DNA of 64,000 nucleotides from Peptostreptococcaceae bacterium VA2 (lineage in GTDB: Bacteria; Bacillota; Clostridia; Peptostreptococcales; Peptostreptococcaceae), in NCBI GenBank assembly GCA_000686145.1, contig JMMB01000007.1, forward strand, positions 1,426,001-1,490,000. Reading direction: 5' to 3'. Shown piece by piece: positions 1 through 64,000 of this stretch; the first letter of the stretch is position 1, and each line of letters opens with the position of its first letter. Under the pieces are notes generated by a model, which made no database searches, was not told the origin of the DNA, and saw only the letters and a list, made by a program, of their open reading frames with translations. The position numbers and the translations under genes are program-made.

Positions 1-934
1 CCCACTTTTAATAAGAGGATATAGCGATGATATGTTAAAGCAAAGACAAGGATTTATTGAAAAAGGAGAAAATATCCTAAACCCTACATCTGGTGAGAAT
101 AAGAAAGTCATCTTAGTTAACAATGCATATTCGAAAATTACAAATTCTTTTGATGCAAAGATAATTGATGATGTGAAAATAGGAGATATTATAGATATAA
201 AACTCTCTGTATATAAAGGTGGTATTGAAAAATACGAAAACTTCAAGGTAGAGGTTGGAGCTATAATGAAAGCATCATATGCAGCAGGTCAGGATGGTAA
301 TACACAAGCTCAAGGAGCTCAAGTAATATTTAGGGAAGATGAGTATAAAGCATTAACAGGTCAAAAAGAGTATAATAAGCTTTTCGTGACGTCTGAAAAA
401 GGACAGGTATATCCTGTAGAAAAAAGATTAAAAGAATTAACTAAGAATTATAGCTCTACAGAGATCAATGGAAAAGGAGAAGAACTAAAGCTTATAGGAA
501 CACAACAAAGTTCAGAAGAAAAGCTTTCTATAATATATCAGATTTTGACTCTATTAATACTTGCAGTGAATATCATTTTCATTATGAGAAGCAACATCAT
601 TACAAGAACAAAAGAATTGTCAACTTTAAGAGCAATTGGAATGAATACGAAAAGTATTAAAAAAATTCTAATTATTGAAAGTGAACTATATGTAATGGTA
701 GCTTCTATAATAGGATCTGTGATTGCAACAGTTTACTACAATTATAGTATAGCCCAAACGAATAAAGTTTTTTTAGAATGTGGATATACTAGGACAATAA
801 AACACAATATTCCTTGGACTCAAATACTTATATTATTTACTGTTTTTGGTATTATGGGACTTGTTGCAGTATATTTGTCTAAAGACAAGATAGAAGGAGT
901 GGCAATAACAGAGGGAATTTCAGAAAATTCCTAA
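1..934 (+). CDS. FtsX-type ABC transporter permease, C-terminal part (cut by window edge)
   Basis: The reading frame is open from base 2, so this is the 3' part of a longer gene whose start lies outside the window. The visible 310 residues align without gaps to the last third of the 854-residue permease at 3345-5909. They contain a large extracytoplasmic segment followed by three membrane helices and the usual FtsX C-terminal layout (a helix ending in MRSNIITR, then KELSTLRAIGMN). The ATPase gene follows 44 bp downstream, as in the second copy. It is probably the membrane half of a peptide- or antibiotic-responsive ABC transporter. An internal ATG at base 32 is not a likely start because homology continues upstream of it. 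Confidence 0.88.
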   Translation, partial: PLLIRGYSDDMLKQRQGFIEKGENILNPTSGENKKVILVNNAYSKITNSFDAKIIDDVKIGDIIDIKLSVYKGGIEKYENFKVEVGAIMKASYAAGQDGNTQAQGAQVIFREDEYKALTGQKEYNKLFVTSEKGQVYPVEKRLKELTKNYSSTEINGKGEELKLIGTQQSSEEKLSIIYQILTLLILAVNIIFIMRSNIITRTKELSTLRAIGMNTKSIKKILIIESELYVMVASIIGSVIATVYYNYSIAQTNKVFLECGYTRTIKHNIPWTQILILFTVFGIMGLVAVYLSKDKIEGVAITEGISENS

Positions 935-1644
935 GAACTTTCAAACAACAACTAAAAATCAATTTGGGGGAGACTAATATGAAAAAATTAAAAGTATCAA
1001 ATCTAAAAAAAATATATGGAAAACGAGAAAATGAAGTACACGCAATAGATGGAATAAATTTAGAAATAGAACCAAATAAATTTACTGCTATAATAGGTCC
1101 AAGTGGTTCAGGAAAAAGTACATTACTTCACTGTATGGCAGGACTAGACAAGCCAACTTCAGGAAATGTTTATCTTGATGATATAGACATCTACACTATG
1201 AACGATGATAAATTATCAAAGATAAGAAGAGAAGAGTTTGGATTTATATTCCAAAGCTATAATCTAATACCAGTTATAAATGTATATGACAATATAATCC
1301 TTCCAGTATCTGTAGATGGAAAAAAAGAAGACAAAGAGTACATAAATACTTTAATTGAAAAGTTAGGTATATCAAATCAAATAAATAAATTTCCAAATGA
1401 ACTTTCAGGAGGGCAACAACAGAGGGTAGCAATTGCTAGAGCACTTGCAAATAAGCCGTCAGTAATATTTGCAGACGAACCTACTGGAAACTTAGACTCA
1501 AAGACTACAGATGAAGTAATGAAAATATTAAAGCTTTGTGTTAAGGAATTTAAACAAACTTTAGTTATGATAACTCATAATGATGAAATTGCAAAAACTG
1601 CTGATAAAGTTATAGCTATAGCTGATGGAAAGATAGTTGAATCT
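2..1644 (+). repeat. Long direct repeat, copy 1 (permease 3' part + ATPase)
   Basis: Bases 2-1644 match 4977-6619 at a constant offset of 4975 with no indels that I can find, including the intergenic stretch with the ribosome binding site. Differences are scattered substitutions, many of them synonymous. The left end lies outside the window. Homology stops at the ATPase C-terminus. This is a tandem duplication of the transporter module with the kinase gene between the copies. Confidence 0.9.
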
Positions 1645-1650
1645 AAATAG
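979..1650 (+). CDS. ABC transporter ATP-binding protein (FtsE/LolD/MacB type), copy 1
   Basis: This is a 223-residue ATPase that would power the permease ending at 934. The Walker A motif GPSGSGKST, the Q-loop in FIFQSYN, the signature LSGGQQQR, Walker B VIFADEPT and the H-loop in MITHNDE are all present and canonical. The ATG at 979 is chosen because GGGGGAG at 966-972 is a well-placed ribosome binding site; a TTG at 964 lies inside that site. The protein is nearly identical to the ATPase at 5954-6619 except at the extreme C-terminus (DGKIVESK here). The substrate is unknown. A terminator follows at 1694. Confidence 0.93.
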   Translation: MKKLKVSNLKKIYGKRENEVHAIDGINLEIEPNKFTAIIGPSGSGKSTLLHCMAGLDKPTSGNVYLDDIDIYTMNDDKLSKIRREEFGFIFQSYNLIPVINVYDNIILPVSVDGKKEDKEYINTLIEKLGISNQINKFPNELSGGQQQRVAIARALANKPSVIFADEPTGNLDSKTTDEVMKILKLCVKEFKQTLVMITHNDEIAKTADKVIAIADGKIVESK

Positions 1651-1693
1651 TTAAAGATGTTTACACATAAGAATCAAATATCCAGATTATATA

Positions 1694-1725
1694 AAGGGAT
1701 AGCAATTAAGCTATCTCTTATTTTT
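1694..1725 (+). terminator. Intrinsic terminator after ATPase copy 1
   Basis: The arms at 1694-1703 and 1710-1719 form a 10-bp stem with one G-T pair and a 6-nt loop. A T-rich stretch follows at 1721-1725. Confidence 0.7.
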
Positions 1726-1764
1726 GTGGAAAAAATAATATAAAAGGAGTAAGGGATTTAAATA

Positions 1765-1773
1765 TGGTATAAT
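1765..1773 (+). promoter_or_regulatory. Extended -10 promoter upstream of histidine kinase
   Basis: TGGTATAAT is a perfect extended -10 element. No good -35 is visible, which fits an extended -10 promoter. It would give a leader of about 70 nt before the kinase start at 1851. Confidence 0.5.
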
Positions 1774-1850
1774 CATATTTGAATTTATCAATCAAATAAA
1801 TTTTAATAGGGAATAAAAAAAGGGACTACATAAGGGGGAACTTATGAATT

Positions 1851-3218
1851 ATGTTAGTTAGTATCTATTGTTTAGTTGTTTTAAATATGGTAACATTTAT
1901 AGTTTTATTTTTTATGTTAATGAATAAAACAAATTATGTTTATCGATATAAATTTGAGGTTAAGTATGTACTGACAAGTATAGCCTTACTTTTTATAATT
2001 ACAAGAGCTCTAAGTTTTGAAACAATATCGTTAGAAGAAATACTGCGAATGTTTTTGGCACTATATTTAATTTGTAAAATTTTTTATAAAATTAATACAA
2101 GAAAATCTATTATTATCTCAGGAATATATAGTTTAATTTATATTTTTGTAGAGAGTAGTATTTTTTGGTTTTTACAAGTTTCACTTAATAGACTAGATTA
2201 TTTACTTGAAATTACTCTTGTAATTAATTTTATTATTTTTTTTGTAAGTATATATTTTTTTGATATTCTTCAAAATATTTATAAAAATAAGAAATATTAT
2301 TTATATATCATATTAACTACTACAATTAATTTATTAATAATAGCATTTATAAATAAGTCACATACAGATCTAGGTAATTTATATGATATGGCACTTAAAA
2401 ATAATGTTCATTTTTATGATGTTTCAGACATGCTTATATTGTCAGTTATTATTAAAGAGACATTTCCTTATCTTTTATTTATAGTAAATATAATATTAAT
2501 ATCTATATTTTCAAATTCTATAAAATTAGAAAAAGAAAAAGCTAAAGCAGAGTTTGTAAACGAAAAATTAGATATGCAGTATAAATACTATCTAATGGTT
2601 AAGGAATCACAAGAAAAAATGAAACGAGTATATCATGATATGAATAACCATATGGAAAATATAAAATCATTAAAAAATAGTAGTGAAGATGTAAATAAAT
2701 ACATTAACAATATAGAAGATGAAGTAAAAGGAACTAAAAATATTTATAACACAGGAAATGTACTACTAGATATTATCTTTCATGAAAAAAGCAAAGCCTG
2801 TATGGAAAATAATATAGATTTTAACGTAGGCATAGATTTTAGTAAATGTGAATTTATAGAAATGATTGATATAAGTAGTATATTTTCAAATTTAATAGAT
2901 AATGCAATAGAAGCATGCAATAAAATTGATGACAATAATATAGAAAAATATATAACTATAAAAAGTACTTTTATAAAAGGGTATTATGTAGTTATATGTG
3001 AAAACAGCAAGATAAATAAAGTAATGATTAAAAATAATAAGATTTTTACTTCAAAAAAAAATAAATTCCTTCATGGAATAGGTCTTGAGAGTATAAAATT
3101 TTCAATAAAAAAATACAACGGAGAATTAAAAATTAAGGATAATGAGTCTAAATTTATAGCTACTATTCATATACCAGTTGAGGAAAAATTTAATAGAAAT
3201 ATTCGTTTAACATGCTAG
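1851..3218 (+). CDS. GHKL-domain sensor histidine kinase (AgrC/VirS-like)
   Basis: This is a 455-residue kinase with about six hydrophobic helices in the first 220 residues and a cytoplasmic catalytic half. The phosphoacceptor motif reads YHDMNNH, the N box NLIDNAIEAC, and the G box GIGLESIKFSI, all typical of the AgrC/VirS/ComD family that signals to LytTR response regulators. No response regulator lies beside it in the window; it may be left of base 1. Its position between two transporter modules suggests that it senses a peptide or drug and controls them. The start is uncertain: an ATG at 1844 has the better Shine-Dalgarno spacing (AAGGGGG at 1832-1838) but hits a stop after five codons, so ATG 1851 is used. 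Confidence 0.88.
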   Translation: MLVSIYCLVVLNMVTFIVLFFMLMNKTNYVYRYKFEVKYVLTSIALLFIITRALSFETISLEEILRMFLALYLICKIFYKINTRKSIIISGIYSLIYIFVESSIFWFLQVSLNRLDYLLEITLVINFIIFFVSIYFFDILQNIYKNKKYYLYIILTTTINLLIIAFINKSHTDLGNLYDMALKNNVHFYDVSDMLILSVIIKETFPYLLFIVNIILISIFSNSIKLEKEKAKAEFVNEKLDMQYKYYLMVKESQEKMKRVYHDMNNHMENIKSLKNSSEDVNKYINNIEDEVKGTKNIYNTGNVLLDIIFHEKSKACMENNIDFNVGIDFSKCEFIEMIDISSIFSNLIDNAIEACNKIDDNNIEKYITIKSTFIKGYYVVICENSKINKVMIKNNKIFTSKKNKFLHGIGLESIKFSIKKYNGELKIKDNESKFIATIHIPVEEKFNRNIRLTC

Positions 3219-3246
3219 TTGTCGGTAAAAAAATACCACTTGTCGG
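3215..3246 (+). promoter_or_regulatory. Candidate LytTR response-regulator site (two direct repeats)
   Basis: The 7-mer TTGTCGG occurs at 3219-3225 and again at 3240-3246, in the contexts CTAGTTGTCGG and CCACTTGTCGG. The 21-bp period (two helical turns) matches the spacing of AgrA/VirR/ComE-type direct-repeat operators. The site lies between the kinase stop and the permease gene at 3345, where such a regulator would be expected to act. The regulator itself is not in view. Confidence 0.5.
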
Positions 3247-3272
3247 ACTTATATTGAACCAAAATTTTAGAA

Positions 3273-3308
3273 ATGTTACCTTTTATACAAAGAAGGTAGC
3301 ATTTTTTT
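3273..3308 (+). terminator. Terminator between kinase and permease (possible attenuator)
   Basis: The arms at 3273-3282 and 3293-3302 form a 10-bp stem with one G-T pair, followed by seven T residues (3302-3308). It closes the kinase transcript. If the LytTR site upstream activates a promoter in between, the hairpin would sit in the leader of the permease mRNA. Confidence 0.75.
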
Positions 3309-3344
3309 ATACAAGAATTTTATACAAGAGAGGGAGATAAAGTT

Positions 3345-5909
3345 TTGACTACATTTAAACTAGCAATATCTTATATGAAAAAACAAAGGGGAAAAACAGT
3401 AGCACTATTATCATGTATAGTTCTTGCTGTGATGCTTATTTTTTCCATGATTGTAATTAGGGATTCGGGATATGATTGTCAAATAAAAGAGGCGAAGGAT
3501 TTACATGGTGACTATCACGTAGCGTTTGAGGGGCTTGAGAAGGATCAAGTACAAAAATTTACAAATGAAAAAGATATATCAAAGTTAAACACTTCAAAAG
3601 AACTATGTGAAATAGTCGATAAAAAAAGTGGTGTTAAACTTAATTTAAATTCATTTGACAAAGGATTTATAGATTCTATTGGATATAAGATAGGTGGAAG
3701 AGAACCTATAAAAGACGGAGAAATAGTAATAGAAAAAAAAGCAGCAAGTAAGATGGGAATATCTGACCCATTAAATAAAAATATAGACTTAATGCTTTTA
3801 AATAACTATCTTGATGACAATGGAATTAACCATATAGACAGTGAGAATAAAACATTCAAAATCGTTGGTGTGATAGAAAAACCAGATAAATATTATGATA
3901 CATCTAGTTATGGTGCTACACTTCGAGCTTTTGTGCATAATGAATCTAAGTTACCAATAAAAGTAAACGATACATATACTGGAACAATATATCTTAAGTC
4001 AGAGAAAAATGTATCTCAATTTATAACTAAAATGACAAAAAAGCTAGCTACTACTTATAATTTGCATGAAAATGCTGAGGTTGATTTAGCAAAGAGTCAC
4101 AAAGAAATTTCAAAATACAGTAGAGAGAATATTGAAAATTCAGTGCTTCTAGTCGTTGTATCAACTATTGTAATATACAACATCTTCAATATTATTTTTC
4201 AGGATATGACAAGTCAAATAGGTCTTATGAGATCTATTGGTATGTCAAACAAAAAAGTAAAAAGAATGCTTATTATTATGAGCTTTATTTATATAATTTT
4301 AGGAACACTAATAGGGATAGTATTTGGAATGATTTTTTCTTATATTGGTTTGAGAGTAGTGTATGGATACAGTTCTATGCTAACAATACAAATGCCTAGT
4401 ATAATATGTTCTTTTGCAGTTTCAATCATATCAGTATCTCTTTCTAGTTTTATAGTAATTAAAAAATCTATGGAAATGTCTATAGTAGAAGCGATAAGAT
4501 CAAGTGAGAAGTATGAGAAAAAATCAAAGAACAATAATAAAAAGAGAGATGAAAAAAGTAAAAATCTACTTATAAGCATAGCAACTAGAAATTTATGGAG
4601 AAATAAACCTAGAACAATATTGACAATACTAGCAATTACTTTGGTTGGAACAATGTTTATATTAAATCTAGGGGGTAACAGTTTCTTAAAGAACAATAGG
4701 GCAGAAGGAATAACAGGTGGTTCCTGGTCGATGTCATATGGAAGTGTAGATAAAACTGTTGAGGGTGATGTTAATAGTTCAGACTATTTATTTTATAAAT
4801 TAGGCGATAATTTAATACAAAAAGTGGATGATATGAAAGGAGTAAGGTATGTAGAACCACATTTTTATAATCCTCAGGGGCAGATTTTACTCTCTAAAGA
4901 TAAGTTGTCAAAAGCTTATCAAGACGAATTAGGCAGAACGAATGATTCTTTTCAAGAGGGACGTAACAATGAATATCCACTTTTAATAAGAGGATATAGC
5001 GACGATATGTTAAAGCAAAGACAAGGATTTATTGAAAAAGGGGAAAATATCCTAAATCATACATCTGGTGAGTACAAGAAAGTAATCTTAGTTAACAATA
5101 CAAATTCGCAAGTTACACATTCTTTTGACGCAAAGGTAATTGATGATGTGAAAATAGGAGATATTATAGAGATAAAACTCCCTGTATATAGAGATGGTAT
5201 TGAAAAATACGAAAACTTCAAGGTAGAGGTTGGAGCTATAATGAAAGCATCATATGCAGCAGGTCAGGATGGTAATACACAAGCTCAAGGAGCTCAAGTA
5301 ATATTTAGGGAAGATGATTATAAAGAATTAATAGGTCAAAAAGAGTACAATAAGCTTTTCGTCACGGCTGAAAAAGGACAGGTATATCCTGTAGAAAGAA
5401 GATTAAAAGAATTAACTAAAAATTATGGATCTACAGAGATCAATGGAAAAGGTGAAGAACTAAAATTTATGGGAGCGCAACAAAGTTCAGAAGAAAGGCT
5501 TTCTGTAATATATCAGTTTTTGATTATATTAATACTTGCGGTGAATATCATTTTCGTTATGAGAAGCAACATCATTACAAGAAGAAAAGAGTTGTCAACT
5601 TTAAGAGCAATTGGAATGAGTACGAAAAGTATTAAAAAAGTCCTAATTATTGAAAGTGAACTATATGGAATTGTAGCTTCTATAATAGGAGCTGTGATCG
5701 CAACAGTTAATCACAATTATAATATAGCAAAACTGAACAAACTCCTCTTAGAAGGCGGATATACTAGGACAGCAGAATACGATATTCCTTGGACTCAAAT
5801 ACTTATACTATTTACTGTTTTTGGTATTATGGGACTTGTTGCAGTGTATTTGTCTAAAGACAAGATAGAAGGAGCAGCAATAACAGAGGGAATTTCAGAA
5901 AATTCATAA
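3345..5909 (+). CDS. FtsX-type ABC transporter permease, full-length copy
   Basis: This 854-residue protein contains two FtsX modules. An N-terminal helix at about residues 17-38 is followed by an extracytoplasmic domain and three helices near 265-375. A second module begins near residue 415 with another helix, a second extracytoplasmic domain, and three C-terminal helices near 725-840. This two-module layout matches clostridial permeases linked to peptide sensing and bacitracin-type resistance. The start is TTG at 3345 with AGGGAG at 3331-3336. The ATPase follows 44 bp later. The last 311 residues are nearly identical to the truncated gene at 1-934. The substrate is not determinable from sequence. 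Confidence 0.9.
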   Translation: MTTFKLAISYMKKQRGKTVALLSCIVLAVMLIFSMIVIRDSGYDCQIKEAKDLHGDYHVAFEGLEKDQVQKFTNEKDISKLNTSKELCEIVDKKSGVKLNLNSFDKGFIDSIGYKIGGREPIKDGEIVIEKKAASKMGISDPLNKNIDLMLLNNYLDDNGINHIDSENKTFKIVGVIEKPDKYYDTSSYGATLRAFVHNESKLPIKVNDTYTGTIYLKSEKNVSQFITKMTKKLATTYNLHENAEVDLAKSHKEISKYSRENIENSVLLVVVSTIVIYNIFNIIFQDMTSQIGLMRSIGMSNKKVKRMLIIMSFIYIILGTLIGIVFGMIFSYIGLRVVYGYSSMLTIQMPSIICSFAVSIISVSLSSFIVIKKSMEMSIVEAIRSSEKYEKKSKNNNKKRDEKSKNLLISIATRNLWRNKPRTILTILAITLVGTMFILNLGGNSFLKNNRAEGITGGSWSMSYGSVDKTVEGDVNSSDYLFYKLGDNLIQKVDDMKGVRYVEPHFYNPQGQILLSKDKLSKAYQDELGRTNDSFQEGRNNEYPLLIRGYSDDMLKQRQGFIEKGENILNHTSGEYKKVILVNNTNSQVTHSFDAKVIDDVKIGDIIEIKLPVYRDGIEKYENFKVEVGAIMKASYAAGQDGNTQAQGAQVIFREDDYKELIGQKEYNKLFVTAEKGQVYPVERRLKELTKNYGSTEINGKGEELKFMGAQQSSEERLSVIYQFLIILILAVNIIFVMRSNIITRRKELSTLRAIGMSTKSIKKVLIIESELYGIVASIIGAVIATVNHNYNIAKLNKLLLEGGYTRTAEYDIPWTQILILFTVFGIMGLVAVYLSKDKIEGAAITEGISENS

Positions 5910-6619
5910 GAACTTTAAAACAACAACTAAAAATTAATTTTGGGGAGACGAATATGAAAAAATTAAAAGTATCAAATCTAAAAAAAATATATGGAAAACA
6001 AGAAAATGAAGTACACGCAATAGATGGAATAAATTTAGAAATAGAACCAAATAAATTTACTGCTATAATAGGTCCAAGTGGTTCGGGAAAAAGTACATTA
6101 CTTCACTGTATGGCAGGACTAGATAAGCCGACCTCTGGAAATGTTTATCTTGATGATATAGATATATACACTATGAACGATGACAAATTATCAAAGATAA
6201 GAAGAGAAGAGTTTGGATTTATATTTCAAAGTTATAATCTAATACCAGTTATAAATGTATATGATAATATAATCCTTCCAGTATCTGTAGATGGAAAGAA
6301 AGAAGACAAAGAGTACATAAATACTTTAATTGAGAAGCTGGGTATTTCAAATCAAGTTAATAAATTTCCAAATGAACTTTCAGGAGGGCAACAACAGAGG
6401 GTAGCAATTGCTAGAGCACTTGCAAATAAGCCATCAGTAATATTTGCAGATGAACCTACTGGAAACTTAGATTCAAAGACTACAGATGAAGTAATGAAAA
6501 TATTAAAACTTTGTGTTAATGAATTTAAACAAACTTTAGTTATGATAACGCACAATAATGAAATTGCAAAAATGGCTGATAGAATTATAACTATTAATGA
6601 CGGTAAAATTATCATCTAA
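4977..6619 (+). repeat. Long direct repeat, copy 2 (permease 3' part + ATPase)
   Basis: Second copy of the repeat described at 2-1644, offset 4975. The permease portion here belongs to a complete gene. Recombination between copies would delete or duplicate the kinase and one transporter. Confidence 0.9.
5954..6619 (+). CDS. ABC transporter ATP-binding protein, copy 2
   Basis: This 221-residue ATPase is the partner of the permease at 3345-5909. It carries Walker A GPSGSGKST, signature LSGGQQQR, Walker B VIFADEPT and an H-loop histidine in MITHNNE. GGGGAG just upstream supports ATG 5954. It differs from copy 1 at only a few positions, most of them in the last 25 residues. A strong convergent terminator follows at 6690-6720. 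Confidence 0.93.
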   Translation: MKKLKVSNLKKIYGKQENEVHAIDGINLEIEPNKFTAIIGPSGSGKSTLLHCMAGLDKPTSGNVYLDDIDIYTMNDDKLSKIRREEFGFIFQSYNLIPVINVYDNIILPVSVDGKKEDKEYINTLIEKLGISNQVNKFPNELSGGQQQRVAIARALANKPSVIFADEPTGNLDSKTTDEVMKILKLCVNEFKQTLVMITHNNEIAKMADRIITINDGKIII

Positions 6620-6689
6620 AAACCTAAAGAGATAACTCAAGTTGGGAGAAATGAAAACGAGAAGGCATTTGAAAAATTAAGAAAAAGCT

Positions 6690-6720
6690 AATAAGTCGCA
6701 TATTTATGCGGCTTATTTTA
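6690..6720. terminator. Bidirectional terminator
   Basis: A 12-bp stem (6690-6701 with 6706-6717, one G-T pair) has an ATTT loop and T-rich sequence on the plus side. It separates the plus-strand ATPase from the minus-strand patatin gene, so it probably serves both. Confidence 0.75.
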
Positions 6721-6746
6721 TTATAAATTAAATTTAAACAACGGCA

Positions 6747-7601
6747 TTAAATAGGTTTATCTATAAAATCTAAAATTTTACTAAATGAATTTTTTGCATC
6801 ATTATAGCCTTGTTCATATAATGCAGTAAGCTTATCAACATTTTTTTCGACTTGACTAACTTTAACGGGACGATTAGGTCTAATTACGAGAACATCGCCA
6901 CTTTGAGATAAATTATTGACTAGTTCAAGACTTCTGTTATAGTTAAGATGTCTATTTTCAATAGCTGTAATAAGCTTAGGGTATTTTTTATATTTCCTTC
7001 TTATAACAGAAGTGAATTTGTTTTTACTTTTTATATAAGTGCTATCTCTAGTTAATACAACTATATTTTTCTTATAGCCTTGATTTATGGCATATTCTAT
7101 AGGAATGGAATCAGAAACTCCACCATCAACTAATTTGTAATTATCTACTTCTACTATATTTGCAAACATAGGTATAGAACAAGATGCTTGTATATAAATA
7201 ATTTCTTTCTTTAAGTCTTTTAACTCAAAATATTCTGGTTTACCTGTTTCACAGTTTGTAGAAACGGCTATAAATTTTGAATTAGATTTATTAAAAGTAT
7301 CATAATCATAAATATTTAGTTCATTAGGTATTGTGTTAAACATAAAATCCATACCAAATATTGAACCCGTTTTAATTAAGTTATTAAAGCTTAAATAATT
7401 TTTATCATCCAAATAATCTACAGTAGCACTAAATGCTCTTTTATATTGTTTTGATAAGTAAGAACAAGCATGGCAACTTCCAGCGGAAACTCCAATCACT
7501 ATATCTACTTCTATATTTTTTTCTATTAAAAAATCTAATACTCCAGCAGTATATATTCCTCTCATACCGCCACCTTCTAATATTAATCCTATCTTATTCA
7601 T
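6747..7601 (-). CDS. Patatin-like phospholipase
   Basis: This 284-residue protein has the complete patatin catalytic set: the glycine-rich oxyanion loop GGGMRG at residues 10-15, the nucleophile elbow GVSAGS with Ser39, and the catalytic Asp in VDGGVSD near residue 157. The family (YjjU/RssA-like) hydrolyses acyl chains from phospholipids. No signal peptide or membrane helix is evident, so a cytoplasmic or membrane-peripheral location is likely. GAAAGGAT lies just before the start on the minus strand. It stands alone, convergent with the transporter genes. Confidence 0.9.
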   Translation of the reverse strand: MNKIGLILEGGGMRGIYTAGVLDFLIEKNIEVDIVIGVSAGSCHACSYLSKQYKRAFSATVDYLDDKNYLSFNNLIKTGSIFGMDFMFNTIPNELNIYDYDTFNKSNSKFIAVSTNCETGKPEYFELKDLKKEIIYIQASCSIPMFANIVEVDNYKLVDGGVSDSIPIEYAINQGYKKNIVVLTRDSTYIKSKNKFTSVIRRKYKKYPKLITAIENRHLNYNRSLELVNNLSQSGDVLVIRPNRPVKVSQVEKNVDKLTALYEQGYNDAKNSFSKILDFIDKPI

Positions 7602-8263
7602 AACTATCCTTTCTATGCTTTAGGCTGATATATAAATTAAATTAATTATATAGTTTTAAAAATATTATAGTTCAAGGTATTTATATTGTCTAGTTATGAA
7701 AATTAGATTTGAAATATTGCTATATTTAAAATGCTGATTATGAGTGCTATGCTGAAAACTCGGCATATATATGTGATGTAAACTTGTGGGTAATGATGAT
7801 TTTGTTATATTGTCACAGTAAGAGATCTGTGGTTAGGTGCGCGATGAATAGAGCTACTAGAAATGTGTTTTAAGGGCTTAGCTTGAGGTATTGAAATTAG
7901 CGAGATGTAGGTGGGGAATATTGTGAAGGAGAGGTAGCATATTCAAATAATAATTCCATATTATGGAATTATTATACTTGTATAGAATTTATAACAATGT
8001 TATCATATTACGTGGAAAAGGTGATTTTTATAATGTTTTAATGATAAAAAAATAAAATTATATAGGTGGAAATTCATAAATTTTCAAACCTAATTTAAAG
8101 AAACATACTCGAAAATTAATAAGAGACATGAATAAAGATGTCTATTAGAAGGCAATAGTGTTTTTCTTGGTTAATAGCTATGTCGATAAACTTTATAAGT
8201 TTAAGTATGATTTTTTTGAAAAATATTAGAGTATTCTATAGCAATTATTACATATAACATATG
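7602..8263. other. Long intergenic region with no recognisable gene
   Basis: About 660 bp without a convincing reading frame on either strand. Bases 7730-7930 are visibly less AT-rich than the flanks, which could mean a decayed gene or a structured RNA; I recognise neither. The right part holds a long palindrome (7947-7975) and the -10 element of the next gene. Confidence 0.6.
7947..7975. repeat. Perfect 14-bp inverted repeat
   Basis: Arms 7947-7960 and 7962-7975 are perfectly complementary around a single T. It has no T-tract, so an operator or cruciform is more likely than a terminator. Confidence 0.6.
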
Positions 8264-8269
8264 TATAAT
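8264..8269 (+). promoter_or_regulatory. -10 element (TATAAT) before zinc-ribbon cluster
   Basis: A perfect TATAAT lies 36 bp before the start codon at 8305. I see no clear -35. It is the likely promoter of the zinc-ribbon/amidase cluster. Confidence 0.45.
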
Positions 8270-8304
8270 TATAAGCAAATTATTTGTAAGGGGAGGAAAT
8301 ATAT

Positions 8305-9846
8305 ATGAATTGTGGTAAATGTAGTAAAGACAATTTAAGCTATCATAATTATTGCATAAATGATGGTGAAAACTTAAATTATGCTAATAAAAAATTGACA
8401 CTACAAAGCGACGTAGATGCTCATTGTATCGAATGTGGGAATCGGATAGAAAAAAAAGAAAATTACTGTACTAGGTGTGGAAAAATGATTGCAAAAATTC
8501 GTTCGAAAAATGAAACACTAGCGTCAGACGATTTAAGTGAGGTTGACAATTTGTTACAAGAATTAACATTAAACAAAATAAAGTCTAATCTAAAAAATTT
8601 CGATTTAGCTAATTTCACAAAAGTAGATATAAAAGGAATTCTTTTAAGTATAGGTTTAACAATAGTATTAGCAAGTATAGTAATAGCTATATTAAACAGC
8701 ATATTCTTATCTCAAAGTTCAGCGCCAGCTTATGAAATGGAATATTACAAAGAATTATTACCATCTAAGTTTAAAATATTTATGTCAAGTTTGGCAGCTA
8801 TGAATGTACCAAGCATAACTATGTCTCTAAAAATGGCATTAGTAAATACTGGTCAAATGTTAGTTGCTGGTAGAACTATAATATATCCTTTAATTATTAT
8901 AGCATTTATGTATATATCAACTAGTATATGTTTAAGCAAAGAGAAATCAAAAGGAAAAACATTAGAAAATTCTATTGTATTTGCACTTATATATTCAGTT
9001 ATTATGGTTATTGTAGGATTTATGGGCAGTTATAATATTAATATGGAAGAAGGAGTATCATTATTAGTAAATATAAATATAATTAGTTTATTCATGCACT
9101 CATTATTTATAGCATTTGTAGGGTCATATTTAGGCATATCTAAACATAAAGAACAAAGAATTTTAGGTAGCTTATTCAAAAAAGCGTTTACTACTATGTT
9201 AATAGGAGTTACTGTTTTAATAGTAGTTTTAGGAATTATTATATCTATTGAATTAAATAAAGGATACAACTTTAGTGAAGTAATGACATCTTATTTAGGA
9301 AATAATAAATTATTAGTAAATACTTGTTTAATAATATTGATATGCACTATGGGAGGTTGGCTGTTTGCTTTATCTAATTTTGCTAGTATTAGTATATTAG
9401 GAATTACAAGTTATAATATTATTTCTCTATCAAAAGAATCTAGTATGCCATTAATATTATTCTCAGTAATACCAATGATATTATTGATATTAATTGGTAG
9501 AAAATTAAAATATATTTATGGTGAAAATCAAATAAAATTAGTGGGGATTTTTAGTGGGATGTATGCTATGTTAATGGGAGTTTTTGCATATTTTACAACG
9601 ATTACATTTAGCATTAATGCTGGGCAACTACAAACATATCTAAAGGATTTTGTAGATAGTGCTATATCAGAATATAGTTACGAGTATGCTGAGACTGTAC
9701 AAGGGTATATAGAACAATTATATAACCACTTAACCACAGGAGTATCTATCGGACCTAAGGGACTTACATTAATAATAGCTTCATTCATATTTAGCTTTAT
9801 ATTTGTATATATAGGTTATAAAACTAAAAAAATAGAACATATTTAG
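8305..9846 (+). CDS. Zinc-ribbon multi-pass membrane protein
   Basis: I do not recognise a named family for this 513-residue protein. The N-terminus has a CGKC motif, then a clear zinc ribbon (CIECGNRIEKK...CTRCGKM, about residues 37-57), and then about ten hydrophobic segments from residue 115 to the end. A loop at about residues 445-480 lies before the last helix. GGGGAGG precedes ATG 8305. It is followed 13 bp later by another zinc-ribbon gene and then by an amidase and a third zinc-ribbon protein, so a shared envelope-related role is inferred. Confidence 0.8.
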   Translation: MNCGKCSKDNLSYHNYCINDGENLNYANKKLTLQSDVDAHCIECGNRIEKKENYCTRCGKMIAKIRSKNETLASDDLSEVDNLLQELTLNKIKSNLKNFDLANFTKVDIKGILLSIGLTIVLASIVIAILNSIFLSQSSAPAYEMEYYKELLPSKFKIFMSSLAAMNVPSITMSLKMALVNTGQMLVAGRTIIYPLIIIAFMYISTSICLSKEKSKGKTLENSIVFALIYSVIMVIVGFMGSYNINMEEGVSLLVNINIISLFMHSLFIAFVGSYLGISKHKEQRILGSLFKKAFTTMLIGVTVLIVVLGIIISIELNKGYNFSEVMTSYLGNNKLLVNTCLIILICTMGGWLFALSNFASISILGITSYNIISLSKESSMPLILFSVIPMILLILIGRKLKYIYGENQIKLVGIFSGMYAMLMGVFAYFTTITFSINAGQLQTYLKDFVDSAISEYSYEYAETVQGYIEQLYNHLTTGVSIGPKGLTLIIASFIFSFIFVYIGYKTKKIEHI

Positions 9847-9859
9847 AGGGAGAAAATAT

Positions 9860-10336
9860 ATGAGTAATGTTGAAGATACAATAGGAATGGGACTATCTAA
9901 AATTCAAGATGGATTAGATAAAAGCAAAAATAAAGTAGGCTCAATAAAAGAAGTCTCAAAATTAAATAAAACAATAGAAGATTTAAGTGCTAAAAAAGCA
10001 GAAGTTTTATTAGAAGTAGGCATAAATGTTTACAAAAAAGTAAGAGAAGGTCTTATAAAGGATGAACAGATAATTGAAAAATGTAAGAGTATAGTAGGTT
10101 TTGATTACATAATATACGATAATAAAAGAAAGATAGAAGAATTAAAAAAGGAAAACGAGGGGTTCCTATGCTCTTGTGGTAACACTTTAACTTATGAAGA
10201 TAAGTTCTGTGGAGGGTGCGGCAAAAAAGTTGAAATACCAGTTGAAGATATAGAGTATATAAACTGTAATAACTGTGATATGAACATTAATTCAGACTTA
10301 AACTTCTGTCCTTGCTGCGGAGTAAAAATAAATTAA
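9860..10336 (+). CDS. Coiled-coil protein with two C-terminal zinc ribbons
   Basis: A predicted soluble protein of 158 residues. Residues 1-95 are charged and helical, with heptad-like spacing. The C-terminus has two treble-clef-type zinc ribbons: CSCGN...CGGCGKK (about 105-125) and CNNCD...CPCCGVK (about 135-157). GAGGGAG lies before the ATG, and the gene starts 13 bp after the membrane protein gene, indicating co-transcription. No enzyme motif is visible; an adaptor or scaffold is one possibility. Confidence 0.8.
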   Translation: MSNVEDTIGMGLSKIQDGLDKSKNKVGSIKEVSKLNKTIEDLSAKKAEVLLEVGINVYKKVREGLIKDEQIIEKCKSIVGFDYIIYDNKRKIEELKKENEGFLCSCGNTLTYEDKFCGGCGKKVEIPVEDIEYINCNNCDMNINSDLNFCPCCGVKIN

Positions 10337-10340
10337 AAAT

Positions 10341-10379
10341 AATAAAGGTCAGGAATTTGATTAATCCTTGACCTTTATT
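10341..10379 (+). terminator. Hairpin between zinc-ribbon gene and amidase
   Basis: A 12-13 bp stem (10341-10353 with 10367-10379) around AAAGGTCA/TGACCTTT, without a strong T-tract. It may be a weak terminator or processing site that lowers downstream expression. Confidence 0.5.
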
Positions 10380-10394
10380 AATTGAGGAGATTAA

Positions 10395-11234
10395 ATGAGA
10401 CGAAAAATTACTTATATCATAATATCTGTGTGTATGCTATTAGTTATAGGAGGGTGTAGCGAAAAAGAAGTTGCACCAGTTATAAAAGATAAAAATATAG
10501 TTGGAAAAGAAGACAACAAACAAGAACAATATAATAAATCTAAAGAAGAAAAGGTAGATAATAGAGAAGAGAATGGCGTTGAAGAAGAGAACATAGAAAA
10601 AGAGATTATTGAAGTTAAGACTATTGTTATAGACCCAGGTCATTCATCGGTAGGAAATTTTGAAAAAGAGCAGATATCACCCGATTCAATTAAGATGAAA
10701 CCTAAAGACGTACTAGGTGCTACAGGGGATTACACAAAAGTCCCAGAGTATAAAACTACAGTATCGATTGGTTCATTATTAAAAGAAGAACTTGAATCAA
10801 AAGGATACAATGTAATTATGACAAAGACAGAAGAATCAGAGTCTCTAAGTAATATAGATAGAGCAACTATAGCAAACGAAAGTAAAGCGGATTTAGTTGT
10901 TAGAATACATGCAGATTCATCTGAGGATCATAGTGTAAAAGGTGCATCAGCATTGATTCCAGTAAAAAATCAATATACAGATAATATATGTGAAGCAAGT
11001 AAAAACTATGGAGAACAAATAATAAACACTTATACAAATGAGTTAAATATAAAAAATAGAGGAACTATATCTAGAGATGACATGACAGGTTTTAATTGGT
11101 CAAAAGTGCCTGTTGTTATATTAGAGATGGGATTTTTATCTAATAAAGAAGAAGATAATTTTATCAGTAATACCGAAAATCATGAGAGAATAGCGAAAGC
11201 TATATCAAAGGGAATATATAAGTGTTTTGAATAA
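10395..11234 (+). CDS. N-acetylmuramoyl-L-alanine amidase, lipoprotein (Amidase_3)
   Basis: This 279-residue enzyme would cleave the amide between MurNAc and the stem peptide of peptidoglycan. The N-terminus is a lipoprotein signal (hydrophobic stretch then IGGC, Cys21). A highly charged linker runs to about residue 72, followed by a complete Amidase_3 domain. The likely zinc ligands are visible as DPGHSS (His near 82), the Glu in PEYKTT, the His in VRIHADSS and the catalytic Glu in ILEMGF. It lies within the zinc-ribbon cluster, and its stop is 20 bp before the next start. This gives the cluster its strongest link to the cell wall. Confidence 0.9.
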   Translation: MRRKITYIIISVCMLLVIGGCSEKEVAPVIKDKNIVGKEDNKQEQYNKSKEEKVDNREENGVEEENIEKEIIEVKTIVIDPGHSSVGNFEKEQISPDSIKMKPKDVLGATGDYTKVPEYKTTVSIGSLLKEELESKGYNVIMTKTEESESLSNIDRATIANESKADLVVRIHADSSEDHSVKGASALIPVKNQYTDNICEASKNYGEQIINTYTNELNIKNRGTISRDDMTGFNWSKVPVVILEMGFLSNKEEDNFISNTENHERIAKAISKGIYKCFE

Positions 11235-11254
11235 ATTTAATGGGGGAATGCAAG

Positions 11255-12106
11255 ATGAATACTTGTAATGATTGTGGCAAAAAAGTAGAAGATGGTATTT
11301 TGTTTTGCACTAAATGTGGTGCTAAAATAAATCAACCAGTAAAAAAATCAATAAAGGCTAGTAAACAAAAGTCAAATAAGGTTCCTATAATATGCATATT
11401 GTGTGCAATAATAGTGCTAGGGACTATTTTAGGAAAAGATAGTATAATGTATAACTATTACAGAGTAAAGGGAAATAAAGAAAGTTCAATATCACAATCA
11501 ATAAATTATTATACAAAAGCATTAAAACTAAAATATGAACAAGATTTAATAGTTAAAATAAGTGAAAAAATAAAAAAAGATCAAAATTTTGAAACTACTT
11601 TAGAAAATCTAGATTGGATAGTTAAAGAAGAAGACTTGAATAAAATATATGTAAATGCGTATGTAAGTAAAGCTAAGGAACAATTTGAAAGTAAAAACTA
11701 TAAAATAACTTGGAATTACTTAGAAAAAGCTAGTTTATATGATTATGATATAGAAAAGTTTGAATACTATAAAGACTTGGTTAAACTAGAGGAAAAAGAA
11801 GAAGCCTTAGAGGCTAATCAAGATAAGAATACTTCCGAGTTACAACCAGACTATATAATAGCGGATAGCGACACAAGATACCTAACTATAGAAGAATTAA
11901 GCGGCTATACTAAACGTCAGTTAGCGTTTATAAGAAATGAAATTTTTGCAAGATATGGATATATATTTGAAAATGAAGAGTATAATGATTATTTTATGAG
12001 CATGCCTTGGTATAATCCAAATTCAAACTTTGTAGGTAGTGAATCAAATTTAAATGCTGTGGAGAGAGCAAATTTAAAGATTATAAAAACTTTAGAACAA
12101 GAATAA
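11255..12106 (+). CDS. Zinc-ribbon, single-TM protein with C-terminal YARHG-like domain
   Basis: This 283-residue protein starts at ATG 11255, with GGGGGA at 11242-11247 as its binding site; the ATG at 11240 lies just upstream of that site. It begins with a zinc ribbon (CNDCGKK...CTKCGAK) and has one membrane helix at about residues 45-62. A TPR-like helical middle follows, then a C-terminal YARHG-type domain (RNEIFARYGYIF...WYNPN, about 225-265). The family motif reads ARYG here in place of ARHG. YARHG domains are usually extracellular, so the zinc ribbon would be cytoplasmic and the YARHG end outside. Confidence 0.82.
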   Translation: MNTCNDCGKKVEDGILFCTKCGAKINQPVKKSIKASKQKSNKVPIICILCAIIVLGTILGKDSIMYNYYRVKGNKESSISQSINYYTKALKLKYEQDLIVKISEKIKKDQNFETTLENLDWIVKEEDLNKIYVNAYVSKAKEQFESKNYKITWNYLEKASLYDYDIEKFEYYKDLVKLEEKEEALEANQDKNTSELQPDYIIADSDTRYLTIEELSGYTKRQLAFIRNEIFARYGYIFENEEYNDYFMSMPWYNPNSNFVGSESNLNAVERANLKIIKTLEQE

Positions 12107-12223
12107 ACATCACAAAGCTATTTTTACACGTAAATATATCAAATTTACAAATAAAATAAAGCATAGAACTGATGGCATTATATTAAGATGTGTAAGCACA
12201 AGGATGAAAAATAAAAGTTTTCC

Positions 12224-12311
12224 TTAGACTAAAACTCTTAAATGTGGTAAAATAGATATATAACGAGTAGTTTTGATAACGTAAGCCCAGTTGTCAAAAG
12301 CTACTTTTTTA
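12224..12311 (+). promoter_or_regulatory. Promoter plus leader terminator/attenuator upstream of CarD gene
   Basis: TTAGAC (12224-12229), an 18-bp spacer and an extended -10 TGGTAAAAT (ending 12253) are followed by a strong hairpin. Its arms at 12267-12280 and 12290-12304 form a 14-bp stem with one bulged G and a 9-nt loop, with six T residues at 12305-12310. The hairpin lies only 26 bp before the CarD start, so transcription from this promoter must read through it. Regulated attenuation, or a short stand-alone RNA, are both possible. Confidence 0.55.
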
Positions 12312-12336
12312 TTTTATTAAGGATGGTGAGGCTTTA

Positions 12337-12834
12337 GTGTTTAAAGTTGATGATTATATAATGTATGGTATGACAGGGGTATGTAAAGTTTTAGAGATAA
12401 CTAGCGAAAAATTTGCAAAAGGTGAGCAAAGAAAATATTACGTATTAAGTCCTATTTATTATAATAATGTAATGATAAAAATCCCTGTAGATAATAAGAA
12501 AATTCCAATGAGAAGAATAATATCTCAAGATAATGCGACCTCATTAATAAAGGATATGCCTAAGATGGAAACATTATGGATCGATGATGAAAAGAAAAGA
12601 AACGAGCAATTTAAAAAAATGCTTAAAGGCGGTCAATGTGAGGATCTAGCTAAACTAGTAAGAAGTCTATATTCTAATAAAGAATATATAAAATCAATAA
12701 ATAAAAAATCACGTCAGGCAGATGATGATATTATGAAAGAAGCAGAAAGATTATTAAATGAAGAACTTTCAATTATTTTAAATATTTCTCCTGATGAAGT
12801 AAGCTCATATATATCAAATCAAATAGCTAAATAA
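12337..12834 (+). CDS. CarD family transcriptional regulator
   Basis: This 165-residue protein matches the CarD/TRCF-RID family, which binds the RNA polymerase beta subunit and stabilises open complexes. The N-terminal RID-like Tudor fold is recognisable from FKVDDYIMYGMTGVCKV and the following KYYVLSP strand. A basic, helical C-terminal DNA-binding part follows from about residue 70. The start is GTG 12337 behind GGATGGTGAGG. It is preceded by a leader terminator, suggesting regulation after initiation. Confidence 0.85.
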   Translation: MFKVDDYIMYGMTGVCKVLEITSEKFAKGEQRKYYVLSPIYYNNVMIKIPVDNKKIPMRRIISQDNATSLIKDMPKMETLWIDDEKKRNEQFKKMLKGGQCEDLAKLVRSLYSNKEYIKSINKKSRQADDDIMKEAERLLNEELSIILNISPDEVSSYISNQIAK

Positions 12835-12947
12835 CGTATCAGTTCAATTCTAGAACATATTTGGGATATATCTAATATATTTAAAACCAAAGCAGATAAG
12901 TTTATTAAGTACGTATACAATTAGTTAGACAAGAACAAAATCGGACT

Positions 12948-12977
12948 AAAGAGCTCTCAATATATGAGGGCTTTTTG
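12948..12977 (+). terminator. Terminator after CarD gene
   Basis: A GAGCTCTCA arm pairs with TGAGGGCTT, followed by TTTTT. It lies about 115 bp after the CarD stop. Confidence 0.5.
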
Positions 12978-13110
12978 TGATACAATAAAATGAAGAGTAA
13001 ATCCATATGTTAAAATCTAAGAGAGGCGCATTTAGTTTTGTAGGAAGCAAAACATTGCATAATCGTGATTGACTTTATATTGAAAAATAGAAAGAAGGGG
13101 TGATTTAATA

Positions 13111-13548
13111 GTGATATTGCTTGAGCATTTAATTAAATTAGTTCTTGCATCTTTTATAGGTTTTTTAGTTGGATTAGAAAGAAGTTCAAGAAAAGGAAGT
13201 CCAATAGGCGTTGGGACAACCTCTAATCTTACAACAGGAGTTTGTTTATTGACTATCATATCTGCAAATTGCTTACCTGGATCAGATCCATCACGTCTTA
13301 TAGCAAACATAATCACAGCTATAGGATTTTTATGTGGGGGTGTAATTTTCACAAAACCAACGGATGATGATACAAATGATCAAGACGTTGTGGGATTAAC
13401 AACTGGGGCGACACTGTTTAGTCTTGCTGGGATAGGGATAGCAATCGGACTAGGTTACTATTGGTTAGCTATAATTACCACTGTAATAATAGAGCTAAAT
13501 ATATTAGCGTCACGACTTATTAAAAGAGTCCGTCAAAGGGAAGAATAG
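13111..13548 (+). CDS. MgtC/SapB family membrane protein
   Basis: This 145-residue protein has the MgtC/SapB/YhiD core: about four hydrophobic helices, the family motif GFLVGLERSSRKG near the N-terminus, GIGTTSN-like glycine-rich turns and GFLCGGVIF. It lacks the extra C-terminal domain of long MgtC proteins, so it is the short form. Family members are linked to growth at low magnesium, acid stress or modulation of ATP synthase. The start is GTG 13111 with AGAAGGGG at 13092-13099. It is separate from its neighbours in function. Confidence 0.85.
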   Translation: MILLEHLIKLVLASFIGFLVGLERSSRKGSPIGVGTTSNLTTGVCLLTIISANCLPGSDPSRLIANIITAIGFLCGGVIFTKPTDDDTNDQDVVGLTTGATLFSLAGIGIAIGLGYYWLAIITTVIIELNILASRLIKRVRQREE

Positions 13549-13588
13549 TTTGCTTATTAGCACAAACTTAGGAAGTGGGGAAATTATT

Positions 13589-14587
13589 ATGCAAGAATAC
13601 ATATTAAGAAACAAACTAAACCTATTTATAAAAAATCATGAAAAAACAAAAGAAATAAAAGGCTCATGGCAAATGGGAATGATGCAATATAGTTGTGTTT
13701 TATCATCTACTATAAAAAATCAAAATGTAAACCCGATCAAAGTAGAAGAAAGTATAAATATCATAAAAAAAAATACTGGTATGTTTTCAAACTTTAGAGG
13801 GTATAGCTTATTTTATTTATCAAACCTACTATCAACTAAACCAGACATGGAAAATTCATTTAAATCCATATTAAGTATATATGAAAAACTAAAGAAAACT
13901 GGTTTCTTTAATGATGCATACTTACCATTTGTAGCAATCATAATATATGAAAATCAAGATAAAATGGATGCAGATACATCTATTGAAAAAACTAAATACG
14001 TTTATGATTTTATGAAAAAGCACCATCCATGGTTAACATCTAGCGACGATTATTGTAGAGCATCTCTTATAGCTATACACTCAAAAGTACTAGACGATGA
14101 TTTAGAATACATAGAAGAAAGCTATAATGCACTTAGTTTAAAAGGATTTTATAAATCTAACAATCTTCAATCACTATCTCATATAATGGCACTAGATAAT
14201 AATAAAAGTGAAAATAGTTTAAATAAGGTAGTAAGAATTAGACAATTACTAGAGCAAAAAAATTGTAAAATAGATGGATATGGATATCCATTAATAGGTG
14301 CACTTTCCTTACTTGAGTGTGATGAGGAGCAATTAGTACAGCAGATAAAAAGCGTATCTGATGAGTTAAGCGAAGTAAGAGGATTTGGAAATTGGGGTAT
14401 AGGTAAGAGTAATAGAAATATGATAAGTGCAGCTATTGTAGCATCATCATATGCTGATTATTTAAATCAAGGAAGTAATGTAGATGAAATAAGTAGCAAT
14501 ATATTTGTAGAAATAATAATAGCTATTGAAATTGCAACTATGGTAGCTATTATTGCTGCTACTAGTGCAAGTGTAGCTGCTAACTAA
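13589..14587 (+). CDS. DUF4003 family protein
   Basis: A predicted mainly helical protein of 332 residues resembling the DUF4003 family of Firmicutes, whose function is unknown. The body is soluble. The last 25 residues form a hydrophobic Ala/Ile-rich helix (FVEIIIAIEIATMVAIIAA) that could anchor it to the membrane. ATG 13589 is preceded by GAAGTGGGGA; an earlier in-frame ATG at 13550 has no ribosome binding site. It closely follows the MgtC-like gene. Confidence 0.75.
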   Translation: MQEYILRNKLNLFIKNHEKTKEIKGSWQMGMMQYSCVLSSTIKNQNVNPIKVEESINIIKKNTGMFSNFRGYSLFYLSNLLSTKPDMENSFKSILSIYEKLKKTGFFNDAYLPFVAIIIYENQDKMDADTSIEKTKYVYDFMKKHHPWLTSSDDYCRASLIAIHSKVLDDDLEYIEESYNALSLKGFYKSNNLQSLSHIMALDNNKSENSLNKVVRIRQLLEQKNCKIDGYGYPLIGALSLLECDEEQLVQQIKSVSDELSEVRGFGNWGIGKSNRNMISAAIVASSYADYLNQGSNVDEISSNIFVEIIIAIEIATMVAIIAATSASVAAN

Positions 14588-14610
14588 ACATTTATGTAGA
14601 TTTTGGATTT

Positions 14611-14649
14611 AAGTAAAATTAAAGGAGGAAAATATTTTCCTCCTTACTT
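14611..14649. terminator. Bidirectional terminator between DUF4003 and MFS genes
   Basis: A perfect 10-bp inner stem (14624-14633 with 14634-14643) is extended by AAGTAA/TTACTT at the base. It lies between convergent genes. Confidence 0.65.
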
Positions 14650-14684
14650 GATACATAAAACTACATTGATATATTCAAATTTAT

Positions 14685-15848
14685 CTATGCCATTTCAATA
14701 TTTTCATTTTTAACAACATCTAAGTTACTTATCCATTTTAAAACTACAAAACTAAATAATGAAACTGCAATAGAGAAAATAAATATAGAATTTATTCCAA
14801 ATAAATCTATCATTGCTCCATATAATAATTTCATAAGTGAATAAGAAACACCAATTGAGAACGTATAAACAGTCATAGACGTAGTATAAAGCTTCTTATC
14901 AACAATCTTACCCATAAAGTCAAAGGCACATATTGTCATAATAGAAATAGCAACACCATGCATAGACGTAACCAACATAAATATCCATGGATTAGACGTT
15001 AATGCGTAAACTATCCATCTAAGTAAAAGAGCACAACTTGCAACACTTATCATTTTAATCATTCCGTATTTTTCAAGTAAAGCCTTACTCTTTACCATAA
15101 AGTAAAGTTCTGGAATTACCATAAATACAGTAAGAAGCCCAACTAATTCAGCTCCAGCTCCAAGGTTCATTAGATGTATTCCTTGATATGCCATCATAGC
15201 TTCTGTTAATGAGGCAATACATACTCCACAAAGTAGAAGTAGTATGTAGGCTTTATTTTTAAATAACTTTGGCAAATCTTCTTTTAAGCTTATTTTTTCT
15301 TTATGTTCAATTTTACTTGTAGTATCTAGTGTAGGAGTTATTATTAAACACCCTACCATACTAACCATAAAAACATAGAAGAACATAAGATCATTATTAG
15401 TCATTTTTATAAGTTGACCACATAAGAATGAAGACGCAGCAAATGATATAGAGCCAATTACTCTAATCCCACCATAGTTTTTATTATTTTCCCTACAATA
15501 TGAAGTAGTTATAGAATCTGTTAAAGGCAATATAGAATTCCTACATATTTCAAGGAATGTAGCTACTACAAGTATTGCTATAAATGACTCAGTAACAGCG
15601 TAAAGCCCTGTAAATAAAAGAGATATTAATATATTTATCCAAAGAACGGATTTTTGTTTTTTCATTAAATCACTTATAAGTCCCCACACAGGAACAAAAA
15701 TAATACCGATTATAGATGGTATTGATACCACCATACCCACTTGTGATGAACTAAACCCTAGGGTATTTTCTAAATATACTGGTAAAAAGGTGTTGTATGC
15801 CCCTAAACCAATAAATAGAGCTAAATATTTTGCATAAAATTTTGACAT
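14685..15848 (-). CDS. MFS transporter
   Basis: This 387-residue protein has twelve predicted membrane helices and belongs to the MFS_1-like branch that includes nucleoside/sugar proton symporters. The loop between helices 2 and 3 reads GLISDLMKKQKS, a variant of the MFS signature. ATG at 15848 on the minus strand is preceded by GAGGAGGAAG; the frame is open for ten more codons upstream but without a better start. The substrate cannot be read from sequence. It is transcribed divergently from the chemoreceptor gene. Confidence 0.85.
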   Translation of the reverse strand: MSKFYAKYLALFIGLGAYNTFLPVYLENTLGFSSSQVGMVVSIPSIIGIIFVPVWGLISDLMKKQKSVLWINILISLLFTGLYAVTESFIAILVVATFLEICRNSILPLTDSITTSYCRENNKNYGGIRVIGSISFAASSFLCGQLIKMTNNDLMFFYVFMVSMVGCLIITPTLDTTSKIEHKEKISLKEDLPKLFKNKAYILLLLCGVCIASLTEAMMAYQGIHLMNLGAGAELVGLLTVFMVIPELYFMVKSKALLEKYGMIKMISVASCALLLRWIVYALTSNPWIFMLVTSMHGVAISIMTICAFDFMGKIVDKKLYTTSMTVYTFSIGVSYSLMKLLYGAMIDLFGINSIFIFSIAVSLFSFVVLKWISNLDVVKNENIEMA

Positions 15849-16089
15849 GATGACTTCCTCCTCGTATGAATATACCACAATATTGAAATTATGAAAATAG
15901 TAATAATTAAGACTATAGTTATCATCTTAAATAACATATATTTATAATTTATATATACGTTTATATAACTAGGTTTTTAGATATATAGTTTTAAATATAA
16001 CAAATATGGGTATTAAGTTAAAATACGATATTGTAGATAAATGTAAAATAGATATAGAAATTATAATACGAATTTGTAGGGGGATAAAA

Positions 16090-17448
16090 ATGTTTAAGAA
16101 AAAAACTAAAAAAATTGAGAAAACGTTTGATAAAATAGCGATACCTGTGAAAACTATGGTAAAGGGTGTTATTGATGCAGCTATTAGTATTAGTGAGTTT
16201 TATGTTAAAATGAAACATCAATCAAATGCACTATTGTCTAAATCTGAGAATCTAAAAAAACATACAGACAATATTACTAATGTAATACATAGTGTAAATG
16301 AAAATATGAATGAAATATCAAATAATATCATAGAACACGTTTCTTCTATAGAAGAAATATCTATTCAAGCTAATTCATTATTAACTTTAAACAAAGAAAA
16401 TAATAAATCGCTAGATAAAGTTAACGCTTTAAAAGGTGATATGTTAAATCAGTCTTTATCAATGGAAGATGATATAAATAATTTGTTAGAGCTTATAGCA
16501 AATATGAAAAGTACTATTGATGGTATTAATGAAATAGCTAAACAAACCAATATTTTAGCATTAAATGCAAGTATAGAGGCTGCAAGAGCTGGGGAGCATG
16601 GCAAGTCATTTGCTGTTGTAGCTGGGGAAGTGAGAAAGCTTGCTGATGTTACTCAACAACAGCTTACTTTTATAGATAATCTGATGAATGATATTGGGGA
16701 GGCTTCTGCTAAGAGTAAGGATAGTATATCTCAAACTAAAACTGCTGTATCTAATATGAATGATTCTATTAGTGATATTTCTACATCTATTAAAGAAAGT
16801 GAAGAAAGCATAGAAGTAGTTTCAAGTAGCGTTATCCATATAGCAGCTACATCACAGGAGGTAAGTGCCCTTATTGAATATATTAGTGAGGAAACTAATA
16901 TATTGACTAATGACGCGAATACTATCAAAGCTATATCACAAGAGGTTCATAATCAAGCAATAGAAGTTGGTAATATGGGAGAGTCTATATCTAATATTGA
17001 AGATAATATTTCAAATTTAGCAAAATTAAGTAATCAAATTTTCTATGATGATAATTTTAAAATGGATAATAATACTTTTGTAAGTGTAATGGATAATGCA
17101 ATTTCAGCTCATACAAAGTGGGTTAATACTCTTGAAACTATGGCAGATAAAATGCAGGTACAACCACTACAAACAGATGGACATAAATGTGGATTTGGAC
17201 ATTTTTATGAATCAGTACAACCAAAAGATAAAGGTATTAAAGATATGTGGTATAAGATAGATCCTATACATTTAGAATTACATAAAGTAGGGCATGTAGT
17301 AATTGATAAAATTGAATCTGGAAATAAAATTGAAGCTGTAAGTAATGCAAATATGGCAAAGAATATATCACTACATATTATTAAGATGTTAAATGATATA
17401 AAAAAACAAGCAAATATACTTACTAATAATGGAGAACATGTATTTTAA
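16090..17448 (+). CDS. Soluble methyl-accepting chemotaxis protein with CZB zinc-binding domain
   Basis: This 452-residue receptor has no membrane helix or periplasmic domain. A long coiled coil contains the conserved signalling hairpin tip ([23 protein letters not shown], then [13 protein letters not shown]) for CheA/CheW binding. The C-terminal ~120 residues form a CZB domain with the expected ligands: His in HTKW, Cys in HKCGFGHFY, and two later His in [13 protein letters not shown] domains sense zinc or oxidants such as hypochlorite. ATG 16090 follows GTAGGGGGAT; an ATG at 16006 lacks a site. Confidence 0.88.
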
Positions 17449-17520
17449 TTTGCGTATGCATAGAATTTACAATAAATAAATTAGATAATATTCATGATAT
17501 ATCTAGTATTAAGATGTATA

Positions 17521-17556
17521 AAAGAGGAACTTATAAGTAAATTAAGTTCCTTTTTT
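17521..17556 (+). terminator. Terminator after chemoreceptor
   Basis: The arms 17524-17533 and 17543-17552 pair (AGGAACTTA/TAAGTTCCT), followed by TTTTTT. Confidence 0.7.
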
Positions 17557-17559
17557 ATA

Positions 17560-17770
17560 TTAATAATTAGAATTTAAAAATATCTTCTTATACTCAAGAG
17601 GTGTCATATTATTATATTTCTTAAACAACTTAATAAAGTAACTTTGATTCTTAAAACCAACTCTAAAGCACACATCTATTATAGATATATCCTCATGCTG
17701 TAAAAATTCACTAACAGCATTAATCCTATAACGATTAATATACTCAATTGGATTTTTACCTATGGCACCT
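17560..17770 (-). pseudogene. AraC-family regulator, C-terminal remnant
   Basis: Only the last ~65 residues of an AraC/XylS regulator remain: the second helix-turn-helix with NPIEYINRYRI, the DISIIDVCFRVGF recognition segment and SYFIKLFKKYNNMTPLEYKK. A functional protein of this family needs at least about 100 residues for both helix-turn-helix units and usually has a sensor domain. The 5' part is missing and the frame joins sequence of an oppositely oriented gene at about 17760. Confidence 0.8.
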
Positions 17771-17947
17771 CCATTAGAAGAAATCACTACAAAGTTAAAA
17801 TTACCTAATCCATCATGCGAGTATGAACCTTTTTATACAAATTTTGCAAGAGTAGTTAGAGCGGGGGTAGAGCCTATAGTAAAAAATGAAGAAGTATATA
17901 AGTTGATGAAAGTAATTGAAGATATATTTAAGTCTGCAAAAATTTAA
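17762..17947 (+). pseudogene. Gfo/Idh/MocA oxidoreductase, C-terminal remnant
   Basis: About 45 residues (NPSCEYEPFYTNFARVVRAG, EPIVKNEEVYKLMKVIEDIF, then SAK) match the C-terminus of NAD(P)-dependent sugar or polyol dehydrogenases of the Gfo/Idh/MocA family. The Rossmann domain and active site are gone. Together with the AraC remnant on the left this is the product of one internal deletion in a divergent regulator/enzyme pair. Confidence 0.75.
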
Positions 17948-17984
17948 AAATTGATATTAAATCTTAAAATTAAATAAATTAAAG

Positions 17985-18017
17985 AAAACACATTGATAAA
18001 ACTATCAATGTGTTTTT
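17985..18017 (+). terminator. Terminator after oxidoreductase remnant
   Basis: A 14-bp perfect stem (17985-17998 with 18003-18016) has an AAAC loop and ends in five T residues. Confidence 0.75.
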
Positions 18018-18087
18018 GATATTAATGTTAAATAAAAATTATTATTATAGTACAAAAAAACGTATATATAAAATATATACAAGCTTG

Positions 18088-18118
18088 TTGTCAAATAGAA
18101 TATATCGATTTGTATAAT
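18088..18118 (+). promoter_or_regulatory. Promoter of corrinoid methyltransferase operon
   Basis: TTGTCA (18088-18093) and TATAAT (18113-18118) with a 19-bp spacer lie 65 bp before the first gene. The spacer is slightly long, which suggests an activator may be needed. Confidence 0.5.
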
Positions 18119-18182
18119 GATTTCTAATAATGTAAAGTATTTTGTGAATGGATAAATTTACATATATATAAGGGAGCGAATT

Positions 18183-19256
18183 ATGAAATATATAATAAAT
18201 AAAGATCAAATGACTCCGAAAGAAAGAATGCAGGCTTTCGGACAGGGGAAAGAAATAGACAGAATACCATGTTCACCTTTTTTGGGGGAAAGCGTTGCAA
18301 AAACATTTGGGCATACCATATATGACTACAATCATTCTGTAGATGTGCTTGTAGATGTAGCGGTTAAAAGTTTTGAGACTTTTCGTCCTGATAGTATTGG
18401 ATTTGGGCCAGGACTTCAAGGTATACCAGAGGCTATGGGGAGTGGAGTTGTCTTTACAGCAAACAATACGCCATATATTAGTAAACCTGCTATAAGTGAT
18501 TATAGTGAAATAGGAAAATTAAAACCAGTAGATGTATATAAAGATGGAAGAATACATTATTTTTTAGAAGCACTTAAAATAACTAATGATAAATTAAGCA
18601 ATGAGGTAGGAGTAGGAACTTCTGTAGGAGGGCCTTTTACCGTAGCATCTTTTTTAAGAGGAACAGATAAATTTTTAAGGGATTTAACTAAAAATAAAGA
18701 AATGGCACATGAGCTTTTAGAAATTTCTACTCAAAGTGTTTTAAATTATATTGATGCAGCTTGTGATATAGGATTATCTCCTGGACTTGCAGAGCCAAAT
18801 GCGTCTTGTACTATGATTAGTTCAAAAAACTTTGAAGAATTTGCAAAACCATATTTAAAAAGATGTATGGATAGGATTGTAGAAAGAACAGGAGGAGGTT
18901 CAACTCTTCATATATGTGGAAAAACGAAAAAAATATGGGGTCATATGGTTGATATAGGAATATCTAATTTAAGTTTAGATAATGTAGACGATATAGGTGA
19001 GTTAAAAGAAGCTTATGGAGATAAAGTATGTTTAATTGGAAATGTAGACCCTGTTGAAACAGTTATGAGAGGTAGCATAGAAGATATATATACAAAAGCT
19101 AAAGAATGTATAATTAAGGGTCATGATAGTGAAAAAGGATTTATATTAAGTACGGGTTGTGATATTCCTATAGGAACAGACCCTCAAAAAATAATAGCAC
19201 TTATGGATGCTGCAAGAATATTTGGATCTAATAAAATAAATATTAATGAATTATAA
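18183..19256 (+). CDS. UroD-like corrinoid methyltransferase 1
   Basis: This 357-residue protein belongs to the uroporphyrinogen decarboxylase-fold methyltransferases (MtaA/MtbA/OdmB-like), which move methyl groups to or from corrinoid cofactors. The zinc site typical of the methyltransferase branch is present: His243 and Cys245 in HICGKTK, and a later Cys in STGCDIP. True HemE proteins lack this set. It is the first gene of the operon, 12 bp before the corrinoid protein gene. Whether it acts on the substrate or on the final methyl acceptor cannot be told from sequence. Confidence 0.85.
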   Translation: MKYIINKDQMTPKERMQAFGQGKEIDRIPCSPFLGESVAKTFGHTIYDYNHSVDVLVDVAVKSFETFRPDSIGFGPGLQGIPEAMGSGVVFTANNTPYISKPAISDYSEIGKLKPVDVYKDGRIHYFLEALKITNDKLSNEVGVGTSVGGPFTVASFLRGTDKFLRDLTKNKEMAHELLEISTQSVLNYIDAACDIGLSPGLAEPNASCTMISSKNFEEFAKPYLKRCMDRIVERTGGGSTLHICGKTKKIWGHMVDIGISNLSLDNVDDIGELKEAYGDKVCLIGNVDPVETVMRGSIEDIYTKAKECIIKGHDSEKGFILSTGCDIPIGTDPQKIIALMDAARIFGSNKININEL

Positions 19257-19268
19257 GGGGAGATTATA

Positions 19269-19946
19269 ATGTCAAATTTAAAACAAGAATTATTAAAAAA
19301 ATTATCAGATTGTGTTGTAGAAATGGAAGATGAAGTTGTAGTAGATATAGCTAAAGAATATATAGAAAATGGATTTGAAGCATATGAAGGAATATCTAAA
19401 GGATTAGCTTATGGTATGGAAGAGTCAGGAAAATTATATGAAGAAGAAGAATATTATATCCCAGAGCTTTTATTATGTTCAGATGCTATGTATGAGGGAA
19501 TAAATATATTAAAACCACACATAAAAAAAGATTCAACTAAAGAAAGTTATAAAGCAGTAGTAGGAGTTGTTGAAGGAGATACACACGATATTGGTAAAAA
19601 CTTATTTAAAATAATGTTAGAAACTTCTGGATTTGAAGTTTACGACTTAGGTAGAGATGTTCCTTGTATAGATTTTATAAACAAAGCAAAGGAAGTAAAC
19701 GCTGACTTAATAGGATTATCTACTCTTATGACAACTACTATGGACAATATGCAATCAGTTATAGAATTACTAAATAAAGAAGATATTCGTGAGAAATTTG
19801 TTGTAATGGTAGGTGGTGGACCTATATCACAAAGTTTTGCAAATGAAATAGGAGCAGATGGATATGCACACGAAGCATCAAAAGCTGCGAAACTTGCAAA
19901 AGAACTAATAATTAAGAAAAAAGCTATGTATGAAGAGGTGGTATAA
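19269..19946 (+). CDS. Corrinoid (B12-binding) methyltransferase carrier protein
   Basis: This 225-residue protein has the two-part structure of MtaC/MtbC/OdmA-type corrinoid proteins: a helical cap domain at residues 1-90 and a Rossmann-like B12 domain. The signature is complete: D104-x-H106-x-x-G109 in GDTHDIGKN, followed by GLSTLM and GGGP. His106 is the expected lower cobalt ligand. It would carry the methyl group between the UroD-like proteins encoded on either side. Its stop overlaps the next start (TAATG), so the genes are translationally coupled. Confidence 0.92.
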   Translation: MSNLKQELLKKLSDCVVEMEDEVVVDIAKEYIENGFEAYEGISKGLAYGMEESGKLYEEEEYYIPELLLCSDAMYEGINILKPHIKKDSTKESYKAVVGVVEGDTHDIGKNLFKIMLETSGFEVYDLGRDVPCIDFINKAKEVNADLIGLSTLMTTTMDNMQSVIELLNKEDIREKFVVMVGGGPISQSFANEIGADGYAHEASKAAKLAKELIIKKKAMYEEVV

Positions 19947-20965
19947 TGACTCCAAAAGAAAGGTTATATAAAGTTTTAAGAGGAGAAGTTGTAGATAGAA
20001 AACCTTGTATTTGTCCTGGTGGGATGATGAATATGATAGTTGAGGACATTATGGATATAGAGGGTGTTTTTTGGCCAATGGCTCATAGTGATTCTAATAT
20101 GATGGCAGATTTAACTATAGGTATGTATAAAAACAATGGTTTTGAAAACTTTGGAGTTCCGTTTTGTATGACTGTAGAAGCTGAAAGTATGGGAGCAGGA
20201 GTATATATGGGAACAAAAATTACTGAACCTAGAGTGATAAAATACCCAATAGAATCTGTTGTAAGTTGGAGAGAATTAAAAAAAATAGATGTTAATGAAG
20301 GAAGAGCAAAAGTCGTTATAGATGCTATAAAAATACTAAAAGAAAAAAACGATGATGTTCCTATAATAGCAAATTTAACAGGTCCAGTAAGTTTAGCATC
20401 ATCACTTATGGAACCTATGACTTATTATAAAGAATTAAGAAAAAAGAAAGAACAAGCTCATGAGTTTATGGAGTTTGTAACAGAAAATCTTATAATATTT
20501 GGTAAAGCTCAATTAGAAGCTGGAGCAGATGTCTTAACAATATCAGACCCAAGTGGTACAGGAGAAATACTTGGTGCTAAAACTTTTAGTGAGTTTGCAA
20601 CTCCATATTTAAATAAGATAATAGATGAATTAAAAGCATATGCAAAAGGTGGAACTATCATACATATATGTGGGAAGCTAAAAAGTATATACAATGAATT
20701 AAACGACTTACACAGTGATGCAGTTAGTTTTGACTCTATAACTAATGCTAAACAAGTTATCGAAAATGTTTCAGGCAAAGTTATTATGGGAAATGTTAGT
20801 ACATTCGCAATTGAAAATTCAAGCAAAGAAAGTTTAAAAAATATTTCTAATGAATGTCTGAAAAGTGGTGTAGATATATTATCTCCAGCTTGTGGAATCG
20901 GGGTAAGAAGTAAACTTGATAACATTAAAATTTTAGTAGAATGTGCAAAACAATATAAAAGCTAA
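19946..20965 (+). CDS. UroD-like corrinoid methyltransferase 2
   Basis: This 339-residue UroD-fold methyltransferase differs from the first copy in sequence but keeps the zinc site (HICGKLK near residue 233 and a later Cys in SPACGIG). The N-terminal region contains PFCMTVEAESMGA, also seen in the third copy at 23709. Two distinct UroD-like proteins around one corrinoid protein suggest one donor-side and one acceptor-side methyltransferase; which is which is unknown. Confidence 0.85.
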   Translation: MTPKERLYKVLRGEVVDRKPCICPGGMMNMIVEDIMDIEGVFWPMAHSDSNMMADLTIGMYKNNGFENFGVPFCMTVEAESMGAGVYMGTKITEPRVIKYPIESVVSWRELKKIDVNEGRAKVVIDAIKILKEKNDDVPIIANLTGPVSLASSLMEPMTYYKELRKKKEQAHEFMEFVTENLIIFGKAQLEAGADVLTISDPSGTGEILGAKTFSEFATPYLNKIIDELKAYAKGGTIIHICGKLKSIYNELNDLHSDAVSFDSITNAKQVIENVSGKVIMGNVSTFAIENSSKESLKNISNECLKSGVDILSPACGIGVRSKLDNIKILVECAKQYKS

Positions 20966-20978
20966 AAAGAGGTATTTT

Positions 20979-22772
20979 ATGAATTACTTATATATAAATA
21001 ATGAAAAATATGAATTTGAAAAAGGAAATAGTCTTTTAAATATAATACAATTAAATAAATTGGGTATGGAAAGTCCTTGTGGCGGAAAAGGGACTTGTGG
21101 AAAATGCAAGATAAAAATAATAGATGGAAGTGTAAACGATTTAACTCATGAGGAATTAAAATTTTTAAATAAAGAAGAATTAAAAAACAATGTGAGGCTA
21201 GGTTGTTTAGTTTATCCTAAAGGAGATATAACTGTAGAGTTTATTAAAAGTGAAGATAAAAATCATAAAATTTTAACAGAAGGTTATATGCCAGAATTTA
21301 ATAAATCTCCAATGCTTTCAAAAAAAGCTTTCAAACTAAATAAGCCTACATTAGAAAATAATATATCGTTAGAAGAGATTTTAGAAAAACAAAATATAAA
21401 GATAAATAATGATTATAATATTTTAAAATCTATTCCAAGTCTTTTTGAAAAAGATAATTGCACAGTAGTTTATTTAGATGAAAAAGTCATAGGTATAGAG
21501 TGTGAAGACACTACTAAAAATTTATATTCAATAGCTTTGGATATAGGAACAACTACAGTAGTTGCTTCTCTTATAGATATAAATAAACAGTGTGAGATTG
21601 ATTGTGAGAGTGATATAAATCCTCAAAAGGAATATGGATTAGACGTTTTATCTAGAATAAACTTTGCCAAAACTAATGAAAATGGCTTAGAAATATTAAA
21701 TAAAAGTATTATAGATTGTATAAATAGTTTAATTATTAAGTTATGTGAAAAAAATAATATAAATAAAGAAAATATATATGAATTAGCAGTTGCTGCAAAT
21801 ACTACAATGATGCATATGCTACTTAAAATAAATCCTAATTCAATAGGGAAAGCGCCATACTCACCAGTATTTATAAGTGGAAAAAGTATAAAAGCTATGG
21901 ACCTAGGAATAAATATATCTTCATTTGGAAGAGCTTACTTATTACCAGGAGTATCAAGTTATATAGGAGCAGATATTGTTTCGGGGATTTGTGTTTGTGA
22001 CTTACATAAAACTAAAAAAAATATTTTATTTATAGATATAGGTACAAATGGAGAAATAGTTGTATCAAAAAATTCAGAACTATCATCTTGTTCTTGTGCT
22101 GCTGGACCTGCCCTAGAGGGTATGAACATAAGTTGTGGTATGAGAGCAGGAGAAGGTGCAATTGAAAATATAAAAATTGGCGAATTTATAGAAACTAAAG
22201 TTATAGGAAATACAAAACCTAAAGGATTATGTGGAAGTGGAATTATAGATGCAATAAGTGAAATGGCAAGATTAAAACTTATAGGAAGTACTGGTAGAAT
22301 AAATAAAAAATCTATGATAGAAGAAGATAACAATTTAAAGCATCTAAGTGAAAATATAATAGATGAAAATAAGAAAAGAAGATTTGTACTAGATACTCAA
22401 AATCCACAAATAGCAATAACACAAAGTGATATAAGACAAGTTCAATTAGCAAAAGGAGCTATATTATCAGGCTTTTATGCACTGCTTAATAGTATGAATA
22501 TAGATATTAAAGATTTAGATGAAGTTATCATTGCTGGTCAATTTGGAAAGCATCTTAGCGTACAAAGTTTAGTAGGAGTAGGTATTATTCCAAAAGAACT
22601 AAAAGAAAAGATTAGATACATTGGGAATTCATCAAAAACTGGAGCTATAATGACTCTACTTTCTAAGGATATTAGAAAAGAGATGGAGTGTATTGCAAAG
22701 GATATAAGTTATTGTGAATTATCAACTGAAGAAGGGTATGAAAGATTTTTTACAGATTGTTTAAAGTTTTAG
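20979..22772 (+). CDS. Reductive activator of corrinoid protein (ASKHA, 2Fe-2S; DUF4445)
   Basis: This 597-residue ATP-dependent activator would reduce inactive Co(II) corrinoid to Co(I). A plant-type [2Fe-2S] ferredoxin domain at residues 1-90 has CGGKGTCGKC and a later Cys. It is followed by a linker and an ASKHA ATPase (ALDIGTTTVVASLID, then FIDIGTNGEIV and CGSGIIDAISEM). This layout is that of RACE/RamA-like proteins of O-demethylase and acetogen systems. ATG 20979 has AAAGAGG upstream; an in-frame GTG at 20943 overlaps the previous gene and lacks a site. Its presence argues for a functioning system. Confidence 0.9.
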   Translation: MNYLYINNEKYEFEKGNSLLNIIQLNKLGMESPCGGKGTCGKCKIKIIDGSVNDLTHEELKFLNKEELKNNVRLGCLVYPKGDITVEFIKSEDKNHKILTEGYMPEFNKSPMLSKKAFKLNKPTLENNISLEEILEKQNIKINNDYNILKSIPSLFEKDNCTVVYLDEKVIGIECEDTTKNLYSIALDIGTTTVVASLIDINKQCEIDCESDINPQKEYGLDVLSRINFAKTNENGLEILNKSIIDCINSLIIKLCEKNNINKENIYELAVAANTTMMHMLLKINPNSIGKAPYSPVFISGKSIKAMDLGINISSFGRAYLLPGVSSYIGADIVSGICVCDLHKTKKNILFIDIGTNGEIVVSKNSELSSCSCAAGPALEGMNISCGMRAGEGAIENIKIGEFIETKVIGNTKPKGLCGSGIIDAISEMARLKLIGSTGRINKKSMIEEDNNLKHLSENIIDENKKRRFVLDTQNPQIAITQSDIRQVQLAKGAILSGFYALLNSMNIDIKDLDEVIIAGQFGKHLSVQSLVGVGIIPKELKEKIRYIGNSSKTGAIMTLLSKDIRKEMECIAKDISYCELSTEEGYERFFTDCLKF

Positions 22773-22783
22773 AGGTGGAAACA

Positions 22784-23698
22784 ATGATAAAATTAGATAT
22801 AATTTCAGGATTTTTAGGTTCTGGAAAAACAACTTTAATAAAGAAAATTCTAGATTTTTATAAAAATGAAAAAGTTGTAGTAATAGAAAATGAGTTTGGT
22901 GAGATAGGAATAGATGGAAGTATCATTAAAAAGGATGGACTAGATATAATAGAACTCCAAAATGGATGTATCTGTTGTAGCATGAAATTAAAATTTAAAG
23001 ATACTATTTTAAAAGTAGCTAAAGAATTTAATCCAGACCGTATAATTATTGAACCAACAGGAATAGCAATGCTAAGTGAGATATTATCAATGATTAACAA
23101 TGACGAAATTAAATTAAACTTTAGCATAAATTCTTTGGTAACTGTGATAGATGTTATTAACTACTTTGATTATATAGAGAGCTTTGGAGAATTTTTTGAA
23201 GACCAAATTATAAGCGCAAAAACACTTTTACTTAGCAAAAACAATTTATTAGAAGATGAAGAGATAGATAGTGTAGTAAAGTCACTTAAAAGCTTAAATG
23301 AAAATGTAGATATAATAAATAAAGATTGGAATGATTTATTAATAGAAGATTTGTTAGTAGATAATATGAAAAATAATATAAACGAAAAATATAAAAAAAT
23401 TAAAAAATTTGATTTGATTTCTACAAATATGAAATCTATAAGTAGTGTTTCTATATCGAATTTAAAAATCAATGAAACAGAAAAAATAGAAGAAATATTT
23501 GATGATTTCAGTAATGGGAAGTACGGAAAAATATTAAGAGCAAAAGGCTTTTTAAAATCTGTATTAAATAATACATTAGAATTTAATTATGTAAATGGAC
23601 AATACAATATTAAAGAAAGCGATATAAAAACAACTTCTAAAATATGTATTATAGGTAGTGAGTTACAAAAAGAAAAATTAAAAAATATATTTAAGTAG
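22784..23698 (+). CDS. COG0523/CobW-family GTPase (metal chaperone-like)
   Basis: This 304-residue P-loop GTPase has Walker A GFLGSGKTTL at residues 8-17, the ENEFGEIGIDG switch segment, and the family's metal-binding CxCC in NGCICCS. EPTGIA follows. The usual NKxD base-recognition motif appears as SKNN, so nucleotide preference may be relaxed. A shortened C-terminal domain follows. COG0523 proteins deliver zinc or cobalt-type metals to client enzymes; here the zinc-dependent UroD-like proteins or the corrinoid are the obvious clients. ATG 22784 follows AGAGGTGG. Confidence 0.85.
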   Translation: MIKLDIISGFLGSGKTTLIKKILDFYKNEKVVVIENEFGEIGIDGSIIKKDGLDIIELQNGCICCSMKLKFKDTILKVAKEFNPDRIIIEPTGIAMLSEILSMINNDEIKLNFSINSLVTVIDVINYFDYIESFGEFFEDQIISAKTLLLSKNNLLEDEEIDSVVKSLKSLNENVDIINKDWNDLLIEDLLVDNMKNNINEKYKKIKKFDLISTNMKSISSVSISNLKINETEKIEEIFDDFSNGKYGKILRAKGFLKSVLNNTLEFNYVNGQYNIKESDIKTTSKICIIGSELQKEKLKNIFK

Positions 23699-23708
23699 GT
23701 TAATAATT

Positions 23709-24581
23709 ATGGATGAAGTATTTAAATGTAGCCAAAATGACAATGAAAATATACCAGTAGCACTTATAATTAATACGGATTTGAAATTTCCGAATTTACA
23801 CACAAACTCAAATGATATTTCATATATATCGCAAAAATTAAAAGCACATAAAAATGATGCTTTCTGTAAGCTTCCATTTTGCACTACGGTTGAAGCACAA
23901 GCAATGGGGGCAAATATAAATCTTGGAGATGAAAAAAATTGTCCTAGGGTAGGAAACTATGCATTTGATGATATAAAAGACTTATTGAAAATATCCAAAA
24001 TAGATTTGAATAAAGGTAGAATAAAAGAAGTCTTAGATGCTATTTCTATGTTGAAAAATAAAGACGAAAAAGTAGTTTTAAATGTTTGTGGACCTTTTAC
24101 TATAATATCTTTATTAATAGACCAAAAGTACTTTTATAAAGCATTAAGAAAAGATAAAAGTACAATAGATAATATTCTTAAAATTATTGAAGATAATATA
24201 GTGGATTATGCTGTAAATGCAAATGAAAATGGAGTTAACATAATTTCCTTTAGCGACCCTGTGGCATCAATAGAAATAGTTGGTCCTAGAGTTTACAAAG
24301 AGATAGTGGGAAACACTATTAGCAGGCTATTAAATAAGCTAGACGATGCTTTAGATGATACTATTATCCATCTTTGTGGGAAAACTTCTACATCTTTAGA
24401 ATTTTACGGATTTTGTGAATCTGAAAAAGTATATTACAGTAAAGATATAATGTATGGGCAAGCCATATGTGAATTAATATCTACAAAAGATAAAGGAAAT
24501 ATTTTTATAGGTCATAATTGCATGAAAAGAACTCCTTACAAAACAACTGAATCTTTATTGTATAATATAAAAATCCATTAA
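23709..24581 (+). CDS. UroD-like methyltransferase 3, N-terminally short
   Basis: This 290-residue protein resembles the product of 19946-20965 but lacks about 40 N-terminal residues. The region equivalent to PFCMTVEAESMGA appears as PFCTTVEAQAMGA near residue 57. The zinc site is kept (HLCGKT near residue 224 and Cys in GHNCMK). The ribosome binding site is weak. It may be an accessory acceptor-specific methyltransferase, or a degenerating duplicate. It ends the operon and is followed by a terminator. Confidence 0.75.
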   Translation: MDEVFKCSQNDNENIPVALIINTDLKFPNLHTNSNDISYISQKLKAHKNDAFCKLPFCTTVEAQAMGANINLGDEKNCPRVGNYAFDDIKDLLKISKIDLNKGRIKEVLDAISMLKNKDEKVVLNVCGPFTIISLLIDQKYFYKALRKDKSTIDNILKIIEDNIVDYAVNANENGVNIISFSDPVASIEIVGPRVYKEIVGNTISRLLNKLDDALDDTIIHLCGKTSTSLEFYGFCESEKVYYSKDIMYGQAICELISTKDKGNIFIGHNCMKRTPYKTTESLLYNIKIH

Positions 24582-24614
24582 ATTAAAAATATCGATTTAA
24601 AATTTAATTAAACC

Positions 24615-24660
24615 AAAACAGTGTCTAAAAATAATTTCATTATTAAATAGGCACTGTTTT
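24615..24660 (+). terminator. Terminator of corrinoid operon
   Basis: A 13-bp stem (24615-24627 with 24648-24660, one G-T pair) with an AT-rich loop ends in TTTT. Confidence 0.7.
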
Positions 24661-24692
24661 ATATGTAAATATATTCAAAATATAATTAAATA

Positions 24693-24730
24693 ATAAGTAT
24701 GTCGCGCACGCAACTTATATATAATATAAT
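24693..24730 (+). promoter_or_regulatory. Operator-like palindrome and promoter before MarR gene
   Basis: ATAAGT (24693-24698) and ACTTAT (24713-24718) are inverted half-sites around a central GCGC. The GC-rich core is striking in an AT-rich region. Two overlapping TATAAT elements follow (24720-24725 and 24725-24730). The layout fits an autoregulated MarR promoter. Confidence 0.4.
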
Positions 24731-24756
24731 GACCTTATAGATAAGGAGATACTACA

Positions 24757-25197
24757 ATGAAAAAATATGAATAAATTGGTGATTTGATATACTTTATTTC
24801 TAAGGAATTAAAAACAAGATTAGATGAAGAACTAAAAGATACAAATTTAGGTCAAGGTCAAACGCTAACACTTATGACATTATTTAGATTAAAAGAAAAA
24901 GAGGAAATAGATCAAGAAGTGCTTTCAAAAGAAATGGGAATAAACAAAGCAAATACGAGTAGAAATTTAGCTAAATTAAAACAAAATGGATTTATTGAAA
25001 CAAACCAAAATCCAATAGACCAAAGGAGGAAACAAGTAGTCTTAACTCCAAAAGCTTATGAAGAGATATTTAACTTAGAAAAAATATTAAAACAAATTCA
25101 TAAAGATATGATTAAAGATTTAGATGAAGAATCACTTACTCATACATTAAATACATTAAATAAAATGAAAAATAATTTATGTGATAAAAAACTTTAG
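24757..25197 (+). pseudogene. MarR-family regulator with early stop codon
   Basis: AAGGAG at 24743-24748 and ATG 24757 start a MarR-like frame (MKKYE), but codon 6 is TAA. The same frame then continues intact for 141 codons with a full winged helix: LSKEMGINKANTSRNLAKLK recognition helix and the wing segment NPIDQRRKQV. A single substitution of CAA, GAA or AAA to TAA explains it. Translation from TTG 24784 is possible in principle but no ribosome binding site precedes it. The next gene in the operon is also broken. Confidence 0.8.
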
Positions 25198-25207
25198 GAG
25201 GGATAAC

Positions 25208-25646
25208 ATGAAAGTAAATATAATATATTTTTGAGGAACTGGAAACTAAAATATGTAGCTGAATATATAGGAAAAAAATTAAAAGACAATGGAGATAAAG
25301 TAAAAATAGATAGTATAGACAAAAACTCTAAAATAGATGAAGATGCAGGCATTTTAATTATAGGAGGTCCAATTTATGCAAGTAATGTACTTGAAAAACT
25401 TATAAGATGGGTACTTATAAATGTAGAAAATAAAAATACTAATTATATTAGTGTACTCAACATCAGCAGGGCTTATGTGTTAAAAAGTGCCCACAAAATA
25501 ATATAAGATTTGAAAAATACAAAACTATAAAATTTAATAATAAATGTATGGCTTGTATGAAATGTATTCATAGTTGTCCTAAAAATGTTATAAATTATAA
25601 AAATGAAAAATATGAACAATATAATATAAATGAATATATAGAATAA
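25208..25646 (+). pseudogene. EFR1-type flavodoxin/ferredoxin, multiply inactivated
   Basis: The gene begins MKVNIIYF behind GGAGGG. A TGA then replaces the serine codon of the flavodoxin FMN loop (IIYFSGTGN expected). Two bases are missing after GTGN, a further shift occurs near 25453, and another near 25480. Joined across frames, the product has an N-terminal flavodoxin fold and a C-terminal 4Fe-4S site (CMACMKCIHSCPK) at about 25550-25580. This is the EFR1 ferredoxin architecture. At least four lesions make it clearly dead. It was co-transcribed with the MarR gene upstream. Confidence 0.85.
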
Positions 25647-25671
25647 TTTAAGCAAAAAGAAAGGAACGACA

Positions 25672-26304
25672 ATGGATAAAGAATATTTTAAAAAAGATGG
25701 TTTAGAGTTAGCTAAAAGTGTTTTAGGTAAGTACTTAATTAGAAACTATGATGGTAAAACAATAGTAGCTAAAATAGTAGAAACTGAAAGCTATATGGGA
25801 ATAAATGATAAGGGAGCTCATGTATACGGGGATAAAAGAAGTGAAAGAACAAAGCCACTATATCTAGAAGGCGGGCATATATACGTATATTTAATTTATG
25901 GAATGTATTACTGTTTAAATATATCTGCAAACAAAGAAAATGTACCAGAATGCGTATTAATAAGAGCAGTAGAGCCTATAAAAGGAATAGAAGAAATATC
26001 ATTTAATAGATTTAAAAAAGAATATAAAGACTTAACAACTTATCAAAGAAAGAATATAAGCAATGGTCCAGGAAAGCTTTGTATGGCACTTAAAATAGAT
26101 AAAAATCTAAACGCTAAAAGTATTTTAGAAAATGAACTATACATAAGTGATTTTTATTATGAAGAAGACAAGAAAGTATACAGTAATGAGCAAATAGAGA
26201 TACAAACTAGCAAAAGAATAAATATAGATTATGCACAAGAAGCTAAAGACTATTTATGGAGATTTTTTATAAAAGATAATAAATATGTGAGTGTAAACAA
26301 ATAA
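25672..26304 (+). CDS. DNA-3-methyladenine glycosylase (AAG/MPG family)
   Basis: This 210-residue base-excision repair enzyme removes alkylated purines from DNA. The alkyladenine glycosylase fold is recognised from LAKSVLGKYLIR, the catalytic Glu in KIVETESYMG, the GGHIYVYLIYGMYYCLNI core and CVLIRAVEP. The length is typical for bacterial members. AAAGGAACGAC precedes ATG 25672. It follows the decayed ferredoxin gene by 25 bp and has its own terminator. Confidence 0.93.
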   Translation: MDKEYFKKDGLELAKSVLGKYLIRNYDGKTIVAKIVETESYMGINDKGAHVYGDKRSERTKPLYLEGGHIYVYLIYGMYYCLNISANKENVPECVLIRAVEPIKGIEEISFNRFKKEYKDLTTYQRKNISNGPGKLCMALKIDKNLNAKSILENELYISDFYYEEDKKVYSNEQIEIQTSKRINIDYAQEAKDYLWRFFIKDNKYVSVNK

Positions 26305-26307
26305 AGT

Positions 26308-26336
26308 AAGGCTATCTTCTTTAAGATAGCTTTTTT
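26308..26336 (+). terminator. Terminator after glycosylase
   Basis: An 8-bp GCTATCTT/AAGATAGC stem with a CTTT loop is followed by six T residues. Confidence 0.8.
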
Positions 26337-26380
26337 GATTTAACTAAGACATATAAAAGTTTTTAAATAAGGGGTTTTTA

Positions 26381-26389
26381 TGTTAAAAT
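26381..26389 (+). promoter_or_regulatory. Extended -10 promoter of signal peptidase gene
   Basis: TGTTAAAAT is a good extended -10 element 32 bp before the start codon. Confidence 0.45.
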
Positions 26390-26420
26390 GTAATAGAAAA
26401 TATAATTTAAGGAGTAAATT

Positions 26421-26957
26421 ATGAGCGCTAAATTAAAAAAAGAAATTTTTGAATGGATTAAAACAATAGCCTTTGCATTAGTACTTGCAGTAGTAATAAC
26501 CTCAGTAGTAGCACCTACGATAGTAAGCGGGGAATCAATGTACCCGACATTAAAGGATAAAGATTATTTATTTGTAAATAAATTAGCATATATGAACAAA
26601 GCACCGAAAAGGGGAGATATAATAGTATTTAAAACTAAATTAGTTGATGAAGAGAGCGGAAAAAATAAAGACTTAGTTAAAAGAGTAATAGGTCTTCCTG
26701 GAGAACATATAGTTATAAAAGACAATAAGGTTATAATAAATGACAAAGTATTAAGTGAAGAATATTTAAAGGATGTTTATACTGACGGATATATAGATAT
26801 GATAATCCCTGACAATCATATTTTTGCTATGGGGGACAACAGACCAAATAGTGGAGATAGTAGACAACCTACTTTAGGACCGATAAATATAGATGAAATA
26901 ATTGGTGAAGTTATGATAAGGATGTATCCTTTTAACACTCTAGGAAAAGTAGAATAA
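26421..26957 (+). CDS. lepB: Signal peptidase I
   Basis: This 178-residue membrane-bound serine protease removes signal peptides from exported proteins. One N-terminal helix (about residues 14-34) is followed by the catalytic Ser39 in SGESMYPT, the general base Lys87 in VKRVIGLPGE, and the box MGDNRPNSGDSR with GPI. This is the short, single-helix Gram-positive type (SipS-like). AAGGAG precedes ATG 26421. It is a single-gene unit between two terminators. Confidence 0.95.
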   Translation: MSAKLKKEIFEWIKTIAFALVLAVVITSVVAPTIVSGESMYPTLKDKDYLFVNKLAYMNKAPKRGDIIVFKTKLVDEESGKNKDLVKRVIGLPGEHIVIKDNKVIINDKVLSEEYLKDVYTDGYIDMIIPDNHIFAMGDNRPNSGDSRQPTLGPINIDEIIGEVMIRMYPFNTLGKVE

Positions 26958-26963
26958 AAAAAG

Positions 26964-26992
26964 ATCGCTAAATTTAAATTAGCGATTTTTTT
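26964..26992 (+). terminator. Terminator after signal peptidase I
   Basis: An ATCGCTAA/TTAGCGAT stem with a 7-nt loop is followed by a run of seven T residues. Confidence 0.85.
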
Positions 26993-27083
26993 ATGTGGAA
27001 AAATAAATTTATTTTTAAATCAAATTATAAAAAAATAGGTATTTAATTGATAAAGAGTTTTTTGTTTATAGTATACAATTTTT

Positions 27084-27112
27084 TTGACATTATCTAAAAT
27101 GAGGAGTATTAT
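27084..27112 (+). promoter_or_regulatory. Consensus promoter of SulP transporter gene
   Basis: TTGACA (27084-27089), a 17-bp spacer and TATTAT (27107-27112) give a near-consensus housekeeping promoter. The predicted start at about 27119 gives a 40-nt leader. Confidence 0.65.
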
Positions 27113-27160
27113 GGATGATGTAGTGTCACGTAGAAATATAAAAAAATGAGAGGGGAAATC

Positions 27161-28435
27161 ATGTCGCCTAAGTTATTTAGCATGTTTAAGAATCAAGAGT
27201 TAAGTAGTAGTCAAATCAGAAAAGATATAGTAGCAGGTATAATAGTAGCAATAATAGCTCTACCATTATCAATAGCACTAGCTATATCTTCAGGAGTATC
27301 CCCTGAAAAGGGTCTTATAACTGCAATATTTGCAGGATTTACCATATCCTTACTAGGTGGTAGTAAAGTTCAAATTGGAGGACCGACAGGTGCCTTTGTC
27401 GTAATTGTTTATGGGATAGTAAAAAGTCATGGTATGGATGGACTTATAATAGCAACATTGATGGCGGGTATTTTACTTATTATAATGGGACTTTTAAAAG
27501 TTGGTAATTTAATAAAATATGTTCCCAAAACAATAACAGTAGGTTTCACAAGTGGTATAGCAGTAACACTTCTTATAACTCAGTTTAAGGATTTATTAGG
27601 ATTACAAATTCAAAACGTTCCAGCTGAGGCTATGGAGAAATTAGAAAGCTATATTCACAATATAACAACATTTGATATATTAACTTTTATAGTAGGAATA
27701 GCATGTATATTAATTATGATATACTGGCCTAAAATAAATAAAAATATACCAGGATCTATAATAGCATTAATTTTATCAACATTAGTTGTTAAGGTATTTA
27801 ACATTCAAATAGATACAATAGGAAGCGTATACAATAACTTATCATCAAGTATTCCAGCACCAAGTATACCTGATATGAGTTTAGAAAAAATAGTGCCATT
27901 GATTCAGCCAGCAGTTACGATAGCAGTACTTGCAGGGATAGAGTCTTTATTGTCGTGCGTAGTTTCAGATAAAATGATAGATGATGAGCATGATTCAAAC
28001 ATGGAACTTGTAGCACAAGGGTTAGGAAATATAGCTAGTGCATTGTTTGGAGGAATTCCAGCAACAGGAGCTATAGCAAGGACAGCAGCAAACGTTAAAA
28101 ATGGCGGAAGAAGCCCGATATCGGGTATAGTACATGCCGTAACACTACTTTTAACAATGTTAGTTTTAATGCCACTTGCAAAATTAATTCCGATGACAGT
28201 TTTGTCAGCCATATTAATAATCGTATCTTATAATATGGGGGAGTGGAAAGAAATGAAAGAAATGCTACATTTACCTAAAAAAGACGTAGTAGTTCTTTAT
28301 ACAACTTTTGCACTTACAATAGTATTTGATTTAGTAGTAGCAATCGGAGTAGGAATGGCACTTCATTTAATATTTAGCCTAATGGAAAAGAATAAAGTCA
28401 AAAAAGAGAATTTGGATATGAAAGAAGCTATATAA
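27161..28435 (+). CDS. SulP-family inorganic anion transporter without STAS domain
   Basis: This 424-residue protein has the SulP transmembrane core of about 12-14 helices, including IVAGIIVAIIALPLSIALAI and the GGSKVQIGGPTGAF signature region. The protein ends about 15 residues after the last helix, so the usual cytoplasmic STAS domain is missing. STAS-less forms are known in the family. Substrates range from sulfate to bicarbonate; none can be assigned. ATG 27161 follows GAGGGGAAA. Confidence 0.88.
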   Translation: MSPKLFSMFKNQELSSSQIRKDIVAGIIVAIIALPLSIALAISSGVSPEKGLITAIFAGFTISLLGGSKVQIGGPTGAFVVIVYGIVKSHGMDGLIIATLMAGILLIIMGLLKVGNLIKYVPKTITVGFTSGIAVTLLITQFKDLLGLQIQNVPAEAMEKLESYIHNITTFDILTFIVGIACILIMIYWPKINKNIPGSIIALILSTLVVKVFNIQIDTIGSVYNNLSSSIPAPSIPDMSLEKIVPLIQPAVTIAVLAGIESLLSCVVSDKMIDDEHDSNMELVAQGLGNIASALFGGIPATGAIARTAANVKNGGRSPISGIVHAVTLLLTMLVLMPLAKLIPMTVLSAILIIVSYNMGEWKEMKEMLHLPKKDVVVLYTTFALTIVFDLVVAIGVGMALHLIFSLMEKNKVKKENLDMKEAI

Positions 28436-28443
28436 AAAAACGC

Positions 28444-28494
28444 ATAAGAATAGAAGTATATTTAACTATATGTTAAATATACTTCTATTCTTAT
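28444..28494. repeat. Perfect 23-bp hairpin after SulP gene
   Basis: Arms 28444-28466 and 28472-28494 are fully complementary around TATAT. On the plus strand there is no T-tract after it; on the minus strand the hairpin is followed by GCG and seven T residues. Its length and perfection are unusual for a simple terminator. Confidence 0.75.
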
Positions 28495-28547
28495 ACAATA
28501 ATAAAATAAAATTGGAATTAGGTTAGTTTATTAACAATATTTGTTTG

Positions 28548-28556
28548 TGGTATAAT
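28548..28556 (+). promoter_or_regulatory. Extended -10 promoter before ABC pseudogenes
   Basis: TGGTATAAT is a perfect extended -10. A GAGGAGG site and ATG (28587) follow, but the ATG frame stops after two codons, so the promoter now drives a dead gene. Confidence 0.5.
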
Positions 28557-28585
28557 TAACACAAAAAGTAAAAAGAGGAGGAAAA

Positions 28586-29050
28586 TATGGACTAAGCTAT
28601 GAAAAATGTGATGATAAAGCTAAAAGGTTAATGAAAGTATTAGGAATAGAACATGCCTATGAAAGTAGACTATCATCTTTTTCAAAGGGGATGAAACAAA
28701 AGGTAGTTATAATAAGTTCATTAATTTACAATCCAGATATATTATTTTTAGATGAGCCACTAAGTGGACTTGATGCTAACAGTGTTCTTTTAATAAAAGA
28801 AATTTTATAGAAACTAAAAGAAGAAGGAAAGACTATATTTTATTCATCTCACATAATGGAAGTAGTACAAAAGCTTAGTGATAGAATAATACTTTTAAAT
28901 GAAGGTAAAATAGTTGCTGATGGTAATTTTGAACAAATTAAAGATTGCAGTTTTGATGGTTCACTAGAGGAAATATTTAATACACTTACAGGATTTGAAG
29001 ACCACGATAATTTATGTAGTGAATTTGTAAGTATACTTAAAGAGGTATAA
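28586..29050 (+). pseudogene. ABC transporter ATPase remnant (ABC-2 type)
   Basis: Only the C-terminal half is present: a degenerate signature SSFSKGMKQKV, Walker B ILFLDEP, SGLDA and the H-loop FYSSHIMEVV. Walker A and the first ~80 residues are missing. The old ribosome binding site and ATG now abut this segment in another frame, indicating an internal deletion. A TAG at 28808 interrupts the remaining frame (between KEIL and KLKEEGK). Confidence 0.85.
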
Positions 29051-29052
29051 TT

Positions 29053-30042
29053 ATGAAAGAATTATGTATATTAAAGATACTAGACTTATTCAAAGGTGTA
29101 TACAAAGCACTTGGTATAAACTATGAAATAATGAGATTAATAGTAAATTCTAAACTTATTATGGATGGTAGACGTGGTCAAAACATATTAAACAGTGACT
29201 CAGAAGTTAAAGATAAAAACTATTTTTATATTAGTTTAATAGTATATGCAATAATAGGTTTATTTTTGTTGTAGGATTTCAATTTGTAGTAAATACATTT
29301 GAATTTGTTAATTTAGAATTTATATATGAACCTAAAATGTGGAATATATTTATTCCTTCTATGTGGTTTGCATCAAATTTTAGCTTAATTAATGAATCAG
29401 GAGTTAGTAATATATTAAGAATAATGAGTATTTAATCATTAGTAGTACCTATTATTTCAATATATATATATTAAGTTAATACCAAAATTTGAATATAATC
29501 TTCAAAAGCTAAGTGACAATACTTATAAAAACAAGAATACTAAAGAAAAAATGTCGTCAAAAATAAGTAAAATTATATGCAAAACAAACAAAGAAAAAGC
29601 ATTTTTTGATTTTTTATATAATATTCTTAATAAAGACAGAGATTTTAAGACAAAAGTATATCCGACTTTAGCTATGGGTGCAGTTATGCCATTTGTAATT
29701 CTAATGTCTATGTATGATAAAAGTGGTATAGGAAACTATATAGAAAGTTTAAGAGGTAGCTCGTATTATCTTATGGGTTATATGTGTGTGTTGATGAGTC
29801 AAAGCATAATAACTACTGTTAAGTTTTCAAATCAATACGAAGTAGCATGGATTTATGATGTACTTCCACTAAAAGATAAAAGTGATATATATACTGCTAT
29901 GTTTAAAGCAGGTATCTACAAGTTAATAGTACCTATATTTGTATTTATGGGTAAATGAAAATTTAGTATTTACAATAATTTATTTAATAGCATTATTGAT
30001 AGTTATAAAATTAATTTGGAAGAATGTGTTTACAATAGATAA
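29053..30042 (+). pseudogene. ABC-2 type permease remnant
   Basis: The frame starts at ATG 29053, three bases after the ATPase remnant, and runs 73 codons to a stop near 29272. Homologous-looking hydrophobic sequence continues in other frames (FEFVNLEFIYEPKMWN, then a 135-codon open stretch at 29551-29958 and a tail to about 30042). At least three frame disruptions are needed to join them. It was the membrane partner of the upstream ATPase. Confidence 0.75.
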
Positions 30043-30053
30043 ATAAATATTTA

Positions 30054-30099
30054 AAAGGAGTATTTCTTAATGAAAAAAATCATTTAGAAATACTCCTTT
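30054..30099. terminator. Hairpin between ABC remnant and aspartate decarboxylase
   Basis: AAAGGAGTATTTCT pairs with AGAAATACTCCTTT, extended by AATG/CATT after one mismatch. It lies at the 3' end of the minus-strand gene. Confidence 0.65.
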
Positions 30100-30101
30100 A
30101 T

Positions 30102-31727
30102 TTAATTGTTTTTCCATTTGTTAACGTAACCATCTAAAATCTTTTTAAGTGCAACACCTATTTGAGAGTAAGCTTCGTCATAAAGGTTTGCTAGTGAAAT
30201 TCTGATAGACCATTTAGGTCCTGCAAATCCACCACCACTTAATAAAACTATAGAAGATTCTTCTGCTAAAGCAAACAAGACTTCCACTGGTTTATAGTTT
30301 TTTTCTAGATAGTTAGCAAAATCTTTTCCATGATGAGTTTGTGCCCATTGTAATAAGTCAAATTGAGTATAATAAGCTGCGTCATTAGGGTTGGCAGTTA
30401 ACTCAAGACCTAAACTATCAAACAATAATTTTTGTCTAGTATGGCAAATATCTATAGTCATATTTTTATAAATATTTTCTTTGTCAATTAATGCTGAAGC
30501 TGAGAAAAATGCCATCTGTACTTGTTGAGGAGTAGAAAGACCGGCAGTATGATTAAGTGCAACTTGTCTACTATCTGCGACTATTCTATCTATAAAAGGA
30601 ACTTTTTCAGGATGAGTGTTCATGTCAGAGTATCTTTTGTTAGTTCTCTTTTTTATAGAATAAGGAAGCTCATCTATAAGTTTATCAAATACATTTTTTT
30701 CATGAAGCGCAAGTGTTCCTAATCTCCATCCTGTTACACCAAAATATTTAGAGTAAGAATAAGAACCAATTGTATTATAAGGAAGCTTAGCCATTAAAGA
30801 CTCAAACCCATGTACAAATGTGCCATAAACATCATCGCATATAATCATTAAATCAGAATTGTGATTTTTAACTATATCTACTAATTTTTCACTAGCTTTA
30901 GGAGATATAGCGACAGATGGAGGATTGCTAGGATTTACAACAAATAAAGCTTTTATATCGTTGTCCATAAGTTTTTCTAATTCTTCTTTAGAACATTGCC
31001 AAGTGTGTTTTCCGTCTTTAGTTTTTTCGTCTGCATTTATGTAAACAACCTCAAATTCGTATCTTGGAAGATGTGGAATTTCTAAATAAGGTGTAAATAT
31101 AGGTGTCATTATAGCGACTTTGTCACCTTTTAATAATAAATTATTTGCAATAAGTGAATCAAAAACATAACACATAGCAGCTGTTGCACCCTCTACGGCA
31201 AAAACGTTGAAATTTCCACCTTCACAAACATTGTACTTCATCTCTTGAATTAAATATTCTTTAACTATTTTTTCTATATGGACTAGCATTCTGTCAGGAA
31301 AAGGATAGTTATCTCCAATTATTGCATCAGTCAATTCATATACAAAACTATCGGGGTCAAATTTAAGAGTATTGATTCCATAGTCGATAATTTTCTTTAA
31401 AAAGCCTATTTCTGGCATAGTAGGATTTTTTTCAATATATTTGTATAGTCTAGAAGCTATGTTAGTCTTTCTAGGCATGCCAGAAAGTGGACCTTGATTC
31501 CAAGATTGTCTACTTTCTTGGATTGCAAAGTGACCAAATGTAAAAAATGCTTCACGAGGAAGATGTGATATCCAGTTTGGGTTACCTCTTCCTGCATCAA
31601 GTAAAGTACGAGTACTTTTTTTGTTAGGCTTGGTAGCTAGTTCTAGCAGTTTATTTTTAAATTCAAAAGGACTAATTTTTCCATATATGTTTTCTAGTTC
31701 TTGTCGTTTAATATTGATAGGTTCCAT
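30102..31727 (-). CDS. Aspartate 4-decarboxylase (bifunctional with aspartate aminotransferase)
   Basis: This 541-residue PLP enzyme of the class I aminotransferase fold is long enough to match AsdA-type aspartate 4-decarboxylases (about 530-540 residues) and not ordinary aminotransferases (about 400). The N-terminal extension with DAGRGNPNW and the insertion around AIQESRQSWNQGP are typical. The PLP lysine is in SYSKYFGVTGWR, with NPSNPPS and the Asp in ICDDVYGTF. It converts aspartate to alanine plus CO2. No aspartate-alanine antiporter (AspT) lies next to it. AAGGAGAATTTAT precedes the start on the minus strand. Confidence 0.9.
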   Translation of the reverse strand: MEPINIKRQELENIYGKISPFEFKNKLLELATKPNKKSTRTLLDAGRGNPNWISHLPREAFFTFGHFAIQESRQSWNQGPLSGMPRKTNIASRLYKYIEKNPTMPEIGFLKKIIDYGINTLKFDPDSFVYELTDAIIGDNYPFPDRMLVHIEKIVKEYLIQEMKYNVCEGGNFNVFAVEGATAAMCYVFDSLIANNLLLKGDKVAIMTPIFTPYLEIPHLPRYEFEVVYINADEKTKDGKHTWQCSKEELEKLMDNDIKALFVVNPSNPPSVAISPKASEKLVDIVKNHNSDLMIICDDVYGTFVHGFESLMAKLPYNTIGSYSYSKYFGVTGWRLGTLALHEKNVFDKLIDELPYSIKKRTNKRYSDMNTHPEKVPFIDRIVADSRQVALNHTAGLSTPQQVQMAFFSASALIDKENIYKNMTIDICHTRQKLLFDSLGLELTANPNDAAYYTQFDLLQWAQTHHGKDFANYLEKNYKPVEVLFALAEESSIVLLSGGGFAGPKWSIRISLANLYDEAYSQIGVALKKILDGYVNKWKNN

Positions 31728-31829
31728 AATAAATTCTCCTTAAATTACTTTATTAAGTTTTTTAACTATAATATGTATCATTTGTTATTTTTAACGATAA
31801 CATGTATTATTTGTTAATTAAATATTATA

Positions 31830-32252
31830 TTAAGCTCTGAAACTTTTAACCTTTTCAATTAACTTTAAGTCTTCTTCAGTTTGAGCTTTATCAAGTACTA
31901 AGTTATGTGGCATTTTAACACCTTTATCATCTATACAAACAAATGTTAAGAAACCATCTACTAAAATTTTATCATCATCATTTCTAATAACTTTTCCATA
32001 AGCTGTTAAGCTAGTTTTTCCAACATGACAAATCTTAGTTTGAATATGTATTATGTCTCCTTTTTGTATAGGCGAATTAAAATTAAGTTCATGTACTTTA
32101 ACACAAACTAAATTTTCTGGATGTTTGTATTCTTTTGCAGCAGCTATAAAACAACCTTCAACAAACCACTCAGACATTCTACCTGCAAATAGTGTTCCAT
32201 GATGATTTAAATCTTCACTTTTAACTAATTTATAAATATCATAATAATTCAT
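31830..32252 (-). CDS. Acyl-CoA thioesterase (hotdog fold)
   Basis: A predicted single-hotdog-domain thioesterase of 140 residues, similar to YciA/BFIT-type enzymes. The active-site helix reads LNHHGTLFAGRMSEW, matching the family's NxxGxxFGG-type motif, and KGDIIHIQTKICHVGKTS forms the central strands. The start at 32252 is chosen because GGAGGG lies 5 bases upstream; the frame is open for 31 more codons with no site. The acyl substrate is unknown. Confidence 0.82.
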   Translation of the reverse strand: MNYYDIYKLVKSEDLNHHGTLFAGRMSEWFVEGCFIAAAKEYKHPENLVCVKVHELNFNSPIQKGDIIHIQTKICHVGKTSLTAYGKVIRNDDDKILVDGFLTFVCIDDKGVKMPHNLVLDKAQTEEDLKLIEKVKSFRA

Positions 32253-32388
32253 AATACCCTCCATAGACTTTATTTTATTATCTAAAAAATATAGATACCT
32301 ATAATTTTCTATATAGTAAAACAGTTTTCCTTTTATAAAAAACAATTTAACACAAATTTAAATGTAAGTAAATATTGTAGCAATTAAA

Positions 32389-32419
32389 AAAGGAACTAAT
32401 CTTTGAGATTAGTTCCTTT
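32389..32419 (-). terminator. Terminator of DUF1002 gene
   Basis: A perfect 14-bp stem (32389-32402 with 32406-32419) has a 3-nt loop. On the minus strand it is followed by six T residues. Confidence 0.8.
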
Positions 32420-32445
32420 AAAATCAATTATATTAGAACTGATTT

Positions 32446-33618
32446 TTATTGAGCTGGTGGTATTTCACTACCTTGAGTATTTTCTTGAGAAGGTGTTTCT
32501 AAAGAAGTCTCAGGAGCATTACTATTTTCAGTTGTAGCATTTTTAGGTTGTGTAGTCTCAGTATTAGCGTTGTTATTGTTTGAATTAAATAAGTTGCTAA
32601 ACCAATTCATTATTTTAGCAAAGAATCCTTCTACTTCTTGAGTTGAAGGTAAATTAACTGCTTTTTCATCAGTAGCATTTATTTTTGCATCTTTACCAAG
32701 CAATTCATCATTAGTAGTTTCTAATATACCTAAGTCATTACTTCCTTTAAATAAGTTACCAAACCAATTTGATATAGAATCAAATATTCCGGAGCTTTTA
32801 ACACTTTCTCCTAGTTGTTGTAAATTTTGATCAACATTATTAGATACGTTTGATAAAGTATCTTTTATTTTATTGTAGTCATAATCTTGTTGTGCGATTT
32901 TTGACATTAATGCTTCGATTTGTTTAAATTGATCATCAGTTAAATTTACATTATAGTTGTTAGTTATATTGTTTATAGTTTCTGCTATTTGAGCAGTATC
33001 AGAAGTACCATTTTTTATGATTTCTGATTTAATATCATTAATTACACCTGTAGCTTTATCTTGACCAATAGCATCACCTAAATCTCCAGTAGTAACTAAT
33101 TCCTCAGTAGCAAGTTCTTTTTTATCTTCAGGTAGAGCTTTCCCAGTAGCATCCTCAAAAGCTTTCATAACACCAGTTAAGGCTCCAGTTCCTGAAACTG
33201 CAAAAGGTGCAGCTGCTATTACGTTGGCATTTTCAACACCAGCAGTTGATAGAGTAGTTGCTATCATAGAACTTGTGACCCATGTAAGGTTAGCCGTCTT
33301 AACATTTATTCCGTTTCCTTTAGAAGTAGGTTCTACATAAGAACAAGAAATTGTTATTTTACCAAGTTGTTCCTCACCAGCAACTCCTTGTAAATATTTT
33401 CTTTCCTCTGCGTTGTTAACTTCTAAAACAACTGCTTCATTTTCATTAACTCCAAAATATTTTAACATTTGTTGTTTTTGTTCTGGTTTTAAGTTTGCAC
33501 CAAGAGTTACAACTTTACTACTATCAGCAAATGCTAAAGTAATAGTTGATAAACTAAGTGCAAAGGCAAGAGTTAGTGTTATTGCCTTCTTTTTTAAATT
33601 TTTAAATCCTTTATTCAT
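32446..33618 (-). CDS. Secreted DUF1002 family protein
   Basis: This 390-residue exported protein starts with a Sec signal peptide (KKKAITLTLAFALSLSTITLAFA, cleavage near residue 33). The DUF1002 domain spans about residues 35-260 (TLGANLKPEQKQQMLKYFGV, then ATLSTAGVENANVIAAAPF). Two short amphipathic segments, SISNWFGNLFKGSN and KIMNWFSNLFNSNN, repeat in the C-terminal third. A Thr/Asn/Pro-rich tail follows. No cell-wall anchor is visible. The function of DUF1002 is unknown. The start at 33618 has AAAGGA nine bases upstream. Confidence 0.82.
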   Translation of the reverse strand: MNKGFKNLKKKAITLTLAFALSLSTITLAFADSSKVVTLGANLKPEQKQQMLKYFGVNENEAVVLEVNNAEERKYLQGVAGEEQLGKITISCSYVEPTSKGNGINVKTANLTWVTSSMIATTLSTAGVENANVIAAAPFAVSGTGALTGVMKAFEDATGKALPEDKKELATEELVTTGDLGDAIGQDKATGVINDIKSEIIKNGTSDTAQIAETINNITNNYNVNLTDDQFKQIEALMSKIAQQDYDYNKIKDTLSNVSNNVDQNLQQLGESVKSSGIFDSISNWFGNLFKGSNDLGILETTNDELLGKDAKINATDEKAVNLPSTQEVEGFFAKIMNWFSNLFNSNNNNANTETTQPKNATTENSNAPETSLETPSQENTQGSEIPPAQ

Positions 33619-33851
33619 AAATTTCATTCCTTTCAACTTTAAAAGTTAAACCATAATATAACCCCATTATATTATACTATAAACCATTTTTGAGGGGAAG
33701 GGAATTACAAGTTGGTAACAAAACTCAGAAAAATATGTAAGCAAAATTAAAAATAAGCTCTTTATAAATATATTGTAAATGAATTTTACTTATGCTTGTG
33801 GGACAAAATAAAAAAGTCTAAAACTGAGAATTATAAAAAAGGAGGAATAGT

Positions 33852-35576
33852 ATGCTTAAATTACTAAAAGGTTTAAGTAGATACAAAGGCATGATAATTC
33901 TTATATTTGCTTTAGTATTTATTCAATCCTTATCGGATGTTTATCTCCCTAATTTAATGAGTGATATAGTAGATAAAGGTGTGGTAAATAGTGATACAAA
34001 TTATATTATAAATACTGGATTTAAAATGATATTGGTAACAATTATAGGAGGAATTGTAACTGTTACTGCAAGTTATTTTTCATCTAAAGTAGCTATGGGA
34101 TTTGGTAGGGATTTAAGAAATAAAGTATTTGAGAAAGTAGAAAATTTTTCGTTAGATGAGTTTAATCAAATAGGAACAGCATCTCTTATAACTAGAACTA
34201 CAAACGATATAACTCAAATACAACAAGTACTAATGATAATGCTAAGAATGATGTTATATGCACCAATGGTTGCTATTGGAGCAAGTATAATGGCTATAAA
34301 AAAAGATGCCAAGCTTTCTTTAGTTATATTAGTAGCAATGCCAATACTTATTATAAGTATTGCTCTTATACTAAAACGAGCAGTACCGCTTTTTAAGTCG
34401 ATGCAAAAAAACGTAGACAATTTAAATAGAGTACTTCGTGAAAATTTAATAGGTGTAAGAGTTATTAGGGTGTTTAATAAAGTAGAAGTAGAAAGTAAAA
34501 GATTTGAAGGTGCAAGTTTTAATTTATGTGATGTTGCAATTAAGGCGAATCAAACAATAACTTTACTTATGCCACTTATGATGCTTGTAATAAATATAAG
34601 TATTTTAGCTGTAGTTTGGTTTGGAGGAGTTAGAATAGAAAATGGTAGTATGCAGGTTGGAGATTTAATTGCATTTATACAATACTTATCTCAAATAATG
34701 TTTGCACTTACGATGCTTTCTATGATGTTTGTTATGATACCTCGTGCATCAGCATCAGCAACTAGAATAAATGAAATTTTAGATATAAATCAAACACTAA
34801 AAGATAAAGAAAATGATCTAAAAGAAACTAATATAAAGGGTTATGTAGAGTTTAAAAATGTAAGTTTTTCTTATGAAAAAGATAGTGAAAAAGTATTAAG
34901 TGATATAAGTTTTATAAGTAAGCCAGGTGAAACTACTGCAATAATTGGAGGAACGGGTTCAGGTAAATCAACTTTAGTTAAATTAATACCAAGATTCTTT
35001 GATGCAACTGAAGGAGAAGTATTAGTAGATGGAGTAAATGTTAAAGACTTAAATTCCAACTATCTAAGAGAAAAAATAGGATATGTACCACAAAAGGCGA
35101 TATTATTTAGTGGAAGCATATTCGAAAATTTAAAATATGGCAAGGATGACGCAAGTATTGAAGATGTAAGAAAAGCAATAGAGGCAGCACAGGCAAAAGA
35201 CTTTGTAGATAATATGGAAAATAAAGAAGAAACTATTATATCCCAAGGTGGGACTAACGTATCAGGTGGTCAAAAGCAAAGACTATCAATTGCACGAGCA
35301 ATTATAAAAAAACCAGAAATTTATATATTTGATGATAGTTTTTCTGCGCTAGATTTTAAAACAGACAAAGCACTTCGTAAATCTTTAGTAGATGAAACAA
35401 AAGAATCAACAGTAATACTAGTAGCACAAAGAGTATCAAGTGTAATCGATGCAACTAGGATAATAGTATTAGATGATGGTAAAGTTGCAGGAATTGGAAC
35501 TCATAAAGAATTATTAGATACTTGTGATATATATAAAGAAATAGTATCCTCACAACTTTCAAAGGAGGAGATGTAG
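33852..35576 (+). CDS. Heterodimeric ABC exporter, subunit with degenerate catalytic residues
   Basis: This 574-residue half-transporter has six helices (residues 1-310) fused to an ATPase domain. Walker A is GGTGSGKST (about 366) and the signature VSGGQKQR is intact. After Walker B the catalytic Glu is Asp (IYIFDDSFSALD), and the H-loop His is Gln (LVAQRVS). This is the pattern of the degenerate-site partner in heterodimeric exporters such as TM287/288, BmrCD and LmrCD. The partner gene begins three bases after its stop. It likely exports drugs, lipids or peptides. Confidence 0.93.
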   Translation: MLKLLKGLSRYKGMIILIFALVFIQSLSDVYLPNLMSDIVDKGVVNSDTNYIINTGFKMILVTIIGGIVTVTASYFSSKVAMGFGRDLRNKVFEKVENFSLDEFNQIGTASLITRTTNDITQIQQVLMIMLRMMLYAPMVAIGASIMAIKKDAKLSLVILVAMPILIISIALILKRAVPLFKSMQKNVDNLNRVLRENLIGVRVIRVFNKVEVESKRFEGASFNLCDVAIKANQTITLLMPLMMLVINISILAVVWFGGVRIENGSMQVGDLIAFIQYLSQIMFALTMLSMMFVMIPRASASATRINEILDINQTLKDKENDLKETNIKGYVEFKNVSFSYEKDSEKVLSDISFISKPGETTAIIGGTGSGKSTLVKLIPRFFDATEGEVLVDGVNVKDLNSNYLREKIGYVPQKAILFSGSIFENLKYGKDDASIEDVRKAIEAAQAKDFVDNMENKEETIISQGGTNVSGGQKQRLSIARAIIKKPEIYIFDDSFSALDFKTDKALRKSLVDETKESTVILVAQRVSSVIDATRIIVLDDGKVAGIGTHKELLDTCDIYKEIVSSQLSKEEM

Positions 35577-35578
35577 AT

Positions 35579-37420
35579 ATGGCAAGTGAAAATAAAGGAC
35601 AAAAACCTCCTATGGGAGGACCTATGGGTGGTTCTATACCTTTAGAAAAAGCAAAAGACTTTAAAGGTACATTAAAAAGACTTGGACTATATGTAAAAAA
35701 ATATAAAAAAAGCATAATGTTAGTTTTGATTGCATCAATACTTAGTACAATATTTTCAATAGTAAGTCCTAAAATACTTGGAAAAGCTACAACAAAGATA
35801 TTTGAAGGCGTAATGATGAAATCAAAGGGAGTACCAGGTGCAGGGATAGATTTTGATTATATAGGAAAGATATTAATTCTACTTACAGTGTTATATGTTA
35901 TAAGTAGTATATTTAGTTACATGCAACAATATATAATGGCAAGAGTGGCACAAAGGACAGTATATGATATGAGAAAAGATGTTTATGATAAATTAAATAA
36001 ACTTCCACTTAAATTTTTCGACTCTCATACTCATGGTGAGCTATTAAGTAGAGTAAGTAACGATATAGATAATATAAGTTCTACACTACAACAAAGTATA
36101 ACTCAACTTATAACATCAGTTGTAACAATAATCGGTGTAATAGGTATGATGCTTACAATAAGTACTCTAATGACAATAGTAACAATAATAACTTTACCAT
36201 TAGGAATATTATTTATCAAACCAATTATCAAAAGGTCTCAAGGCCAATTTATAAAGCAACAAAGAGTAATAGGTAACTTAAATGGTCATGTTGAAGAAAT
36301 GTATACGGGCCATGATGTTGTGAAATCTTTTAATAGAGAAGAACATTCTATAAATAAATTTAAAAGCATAAATGAAAAATTATACGATGCAGCTTGGAGA
36401 GCACAGTTTATATCAGGTATTATGATGCCTGTTATGAACTTTACCAATAATTTAGGCTATGTATTTGTAGCAGTAATAGGAGGAATCCTTGTAACAAGGG
36501 GGAAAATACAAATTGGAGATATACAAGCTTTTATACAATATTCAAAACAATTTGCACAGCCTATAAGTCAAACTGCAAATATAGCTAATATAATTCAATC
36601 CACAGTAGCATCAGCAGAAAGGGTATTTGAGCTTTTAGATGAAGAAGAAATGATACCTGATAGCATACCTAGCAAAAAAATAGAAAATCCTCAGGGAGCT
36701 GTTGAATTTGAACATGTCAAGTTTGGATATGAAAGTGATAATATATTAATAAATGATTTAAATGTAGGAGTATTGCCTGGTCAAACTGTTGCAATAGTTG
36801 GTCCAACAGGTGCAGGAAAAACTACTTTAGTAAATTTATTACTTAGATTTTATGAATTAAATGGTGGTAAAATACTTGTCGATGGTGTAGATATAAAAGA
36901 TATTACACGAAAAAATTTAAGAGATATGTTTGGTATGGTTTTACAAGATACTTGGCTATTTAAAGGAAGTATAAAAGATAATATAGCTTATGGAAGTAAC
37001 GAGAGTACAGAGGAAGCTATAATAGCAGTAGCAAAAGCTGCAAATGCAGATCATTTTATAAGAACCTTGCCAAAAGGTTATGATACAGAAATAAATGAAG
37101 AAGCTTCAAATATTTCACAGGGACAAAAACAATTATTAACAATAGCAAGGGCAATGCTTAAAAATCCTAAGATATTAATATTAGATGAAGCTACAAGTAG
37201 TGTTGATACAAGAACGGAAATAAATATACAAAAGGCAATGAATACTATGATGAAAGGAAGAACAAGTTTTGTTATAGCACATAGATTGTCTACTATAAAA
37301 GATGCAGATATAATATTAGTCATGAAAGATGGTAATGTTATAGAAAAAGGAAATCATGAAGAATTATTAGAAAAGGCTGGGCTTTATGCAGATCTTTACA
37401 ACAGTCAATTTAGTAAATAA
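35579..37420 (+). CDS. Heterodimeric ABC exporter, subunit with consensus catalytic residues
   Basis: This 613-residue half-transporter has six helices and an ATPase domain with Walker A GPTGAGKTT (about 407), Walker B ILILDEATSSVD with catalytic Glu, and H-loop FVIAHRLST. Its own signature is degenerate (ISQGQKQL), which complements the intact signature of the upstream subunit. Together they form one hydrolytic and one degenerate ATP site. A Gly/Pro/Met-rich cytoplasmic N-terminus of about 25 residues precedes the first helix. Confidence 0.93.
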   Translation: MASENKGQKPPMGGPMGGSIPLEKAKDFKGTLKRLGLYVKKYKKSIMLVLIASILSTIFSIVSPKILGKATTKIFEGVMMKSKGVPGAGIDFDYIGKILILLTVLYVISSIFSYMQQYIMARVAQRTVYDMRKDVYDKLNKLPLKFFDSHTHGELLSRVSNDIDNISSTLQQSITQLITSVVTIIGVIGMMLTISTLMTIVTIITLPLGILFIKPIIKRSQGQFIKQQRVIGNLNGHVEEMYTGHDVVKSFNREEHSINKFKSINEKLYDAAWRAQFISGIMMPVMNFTNNLGYVFVAVIGGILVTRGKIQIGDIQAFIQYSKQFAQPISQTANIANIIQSTVASAERVFELLDEEEMIPDSIPSKKIENPQGAVEFEHVKFGYESDNILINDLNVGVLPGQTVAIVGPTGAGKTTLVNLLLRFYELNGGKILVDGVDIKDITRKNLRDMFGMVLQDTWLFKGSIKDNIAYGSNESTEEAIIAVAKAANADHFIRTLPKGYDTEINEEASNISQGQKQLLTIARAMLKNPKILILDEATSSVDTRTEINIQKAMNTMMKGRTSFVIAHRLSTIKDADIILVMKDGNVIEKGNHEELLEKAGLYADLYNSQFSK

Positions 37421-37453
37421 TAAAAAGGTTGCATTTAGCAACCTTTTTATTAT
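37417..37453 (+). terminator. Terminator of ABC exporter operon
   Basis: ATAATAAAAAGGTTGC pairs with GCAACCTTTTTATTAT around ATTTA. It overlaps the stop codon of the second subunit gene. Confidence 0.8.
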
Positions 37454-37482
37454 TTATCTTTAAACTTTAGTGACAATTTTAA

Positions 37483-37767
37483 TTAAGGATTTACTAGACT
37501 TAGTGTAACATCACCTGAAGGTACTACTCCTACGAAAGGAATAGTTTGTGGAGCGTATATATATGGTGTTACTGTTAAGTCAAAGCTTAAGTTGTAATTA
37601 TCCTTATCATAATAAATAGATGTATCAGCGTCTACAGTTGAATAAGCAAATCCAGCAGCTTCAAATATTTGGCGTGGGAACTTACCGTTTTTATTTTCAA
37701 CTATAAATAACTGTTTAAATTCATCTGTATATGTAATTCCTTTGTTGGTAACATTTTTTACATATTT
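37483..37767 (-). pseudogene. C-terminal remnant of an unidentified protein
   Basis: On the minus strand an open frame of about 95 codons ends in TAA at 37483-37485. It contains TYTDEFKQLFIVENKNGKF, RQIFEAAGFAYSTVDADTS and PYIYAPQTIPFVGVVPSGDV. There is no in-frame ATG, GTG or TTG with a ribosome binding site, and an in-frame stop lies just upstream near 37770. The base composition looks coding. I do not recognise the family; alternating hydrophobic strands suggest a surface or spore-coat-like protein. It lies downstream of the CAP gene terminator. Confidence 0.6.
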
Positions 37768-37785
37768 ATTTTAGTATATATCAAA

Positions 37786-37833
37786 ATACCCTATAGAATA
37801 GACTTTTTTTAAATCGTCTACTCTATAGGGTAT
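37786..37833 (-). terminator. Terminator of CAP-domain gene
   Basis: An 18-bp stem with one mismatch (37786-37803 with 37816-37833) contains ATACCCTATAGA/TCTATAGGGTAT. It lies 43 bp after the CAP stop codon on the minus strand. Confidence 0.75.
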
Positions 37834-37875
37834 ATTTTATATTGAAAGTCTAAGGCTTTTTTATATTATTTACTA

Positions 37876-38739
37876 TTATATACCTACGAACATTTGAGTC
37901 CAGTAGATAGTTCCATTACTATTCTTAGCTACGCCAACACCAATGTTTGTGAAATTTGGGTTTAATATATTTTCTCTATGTCCTTTAGAGTTCATCCAAG
38001 CATTAACAACTTCTTTAGGGTTATTTTGACCCATAGCTATATTCTCACCAGCAGATTTATAACTTATTCCAAATTGCTTCATCATGTCAAATGGTGAACC
38101 GTAAGTTGGAGAGTTATGGTCAAAATAATTTTTATTTATCATATCTTGAGATTTTTTTGTAGCAACATTTGAAATCTGTGAATCTAGTGTAAGAGGCTTT
38201 AACCCTCTATTAGTTCTTTCTACATTTACTAAATCAGTAACTTCCTTTTGGAAAGCTGAGAAATTTCCAGCAGTATTGTCTGTATTGTTATCAGGCTTAG
38301 CAGCAGGCTTTTCTACAGTAGTATTGTCTGTATTCTCATCAGGCTTAGCAGCAGGCTTTTCTACAGTAGTATTGTCTGTATTCTCATCAGGCTTAACAGC
38401 AGGTTTTTCTACAGTAGTATTGTCCTTGTTCTCATCAGGTTTAACAACAGGCTTTTCTACAGTAGTATTGTCCTTATTGTTATTAGTTATGTTGCATTCA
38501 GGCATAGTAAATTTACTTGAAACCTTGTGTTCAGGCATAGTAAACTTATTTTCACAATTATTATTTAATGGTAATTTACGATTAACCCCATTTATACATA
38601 CAGATAGTGAATCTTTAGCAGTACAGTTTTTCAAAGTATCCTGAGATAAGGCATTTACAGGAACTATAGTAGAAGCTGTAGCCACAGTCATTACACCTAA
38701 AGCTAATAAAGTTCTTATTCTTTTCGTCATGTTTTTCAT
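37876..38739 (-). CDS. Secreted CAP-domain (SCP/PR1, YkwD-like) protein with repeat linker
   Basis: This 287-residue protein has a signal peptide (residues 1-31, TLLALGVMTVATASTIVPVNA) and a segment with two FTMPE motifs. A linker of about four 16-residue repeats follows (NTTVEKPAAKPDENTD type, about 90-158), then a C-terminal CAP domain. CAP motifs are DLVNVERTNRGLKPL, the His in NYFDHNSP, the GENIA box, and HRENILNPNFTNIGVGV. Such proteins are common in Firmicutes cell walls and spores; the activity is uncertain. The start is at 38739 with AGAGGTG upstream; the frame opens with a GTG at 38748 inside that site. Confidence 0.9.
   Translation of the reverse strand: MKNMTKRIRTLLALGVMTVATASTIVPVNALSQDTLKNCTAKDSLSVCINGVNRKLPLNNNCENKFTMPEHKVSSKFTMPECNITNNNKDNTTVEKPVVKPDENKDNTTVEKPAVKPDENTDNTTVEKPAAKPDENTDNTTVEKPAAKPDNNTDNTAGNFSAFQKEVTDLVNVERTNRGLKPLTLDSQISNVATKKSQDMINKNYFDHNSPTYGSPFDMMKQFGISYKSAGENIAMGQNNPKEVVNAWMNSKGHRENILNPNFTNIGVGVAKNSNGTIYWTQMFVGI
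38275..38470 (-). repeat. Tandem 48-bp repeats within CAP gene
   Basis: About four copies of a 48-bp unit encode the Pro/Lys/Asp/Glu-rich linker of the CAP protein. Units differ by few substitutions, so copy number may vary between strains. Confidence 0.8.
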
Positions 38740-38782
38740 TAAAAGCACCTCTTTGTCATAATATTCTAAAAATGTTACTGTT

Positions 38783-38816
38783 TTGTAACCGTTAGTGTAG
38801 GGGTCGCCCCCTGTGA
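38783..38816 (-). promoter_or_regulatory. Structured 5' leader hairpin of CAP gene
   Basis: On the minus strand a two-part hairpin (TTAG/CTAA outer stem, internal loop, AGGGG/CCCCT inner stem) is closed by GCGA, a GNRA tetraloop. Immediately downstream, GTTAC/GTAAC forms a second small hairpin followed by ATTTTT. Both lie in the likely 5' UTR, 40-115 nt before the start codon. I do not recognise a known riboswitch class. Confidence 0.4.
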
Positions 38817-39069
38817 ACTAATAGTAACATAGAAAAAACAAAAAAATATACTGTAAAGATATGTAAAATAACTAAAAAACATAATCAAATGCAGTGAAAT
38901 AGAAGGCTTAAAAATATTATAAAAAGTATTGAAAAAAATAAAATTGGGTATAAATAAGTTATATTTACAACTATTTTATATCTAAAGATTGAAAAAATTG
39001 TAAATCTAGTATAGTATAATAAGGAAAACTTTGGACAATAAGTGGCTATAAACTGAGAGGAGAATTACA

Positions 39070-39606
39070 ATGTCAAAACAATTAGTAAAAGAAAGAGTTA
39101 TAAAGTACTTAATGGAGGATTTATTAGTTCCTCAAGATATGATAGATACAGATGTAGCATTATCGGAATTTGAAGAGGGGGCAGAGGGTATGTTAGATGT
39201 AGTTGTTAACGTTAAAGACAATGAAGACTACTTTGCACCAGTTATGATAGTACAATGTATGGATGAAGATATAAGATTAGAAGGAGAAGTTGTTCAAAAG
39301 CAAATAGACTTCTTAGAAGATGTAGACAACATAACTATGGCAGGTAGATTAGTATTAACTAATGGAGATGCTATGATGTATGCTGATTGGACTGGAGAAG
39401 AATATGATACAGAAGCATCACTTCCTCAATATGAAGTAATGGTAGAAGAATTCTTTAAAATGGAAGAATTAGCTAAAGAAGCTGAACATAATCATGCGAA
39501 AGAAAACACTAATACTCATGAGCATAAACATGATCACGAATGTTGCGGTGGGCACGGTGAAGGTAATGATTGCGGTTGTGGAGACGACTGTGGATGTAAA
39601 CATTAA
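39070..39606 (+). CDS. HsdR-N-like domain protein with His/Cys-rich tail
   Basis: Residues 1-130 of this 178-residue protein resemble the N-terminal domain of type I restriction enzyme R proteins (QLVKERVIKYLMEDLLVP, GMLDVVVNVKD, then VMIVQC). The nuclease residues look lost: where PD-(D/E)XK enzymes have ExK after the hydrophobic strand, this protein has QC. The last 40 residues form an extreme metal-binding tail (HEHKHDHECCGGHGEG, then CGCGDDCGC). A metal-binding or sensing role is inferred; no restriction genes are nearby. GAGAGGAG precedes ATG 39070. Confidence 0.65.
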   Translation: MSKQLVKERVIKYLMEDLLVPQDMIDTDVALSEFEEGAEGMLDVVVNVKDNEDYFAPVMIVQCMDEDIRLEGEVVQKQIDFLEDVDNITMAGRLVLTNGDAMMYADWTGEEYDTEASLPQYEVMVEEFFKMEELAKEAEHNHAKENTNTHEHKHDHECCGGHGEGNDCGCGDDCGCKH

Positions 39607-39630
39607 TAAGAAATAGGTAAATATACAAAC

Positions 39631-39659
39631 TTGACTATAATTTTTAATGGTGTTATTAT
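39631..39659 (+). promoter_or_regulatory. Strong promoter of orphan RNA
   Basis: TTGACT (39631-39636), a 17-bp spacer and an extended -10 TGTTATTAT (-10 hexamer 39654-39659). It is among the best housekeeping promoters in the window, yet no coding frame follows before a terminator. Confidence 0.7.
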
Positions 39660-39665
39660 TAAAAG

Positions 39666-39780
39666 GTAAAAAATTCTCTATAAAACCGTAAGTGTTGGGG
39701 CAAACGCGAAAGGATTTATTAATAGAGGGATTTATAACGCCGTTCGAGGAAAAAAGACTGCAAAATTGTGGTCTTTTTTT
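39666..39780 (+). ncRNA. Unidentified structured RNA (riboswitch-like or small RNA)
   Basis: A roughly 115-nt transcript is bounded by a strong promoter and a terminator (39750-39780, AAAAAGAC/GTCTTTTT with seven T residues). A closing helix CTCTAT (39676-39681)/ATAGAG (39722-39727) surrounds a small hairpin GTGTT/AACGC (39692-39707). Its GGGGCA loop could pair with GCC at 39739-39741 as a pseudoknot. The sequence is richer in GC than its surroundings. I could not match it to a known class (c-di-GMP, preQ1, THF, SAM, purine, fluoride and glutamine consensus sequences were considered). It may be a riboswitch for the sigma factor gene 220 bp downstream or an independent small RNA. Confidence 0.55.
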
Positions 39781-39998
39781 CTATCTAAAAACAAAAAAAT
39801 AAAAAAAATAAAATAAAAATCACAAAAAAGAAGGAAATTTGATATCTTAAGTAGAATAATAGATAAATAAATTTATTGACATTTAAGTTAAATTGAATGG
39901 AATTTTTTTTAACTAAGTATCATATTATAAAACTATGTAAAACTAAATACACTTTACCATTTCAATTAACAAACTATAGGGATAGAAGGAGTTAAATT

Positions 39999-40883
39999 AT
40001 GGGGGCTAAAAAAGAAAATACTTATGAAAACTATATTTATGGAGATTCATCAAACACGTCAAATGCTATGAAAATGTATTTAAAGGAAATAGAAGAGTAC
40101 AAAATGCTATCTGCAGTAGAAGAAGTACAATTAGCAAAAGCAATAATTGAATCTTCACCTAAAGCGAAAGATCAATTTATAAATGCAAATTATAGATTAG
40201 TTGTAAGTATTGCTAAAAAGTATCGAAAAGAAAGTGTTGATATGCTTGACTTAATCCAAGCTGGGAATATTGGTCTTATAAAAGCTGTTGAAAAATATGA
40301 TTATACAAAGGGATATAAATTTAGTACATATGCTACTTGGTGGATAAAGCAAAGTATAACAAGATACATAGACGATTGTGAAAACACAATTAGGATACCA
40401 GTACACCTTCATCAAAGAATAAACTTTGTAAAAAGAAAAAAACAAGAGTTATCAAATATTTTACAAAGAGAGCCTAATTTAGATGAATTAGCAGAAATTT
40501 GTGAACTTGATGTTGAAAAAGTTATAGACATATTAAAACGAGATAAAAATGTAGTATCGTTAGATACACCTATAAAAGAAGATGAAGATAGTAGTTTAGT
40601 AGAGTTCATACCATCAGATCCAAATTTTGGTGATGTTGTAATGCATGAGGTTGAACAAAACAATTTAAAAGAAAAAATAGAAGAACTATTAACAGGTCTT
40701 AGTGAACAAGAGCAAATAGTACTTAGAATGAGATTTGGCATTGATGATGATACACCAAAGACTTTAGAAGAAATAGGTAAAGTATTTGGGGTAACTAGAG
40801 AAAGAATAAGACAAATCGAAGCTAAGGCTATAAGAAAACTAAGACATCCAAGTCGACTAAAACAATTAAAAAATTTTTATTAG
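39999..40883 (+). CDS. RNA polymerase sigma-70 family factor (group 2, RpoD-like)
   Basis: This 294-residue sigma factor has region 1.2, a full region 2 ([36 protein letters not shown]), region 3 and region 4 with the helix-turn-helix [27 protein letters not shown]. It lacks region 1.1 and the non-conserved insert, so it is shorter than a principal SigA. In region 2.4 the Gln and Thr that read the -10 element are kept, but IADQART is changed to IDDCENT. It probably reads -10 elements close to the housekeeping consensus. Its regulon is unknown. GAAGGAG precedes ATG 39999. Confidence 0.9.
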
Positions 40884-40886
40884 CAA

Positions 40887-40920
40887 AATAAGTAGGAGAA
40901 TATTCTCCTGCTTATTTTTT
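40887..40920 (+). terminator. Terminator after sigma factor
   Basis: AATAAGTAGGAGAA pairs with TTCTCCTGCTTATT (one G-T pair), followed by seven T residues. Confidence 0.85.
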
Positions 40921-41017
40921 TATATCTTGCTTAATATAAATGATAGCACAAAATAAATCAGAAAACACCTAAATAAATATAATTTTTTTTATATTGTGAA
41001 ATTATATTAAGTTTCAT

Positions 41018-41434
41018 TTAATGTTTTATAGTTTTACCAGATTTAATAGCAGATCTCTCTTCTAATAAATGAGAAATTAAAATATTTAATGTCCAGTTAA
41101 TATTATGCTCAGTTACAGCTGCTATAAGTGGTCTAGTTATTCTAAACTTTTTTAAACTATCAATAAAAGCACTAGCTTTAATAGGCTCTATATTATTAAA
41201 TATCATAGATTTTTGATTAATTCCATCTATACAATCATTATCTATTTGTTTATTAATTATGTCTTGAACTGTAGAATTAGCATTTGTTTTAGATAGTACT
41301 TCTATATCTTTTATACCAAACATACTACATATTTTTTTTACCATGATAACTTCATTATCGTTAAAGTTATATAGTATAAGCAAACTCCTCTCTTTATCAT
41401 TTACGTTTAAGTCATTCATTTTTTCAAAACTCAT
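41018..41434 (-). CDS. DUF3783 domain protein
   Basis: A predicted small soluble protein of 138 residues. The DUF3783 signature occupies the C-terminal half: RPLIAAVTEHNINWTLNILISHLLEER. The N-terminal half (SLLILYNFNDNEVIMVKKICSMFGI) resembles the first strand and helix of the same fold. The function is unknown. The start at 41434 is chosen because GAGAGGT lies upstream on the minus strand. It stands alone between plus-strand units. Confidence 0.72.
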   Translation of the reverse strand: MSFEKMNDLNVNDKERSLLILYNFNDNEVIMVKKICSMFGIKDIEVLSKTNANSTVQDIINKQIDNDCIDGINQKSMIFNNIEPIKASAFIDSLKKFRITRPLIAAVTEHNINWTLNILISHLLEERSAIKSGKTIKH

Positions 41435-41654
41435 AAAAATACCTCTCAATCAATTAATTAGTTATAATAATTATTATTACCCAATAATACAACTATTTAA
41501 AAAATTATATTTTAATGGAGAGTAGGAAATGAAACTATAGGCTTTAGGTATTGAAAACATAAACTACTCATATAATATAAAAAGTTGTGGTTAAACATAT
41601 ATTAATACTAAATAAAATATATAAATTTACATGCAATAAAAAAGGAATGATATT

Positions 41655-43367
41655 ATGTACGCTAGTAGGCAAGAAGAATTAAAAAAGCTCATAGAAATAA
41701 CAAATGAAGTAAATCGTATATTGATCTTATGCAGGCAAAACATAGATTATAAAAATGAAAGTAAATATGGTAACCTTTTAAATCTTATACAAAATAAAAT
41801 AGATGAAAATGTAGAAAGTATAAAAGAATTAAAAGAACCATTTTTATTATTTATAATGGGATCTGGTAATTATGGAAAATCAACTTTAATAAATGCATTA
41901 TTAAAAAAAAATATAGTTATAAGCACAGATATACCAAACACCTGGAAATTAGATTTGTTTGTAAAAAAACATAATGAAAAAATGGAAATAATATATAGTA
42001 ACAATGAAAAAATTACAAAAAACTTGATAAATGGAAATAAGTTTTTAAAAAGTGAAGAAGATAAATTTAAAAATTCAAAAATAAAAGTATCTCAAAATGT
42101 TGCTAGATTCAAAAGAGAAAATAAACTAAGTATAAATGAACTTAAAAAATACAAACAACAACAAGAAAATGATAACTTATACAAATCAGAGATCGTCAAA
42201 GTAAGATATAATTTAAAAGATGGTAACATGTTAGATGACTTTATAATAGTAGATACTCCTGGTCTTAATCAAATACTACTAAAAGATACACTAGAGCGCA
42301 TGAAAGAGTATTATATAAAAGCAGATGGGGTACTGTGGCTAGTCGATGCTTGTAATATAGTTTCAAAAGAAGGCAATAAACTAATAGATGAAATGAATAA
42401 AATAGATGACCTACATAATAATAAAAAAAATATAATAGCTGTTGTAAATAAAATGGATATTATAAGTAAAGCAGACACAGCTAATATAATAAAGGTCAAA
42501 AGAAAAGCTAATGAAATATATATAGATAAATTTGATGATGTGGTATATATTTCAGCAAAACAAGCGGTAGATGGCATGTTAAATAATGATTTGGATTTAA
42601 TACAAAAAAGCAATATAGATAGTTTATATAAAAGTATTGATGTAAATTTCACAAAAATATCCGAAATAAAGCAGATAGATTCTAAATATAAAAATTTATT
42701 TATTATGAGAGATAATATTATAAAAGAAATATATGATTATAAAAGAGAACTTTATAAAGATATATCTAATTATAATGAAATAGAATTTGAATCAAAGAAA
42801 AAAAGTAAAGAAATATATATACAAGTATTAAATTATATAGATGATATAAAAAGTAATAATACTTATAACGATACTGATTTGAACGATTTAAAAACTGACA
42901 TAGAAAAACTACAGATTAAATGTAATTTAGATTTAGAAAAATTATATGAAGTTTTGTATGAAAAAGCTAACATAAATAAAAGTATTTATATAGAAAAATT
43001 AAATACAAATGTGTATTTTGCTAGAAGTAAAAATTTAATATTAGATTACAACAAAAGTTATACTTTAGATAAAAATAATATCAAAAAAGCCAACCAATTA
43101 GAAAATATTTTAAATAAACTAAATCCTAAAAATCCTAAAAAACAATATATTGATAAAATATTAACAAAAGATCATATATATAAAAGAATCAACAATTTAA
43201 AAAATGAAATAAGTGAAATTTTAGAAGATAGAATAAGTTTTATAGATTTTAATATAAATAAAATTAAAGATGAAGCATTTAAAGAAAAATACTTAGAGTA
43301 TTCAAAAATAAAAAAGCATATTGAATATTTAAATGACATAGAAAATATATTAAATAATTTGAGGTGA
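41655..43367 (+). CDS. Dynamin-like GTPase, first of a tandem pair
   Basis: This 570-residue protein has an N-terminal helical segment, then a GTPase domain of the bacterial dynamin type. G1 is GSGNYGKST (residues 69-77), G3 is DTPG (Asp200) and G4 is NKMD (about 265). The rest is long lysine- and isoleucine-rich helices, typical of the dynamin stalk. No transmembrane or Gly/Ala paddle is seen in this subunit. GGAATG lies before ATG 41655. The partner gene starts four bases after its stop. Paired bacterial dynamins remodel membranes and in some cases limit phage or antibiotic damage. Confidence 0.82.
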   Translation: MYASRQEELKKLIEITNEVNRILILCRQNIDYKNESKYGNLLNLIQNKIDENVESIKELKEPFLLFIMGSGNYGKSTLINALLKKNIVISTDIPNTWKLDLFVKKHNEKMEIIYSNNEKITKNLINGNKFLKSEEDKFKNSKIKVSQNVARFKRENKLSINELKKYKQQQENDNLYKSEIVKVRYNLKDGNMLDDFIIVDTPGLNQILLKDTLERMKEYYIKADGVLWLVDACNIVSKEGNKLIDEMNKIDDLHNNKKNIIAVVNKMDIISKADTANIIKVKRKANEIYIDKFDDVVYISAKQAVDGMLNNDLDLIQKSNIDSLYKSIDVNFTKISEIKQIDSKYKNLFIMRDNIIKEIYDYKRELYKDISNYNEIEFESKKKSKEIYIQVLNYIDDIKSNNTYNDTDLNDLKTDIEKLQIKCNLDLEKLYEVLYEKANINKSIYIEKLNTNVYFARSKNLILDYNKSYTLDKNNIKKANQLENILNKLNPKNPKKQYIDKILTKDHIYKRINNLKNEISEILEDRISFIDFNINKIKDEAFKEKYLEYSKIKKHIEYLNDIENILNNLR

Positions 43368-43371
43368 TATT

Positions 43372-45064
43372 TTGGAAACTAGTAAAAAAAATATTTATGA
43401 AGTTAAAGAAATGCTTTTAAAATCGCCAATTAGAGAAAGACTGACACATGAATTTGTAATACCATATAAAGATATGATAGTCAAACAAATTGAAAAACCT
43501 ATAAAGGGAATTAAATTATTAGAGAAAAATAAAGATAAACAACTTAAAATGGTTATAGTAGGAGAAGTAAAGTGCGGAAAATCTAGTTTAGTAAATGCAC
43601 TTATAGGAAATGAAGTAAGTGAAGTTGATGTATTAGAGGCAACTTCTAATATAATAGAAGTTGTATATGGAAGTGATTCATATACAAAGAAAAATGATTA
43701 TATTACAAAAATTGGACTTAATATAGATTACTTAAAAAAAAATAAATATAGTAGATACACCAGGTCTTAAAAGTATAACTATAAAAAATGAGCAAAAAAC
43801 TATGAATTATATTCAAAATGCAGACTTAATATTGTTTGTAATGGATGCAACACATTTAGGTCAAGAAGATATTGTTGATGCACTAGATATAATATGTGAA
43901 TATAAAAAACCTATTGTAGGTATAATAAATAAATGCGATTTGTTAAATGGCAATAAAGAAGAAACACTAGAGTATATAAAACAAGAATATGGAATTTATA
44001 TGGATGAATTTTTTATGATATCTTCTTACCTAGAGTATCAGGAGAAAATGAGCAATAAAGCTAAAGCTAAAAGCACTGATTTAATTATCTCAAATTACAG
44101 TGATTTAAGAGAAAATTTTAAAAATCTAAATAACTATATACAAAGTGTATGTGAAAATTGTGATGAAATAAAACAAAAAAGTATCAAATCTTCATTGCAA
44201 GGAATTATTCATAAAGATACTATAAGCCATTATGAATACTTAAAAAGTTTATCAATATTTATTGATGAAATGAATAATTATGAAAAAGAACTTCAAAATA
44301 AATTTGATTATATATATTCAAAGATGAATTTTGAAATAGATGATTGGTGCAACAGAATTTTTTTTTACGATGAAATAAAAAAAATAAAAGATAATATAGA
44401 AAATACAAAAGTATATATAAGTGAAAAATATATAAATGATTTGGTAAATAAAAAGAAAGTTGAATTTGATAATATATTTTTTGAAGAGTGGAGCGAATGT
44501 ATAAAAGAAATAAGCGATAAAATGGATGATGATATAAAAAAATATGTAAATGATATTACTTATAAAAATGAATTTTTAGATGAAACAGAATTTAAAGTGG
44601 ATAGTGAAAAAACTAATATAAATGATATGCTAACTGTAGTTGGAAGTGGTGCAGTTCTTGGAGCTACATCAGGTGGAATAATATCTTTATATAGTGCAGC
44701 CATAGGCTCGTCAGCTACATCAATGACTATAGGCAGTGCAATGGTAGCTTATTGTCCGCCACTTCTTATAGCAGGGACTATAAGTGGGGCGTTAGGTAAA
44801 GTTATATATGATAAAGTTCAATGTGACAAGCAAAATAAGGATATATTAAAAGATATAGATGAATTTATACAACAAACAAAATATAAAGTTTCAGAAAAAT
44901 TAAAAGATGGATACAACAATTGTAGTAAAGAAATAACTTTTACGACATTAGAAATATTAAAAAATATAAATGGAATGTCTATGAGTAAGTATGAAATGGA
45001 AGTATTGGTAAAAGAAGTAGAGCATTATATAAAAACATTAAAATGTATCATAAATAAAGAATAG
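43372..45064 (+). CDS. Dynamin-like GTPase, second of the pair, interrupted by a frameshift at an A9 run
   Basis: Translation starts at TTG 43372 behind GAGGTGAT. The first frame carries G1 (GEVKCGKSS, residues 64-72) and runs to a stop near 43770. The remainder of the protein continues in the +1 frame. The join is at nine A residues (43733-43741), and immediately after it the second frame reads NIVDTPGL (G3), then IINKCD (G4). The C-terminal part has stalk helices and a Gly/Ala/Ile-rich hydrophobic segment (about 44632-44800) that looks like a membrane-insertion paddle. One A fewer restores a ~563-residue protein. The cause may be a mutation, phase variation, RNA polymerase slippage or a sequencing error. 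Confidence 0.8.
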
Positions 45065-45086
45065 TTAATAATATCAAGAGAATAAT

Positions 45087-45117
45087 AAAAGTGGTTCCTA
45101 AAAAGGAATCACTTTTT
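45087..45117 (+). terminator. Terminator after dynamin pair
   Basis: AAAAGTGGTTCCT pairs with AGGAATCACTTTT (one G-T pair) with an AAAA loop and five T residues. Confidence 0.8.
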
Positions 45118-45158
45118 GTTTTAAAAAACAATTATTGAAATTTAAAATGATTGTTTTA

Positions 45159-45182
45159 AAATTTTTGAAAATAATATATAAT
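45159..45182 (+). promoter_or_regulatory. Candidate CodY box and promoter of DUF969 operon
   Basis: Bases 45159-45173 match the CodY consensus AATTTTCWGAAAATT at 12 of 15 positions. TATAAT follows at 45177-45182. A CodY site over the promoter would fit repression of a peptide-salvage operon in rich medium. AT-rich background makes chance matches likely. Confidence 0.3.
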
Positions 45183-45277
45183 TTGAAATAAAAAAAATCG
45201 ATTTATCGAAAAAGCATGAAAAATAATATTTTTAAAAATAAAAATTTATTTTGAAATGAAAGGAGCATACAAATATT

Positions 45278-45946
45278 ATGATAAAACTAATGGGGATTTT
45301 AATTGTTGTAATAGGTTTTATCTTTAAGATAGAAACGCTATTTACAGTATTAGTAGCTGGAATTGCTACAGGAATAGTTGCAGGTTTAGATATAAACCAA
45401 ATATTAACTATACTTGGTGAATCATTTGTAGCAAACAGAGCTGTATCGTTATTCATATTAACATTGCCGGTAATAGGAATACTAGAAAGATATGGTTTGA
45501 GACAAAGAGCAGTTTACTTAATCGAAAAACTTGGAAAGCTTACAGCTGGAGGAGTATTGAGTATATATATGCTAGCAAGACAAGTGGCAGGAGCGTTATC
45601 TATAAGAATGAGTGGACATCCTCAATTTGTTCGACCATTAGTAAATCCAATGGCTCAAGCTGCTGCAATAAGTAAGCATAAAAAATTAGAAGATGATGAA
45701 GAAGAAGCTATAAAAGCTTTATCTGCGGCTTCAGAAAACTACGGAAACTTCTTTGGTCAAAACTTATTTGCAGGAAGTAGTGGAGTTTTACTTATAGCTT
45801 CAACTTTATCAGAACAAGGATTTAAGGTTTCAGAATTAGAAATAGCAAAAGCAAGTATAATAATGTCAGTAATCGCGTTTTTAATATCGGCACTTCAAAA
45901 TTATTTATTCGATAAAAAGCTAAATAGAAAGTACGAGCAGAAATAG
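45278..45946 (+). CDS. DUF969 family membrane protein
   Basis: This 222-residue protein has about six predicted helices and the DUF969 signature region (LPVIGILERYGLRQRAVYLIEKL and RMSGHPQFVRPLVNPMAQAA). DUF969 and DUF979 proteins occur together as a probable two-subunit transporter. They are often encoded beside pyroglutamyl peptidase, which suggests transport of 5-oxoproline or related dipeptides. GAAAGGAG precedes ATG 45278. The DUF979 gene follows 22 bp later. Confidence 0.85.
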   Translation: MIKLMGILIVVIGFIFKIETLFTVLVAGIATGIVAGLDINQILTILGESFVANRAVSLFILTLPVIGILERYGLRQRAVYLIEKLGKLTAGGVLSIYMLARQVAGALSIRMSGHPQFVRPLVNPMAQAAAISKHKKLEDDEEEAIKALSAASENYGNFFGQNLFAGSSGVLLIASTLSEQGFKVSELEIAKASIIMSVIAFLISALQNYLFDKKLNRKYEQK

Positions 45947-45968
45947 TTAAATAAAGGAGGGAAATTCA

Positions 45969-46901
45969 GTGCAAAACTTTATAGATATATCATTAGAAAT
46001 TTTTTATGATACTATGGGTCTTTTAATGATAGCAATAGCATTTAAATCATTTAAAATTATAGACAGTAGTAAGAAATACGGAACATCATTATTTTGGATA
46101 GTAATATCATTACCATTTATATTTGGAAAAGTATTACCAAGTAATGTAGTTGGATTAATATTAATATTATCGAGTTTATTAACAGTATCAAAACAAGTTG
46201 TATTTGCAAAATACGATATGCCAAGCGAAGAATTTGGACAAAAACATTCAGAAAAGCTTGGAAATAAAATATTTTGGCCTTCATTAGTTTTAGCATTTGC
46301 AGTAGTTGCAGTAGCAATGAGCTTAGCTAACTTTGCAAGTTCATCACAATTCGCAATAGGTGCAGGAGCATTAATTGCTTTATTATCAGCATTTATGTTA
46401 ACAAAGGCAAAAGTCTCTACAACAGTAGATGATAGTGCGAGGTTACTTCAACAAATGGGACCTGCGAGTATGTTGCCACAACTTTTAGTTGCATTAGGTG
46501 CATTATTTACTCAAGCGGGTGTTGGAGAAGTTATATCGAATTTAATATCAGGCGTAGTTCCAACAGATAGTAGATTCTTAGGAGTAGTTGCATACGTATT
46601 AGGTATGGCTATATTTACTATGATAATGGAGAATGCATTCGCTGCATTTGCTGTTATAACAGCAGGGATTGGATTTCCATTTATTTTAGCTCAAGGAGCA
46701 GATCCTGCAATAGTTGGTGCTTTAGCATTAACAGCTGGATATTGTGGAACTTTATTAACACCAATGGCTGCAAACTTTAACATTGTGCCAGTGGCACTTT
46801 TAGATATGAGAAAACAATATGATGTTATAAAATATCAAGCTCCGGTAGCTATAATATTATTAGTACTTCATATATTTGCAATGTATTTCTTAGCATTCTA
46901 A
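45969..46901 (+). CDS. DUF979 family membrane protein
   Basis: This 310-residue protein has about nine hydrophobic helices. It shows the family features FGKVLPSNVVG near residue 51, GPASMLPQLLVALGALFTQAGVG, and MENAFAAFAVITAGIG. Together with the DUF969 protein it probably forms a transporter for 5-oxoproline or a pyroglutamyl peptide; that substrate is inferred from genome context. The start is GTG 45969 with AAAGGAGGG upstream. A pyroglutamyl peptidase fragment follows. Confidence 0.83.
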   Translation: MQNFIDISLEIFYDTMGLLMIAIAFKSFKIIDSSKKYGTSLFWIVISLPFIFGKVLPSNVVGLILILSSLLTVSKQVVFAKYDMPSEEFGQKHSEKLGNKIFWPSLVLAFAVVAVAMSLANFASSSQFAIGAGALIALLSAFMLTKAKVSTTVDDSARLLQQMGPASMLPQLLVALGALFTQAGVGEVISNLISGVVPTDSRFLGVVAYVLGMAIFTMIMENAFAAFAVITAGIGFPFILAQGADPAIVGALALTAGYCGTLLTPMAANFNIVPVALLDMRKQYDVIKYQAPVAIILLVLHIFAMYFLAF

Positions 46902-46948
46902 ATAAAACAACAAATTATATAATAACATAATATCAGGAGGTAGTTTAA

Positions 46949-47305
46949 ATGAAAGTTTTATTAACAGGATTTGATCCATTTGGAGGGGAACCAGTAAACC
47001 CAGCACAAGAAGCTGTAAAAATGGTTCCAAATAATATTAATGGAGCAGAAGTTATAAAAATAACTATACCTACAGTTTGGGATAAGTCAGTAAAGGATAT
47101 AGAAGAAGCAATAGAGACGCATAACCCTGATATAGTTATATCAGTAGGACAAGCTGGTGGGCGATTTGATATAACTCCTGAGAGAGTTGCTATAAATTTA
47201 GATGATTACAGAATCAAAGATAACGAAGGTAATCAACCAACAGATGAAATAATACAAGCAGACGGTCAACCCGCATACTTCTCAAGATACCCTGCAGTAT
47301 ATTAG
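46949..47305 (+). pseudogene. pcp: Pyroglutamyl-peptidase I, truncated
   Basis: The first ~111 codons match Pcp closely ([18 protein letters not shown], then [19 protein letters not shown] with the catalytic Glu and ADGQPAYFS). The similarity stops abruptly near 47282 and the frame ends after RYPAVY. Intact Pcp has about 200-215 residues; the catalytic Cys (near 143) and His (near 167) are missing. The protein cannot be an active peptidase. AGGAGG precedes ATG 46949, so it is still likely to be translated. Confidence 0.88.
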
Positions 47306-47441
47306 CTGCGAGTATTTAAGAAAAAAAGTATTAGTTAAAGTAGAAGATGGAAGTTCGCAAAAGGCGTATTACTATGAATATAATCCAAAATCTAATATAA
47401 ATTCTGAAGATAAATTAATTTCACTTTCTCACAGGGATTGA
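47300..47441 (+). pseudogene. Short 3' remnant fused to truncated pcp
   Basis: In another frame, about 45 codons (CEYLRKKVLVKVEDGSSQ, KAYYYEYNPKSNINSED) run to TGA 47439-47441. They do not look like the Pcp C-terminus, so this is probably the tail of a different gene joined by the same deletion. I do not recognise it. Confidence 0.45.
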
Positions 47442-47480
47442 AAAAAGCATATGAATAAATAAAAAAATAATAAAAAATCG

Positions 47481-47516
47481 TATGGTACCTGTATTTACAG
47501 GTGCTATATTTTTTTA
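47481..47516 (+). terminator. Terminator after pcp remnant
   Basis: A 12-bp stem with two G-T pairs (TATGGTACCTGT with ACAGGTGCTATA) has an ATTT loop and is followed by seven T residues. Confidence 0.75.
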
Positions 47517-47591
47517 TCTAAAAAAAACTTAACAAAGATTGTTATTTTGTCATATATTAATATATAGTCTACAGCATAAGGAGTCAAGGTT

Positions 47592-48662
47592 ATGATTAGT
47601 ATAAGTTTATGTATGATAGTAAAAGATGAAGAAAAAGTAATAAAAAGGTGTTTAGATAGCGTGTTTGGCATTGTTGATGAAATAATAATAGTTGATACAG
47701 GCTCAATTGATAATACAAAGGAAATAGTAAAAGAGTATACACAAAAAGTATATGATTTTAAATGGATATATGATTTTTCAAAAGCTAGAGATTTTTCGTT
47801 TAGTAAAGCTACAAAAGATTATATATTATGGTTAGATGCAGATGAAATATTAGACTATGTAAATAAAAATAAGTTATTAGAATTAAAGGAAAACTTAAAT
47901 ACAGGTATTGATGTAGTTACAATGGAAACATATATGTGCTTAGATGAAAATAATAATCCAACAATAAAATCAAGAAGAAATAGAATGGTAAAATCAAACA
48001 AAAACTTTAAATGGACTGGATATATACATGAGTATATTAAAATAGATGGTAATATTTACGATAGTGATATAGGAATAATACATCATAAAGTAAAATGTGC
48101 AGATGATAGAAACCTTAAAATATATAAAAGAAATATAGATTTAGGAAATGAATTAAGTAACAGAGATTTATGCTATTATGGAAAAGAATTATATTGTAAT
48201 TGTATGATTGATGAAGCTATAAAAATATTTGATCAAGTAATATTAAAAGATATATGTAAAGAAGAAAAGGTGGATGCTCTGTGTAAAATAGGAGAGTGTT
48301 ATTTATATAAAAAAGAGACATCAAAAGCTAGGAAATACTTTTATAAAACATTTGAATATATAGAACCAAGAGGAGAAGTGCTTTACAATATAGCTTATTC
48401 ATTTGAAGAAGAGAAAAAATATCATCAAGCGGTTTTTTGGTATGAAATGATATTAAATATTAAAATATCAAAAGATTGTAGTCAATGTATGAACATAAGC
48501 TGTTGGAGATTTAAGCCACATTTAAACTTGAGTTTTTGCTATTTTGAACTAAACAATTTACCTAAAGCATATTATCATCATGAAAAAGCCAAACAGATAA
48601 ACCCTTTAAATAAATACGTTATGGCTAATGACGAATATTTTAAATCCATAATAAAAAAATAA
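47592..48662 (+). CDS. Family 2 glycosyltransferase with C-terminal TPR repeats
   Basis: This 356-residue protein has a GT-A domain at residues 1-200: SLCMIVKDEEKVIKRCLDSV, VDTGSIDNT and the metal-binding LWLDADEI. TPR-like repeats follow (about 210-350), each pairing short helices such as ALCKIGECYLYKKETSKARK. This GT2-TPR layout is common in Firmicutes and includes SunS-like peptide glycosyltransferases and protein glycosylation enzymes. No acceptor protein is obvious nearby. AAGGAGTCAAGG precedes ATG 47592. Confidence 0.85.
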   Translation: MISISLCMIVKDEEKVIKRCLDSVFGIVDEIIIVDTGSIDNTKEIVKEYTQKVYDFKWIYDFSKARDFSFSKATKDYILWLDADEILDYVNKNKLLELKENLNTGIDVVTMETYMCLDENNNPTIKSRRNRMVKSNKNFKWTGYIHEYIKIDGNIYDSDIGIIHHKVKCADDRNLKIYKRNIDLGNELSNRDLCYYGKELYCNCMIDEAIKIFDQVILKDICKEEKVDALCKIGECYLYKKETSKARKYFYKTFEYIEPRGEVLYNIAYSFEEEKKYHQAVFWYEMILNIKISKDCSQCMNISCWRFKPHLNLSFCYFELNNLPKAYYHHEKAKQINPLNKYVMANDEYFKSIIKK

Positions 48663-48685
48663 AAAATTATATTTTAATATAAAAA

Positions 48686-48725
48686 GAGTGCCTTTTATAA
48701 TAATGAAAATTATTTTAAGGCACTC
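48686..48725. terminator. Bidirectional terminator
   Basis: GAGTGCCTT pairs with AAGGCACTC, with an inner TAAT/ATTA stem. It lies between convergent genes. Confidence 0.65.
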
Positions 48726-48750
48726 GTATTTATAATGCTTATTAAGCTAA

Positions 48751-48972
48751 TTATTTAAATAAATTAGAAAATTTATATAAATTTATTGCACAATTTTTAA
48801 TTACATAATTTACATATCCATAAATATCATCTACAGTATCATCACAATAAAAGTCATTTATGTCAGAGCCAAATTGTAGATTAAGGTTAGTTATATAGCT
48901 AAAGTGAATACAAACCATGGATAAAAAATAAATTAAAGCAAATATAAATAATGATATGATAACGATAAACAT
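48751..48972 (-). CDS. Small single-helix membrane protein
   Basis: This 73-residue protein starts at 48972 on the minus strand, where GGGGGG lies seven bases upstream. One strong N-terminal helix (FIVIISLFIFALIYFLSMV) is followed by a short acidic segment (DINDFYCDDTVDDIYG) and a mixed C-terminus. An open frame continues 29 codons upstream but without a binding site. I recognise no family. Confidence 0.6.
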   Translation of the reverse strand: MFIVIISLFIFALIYFLSMVCIHFSYITNLNLQFGSDINDFYCDDTVDDIYGYVNYVIKNCAINLYKFSNLFK

Positions 48973-49275
48973 TTTAAGCCCCCCTATACAAAACAGCATG
49001 TCCTTTAAGATAATTCTACTATAGTAATAACACAATATCATCTTAAAAGTTTCTATCAAAAAACGTATAAAATGACATTAAAGTGCAAATAAAATATCGA
49101 AATAGCTATAATAATGTAATATACGTAAATAAAATGAAAAACATTAGGGGAAATACATAAAAAACTATTATAATTATTAATTTTTATGAAAAGTAGGTTT
49201 AACTAAATAGAAATAGTAGTCATAAAATAGACTATATAAAATACATTTTAATAATAGAGGGAAAGGGGTTATTAA

Positions 49276-50739
49276 ATGAAATTAGATAGGCTAATAGAAA
49301 AACTAGATATATTAGAGATTAATGGAAATAGGGATATAGATATAAGTAGTATACACTATGACTCAAAATCAATAACTACAGATAGTTTATTTATTGCTAT
49401 AAAGGGATATAGTAGTGATGGGCATAAATATATAGAAAATGCCTTGAAAAAAGGAGCTAAAGCCTTTTTAATAGAAGATGATGTTAATATAGATAACAAA
49501 GAAGAATATACATTTATAAAGGTCAAAGACACAAGAAACGCAATGGCAATAATAGCATCTAATTTTTATAATAATCCAACAAATAAACTAGAAGTTTTAG
49601 GGGTAACAGGAACTAATGGAAAAACAAGTATAATAACTTTCTTAAAACAAATATTAAGTGAAAAATATAAAATAGGATCAATAGGAACTATAAATATAGA
49701 TGATGGGAAAAAACAAATAATATCTAAAAATACTACACCAGAAAGTGTAGATTTACAAAGATATTTTAATGAAATGTTAGAAAATAAATGTAAATTTTGT
49801 ACTATGGAAGTATCATCTCACTCACTTTATTTAGATAGAGTAGAGAATGTAAATTTTTCAATAGGGATATTTACAAATCTAACAGAAGATCATTTAGATT
49901 TTCATAAAGATTTAGATGATTATAGAAAAGCCAAAGAAAAGCTGTTCTATAAAACTAGTAAAGCTAATATTATAAATATAGATGATATTCATGGCAAAAA
50001 AATATTAGATAATATTAAAGACCTAGATACACCAGTATATACTTATGGTATAAATTGTGAAGCTGATTTTATGGCAAGTGATATAAAACTATATGCAAAT
50101 GGAGTTTATTATAAGCTACACACTCCTACATATAGTGATGAAATTTATGTTAGTGTACCAGGGAAGTTTACTGTTTATAATACACTTGCAGTAATAAGTG
50201 CAAGTTATTTATTAAATATTGAAATAGATATATTGAAAGAAAAATTAAAAAACACAACAGGAGTAAGAGGGAGATTTGAAAATATATCAAATGATAGAGG
50301 TATAACAATTATTGTGGACTATGCACATACTCCAGATGCACTAGAAAATGTATTAAATACAGCTAAAGAGTTTGTAGGGGGAAGAATTATAACAGTCTTT
50401 GGATGTGGTGGAGATAGAGATAAAGCAAAGCGACCAATAATGGGAAAAATAGCTCAACAAAATTCAGATATAACTATAATAACATCTGATAATCCAAGAA
50501 CAGAAATTCCTAAATTAATAATAAATGATGTATTAAAAGGAATTGAAATGAATAAAGATAACTATACAGTAATAGAAGACAGAAAAGAAGCTATATATAA
50601 GGCAATAGAAATGGCTGAGGCTGGAGATGTAGTAATGATAGCTGGAAAAGGTCATGAAGACTATCAGATAGTAGGAAGTACTAAACATTATTTTGATGAT
50701 AAGGAGATAGCTTATGAAGCTATTGAAAGATTAAAATGA
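49276..50739 (+). CDS. murE: UDP-MurNAc-L-Ala-D-Glu : meso-diaminopimelate ligase
   Basis: This 487-residue Mur ligase adds the third residue of the peptidoglycan stem peptide. The N-terminal domain shows IHYDSKSITTDSLFIAIKG. The ATP-binding loop is GVTGTNGKTS (about 112-121), and EVSSHSL and HTPDALENVL are in place. DNPR near residue 405 is the motif that selects meso-diaminopimelate over lysine, so the wall is of the mDAP type. It stands alone and not in a dcw cluster, as is common for clostridial murE paralogues. GGGAAAGGGG precedes ATG 49276. Confidence 0.93.
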   Translation: MKLDRLIEKLDILEINGNRDIDISSIHYDSKSITTDSLFIAIKGYSSDGHKYIENALKKGAKAFLIEDDVNIDNKEEYTFIKVKDTRNAMAIIASNFYNNPTNKLEVLGVTGTNGKTSIITFLKQILSEKYKIGSIGTINIDDGKKQIISKNTTPESVDLQRYFNEMLENKCKFCTMEVSSHSLYLDRVENVNFSIGIFTNLTEDHLDFHKDLDDYRKAKEKLFYKTSKANIINIDDIHGKKILDNIKDLDTPVYTYGINCEADFMASDIKLYANGVYYKLHTPTYSDEIYVSVPGKFTVYNTLAVISASYLLNIEIDILKEKLKNTTGVRGRFENISNDRGITIIVDYAHTPDALENVLNTAKEFVGGRIITVFGCGGDRDKAKRPIMGKIAQQNSDITIITSDNPRTEIPKLIINDVLKGIEMNKDNYTVIEDRKEAIYKAIEMAEAGDVVMIAGKGHEDYQIVGSTKHYFDDKEIAYEAIERLK

Positions 50740-50787
50740 TAATAAAATAGGTAACACTTAAATTTATATATTTTAAAAAGGGGGCTG

Positions 50788-50819
50788 TGCTGTTAAATAT
50801 AATAGTGCAGTTTCTTTTA
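50788..50819 (+). terminator. Probable terminator after murE
   Basis: CTGTGCT pairs with AGTGCAG (two G-T pairs), followed by TTTCTTTT. It is weak. Confidence 0.4.
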
Positions 50820-50932
50820 AATTTGGGGGTTTATAATTTAAAGGATAAGTACTATTATATAATATAGACTCATGAATATTTTTATTAAAATGTGAAATGA
50901 ATGTTTAGATAAGTTAGCTATAGGAGGCAAAT

Positions 50933-51892
50933 ATGAACGATACTAAAAAAATGACAGAAGCTAGTATTTTAGCTACTTTATTTATAATATGTACAATAGT
51001 AGCACTAGGTAGTGGGCTTGGTTATGCACTTTACTTAGATTTTATAGTACCTATATTATTTTGTATAATATGTTTAAAATGTGACTTGAAATACTCTGTT
51101 TTGTGTGGAGTAAGCTCACTGTGTATAATAGGACTAGTTATTGGAAATATTGGTACGGCTATTTGGGCAAGCCAAAGTGTTGTTCTTGGAATTATGTGTG
51201 GGACTTTAATTTCAAAAGAAACTACAATCATGGATGACTTAGTGTGTGGATCTATACTAGGAGTTTTGCTTATGGTATTTGTAGATGTATATGCATCAAA
51301 ATTAATTGGGTATAGTTTTATGAATGAATTTCAAGGATATTCAAAATTGTTTCCATATAAAGAATATGTAGATGTAATTTATTATTTATTTATAGCGCTT
51401 TTTCCTTTTGGTACTATGTTTAGTATATATTATTTATCATTAATATTAGCTAGAAAATTAAATATTTTAAAAGGGAATGGAAAGAAAAAGATGCAGATAA
51501 TAAAAAATTTTAGAACATGTTCAAGATTTATATGCTGTTCTAAAAATATATTTTATGGATGTATTATGTACATAGCTATTATGGAGATTCTTAATATATT
51601 TAAAATTGAAGTTAGTAGTGTTTATATAAAAACAATTTTTATATCAGTAAAGTATTTATGTTTATATTTTGTAATAAGAGATGGATACATAGCGCTTCAA
51701 AACTATGCACTACTAAAACATAAAAAGATTTCTTTTATAAGAATATTATCTTTAGTAACCTTGATATTTTTAATATGTGAATTTAAACTGTGTACAATAG
51801 GTATAATAATTTTAAACATAATTTTAGATTTAAAGTTAGATACAAGAAGTGCATATATAAGTATGATTGATAATTACTTAAGTACTTTATAA
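50933..51892 (+). CDS. DUF2232 (YybS-like) membrane protein
   Basis: This 319-residue protein has about eight or nine predicted helices and the DUF2232 style (KKMTEASILATLFIICTIVALGS at the N-terminus, then LYLDFIVPILFCIICLKCDLKYS). YybS-like proteins are poorly characterised; the fold resembles S-components of energy-coupling transporters. Cysteine content in the helices is unusually high. AGGAGG precedes ATG 50933. A promoter and T-box for tyrS follow. Confidence 0.7.
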   Translation: MNDTKKMTEASILATLFIICTIVALGSGLGYALYLDFIVPILFCIICLKCDLKYSVLCGVSSLCIIGLVIGNIGTAIWASQSVVLGIMCGTLISKETTIMDDLVCGSILGVLLMVFVDVYASKLIGYSFMNEFQGYSKLFPYKEYVDVIYYLFIALFPFGTMFSIYYLSLILARKLNILKGNGKKKMQIIKNFRTCSRFICCSKNIFYGCIMYIAIMEILNIFKIEVSSVYIKTIFISVKYLCLYFVIRDGYIALQNYALLKHKKISFIRILSLVTLIFLICEFKLCTIGIIILNIILDLKLDTRSAYISMIDNYLSTL

Positions 51893-51903
51893 ATAAAAAA
51901 AGG

Positions 51904-51932
51904 TTGACAAATTGTAAAATTCAGAATATATT
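51904..51932 (+). promoter_or_regulatory. Promoter of tyrS
   Basis: TTGACA (51904-51909), a 17-bp spacer and TATATT (51927-51932) lie just before the T-box leader. Confidence 0.65.
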
Positions 51933-51954
51933 AATATTAATCAAATTTTATTTA

Positions 51955-52223
51955 AAGCGATGAAAAGAACAAGTAAAGCTAATGCAGTCTAACAGAGAGT
52001 TTCCGTTTGGTGAGAGGAGCAAGATAAGTTAGTTTGAATACATCTTAGAGCAGTTTTCCTGAAAGATAACAACCATTAGGGAAAGTCGTTTAGCATACGT
52101 TATAGTGCTTAGGTATAACCAATTTGGCGTACCTGTTGAGGTTAATACTGAAAAGTGTTAATGAATTAAGGTGGTAACACGTGAGCAATGCTCTCGTCCT
52201 TTTATTAGGATGAGGGCTTTTTT
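51955..52223 (+). promoter_or_regulatory. Tyrosyl T-box leader with terminator
   Basis: All T-box landmarks are present: the AGAGAG stem I start (51995), the specifier loop GAATACATC with the Tyr codon TAC at 52039-52041, and the T-box sequence AAGGTGGTAACACG (52168-52181). The terminator has arms 52190-52200 and 52207-52217 and six T residues. The TGGT of the T-box bulge fits a tRNA ending ACCA. Uncharged tRNA-Tyr would stabilise the antiterminator and switch on tyrS. Confidence 0.95.
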
Positions 52224-52265
52224 AATACAAAAAAATAAAAAAATAAGAAATTTCGGAGGTATAAA

Positions 52266-53471
52266 ATGATAAATTTAGATGAACAAGTAAAAATAATTTT
52301 AAAAGGTGTAGATGATATAATCGATGAAAAAGACCTTAGGGAAAAGCTAACAAAAGCACACAAAGAAAATCGTCAATTAGTAGTAAAATTAGGTCTTGAC
52401 CCATCTGCTCCAGATATACATTTAGGTCATACTGTAGTTTTAAGAAAAATGAAACAACTACAAGACTTAGGACATAAAGTAGTGATATTAATAGGGGACT
52501 TTACAGGGAAGATAGGAGATCCAACAGGGAAATCTAGCGCTAGAAAAGCATTAACTACAGAACAAGTTTTAGAAAATGCAAAAAGCTATGAAGAGCAAAT
52601 ATTCAAAGTTTTAGATAAAGAAAAAACAGAAGTTAGATTTAACAGTGAATGGTTAGCTAAATTAAACTTTGAAGAAGTAGTAAAATTAGCAGCTACAATA
52701 ACAGTAGCAAGAATGTTAGAAAGAGAAGACTTCAAGAAAAGATATGAAAGCCATACTCCAATATCAGTGCATGAATTCTTCTACCCATTAATGCAAGGAT
52801 ATGATTCAGTAGCAATAAAGGCTGATATAGAACTTGGAGGAACTGACCAAAGATTTAACTTACTTATGGGTCGTGCACTTCAAAAAGAATTTGGTCAAGA
52901 ATCACAAGTAGTTATAATGATGCCTTTACTTGAAGGTTTAGATGGTGTTAATAAAATGAGTAAGAGTTTAGGAAACTACATTGGTGTAGATGAAGAAGCT
53001 GGGGTAATGTACCAAAAGGCTATGGAAATACCAGATGAATTAATAATTAAATACTACAACTTAGTAACAGATATTCATCCTGATGTAGTTAACAAGATAG
53101 CTTCTGATTTAAAAGAAGATAAAGTTAATCCAAGAAATGTAAAGATGGAACTTGCTAAAGAAATAGTAATATTATACCATGGAGAAGAAAGAGCTAACTT
53201 TGCAGAAGAAAGATTTAAATCAGTATTCCAAAAAGGTCAAATACCAGTTGATATATTAACAGTAGAAGTTAGTAGTGAAAACTTTGACTTAGCTCAAATA
53301 ATAGTTGACAATAAACTTGTTCAAAGTAAAAGTGAAATGAGAAGATTAGCAACTCAAGGTGGAGTTAAAGTAAATGAAGAAAAAACAACTAATTTACAAT
53401 CTGTAATAGCACAAGGTGAGTTAGTAGTTCAAATAGGAAAGAAAAAGTTTATAAAAATAATTGTAAAATAA
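52266..53471 (+). CDS. tyrS: Tyrosyl-tRNA synthetase
   Basis: This 401-residue class I synthetase attaches tyrosine to tRNA-Tyr. The HIGH motif is HLGH (residues 52-55), KMSKS lies near residue 232, and an S4 domain ends the protein ([20 protein letters not shown]). The sequence is of the TyrZ-like branch and not the B. subtilis TyrS branch. TTTCGGAGGT precedes ATG 52266. The upstream T-box reads the cognate UAC codon, confirming specificity. Confidence 0.96.
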
Positions 53472-53487
53472 TAATATAAATAAAAAG

Positions 53488-53525
53488 ATAGGGTCATCGA
53501 TTTTAAAATTGATGACCTTATTTTA
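53488..53525 (+). terminator. Terminator after tyrS
   Basis: GATAGGGTCATC pairs with GATGACCTTATT (one G-T pair), extended by GATTTT/AAAATT, with TTTT after. Confidence 0.75.
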
Positions 53526-53667
53526 TAAATAGAAGTGAATAATTAAAAAACCTTAATAAAAGCGCTTAAATTCTTAATATAAGGCTTCAAATCATATTGA
53601 AAAAATTAGCAATAAATGTTATATTTTATCTAATATATAAGTGAAAGAATATGAGAAGAGGGTTTAT

Positions 53668-54207
53668 ATGTATTTACCAAACAAAATAACTAAAATATTA
53701 TCTAAAATGAATAAATCGTATGTCATATATTATAATAAAGGTAAAATATCTTCTGTTGTAATTAATAATCAAGATATTAAGATAGAGGCATGTAGCAAAG
53801 GATATTGCATAAATTTAAAAGGAGCTAATGTTATTTTAAATAACTTAGAAGCACTAGAGCCGTTATTAATTAAATTTAATATGCTAAATAAAGAAGACAA
53901 AAATAAAAATAAGTTTAAAATGAAAGATACTTTTGTAGAAATTTTTTCTCAAAATAAAAATACATTTGCTGTTGAATATAGCGAAGGAAATATAACTTCA
54001 ATAATAATTGATGAACCAAAACTTTATATAAATAAAACTAGTACAGGTTATTTATTAAATGTAAATAATAAAGAAATTGCAGTAGATAACTTTGCAGATA
54101 TAAAAAAACTTTTAACTAAAATAAAAATAATAGAAACTAAGATACCGGATAAAATAATACATAAAGAAGAAAAAAGAGGATTTGAACAGTTAAGATTAAA
54201 AATTTAG
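53668..54207 (+). CDS. Unknown protein with internal duplication
   Basis: A predicted soluble protein of 179 residues that I do not recognise. Its two halves are homologous. Residues ~15-75 (SYVIYYNKGKISSVVINNQ, then KGYCINLKGANVILNNLEAL) align with ~100-160 (TFAVEYSEGNITSIIIDEP, then TGYLLNVNNKEIAVDNFADI). Each half looks like a small beta-rich unit ending in a helix. ATG 53668 follows GAGAAGAGGG; a GTG at 53641 is also in frame but has no site. It stands alone. Confidence 0.65.
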   Translation: MYLPNKITKILSKMNKSYVIYYNKGKISSVVINNQDIKIEACSKGYCINLKGANVILNNLEALEPLLIKFNMLNKEDKNKNKFKMKDTFVEIFSQNKNTFAVEYSEGNITSIIIDEPKLYINKTSTGYLLNVNNKEIAVDNFADIKKLLTKIKIIETKIPDKIIHKEEKRGFEQLRLKI

Positions 54208-54386
54208 AAAAGTAATTATAAGATACTAAATTTAAAAAGCTACATTATATTAAAGTATTATATATTGCTTATTCTATAAAGAAAACAGGTATATTGTACA
54301 TGTAGACTAAATACTTTTATAATAGGGTGTTTTATTTTGAATATTATAAAACAAACAAATAATAAAATGTAGGAAAGGAGATATTT

Positions 54387-54734
54387 ATGGAAAACAATAA
54401 GAATTTTATCCCTAAAGAAAATTTAATTATGTTAATGATGGCGGGTTCAATTGTGCTTTTTAACATAATAGGGTTTATAGTGTCATACTTTGTATGGAAA
54501 GAGTATAGTAACGAATCTGATTTTATAAGGATCAATGGGAAAAAACTTTTAAACTTTCATATATCCTTTGTGATATATACATTTATATCAGCACTATCAA
54601 TAATTGTTCTTGTAGGAATGGTATTAACTCCATTAGTAGGGCTGGCTTATTTTATACTCACAATAATAGGAATGGTAAAATATGGGTCACATAAGGATTA
54701 TGAATATCCATTAACTTTTAATTTTATAAGTTAA
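54387..54734 (+). CDS. DUF4870 small membrane protein
   Basis: This 115-residue protein has three to four predicted helices and the Tic20/DUF4870 pattern (NLIMLMMAGSIVLFNIIGFIV, INGKKLLNFHISF, then GMVKYG). The function is unknown. AAAGGAG precedes ATG 54387, and a clear terminator follows. Confidence 0.78.
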   Translation: MENNKNFIPKENLIMLMMAGSIVLFNIIGFIVSYFVWKEYSNESDFIRINGKKLLNFHISFVIYTFISALSIIVLVGMVLTPLVGLAYFILTIIGMVKYGSHKDYEYPLTFNFIS

Positions 54735-54760
54735 TAAATAACGTAAATTTAAAACATAAC

Positions 54761-54800
54761 TAAAAAGACTATATTGAAAAATCTCGATATAGTCTTTTTA
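54761..54800 (+). terminator. Terminator after DUF4870 gene
   Basis: A perfect 14-bp stem (54761-54774 with 54787-54800) ends in TTTTT. Confidence 0.8.
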
Positions 54801-54848
54801 GTGTAATTATACTAAATTTATTAAAATAAAGTTGAAGGGGTGAAGTTA

Positions 54849-55772
54849 TTGGTAAAAAAACACATAGGAGAAATAGGATTAATATTAGTATCTATAATAT
54901 GGGGTAGTGGGTTTGTTGGGACGCAACTTGCGCTAGATGGGGGATTAACACCTCTTCAATTAATTACATTAAGGTTTTTAATAGCATCAATTTTGATAAA
55001 TGTAATATTTTTTAAGCAAATTAAAGCCAATATAAATAAAGCGGTCATAAAAAGAGGTATTGTATTAGGTGTTTTTTTATTTTTAGCATTTGTGGTGCAA
55101 ACTATAGGACTTTTATATACAACACCATCTAAAAATGCTTTTATAACAGCTGCAAATGTGGTTATAGTTCCTTTTATAGGGTACTTTGTATATAAAAGAA
55201 AACTAGATAAAATAGGTATAATAAGTAGTTTGATGACTCTTATAGGTATAGCTATATTATCGCTAGAAACTGATTTTTCAATTAATGTAGGAGATTTTTT
55301 AACTTTAATCTGTGCATTTGCATTTGCATTTCATATATTCTTTACAAGTGAATTTGCATCAAAATATAGCCCAATAGTATTAACTTCTGTGCAGTTTGGT
55401 GTAGCATTTTTATTATCTTTAATAGCGCAAATATTTATTGGAGAAGGTAAAATAGATGCGGGTATGAGTGGATACTTAGGAGCACTATATTTAGGGGTAT
55501 TTAGTACTACAATAGCCTTTTTAGTTCAAACTATATGTCAAAGAAGAGTTGAAGGAACTAAAACTGCAATAATTCTTTCTACAGAAGCTGTGTTTGGTAC
55601 TTTATTTTCTATATTAATGTTAAATGAACCAGTTACTATAAAGCTTGTTTTAGGAAGTGCTATTATATTTATATCAATAATAATGGCAGAAACTAAATTA
55701 TCTTTCTTAAAGCAAAAATCTACATATATACAAGAAGTATGTAGTGGTATAGCACAAGAAAACGAAGAATAG
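54849..55772 (+). CDS. EamA/DMT-family transporter
   Basis: A predicted ten-helix drug/metabolite transporter of 307 residues. It shows two EamA repeats, with IGLILVSIIWGSGFVG at the N-terminus and FLVQTICQRRVEGTKTAIILSTEAVFGTLFS in the second repeat. Glu in STEAVFG and the RR pair are usual in the family. TTG 54849 is preferred over GTG 54840 because AAGGGG (54836-54841) would overlap the latter. The substrate is unknown. Confidence 0.85.
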   Translation: MVKKHIGEIGLILVSIIWGSGFVGTQLALDGGLTPLQLITLRFLIASILINVIFFKQIKANINKAVIKRGIVLGVFLFLAFVVQTIGLLYTTPSKNAFITAANVVIVPFIGYFVYKRKLDKIGIISSLMTLIGIAILSLETDFSINVGDFLTLICAFAFAFHIFFTSEFASKYSPIVLTSVQFGVAFLLSLIAQIFIGEGKIDAGMSGYLGALYLGVFSTTIAFLVQTICQRRVEGTKTAIILSTEAVFGTLFSILMLNEPVTIKLVLGSAIIFISIIMAETKLSFLKQKSTYIQEVCSGIAQENEE

Positions 55773-56012
55773 TGATTATAATATCTAAAAATTATATATG
55801 AAATTAATATTAAATTTTCCTTGATAAATAGCTATCAAAAATGGTAAACTTTAGAAGTGAAATATTTATATTTAAAAAATTGAAGTAAAATATTTATATT
55901 TAAAAAATTTTAAATTTATTGTTTAAGGTATAAAAGCTCGGGTATATATAGAGTATAGTAATTTAGATAATAAATTAAAATTAATAAATAAATATGGTGG
56001 AGGTAATTAATT

Positions 56013-56564
56013 ATGAAAAAATTTGTTTGTACAGTATGTGGATATATACATGAAGGGGAAGCTGCACCAGAAGTTTGTCCAGTATGTAAAGTAGGAGCTG
56101 ATAAGTTCAACGAAATGAGTGGAGAAATGGTTTGGGCTGATGAGCATAGAGTAGGTTTAGCTCAAGGTGTAGATGCAGAAATATTAGAAGGATTAAGAGC
56201 TAACTTTACTGGAGAATGTACAGAAGTTGGAATGTATTTAGCTATGAGCCGTCAAGCTGATAGAGAAGGATACCCAGAAGTTGCAGAAGCTTACAAGAGA
56301 ATAGCATTTGAAGAAGCAGAACATGCTGCTAAGTTTGCTGAATTATTAGGAGAAGTAGTTGTAGCTGATACTAAAGCTAATTTAACTGCAAGAGTTGAAG
56401 CTGAGTACGGTGCTTGCGCTGGTAAAAAAGAATTAGCTACATTAGCTAAGAAAAATAACTTAGATGCTATTCACGATACAGTTCATGAAATGTGTAAAGA
56501 TGAAGCTAGACATGGTAAAGCATTCTTAGGATTATTAGAAAGACATTTTGGAAAGAAAAACTAA
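56013..56564 (+). CDS. Reverse rubrerythrin (NADH peroxidase type)
   Basis: This 183-residue protein has the domain order rubredoxin first ([10 protein letters not shown]...CPVCKVG, residues 6-27), then a four-helix diiron domain. Iron ligands appear in [10 protein letters not shown], the EEAEH box and the DEARH box near the C-terminus. The classical rubrerythrin order is the opposite. Reverse rubrerythrins in clostridia reduce hydrogen peroxide and oxygen and are PerR-regulated; no PerR box was checked rigorously. GGTGGAGG precedes ATG 56013. Confidence 0.92.
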
Positions 56565-56581
56565 TTTAAAATTAATATAAA

Positions 56582-56611
56582 AAATAGAGAAAGCATATGC
56601 TTTCTCTATTT
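56582..56611 (+). terminator. Terminator after reverse rubrerythrin
   Basis: A perfect 15-bp palindrome (AAATAGAGAAAGCAT with ATGCTTTCTCTATTT), followed by TT. Confidence 0.85.
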
Positions 56612-56677
56612 TTGTGTAGACACAATGATATTAAATACCTACAATTAAAGTTAATATAAGTATAAAAGGAGTACAAT

Positions 56678-57823
56678 ATGAAATTAGTGTCATTAAGAAA
56701 ATGTGATGATTATAAATATAAAAATATAAAAAATTGTGTTGAAGATATGTTAAAAGATATCGGTGGAATAGAAAAATATATAAAGCCAAATAGCAAAGTT
56801 TTAATAAAACCAAATTTGCTTATGAAAAAGACTCCAGAGGAAGCGACTACAACACATCCAATGGCTGTGAAAGTGGTTTGTGAGAAGTTGTTAAAATTAA
56901 ATTGTGAAGTTATAATAGGAGATAGCCCAGGGGGGCCTTATACTATAAATGCTCTAAAGGGAATTTATAAATCTAGCGGTATGGAAGAAGTAGCAAATGA
57001 ACTAAATGTAAAATTAAATTATGATATAAGTGATGTTAAGGTAGAAAATAAAGATGCCCATGCACTTAAATATATGGATATTATAACGCCAATAACTAAA
57101 GTGGATTATATAGTAAATATTTGTAAGCTAAAAACTCATGGAATGGCAACATTTACAGGTGGAGTTAAAAATTTATATGGATGCATAGCAGGTCTTAAAA
57201 AAGCCGAAATACATTATAGATTTCCAACAGAAGAATTATTTTGTGAAGATGTATTATTAGATATATGCTCATATGTTAAGCCAACGCTTACTATAATGGA
57301 TGGAGTAGTAGGTATGGAAGGTGATGGACCATCAGCTGGGATACCAAGACATATTGGGGTAATGCTAGCTTCAAGTAGCCCTTATGCATTAGATGGTGTA
57401 GCTTGTAAACTAATAAATTTAAGTGTTGATGAAGTACCTACACTTAGAGGATCTGTAAAAAGAAATTATATAAAAAAAGACTTATCAGATATACAAATGC
57501 TAGGAGAAGATATAGAGCCATTAATTATAAAGGATTTTAAAATACCTAAAACAAGCAAAGACTTTCGATTACTAGCATCTAGCCTACCTAAATTTTTACA
57601 TGAACCTATAACTAAATTAATAACACCAAAACCAATTATAAGAGATAAAGATTGCGTAAAATGTGGAAAATGTATACAAGCTTGCCCAGCAAAAGCTATG
57701 CATATTAAAGAAAAAGTAACTATAAATTTAGATGAATGCATAAGATGCTATTGTTGCCATGAACTTTGCCCTAAAAAAGCAGTAGATATTAAAAGAAACT
57801 TTATATTTAAACTTATGAAATAA
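56678..57823 (+). CDS. DUF362 protein with two 4Fe-4S clusters
   Basis: This 381-residue protein has a DUF362 domain (residues 1-300; VLIKPNLLMKKTPEEATTTHP, CKLKTHGMATFTGGVKNLYG) followed by a ferredoxin domain with two 4Fe-4S sites (CVKCGKCIQACP and CIRCYCCHELCP). DUF362 proteins are widespread in anaerobes and are thought to be redox carriers; the exact role is not known. AAAGGAG precedes ATG 56678. It has no operon partner. Confidence 0.85.
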   Translation: MKLVSLRKCDDYKYKNIKNCVEDMLKDIGGIEKYIKPNSKVLIKPNLLMKKTPEEATTTHPMAVKVVCEKLLKLNCEVIIGDSPGGPYTINALKGIYKSSGMEEVANELNVKLNYDISDVKVENKDAHALKYMDIITPITKVDYIVNICKLKTHGMATFTGGVKNLYGCIAGLKKAEIHYRFPTEELFCEDVLLDICSYVKPTLTIMDGVVGMEGDGPSAGIPRHIGVMLASSSPYALDGVACKLINLSVDEVPTLRGSVKRNYIKKDLSDIQMLGEDIEPLIIKDFKIPKTSKDFRLLASSLPKFLHEPITKLITPKPIIRDKDCVKCGKCIQACPAKAMHIKEKVTINLDECIRCYCCHELCPKKAVDIKRNFIFKLMK

Positions 57824-57930
57824 AAAATGAATGTTAAATAAATATAATTTAAAATAGTTCGACTCGATATTTAAATTATTAAATATATAAGGTATAATAA
57901 AAGAAATATTTAATCGATGGGGGATAATTT

Positions 57931-59145
57931 ATGGCTTCAAAAAGAGAAGATATAGAGTATTTAGAATATATATTTAGTAAATTTTATGATATTGGAGCCA
58001 ATTCATATGGTGGAGTTACAAGACTTGGGTACTCTAAAGTCGAAGATGAAATGCATGAAATGTTTAAAGTGTTAGGTGAAAGAGAAGGTTTTAATACTTA
58101 TATAGATGAAGTAGGAAATACATACATAGCAAATGATATTAGCGATAAAAAGTATTATCTAATGGGTTCTCATTTAGACTCTGTCGTAAATGGTGGTAGA
58201 TATGACGGAGTAGCTGGAGTTATAGCAGGTCTTTTGATACTAAAATGGGCAAAGGATGAAAAGGCCAATATACCAATAAGAGTGGGTGCATTTAGATGCG
58301 AGGAGTCTAGTAATTTTGGAAAGTGTACAATAGGTAGCGGGCTTATAACAGGCGAACTTAGTAAGGATGATGTTAAAGGATTAATATCAAAGACTGGTAA
58401 ATATATAGTAGAAGTATTTAATAATAAGGGATACAGCTTTACCCCTAAAAAAATAGAAAATATAAAGCAATATATAGAACTGCATATTGAGCAAGGTAAG
58501 GTTTTAGAAGAATATGGAATAAAAATAGGAATTGTTAGTGATATAGCAGGCCCTAGGCGATTTGAGGTAAGTATATTAGGAGAAGCTGAACATTCGGGTG
58601 CTACACCTATGGATATGAGATCAGATGCTTTATGTGCAGCCTCAGAATTTATATTAGAGTTAGAAAAATTAGGCAAAATGGAAAGTTATAGAAAGTCTGT
58701 TACAACTGTAGGTGTAATAAATAATGGACCGAATGTATTAAATGTTATTCCAGGTGAAGTTACTTTGGGAGTGGACATAAGGGGAATAGACATAGATAGT
58801 TTAGACATTATTGAAAATGGGATGAAAAATACAGCAAAAGAAGTTAGCCAAAAAAGAGATGTTAAGATTTTTATACAAGAAGCAGGTAGATTTGATCCTG
58901 TTAAAATGAGCTCTTATATGCAAAAAAAGTTGACTGAGTGTAGTGACAGATTAAAAGTAACTCATAAAATAATGCCAAGTGGAGCAGGGCATGATGCTAT
59001 GGCATTTAGTAAAATTTGTGATAGTGCAATGGTATTTATACCGTGTTATAGAGGAATAAGCCACAACAAAAGTGAATTTTCATCATTATTAAGCATATAT
59101 GATGGTGCTAAAGTTATATATGAATACCTAAAAGGAGAAATGTAG
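57931..59145 (+). CDS. Zn-dependent N-carbamoyl amino acid hydrolase (M20 / HyuC-AllC family)
   Basis: This 404-residue amidohydrolase matches the hydantoinase/carbamoylase subgroup of M20 enzymes. Metal ligands are visible in GSHLDSVVNGGRYDG, FRCEESSNFG and the late SHNKS His; the bridging-domain residues are HIEQG and HSGATPM. Substrates of the family are N-carbamoyl amino acids, ureidoglycine and allantoate. The gene is three bases from a dihydroorotase gene, so N-carbamoyl-L-aspartate is an attractive substrate (inference). Confidence 0.85.
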   Translation: MASKREDIEYLEYIFSKFYDIGANSYGGVTRLGYSKVEDEMHEMFKVLGEREGFNTYIDEVGNTYIANDISDKKYYLMGSHLDSVVNGGRYDGVAGVIAGLLILKWAKDEKANIPIRVGAFRCEESSNFGKCTIGSGLITGELSKDDVKGLISKTGKYIVEVFNNKGYSFTPKKIENIKQYIELHIEQGKVLEEYGIKIGIVSDIAGPRRFEVSILGEAEHSGATPMDMRSDALCAASEFILELEKLGKMESYRKSVTTVGVINNGPNVLNVIPGEVTLGVDIRGIDIDSLDIIENGMKNTAKEVSQKRDVKIFIQEAGRFDPVKMSSYMQKKLTECSDRLKVTHKIMPSGAGHDAMAFSKICDSAMVFIPCYRGISHNKSEFSSLLSIYDGAKVIYEYLKGEM

Positions 59146-59147
59146 CT

Positions 59148-60425
59148 ATGATACTTATAAAAAACGGAAGAATAATAGACCCAAGCACTAAAAGAGATGA
59201 AGTACTTGATATCGTTATAAAAGAAAACAAAATTGAAAAGATAGGTAAATTTCCTATAACAAGCGAATATAAAAGTATAATAGATGCAACGGGAAGTGTA
59301 GTAGCACCAGGGCTAATAGATGTACATGTGCACTTTAGAGATCCAGGTTTTACACACAAGGAAGATATAGAGAGTGGTTCATTATCTGCGGCTAAGGGAG
59401 GATTTACAACTGTTATATGCATGGCAAACACTAACCCAATAGTAGATAATGAAGAAACTTTAGAATATATAAAGCAAAAAGCAGAAAAGTCACCTATAAA
59501 TGTATTACAAGTAGGGTCTATAACTAAAGGATTTAAGGGTGAAAAATTAGTAGATATGGAAAAACTTAAAGCGTGTGGAGCGGTAGGTTTTAGTGACGAT
59601 GGATTGCCTATAACTAATGCTGATATAGTATTATATGCTATGAACAAAGCTAATGAATTAGACCTTCCGCTAAGCTTTCATGAAGAAGACCCATCATTAA
59701 TAACATGTGCAGGTATAAATGAAGGTGAAATATCTGAAAAGCTTGGTATAGTAGGAGCATCAAATGCAGCTGAAGATGTTATGGTAGCAAGAGATTGTAT
59801 GTTAGCTATAAAAAGTGGTGCAAAGATAAATATACAACATATAAGTTCTAGAGTATCTGTTGAAGTTGTAAGAGTTGCTAAAAGCTTAGGAGCTAATGTA
59901 TATGCAGAAGCTACTCCACATCACTTTACATTAACACAAGATGATGTTCTAAAGTATAAAGCTAATGCTAAGATGAACCCACCACTTAGAACTGTAGATG
60001 ATAAATATAGTATTATAGAAGGATTGCAAGATGATACTATAGAAATAATAGCAACAGATCATGCACCTCATACAGATGAAGAAAAAAATACAGAACTTAC
60101 TAAGGCACCAAGTGGAATTGTAGGACTTGAAACATCACTTGGACTTGGTGTAACTAATTTAGTTAGAAAAGGTCATTTGAGTATTATGAAATTAATAGAA
60201 AAGATGACTATAAATCCAGCTAATCTTTATAATTTAGATAGTGGTTGTATAAAAGAAGGAAAAATAGCTGACTTAGTAATATTTAATCCTAATGAGAAAT
60301 ATATAGTAAGTGAATTTGCTTCAAAATCATCTAATTCACCATTTATTGGAGAAACATTGTATGGAAAAATAAAGTACACTATATGCAGAGGAAAAGTGGT
60401 ATTTGAAGATATAGAAGAAAATTAA
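59148..60425 (+). CDS. pyrC: Dihydroorotase (class I)
   Basis: This 425-residue amidohydrolase interconverts N-carbamoyl-L-aspartate and dihydroorotate. The metal motif VHVHFRDPG, the ATPHHF His and IATDHAPHT are all present. No other pyrimidine biosynthesis gene lies nearby, and the gene is coupled to a carbamoylase. It may therefore work in orotate breakdown (catabolic direction), although a biosynthetic role is equally compatible with the sequence. AAGGAGAAATG overlaps the end of the previous gene. Confidence 0.9.
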   Translation: MILIKNGRIIDPSTKRDEVLDIVIKENKIEKIGKFPITSEYKSIIDATGSVVAPGLIDVHVHFRDPGFTHKEDIESGSLSAAKGGFTTVICMANTNPIVDNEETLEYIKQKAEKSPINVLQVGSITKGFKGEKLVDMEKLKACGAVGFSDDGLPITNADIVLYAMNKANELDLPLSFHEEDPSLITCAGINEGEISEKLGIVGASNAAEDVMVARDCMLAIKSGAKINIQHISSRVSVEVVRVAKSLGANVYAEATPHHFTLTQDDVLKYKANAKMNPPLRTVDDKYSIIEGLQDDTIEIIATDHAPHTDEEKNTELTKAPSGIVGLETSLGLGVTNLVRKGHLSIMKLIEKMTINPANLYNLDSGCIKEGKIADLVIFNPNEKYIVSEFASKSSNSPFIGETLYGKIKYTICRGKVVFEDIEEN

Positions 60426-60438
60426 ATAAATGCATTTA

Positions 60439-60477
60439 AAGCTAGGGGTTAGAAACAAGACTCCTAGTTTTTTGATT
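60439..60477 (+). terminator. Terminator after dihydroorotase
   Basis: GCTAGGGGT pairs with GACTCCTAG (one mismatch or G-T pair), followed by six T residues. Confidence 0.65.
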
Positions 60478-60599
60478 TTTTTATATCAATCTCTAGAAAA
60501 TATAAAAAAATTGGCAAAATTAAGTATTTTGTAGCAATGTTTCGTTTATTGAACTAAAATTATCTCAGAGTGAAAGTTAAAGTATGAAAGGGTGTTTAT

Positions 60600-60845
60600 A
60601 TGAAAGTCATAAAGATATGCATTGGGAGTGCGTGCCATATAAAGGGGTCCTATGAAGTTATAGAAATATTTAAAGAATTAATAGAAGAACATAAACTACA
60701 AGATAAAATAGAATTATGTGCTTCTTTTTGTTTAGGAAAATGTAGCAATGAAGTTTCTGTTATGAGATGGGATGAAAAAATATTATATATTTCAAAAGAA
60801 GATGCAAGGCAAATGTTTGAAAATGAGTTTATGCCGTATTTATAG
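60600..60845 (+). CDS. Thioredoxin-like [2Fe-2S] ferredoxin (NuoE-like)
   Basis: The product is an 81-residue protein. Four cysteines in the pattern CIGSAC...CASFCLGKC match the thioredoxin-like 2Fe-2S fold found in NuoE/HydE-type subunits; the last three cysteines are more tightly spaced than the usual C-x3-C pair. It is the first of three genes with a HydS-like protein and a SpoIIE phosphatase. It probably passes electrons to or from the HydS-like protein. AAAGGGTG precedes ATG 60600. Confidence 0.82.
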   Translation: MKVIKICIGSACHIKGSYEVIEIFKELIEEHKLQDKIELCASFCLGKCSNEVSVMRWDEKILYISKEDARQMFENEFMPYL

Positions 60846-60857
60846 AGGGGGATTTTT

Positions 60858-62570
60858 ATGTGGTTTATGGGATTTTCTAAAGCTAATTGTCAAAATTGTT
60901 ATGCTTGCGTAAGATCATGTCCTGTACATGCTATTAAGGTTAAAAATGAACAAGCTCAAATAATTAAAGAAAGATGCATTGTTTGTGGTAGATGTTTTAA
61001 AGTATGTCCTCAAAATGCAAAATCTATAAAATCTGAAAAAGAAATGGTTAAACACTACTTAAAGGGAAGAAAAAAGGTAGTTGCATCCGTAGCTCCTAGT
61101 TTTGCAGCTATATTAGGAAAACATAGTAATAAATTACCAACTGCTTTGAAATTATTGGGATTTGATTATGTAGAAGAAGCAGTTTCAACTGTACATCCTA
61201 TAATAGAGGAGTATGAAAAGTATGCAAATAAACCTGGAGATGATACGTACATAACTAGTTTTTGCCCATCGGTAAACAATATTATTGAAAAATATTATCC
61301 AGACCTTGCTAAAAATATAATTCCAGTAGTATCGCCATCAACATTTAATGGTAGAGTGTTAAAAAATAAATATGGAAAAGAGACTAGAGTTGTATTTATA
61401 GGCCCTTGCTTAGGCAAAAAAAATGATGGTCATAATGAAGAGTCTATAGATTTGGTTCTTACTTTTGAAGAATTAGAAAAATGGTTAAAAGAAGAAAATA
61501 TAGAATTAAAAGATTTAAAAGAAGAACCTTTTAGTTGTGCAAGTAAGGAACTAAGATTGTTGCCAACTATAGGAGGATTAACAAATAGTATAGAAGCTAA
61601 GAATCCAAGAAAAAGTATTATTCAGGTGGATGGAATAAAAGATTGCATGCAGGTTTTAGAGGTAGTGAAAAATGGTAAATTCAAAAACACTTTGATTGAA
61701 ATGAGTAGTTGTAGACATAGTTGTATAGGTGGTTCTGGTATGCCAGAAGATGGTGTAAATTGTTATGAACGTAGAGAAAATCTAAAACAATATGCTAAAT
61801 CTTGTGGTGAAAATATTAGTAAAGAAAACAAAGCAGTAGAAAATGAACTTCCAAAGGTAGGTTTTGATAAAGAATTTTCATCAAAAGAAGTTTTACTAAA
61901 TCAACCAAATAGTGAACAGCTAAGAGAGATATTAAACAACATGGGTAAATATGAAAAATCAGATGAATTAAATTGTAAAAGTTGTGGATATCATACTTGC
62001 AGAGAAAAGGGAATAGCGGTTTACAATAATATGGCTGAAATAAATATGTGTCTACCTTTTATGAGAGAAAAAGCAGAGGATTTAAGCAATGTGATCTTTG
62101 ATATGACTCCAAATATAATAGCTATAATTGATAAAGAATTAGATTTTGTTCAATTAAATCCATCAGCGGAACAATTTTTTAAAACATCAAGACAAAATAT
62201 AAAAGGCATTCCTATTGAAATGTTTTTAGAAGAAGAAGATTTTAAAAAAGTAAAAGAGACTAAAAAGAATATATTTAAGCAAAGAAAAAGTATAAAACAA
62301 AATGATGCTACTATAATACAAAGCATAATATGGTTAGAAAAAAATCAGGTCATTTTATGGATAGCAGATGATATTACTAAAAATGAAGAGCTACAAGAAA
62401 AGTTACAGAAAATGAAAATAGATGCCATTGATATGGCTCAAAAGGTTATAAATAAACAAATGACAGTAGCACAAGAAATAGCAAGTCTTTTAGGGGAGAC
62501 AACTGCTGAAACAAAGGTGACTTTAACACAGCTTAAAAACTTAATTTTAGAAGATGAGGTAAGTATGTAA
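60858..62570 (+). CDS. HydS-like [FeFe]-hydrogenase-related sensor with PAS domain
   Basis: In this 570-residue protein two 4Fe-4S sites come first (CQNCYACVRSCP, CIVCGRCFKVCP), then a hydrogenase large-subunit C-terminal domain. The four H-cluster cysteines appear kept: in TSFCPS, GPCLGKK and SSCRHSC. The proton-relay Cys of TSCCP is Phe. A Fes-type cluster motif follows (CKSCGYHTC...C, near 375), then a PAS domain (about 410-520) and a coiled coil. This layout is that of group C sensory hydrogenases. AGAGGGGGA precedes ATG 60858, and its stop overlaps the next start. Confidence 0.85.
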   Translation: MWFMGFSKANCQNCYACVRSCPVHAIKVKNEQAQIIKERCIVCGRCFKVCPQNAKSIKSEKEMVKHYLKGRKKVVASVAPSFAAILGKHSNKLPTALKLLGFDYVEEAVSTVHPIIEEYEKYANKPGDDTYITSFCPSVNNIIEKYYPDLAKNIIPVVSPSTFNGRVLKNKYGKETRVVFIGPCLGKKNDGHNEESIDLVLTFEELEKWLKEENIELKDLKEEPFSCASKELRLLPTIGGLTNSIEAKNPRKSIIQVDGIKDCMQVLEVVKNGKFKNTLIEMSSCRHSCIGGSGMPEDGVNCYERRENLKQYAKSCGENISKENKAVENELPKVGFDKEFSSKEVLLNQPNSEQLREILNNMGKYEKSDELNCKSCGYHTCREKGIAVYNNMAEINMCLPFMREKAEDLSNVIFDMTPNIIAIIDKELDFVQLNPSAEQFFKTSRQNIKGIPIEMFLEEEDFKKVKETKKNIFKQRKSIKQNDATIIQSIIWLEKNQVILWIADDITKNEELQEKLQKMKIDAIDMAQKVINKQMTVAQEIASLLGETTAETKVTLTQLKNLILEDEVSM

Positions 62571-63730
62571 TGAAATTTTTTATAGATTTTTCAAGTAGTA
62601 GTCTAAACAAGTATGGGGAAGAGCTATGTGGAGATAAGGTAGAATTTTACCATGATGAAGATAAGTTTATAGCTGTATTGTCTGATGGGCTAGGAAGTGG
62701 GGTTAAAGCTAATATATTAGCAACCCTCACAGCTAAAATAGCAATAACGATGCTAAAAGAGGGATTACCTATTGAAGATGTAGTTGATACTGTTATACAT
62801 ACACTACCTGTATGTTCTATAAGAAATTTAGCATATTCAACATTCACAATTATAAAAGTTGATAGCAATGGTATAGCATATGTGGCTGAATTTGATAACC
62901 CAAGTATATTCTTTTTAAATGATAGAAAAGTAAAAAAAATAGAGTGGAGTACAAGTGAAATAAATGGAAGAAAAATAAAAGAAAGTAAGTTTGAATTAAA
63001 GGAAAAAGATATATTAGTGTTTGTAAGTGATGGAGTTGTTCATGCTGGGGTGGGAAAGATATTAAACTTAGGATGGCAATGGGATGATATACAAAAGTAT
63101 TTAAAAGCCAATACTAATAGAAATATGTCATCAAAGACAGTTACTAATTTATTACTAGGAGCATGTGACCAACTTTATATGCAACAGCCTGGAGATGATA
63201 CAACGGTAGCAACTATAAAAGTAGTAACACCTAAAAAGGCAGTGCTTTTTTCTGGACCGCCAATAGACCCTAATATGGACAAAACTGTAGTAGATAAAAT
63301 AATGAATGTGTGTGGAAAAAAGATTGTGTGTGGCGGAAGTGCAGGCAATATTGTAGCTCGTGAGTTAGGAAGAGAACTTAAAACAAGTTTTACTATAATT
63401 GATAAAGATATACCACCTATAGGGTATATAAAAGGTATAGACTTAGTTACAGAGGGAGTATTGACAATAAGAAAGGCAACTGGAAAGTTAGAAAAGATAA
63501 AAGATGCAACCGATTTGAAATTTTTATATGAAGAAGATGGAGCAAGTAAATTAGCAAGAATGCTTTATGAAGACTGCACTCATATAAAATTAATTATTGG
63601 ACGTGCTATAAATCCAGCACATCAAAACCCTGATTTTCCAAATGAATTAAGTATAAAGCTATATGTATTAAATGAATTGAAAACGATTTTAAAAAGTTTA
63701 GGAAAGATAGTTGAGGTAGAATTTTATTGA
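62570..63730 (+). CDS. SpoIIE/PP2C-type serine phosphatase with extra C-terminal domain
   Basis: This 386-residue protein has a PP2C-like SpoIIE domain at residues 1-225. Metal-binding aspartates are in VLSDGLGSG, VSDGV and PGDDTTVA. The last ~160 residues (VLFSGPPIDPNMDKTVVD, then VCGGSAGNIVARELGREL) form a further domain that I do not recognise as a standard output domain. The start overlaps the HydS stop (TAATG), so translation is coupled. The phosphatase is the likely output of the sensor. Its target is unknown. Confidence 0.87.
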   Translation: MKFFIDFSSSSLNKYGEELCGDKVEFYHDEDKFIAVLSDGLGSGVKANILATLTAKIAITMLKEGLPIEDVVDTVIHTLPVCSIRNLAYSTFTIIKVDSNGIAYVAEFDNPSIFFLNDRKVKKIEWSTSEINGRKIKESKFELKEKDILVFVSDGVVHAGVGKILNLGWQWDDIQKYLKANTNRNMSSKTVTNLLLGACDQLYMQQPGDDTTVATIKVVTPKKAVLFSGPPIDPNMDKTVVDKIMNVCGKKIVCGGSAGNIVARELGRELKTSFTIIDKDIPPIGYIKGIDLVTEGVLTIRKATGKLEKIKDATDLKFLYEEDGASKLARMLYEDCTHIKLIIGRAINPAHQNPDFPNELSIKLYVLNELKTILKSLGKIVEVEFY

Positions 63731-63749
63731 TATTAAAAATAAAAGAATT

Positions 63750-63788
63750 AAAAAGTCATGAAGTTAAAAATTAATTTCATGACTTTTT
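63750..63788. terminator. Bidirectional terminator at end of HydS operon
   Basis: AAAAGTCATGAA pairs with TTCATGACTTTT, followed by further T residues. It lies between convergent genes. Confidence 0.75.
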
Positions 63789-63800
63789 TATATATTAATA

Positions 63801-64000
63801 TTACTTATAAATAGCTTTAATAGGATCAAGTCTTGAAGCTTTAAAAGCTGGAACAATACCAAATACAACACCAGTCACAACAGTTGCAATAAATGCATAG
63901 AATAAGCTGTTAGCATTAGGGATAGCTTTAAATGGTAAATAATTAGATGCATAATTTACAACTATAAATCCTATTATTATACCAAGTATTCCACCACACA
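63801..64000 (-). CDS. MacB/FtsX-type ABC transporter permease, C-terminal end (cut by window edge)
   Basis: On the minus strand a frame is open from the window edge to TAA at 63801-63803. The 66 residues end with two hydrophobic helices (GGILGIIIGFIVVNY and FYAFIATVVTGVVFGIVPAFK) and the family's terminal motif AFKASRLDPIKAIYK. This is the classic C-terminus of MacB-like FtsX permeases. The rest of the gene and its ATPase lie to the right of the window. Confidence 0.85.
   Translation of the reverse strand, partial: CGGILGIIIGFIVVNYASNYLPFKAIPNANSLFYAFIATVVTGVVFGIVPAFKASRLDPIKAIYK

Follow-up and report, generated by a model that had tools for sequence, protein, structure and literature searches.

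Corrinoid systems for methyl-selenium or methyl-sulfur compounds have been described as mlp gene clusters by Kountz & Balskus (PMC10418091). In that work, a cluster has Mlps more than 25% identical to an SCMT, genes in the same direction with no divergent gene between them and gaps of at most 2 kb, and no H4folate methylase within 20 kb. Type 1 clusters encode Mlp2 and Mlp3 with His-Cys-Cys zinc ligands, exceptions being allowed for several Mlps1, and H-x-C...C is the ligand set given for S-methyltransferases. The cluster of C. ljungdahlii has the order Mlp1-Mlp2-Cor-Mlp3-Ram, and its Mlp2 carries out methylcobalamin:selenide methyl transfer (PMC10418091). The portion of PMC11097638 drawn on here reports that expression of an Sdm-like operon of Methanococcus maripaludis goes up under selenium depletion. 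Haas et al. (2009, PMC2770081) described COG0523 genes next to those for corrinoid methyltransferases and named C. botulinum for this corrinoid-linked case, subfamily 13.

We analyzed a window of 64,000 nucleotides (the whole stretch of DNA under study) from a Romboutsia genome, which carries a six-gene operon at 18183-24581 of the + strand. Its predicted products fit the published type 1 mlp gene cluster, and we give a probability of roughly 70% to the reading that it is such a cluster and most likely demethylates methyl-selenol, dimethyl-selenide and/or methyl-sulfur compounds for selenium or sulfur recovery. A view of the operon as belonging to an unexplained class is not supported, given the fit to this family (PMC10418091). 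With this assignment, the Romboutsia operon would join an already described class of corrinoid Se/S methyltransferases, also found in gut bacteria and some pathogenic clostridia, and the analysis narrows the question to the role of a shortened Mlp1 and to whether this Mlp1 is served by the GTPase that often adjoins it.

Organization of the operon

The genes are co-directional and nearly gapless in the ORF listing. Pfam and other profile models identify three UroD-fold proteins, a corrinoid protein, a RACo-type activase, and a COG0523 GTPase among the six ORFs, as had been read from the sequence. The features are as follows (Pfam URO-D cut-off, 23.9 bits):

17985..18016, no strand assigned, 14-bp perfect inverted repeat on the 5' side of the operon, resembling a terminator on the - strand (-14.6 kcal/mol, z -8.0)
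18183..19256, + strand, UroD1, 357 aa, putative Mlp2-position methyltransferase (Pfam URO-D 259 bits)
19269..19946, + strand, corrinoid protein, 225 aa (Pfam B12-binding and B12-binding_2; DxHDxG B12 motif)
19946..20965, + strand, UroD2, 339 aa, putative Mlp3 (Pfam URO-D 287 bits; PRK06252 464 bits, cut-off 244)
20979..22772, + strand, RACo/RACE-type corrinoid reductive activase, 597 aa (RACo_C_ter 251 bits, Raco_middle 202 bits, Fer2)
22784..23698, + strand, COG0523 (CobW/G3E) GTPase, 304 aa (cobW 144 bits, CobW_C 30.7 bits)
23709..24581, + strand, UroD3, 290 aa, putative Mlp1, a shortened UroD-fold protein (Pfam URO-D 105 bits)
24615..24660, + strand, hairpin then short T run (-16.5 kcal/mol, z -6.0), absent from the pattern-scan sites

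The last hairpin is the probable terminator of the operon. The pattern scan that gave the repeat at 17985..18016 returned 2 such sites in the region, against 1.7 expected by chance. Two ORF-finder starts appear to be too early. For the activase, ATG 20979 and not 20943 is the most likely start, as an RBS-like sequence lies upstream and the resulting length of 597 aa matches many relatives; the GTPase probably starts at ATG 22784 and not at 22757, again with an RBS-like sequence upstream.

No other UroD-family match was found elsewhere in the Romboutsia genome, and the plasmid collection gave no close match. A scan of 23 proteins encoded elsewhere in the window showed no selenium gene. Nearby genes encode a SulP-family permease (27146-28435) and a class I/II aminotransferase (30102-31727), neither of them specific. 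Related loci were drawn from a search with the UroD2 profile; the 80 named ones ranked highest among 440 relatives, so that the sample leans to close relatives. Flanks are nearly full in 58 of the 80, and genes were called with a simple ORF caller and labeled by their best score. The six-gene order is identical in 8 of these 80 loci.

Probable assignment to the type 1 mlp family

Against M. mazei MtaA (residues 14-344), the single SCMT reference used, UroD1, UroD2, and UroD3 are 27, 33, and 26% identical (342, 334, and 246 columns), i.e., above 25% in each case. By this pairwise identity UroD2 is the one nearest to MtaA, a CoM methyltransferase, and its scores with the equivalog models for MtaA and MtbA lie under their cut-offs. 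The core genes run in one direction with no divergent gene between them, and the largest gap, of about 0.94 kb, is occupied by the GTPase gene. UroD1 and UroD2 carry the predicted His-Cys-Cys zinc ligands, as H243-x-C245...C326 and H240-x-C242...C316, respectively. These H-x-C...C ligands are kept in all 113 UroD1-type (U1) rows (106 distinct sequences) and all 97 UroD2-type (M3) rows (89 distinct sequences).

The gene-by-gene assignment relies on locus L169, which we take to be the C. ljungdahlii cluster. Its order is GTPase-S-U1-Cor-M3-RACE (S denotes Mlp1-type proteins), which past the GTPase is the published one; the main text of PMC10418091 makes no mention of a GTPase, COG0523, or CobW, though L169 carries one. 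Identities to L169 are 32% for Mlp1, 33% for the Mlp2 place, 59% for Cor, 55% for Mlp3, 50% for Ram, and 35% for the GTPase. Gene order and homology thus suggest that UroD1 occupies the Mlp2 place, that UroD2 is Mlp3, which is clear from the 55% identity, and that UroD3 is Mlp1. C. ragsdalei P11, where the Mlp1 profile picked up only an Mlp3-type protein, at first spoke against the last identification, which the L169 cluster then supported.

The tree shows three separate UroD-fold lineages around the one corrinoid protein and, with MtaA as the sole yardstick, no grouping of the three with one enzyme of known function, in agreement with what had been claimed from the sequence. It was built with FastTree only, contains several long branches, and gives the S group a support of 74. 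UroD1 forms a five-row lineage of its own. It shares a large group with the protein in the Mlp2 position of L169 but belongs to another sub-lineage, at 33% identity, so that its substrate may differ.

The sequence-only reading had also noted that the operon lacks a partner of MttB, MtgB, or MtrH type, and genome searches bear this out. The genome yielded no MttB-type protein. A whole-genome search with PF00809 gave three matches, at positions 263089, 594215, and 1170533 of contig C7, more than 270 kb from the operon (C7:1444183-1450581); hence there is no pterin-binding methyltransferase near it and no H4folate methylase within 20 kb. One of the matches is a dihydropteroate synthase, another an 801-aa MetH-like protein, and the remaining one AcsE, whose gene adjoins that of the acetyl-CoA decarbonylase/synthase gamma subunit. 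Methyl groups could enter the Wood-Ljungdahl pathway at this last point, as they would if the operon encoded a methylotrophic O- or N-demethylase for aryl methyl ethers, methylamine, or betaine. We nevertheless regard this as highly improbable and dropped aryl ethers and methylamine as the leading reading, because the genome search gave no MttB, no H4folate methyltransferase lies in or near the cluster, and the ligands of UroD1 and UroD2 are of the thiol type. An equal likelihood of these and other donors is thus not supported.

Selenium traits and the sulfur alternative

The genome has the selenium traits of the selenium group of mlp clusters. It encodes selD with an in-frame TGA (389.9 bits), selB (353 bits), and tRNA-Sec (best match, 69.8 bits), all within about 10 kb of one another. 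The tRNA-Sec model gives four more matches at 48-50 bits, just above the cut-off of 47, which are probably other tRNAs. Since selD is over the cut-off in 66 of the 71 family genomes, the selenium trait is of no use here for telling genomes that have the cluster from those that lack it.

The UroD ligand set suits sulfur as well as selenium. The same enzymes might demethylate methyl-thioethers or methanethiol and pass the methyl to methionine, with no role for selenium, as proposed for clusters of a non-selenium clade (PMC10418091); the MetH-like protein would be in keeping with such salvage. That proposal concerns genomes that lack selenium traits and have MarHDK-like genes, either inside the cluster or elsewhere, whereas selD, selB, and tRNA-Sec are present here, and we consider it unlikely for this operon.

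The COG0523 GTPase is optional and favors a place before Mlp1

The GTPase has the P-loop GFLGSGKT and a CxCC motif in the form CICC, which we take to be the marks of a COG0523 metal-chaperone GTPase. It is present in 29 of the 80 named loci and in 17 of the 31 family loci, and was not found in the other 51 named loci. Hence, it is an optional part of the cluster, and the conservation that had been made a test of its role in the operon is partial. When both genes are present, the GTPase gene lies directly before the shortened Mlp1 gene in 23 of 28 loci, about 8 being expected; this preference is added by the present analysis. In L170 (G078), a GTPase ORF of only 125 aa adjoins an intact Mlp1, which speaks against an essential role of the GTPase. 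Delivery of metal to a partner enzyme of the cluster is plausible. The dedicated metal loading proposed from the sequence is to that extent retained. That COG0523 genes are linked to those of corrinoid methyltransferases is already in print (PMC2770081).

The shortened Mlp1

The AlphaFold2 model of UroD3 has a mean pLDDT of 92.9 (64 over residues 1-10, which form no strand), and its top PDB matches are MtaA structures 4ay7/4ay8. The HxC motif is present, and the last cysteine sits elsewhere than in UroD1 and UroD2 or is shifted. C7, C223, C271, and D183 are conserved, and H221 varies across the family. Among 85 Mlp1-type rows (80 distinct sequences, some genomes being sampled twice), C271 and D183 are kept in all, C223 is almost invariant, and the HxC histidine is present in 43. 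The alignment A4, comprising 51 of the 62 rows of a set thinned at 80% identity (the 11 omitted being mostly long-branch or of odd length), has C223, C271, and D183 invariant and C7, C53, and C58 at 90% or more. We discarded the possibility that UroD3 is a decayed pseudogene, because C271 and D183 are universal in these rows and the short form of about 290 aa recurs in 69 of the 80 named loci, one of which (L099) scores only 32 bits on a very long branch.

Two alignments place the Mlp1 cysteines differently against their relatives. In a MAFFT alignment of the three window proteins, C271 of UroD3 falls at a Gly-Asn-Val-Ser stretch of UroD2 and the C316 region is empty. A profile comparison of A4 with A3 sets C271 beside C304 of UroD2 and C7 beside C23, a cysteine retained in 92 of 97 UroD2-type rows. 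C7, being aligned with C23, is then not special to Mlp1.

Mlp1 might be a rebuilt UroD-fold methyltransferase, in which the region of the last zinc cysteine is gone, loss of the histidine is tolerated, and a cysteine-rich site (candidates C223, C271, and the N-terminal C7) serves selenols or a non-zinc metal, with the adjacent GTPase as its own metal loader. We hold this only tentatively, as a rather doubtful reading: it is made less likely by the sharing of C7 with relatives and by a possible simple deletion that shifted the usual last cysteine. Loss of the HxC histidine shows no link with the GTPase (Leu with and without GTPase, 16 and 17; His, 13 and 20). The truncation of the C-terminal region bearing the relatives' last zinc cysteine, the presence of the histidine in only about half of the rows, and the adjacency of the GTPase gene would also suit a structural, regulatory, or metal-buffer partner kept with the GTPase, and not a substrate methyltransferase. 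The near invariance of D183, C223, and C271 suggests instead a kept metal or substrate site, and we judge such a partner role improbable.

A model for the operon

If the operon is a type 1 mlp cluster for methyl-selenium or methyl-sulfur compounds, four steps may be proposed. The RACo-type activase, to judge from its family, would reduce the corrinoid protein to Co(I). UroD1 and/or UroD3 would then move the methyl from a zinc-bound methyl-selenol or methyl-thiol compound to Co(I); the nearest published assay used the Mlp2 of C. ljungdahlii, which shares about 33% identity with UroD1, in the reverse direction with selenide. UroD2 could hand the methyl to an acceptor thiol, e.g., sulfide. In the tree, the neighbor of MtaA is the U1 group (support 89) and not UroD2, which makes this role split weak. 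H4folate might also be the acceptor, since the genome has AcsE. Finally, the GTPase would load the metal sites of the cluster, most probably that of UroD3/Mlp1, since its gene usually adjoins the Mlp1 gene.

Comparison with known systems

The operon shares with the type 1 mlp clusters all five core parts, if UroD1 is counted in the Mlp2 place, their location on one strand, and the lack of an H4folate methyltransferase nearby. It differs from the C. ljungdahlii cluster in having Mlp1 last, after the GTPase, and a UroD1 of another Mlp2-like sub-lineage. As far as the portions of PMC11097638 and PMC10418091 drawn on here describe it, SdmABC of Methanococcus, which demethylates dimethyl-selenide, has in common a corrinoid protein, methyltransferases of which some are annotated as UroD, and the use of a methyl-selenide; it is archaeal and is likened by description only. 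The MtaA/MtbA CoM methyltransferases (PDB 4ay7) share the URO-D family and, with UroD1 and UroD2, the H-x-C...C ligands, whereas the methanogen context is absent here and UroD3, as aligned by MAFFT, lacks the C-terminal ligand region. COG0523 subfamily 13 (PMC2770081) is alike in gene setting, a COG0523 gene within a corrinoid methyltransferase cluster, to which the present analysis adds the description of a preferred place adjoining Mlp1.

Composition and surroundings of the operon

The operon is real and belongs to the already published family of mlp clusters (PMC10418091). Its novelty is largely gone, and the remaining point is Mlp1 with its adjacent GTPase. The sequence-only reading had named three UroD-like enzymes, a corrinoid protein, a reductive activator and a GTPase at 18183-24581, and this parts list proved correct.

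18183-24581 (+): operon of six co-directional genes encoding UroD1 (357 aa; taken here as filling the Mlp2 place), corrinoid protein (225 aa), UroD2 (339 aa; Mlp3), RACo-type activase, COG0523 GTPase and UroD3 (290 aa; Mlp1)
20979 (+): most likely start of the activase, downstream of the mechanical ORF start
22784 (+): most likely start of the GTPase, downstream of the mechanical ORF start
17985-18016 and 24615-24660: hairpins flanking the operon
16006-17448: closest intact upstream gene, coding for a chemoreceptor-like protein with a CZB (zinc-binding) domain
17560-17790 (-): AraC-family helix-turn-helix fragment (Pfam match)
17762-17949 (+): fragment lacking a Pfam match, by eye the end of an oxidoreductase
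24757-25197: MarR-type regulator gene, 3' of the operon
25208-25700: start, by eye, of a flavodoxin/ferredoxin-like gene
51951-52204: T-box leader ahead of a tyrosyl/tryptophanyl-type tRNA synthetase gene

The two short remnants suggest decayed genes at the upstream edge of the operon. On the other side, codon 6 past the ATG of the regulator gene is an in-frame stop, and a later TTG could possibly serve as start; the flavodoxin/ferredoxin-like gene is interrupted by several stops and frame changes. Across the genome (3.58 Mb, 11 contigs), URO-D family matches are confined to the three operon proteins, and B12-binding_2 was found only in this operon and one MetH-like protein. UroD2 is 99% identical to its counterpart in Romboutsia sedimentorum.

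Relationships of the UroD-fold proteins

A FastTree phylogeny of 162 UroD proteins and MtaA gave groups of the short UroD3 type (62 rows, one change, support 74), the UroD2 type (46 rows, three changes) and the UroD1 type (54 rows, three changes), with MtaA beside the last (support 89). UroD1 falls in a sub-lineage of five rows and shares 33% identity with the Mlp2-position protein of the comparison cluster L169. Hence, different sub-lineages appear to fill the Mlp2 place in different clusters.

Occurrence and position of the GTPase

Among the 80 named loci, the best 80 of 440 relatives drawn by the UroD2 profile, 69 have the short Mlp1, 29 the GTPase, and 28 both. The two genes adjoin in 23 of these 28 loci, always with the GTPase first (23/23). 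Random placement of the GTPase gave a mean of 7.9 Mlp1 neighbours and at least 23 in 0/2000 shuffles, relatedness being uncorrected. When the 15 gene orders were counted once each, 10 were adjacent against 3.8 expected (4/2000 shuffles as high), again uncorrected for relatedness. The activase lies beside the GTPase in 11/28 loci vs 8.1 by chance (334/2000 shuffles as high, with the same lack of correction).

Within the window's own family, window included, 17 of the 31 Mlp1 loci have the GTPase, adjacent in 14. It is absent from the clusters of three Clostridioides difficile genomes (L110-L112), where Mlp1 is present. Given this partial presence and the position bias, the GTPase partner is optional, and its gene has a favoured position when present. 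Certain Metaclostridioides genomes have two clusters each (L045, L046 and L047 with L064, L065 and L066), one being a core devoid of Mlp1 and GTPase and the second holding Mlp1, the GTPase and other parts, as if these two were separable from the core.

COG0523 genes within corrinoid methyltransferase clusters, including those of C. botulinum, are described in PMC2770081. The terms GTPase, COG0523 and CobW are absent from the main text of PMC10418091, and no title or abstract start among the matches listed by full-text searches, which cover only a minority of subscription papers, joins a COG0523 GTPase to mlp clusters.

Metal ligands of Mlp1

The H-x-C motif and the C-terminal cysteine are kept in 113/113 UroD1-type and 97/97 UroD2-type rows. 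In the short type (UroD3 numbering), C223 is conserved in 84/85, C271 in 85/85 and D183 in 85/85 rows, which include copies and represent 80 distinct sequences; all three are invariant in a thinned 51-row alignment. C7 occurs in 80/80 rows having a residue there, and the histidine position of HxC holds His in 43/85 and Leu in 37/85. PMC10418091 acknowledges His-Cys-Cys exceptions among Mlps1.

Aligned with UroD1 and UroD2 of the window, UroD3 lacks the SPACG region bearing the last zinc cysteine. Profile comparison puts C271 in a different register and pairs C7 with C23 of Mlp3. With two registers for C271 and this pairing of C7, any set of ligands assigned to Mlp1 would be provisional. The AlphaFold2 model of UroD3 is confident (mean pLDDT 92.9, pTM 0.92), and Foldseek ranks M. 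mazei MtaA as its nearest solved structure (TM-score by query 0.66).

Predicted function

A putative role of the operon in selenium metabolism is based on the published ClMlp2 assay (PMC10418091), on published Methanococcus data, on the ligand set, and on the selenocysteine genes present in this genome. The main rival reading is that methyl-sulfur compounds are used instead. AcsE and the MetH-like protein are encoded elsewhere in the genome, outside the operon. The latter (801 aa, L073:541-2946) has Pfam domains that terminate with B12-binding, and Pfam gave no match to a reactivation domain.

Comparison with published mlp clusters

The window has every feature tested among the mlp cluster criteria of PMC10418091. 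From sequence, the operon would be of type 1, uncertain for the Mlp2 part only. The gene order in L169 is GTPase, UroD3-type, UroD1-type, corrinoid protein, UroD2-type, activase. With the leading GTPase set aside, it agrees with the order that PMC10418091 gives for C. ljungdahlii. On this match, UroD3 corresponds to Mlp1 and UroD2 to Mlp3, and UroD1 fills the Mlp2 place.
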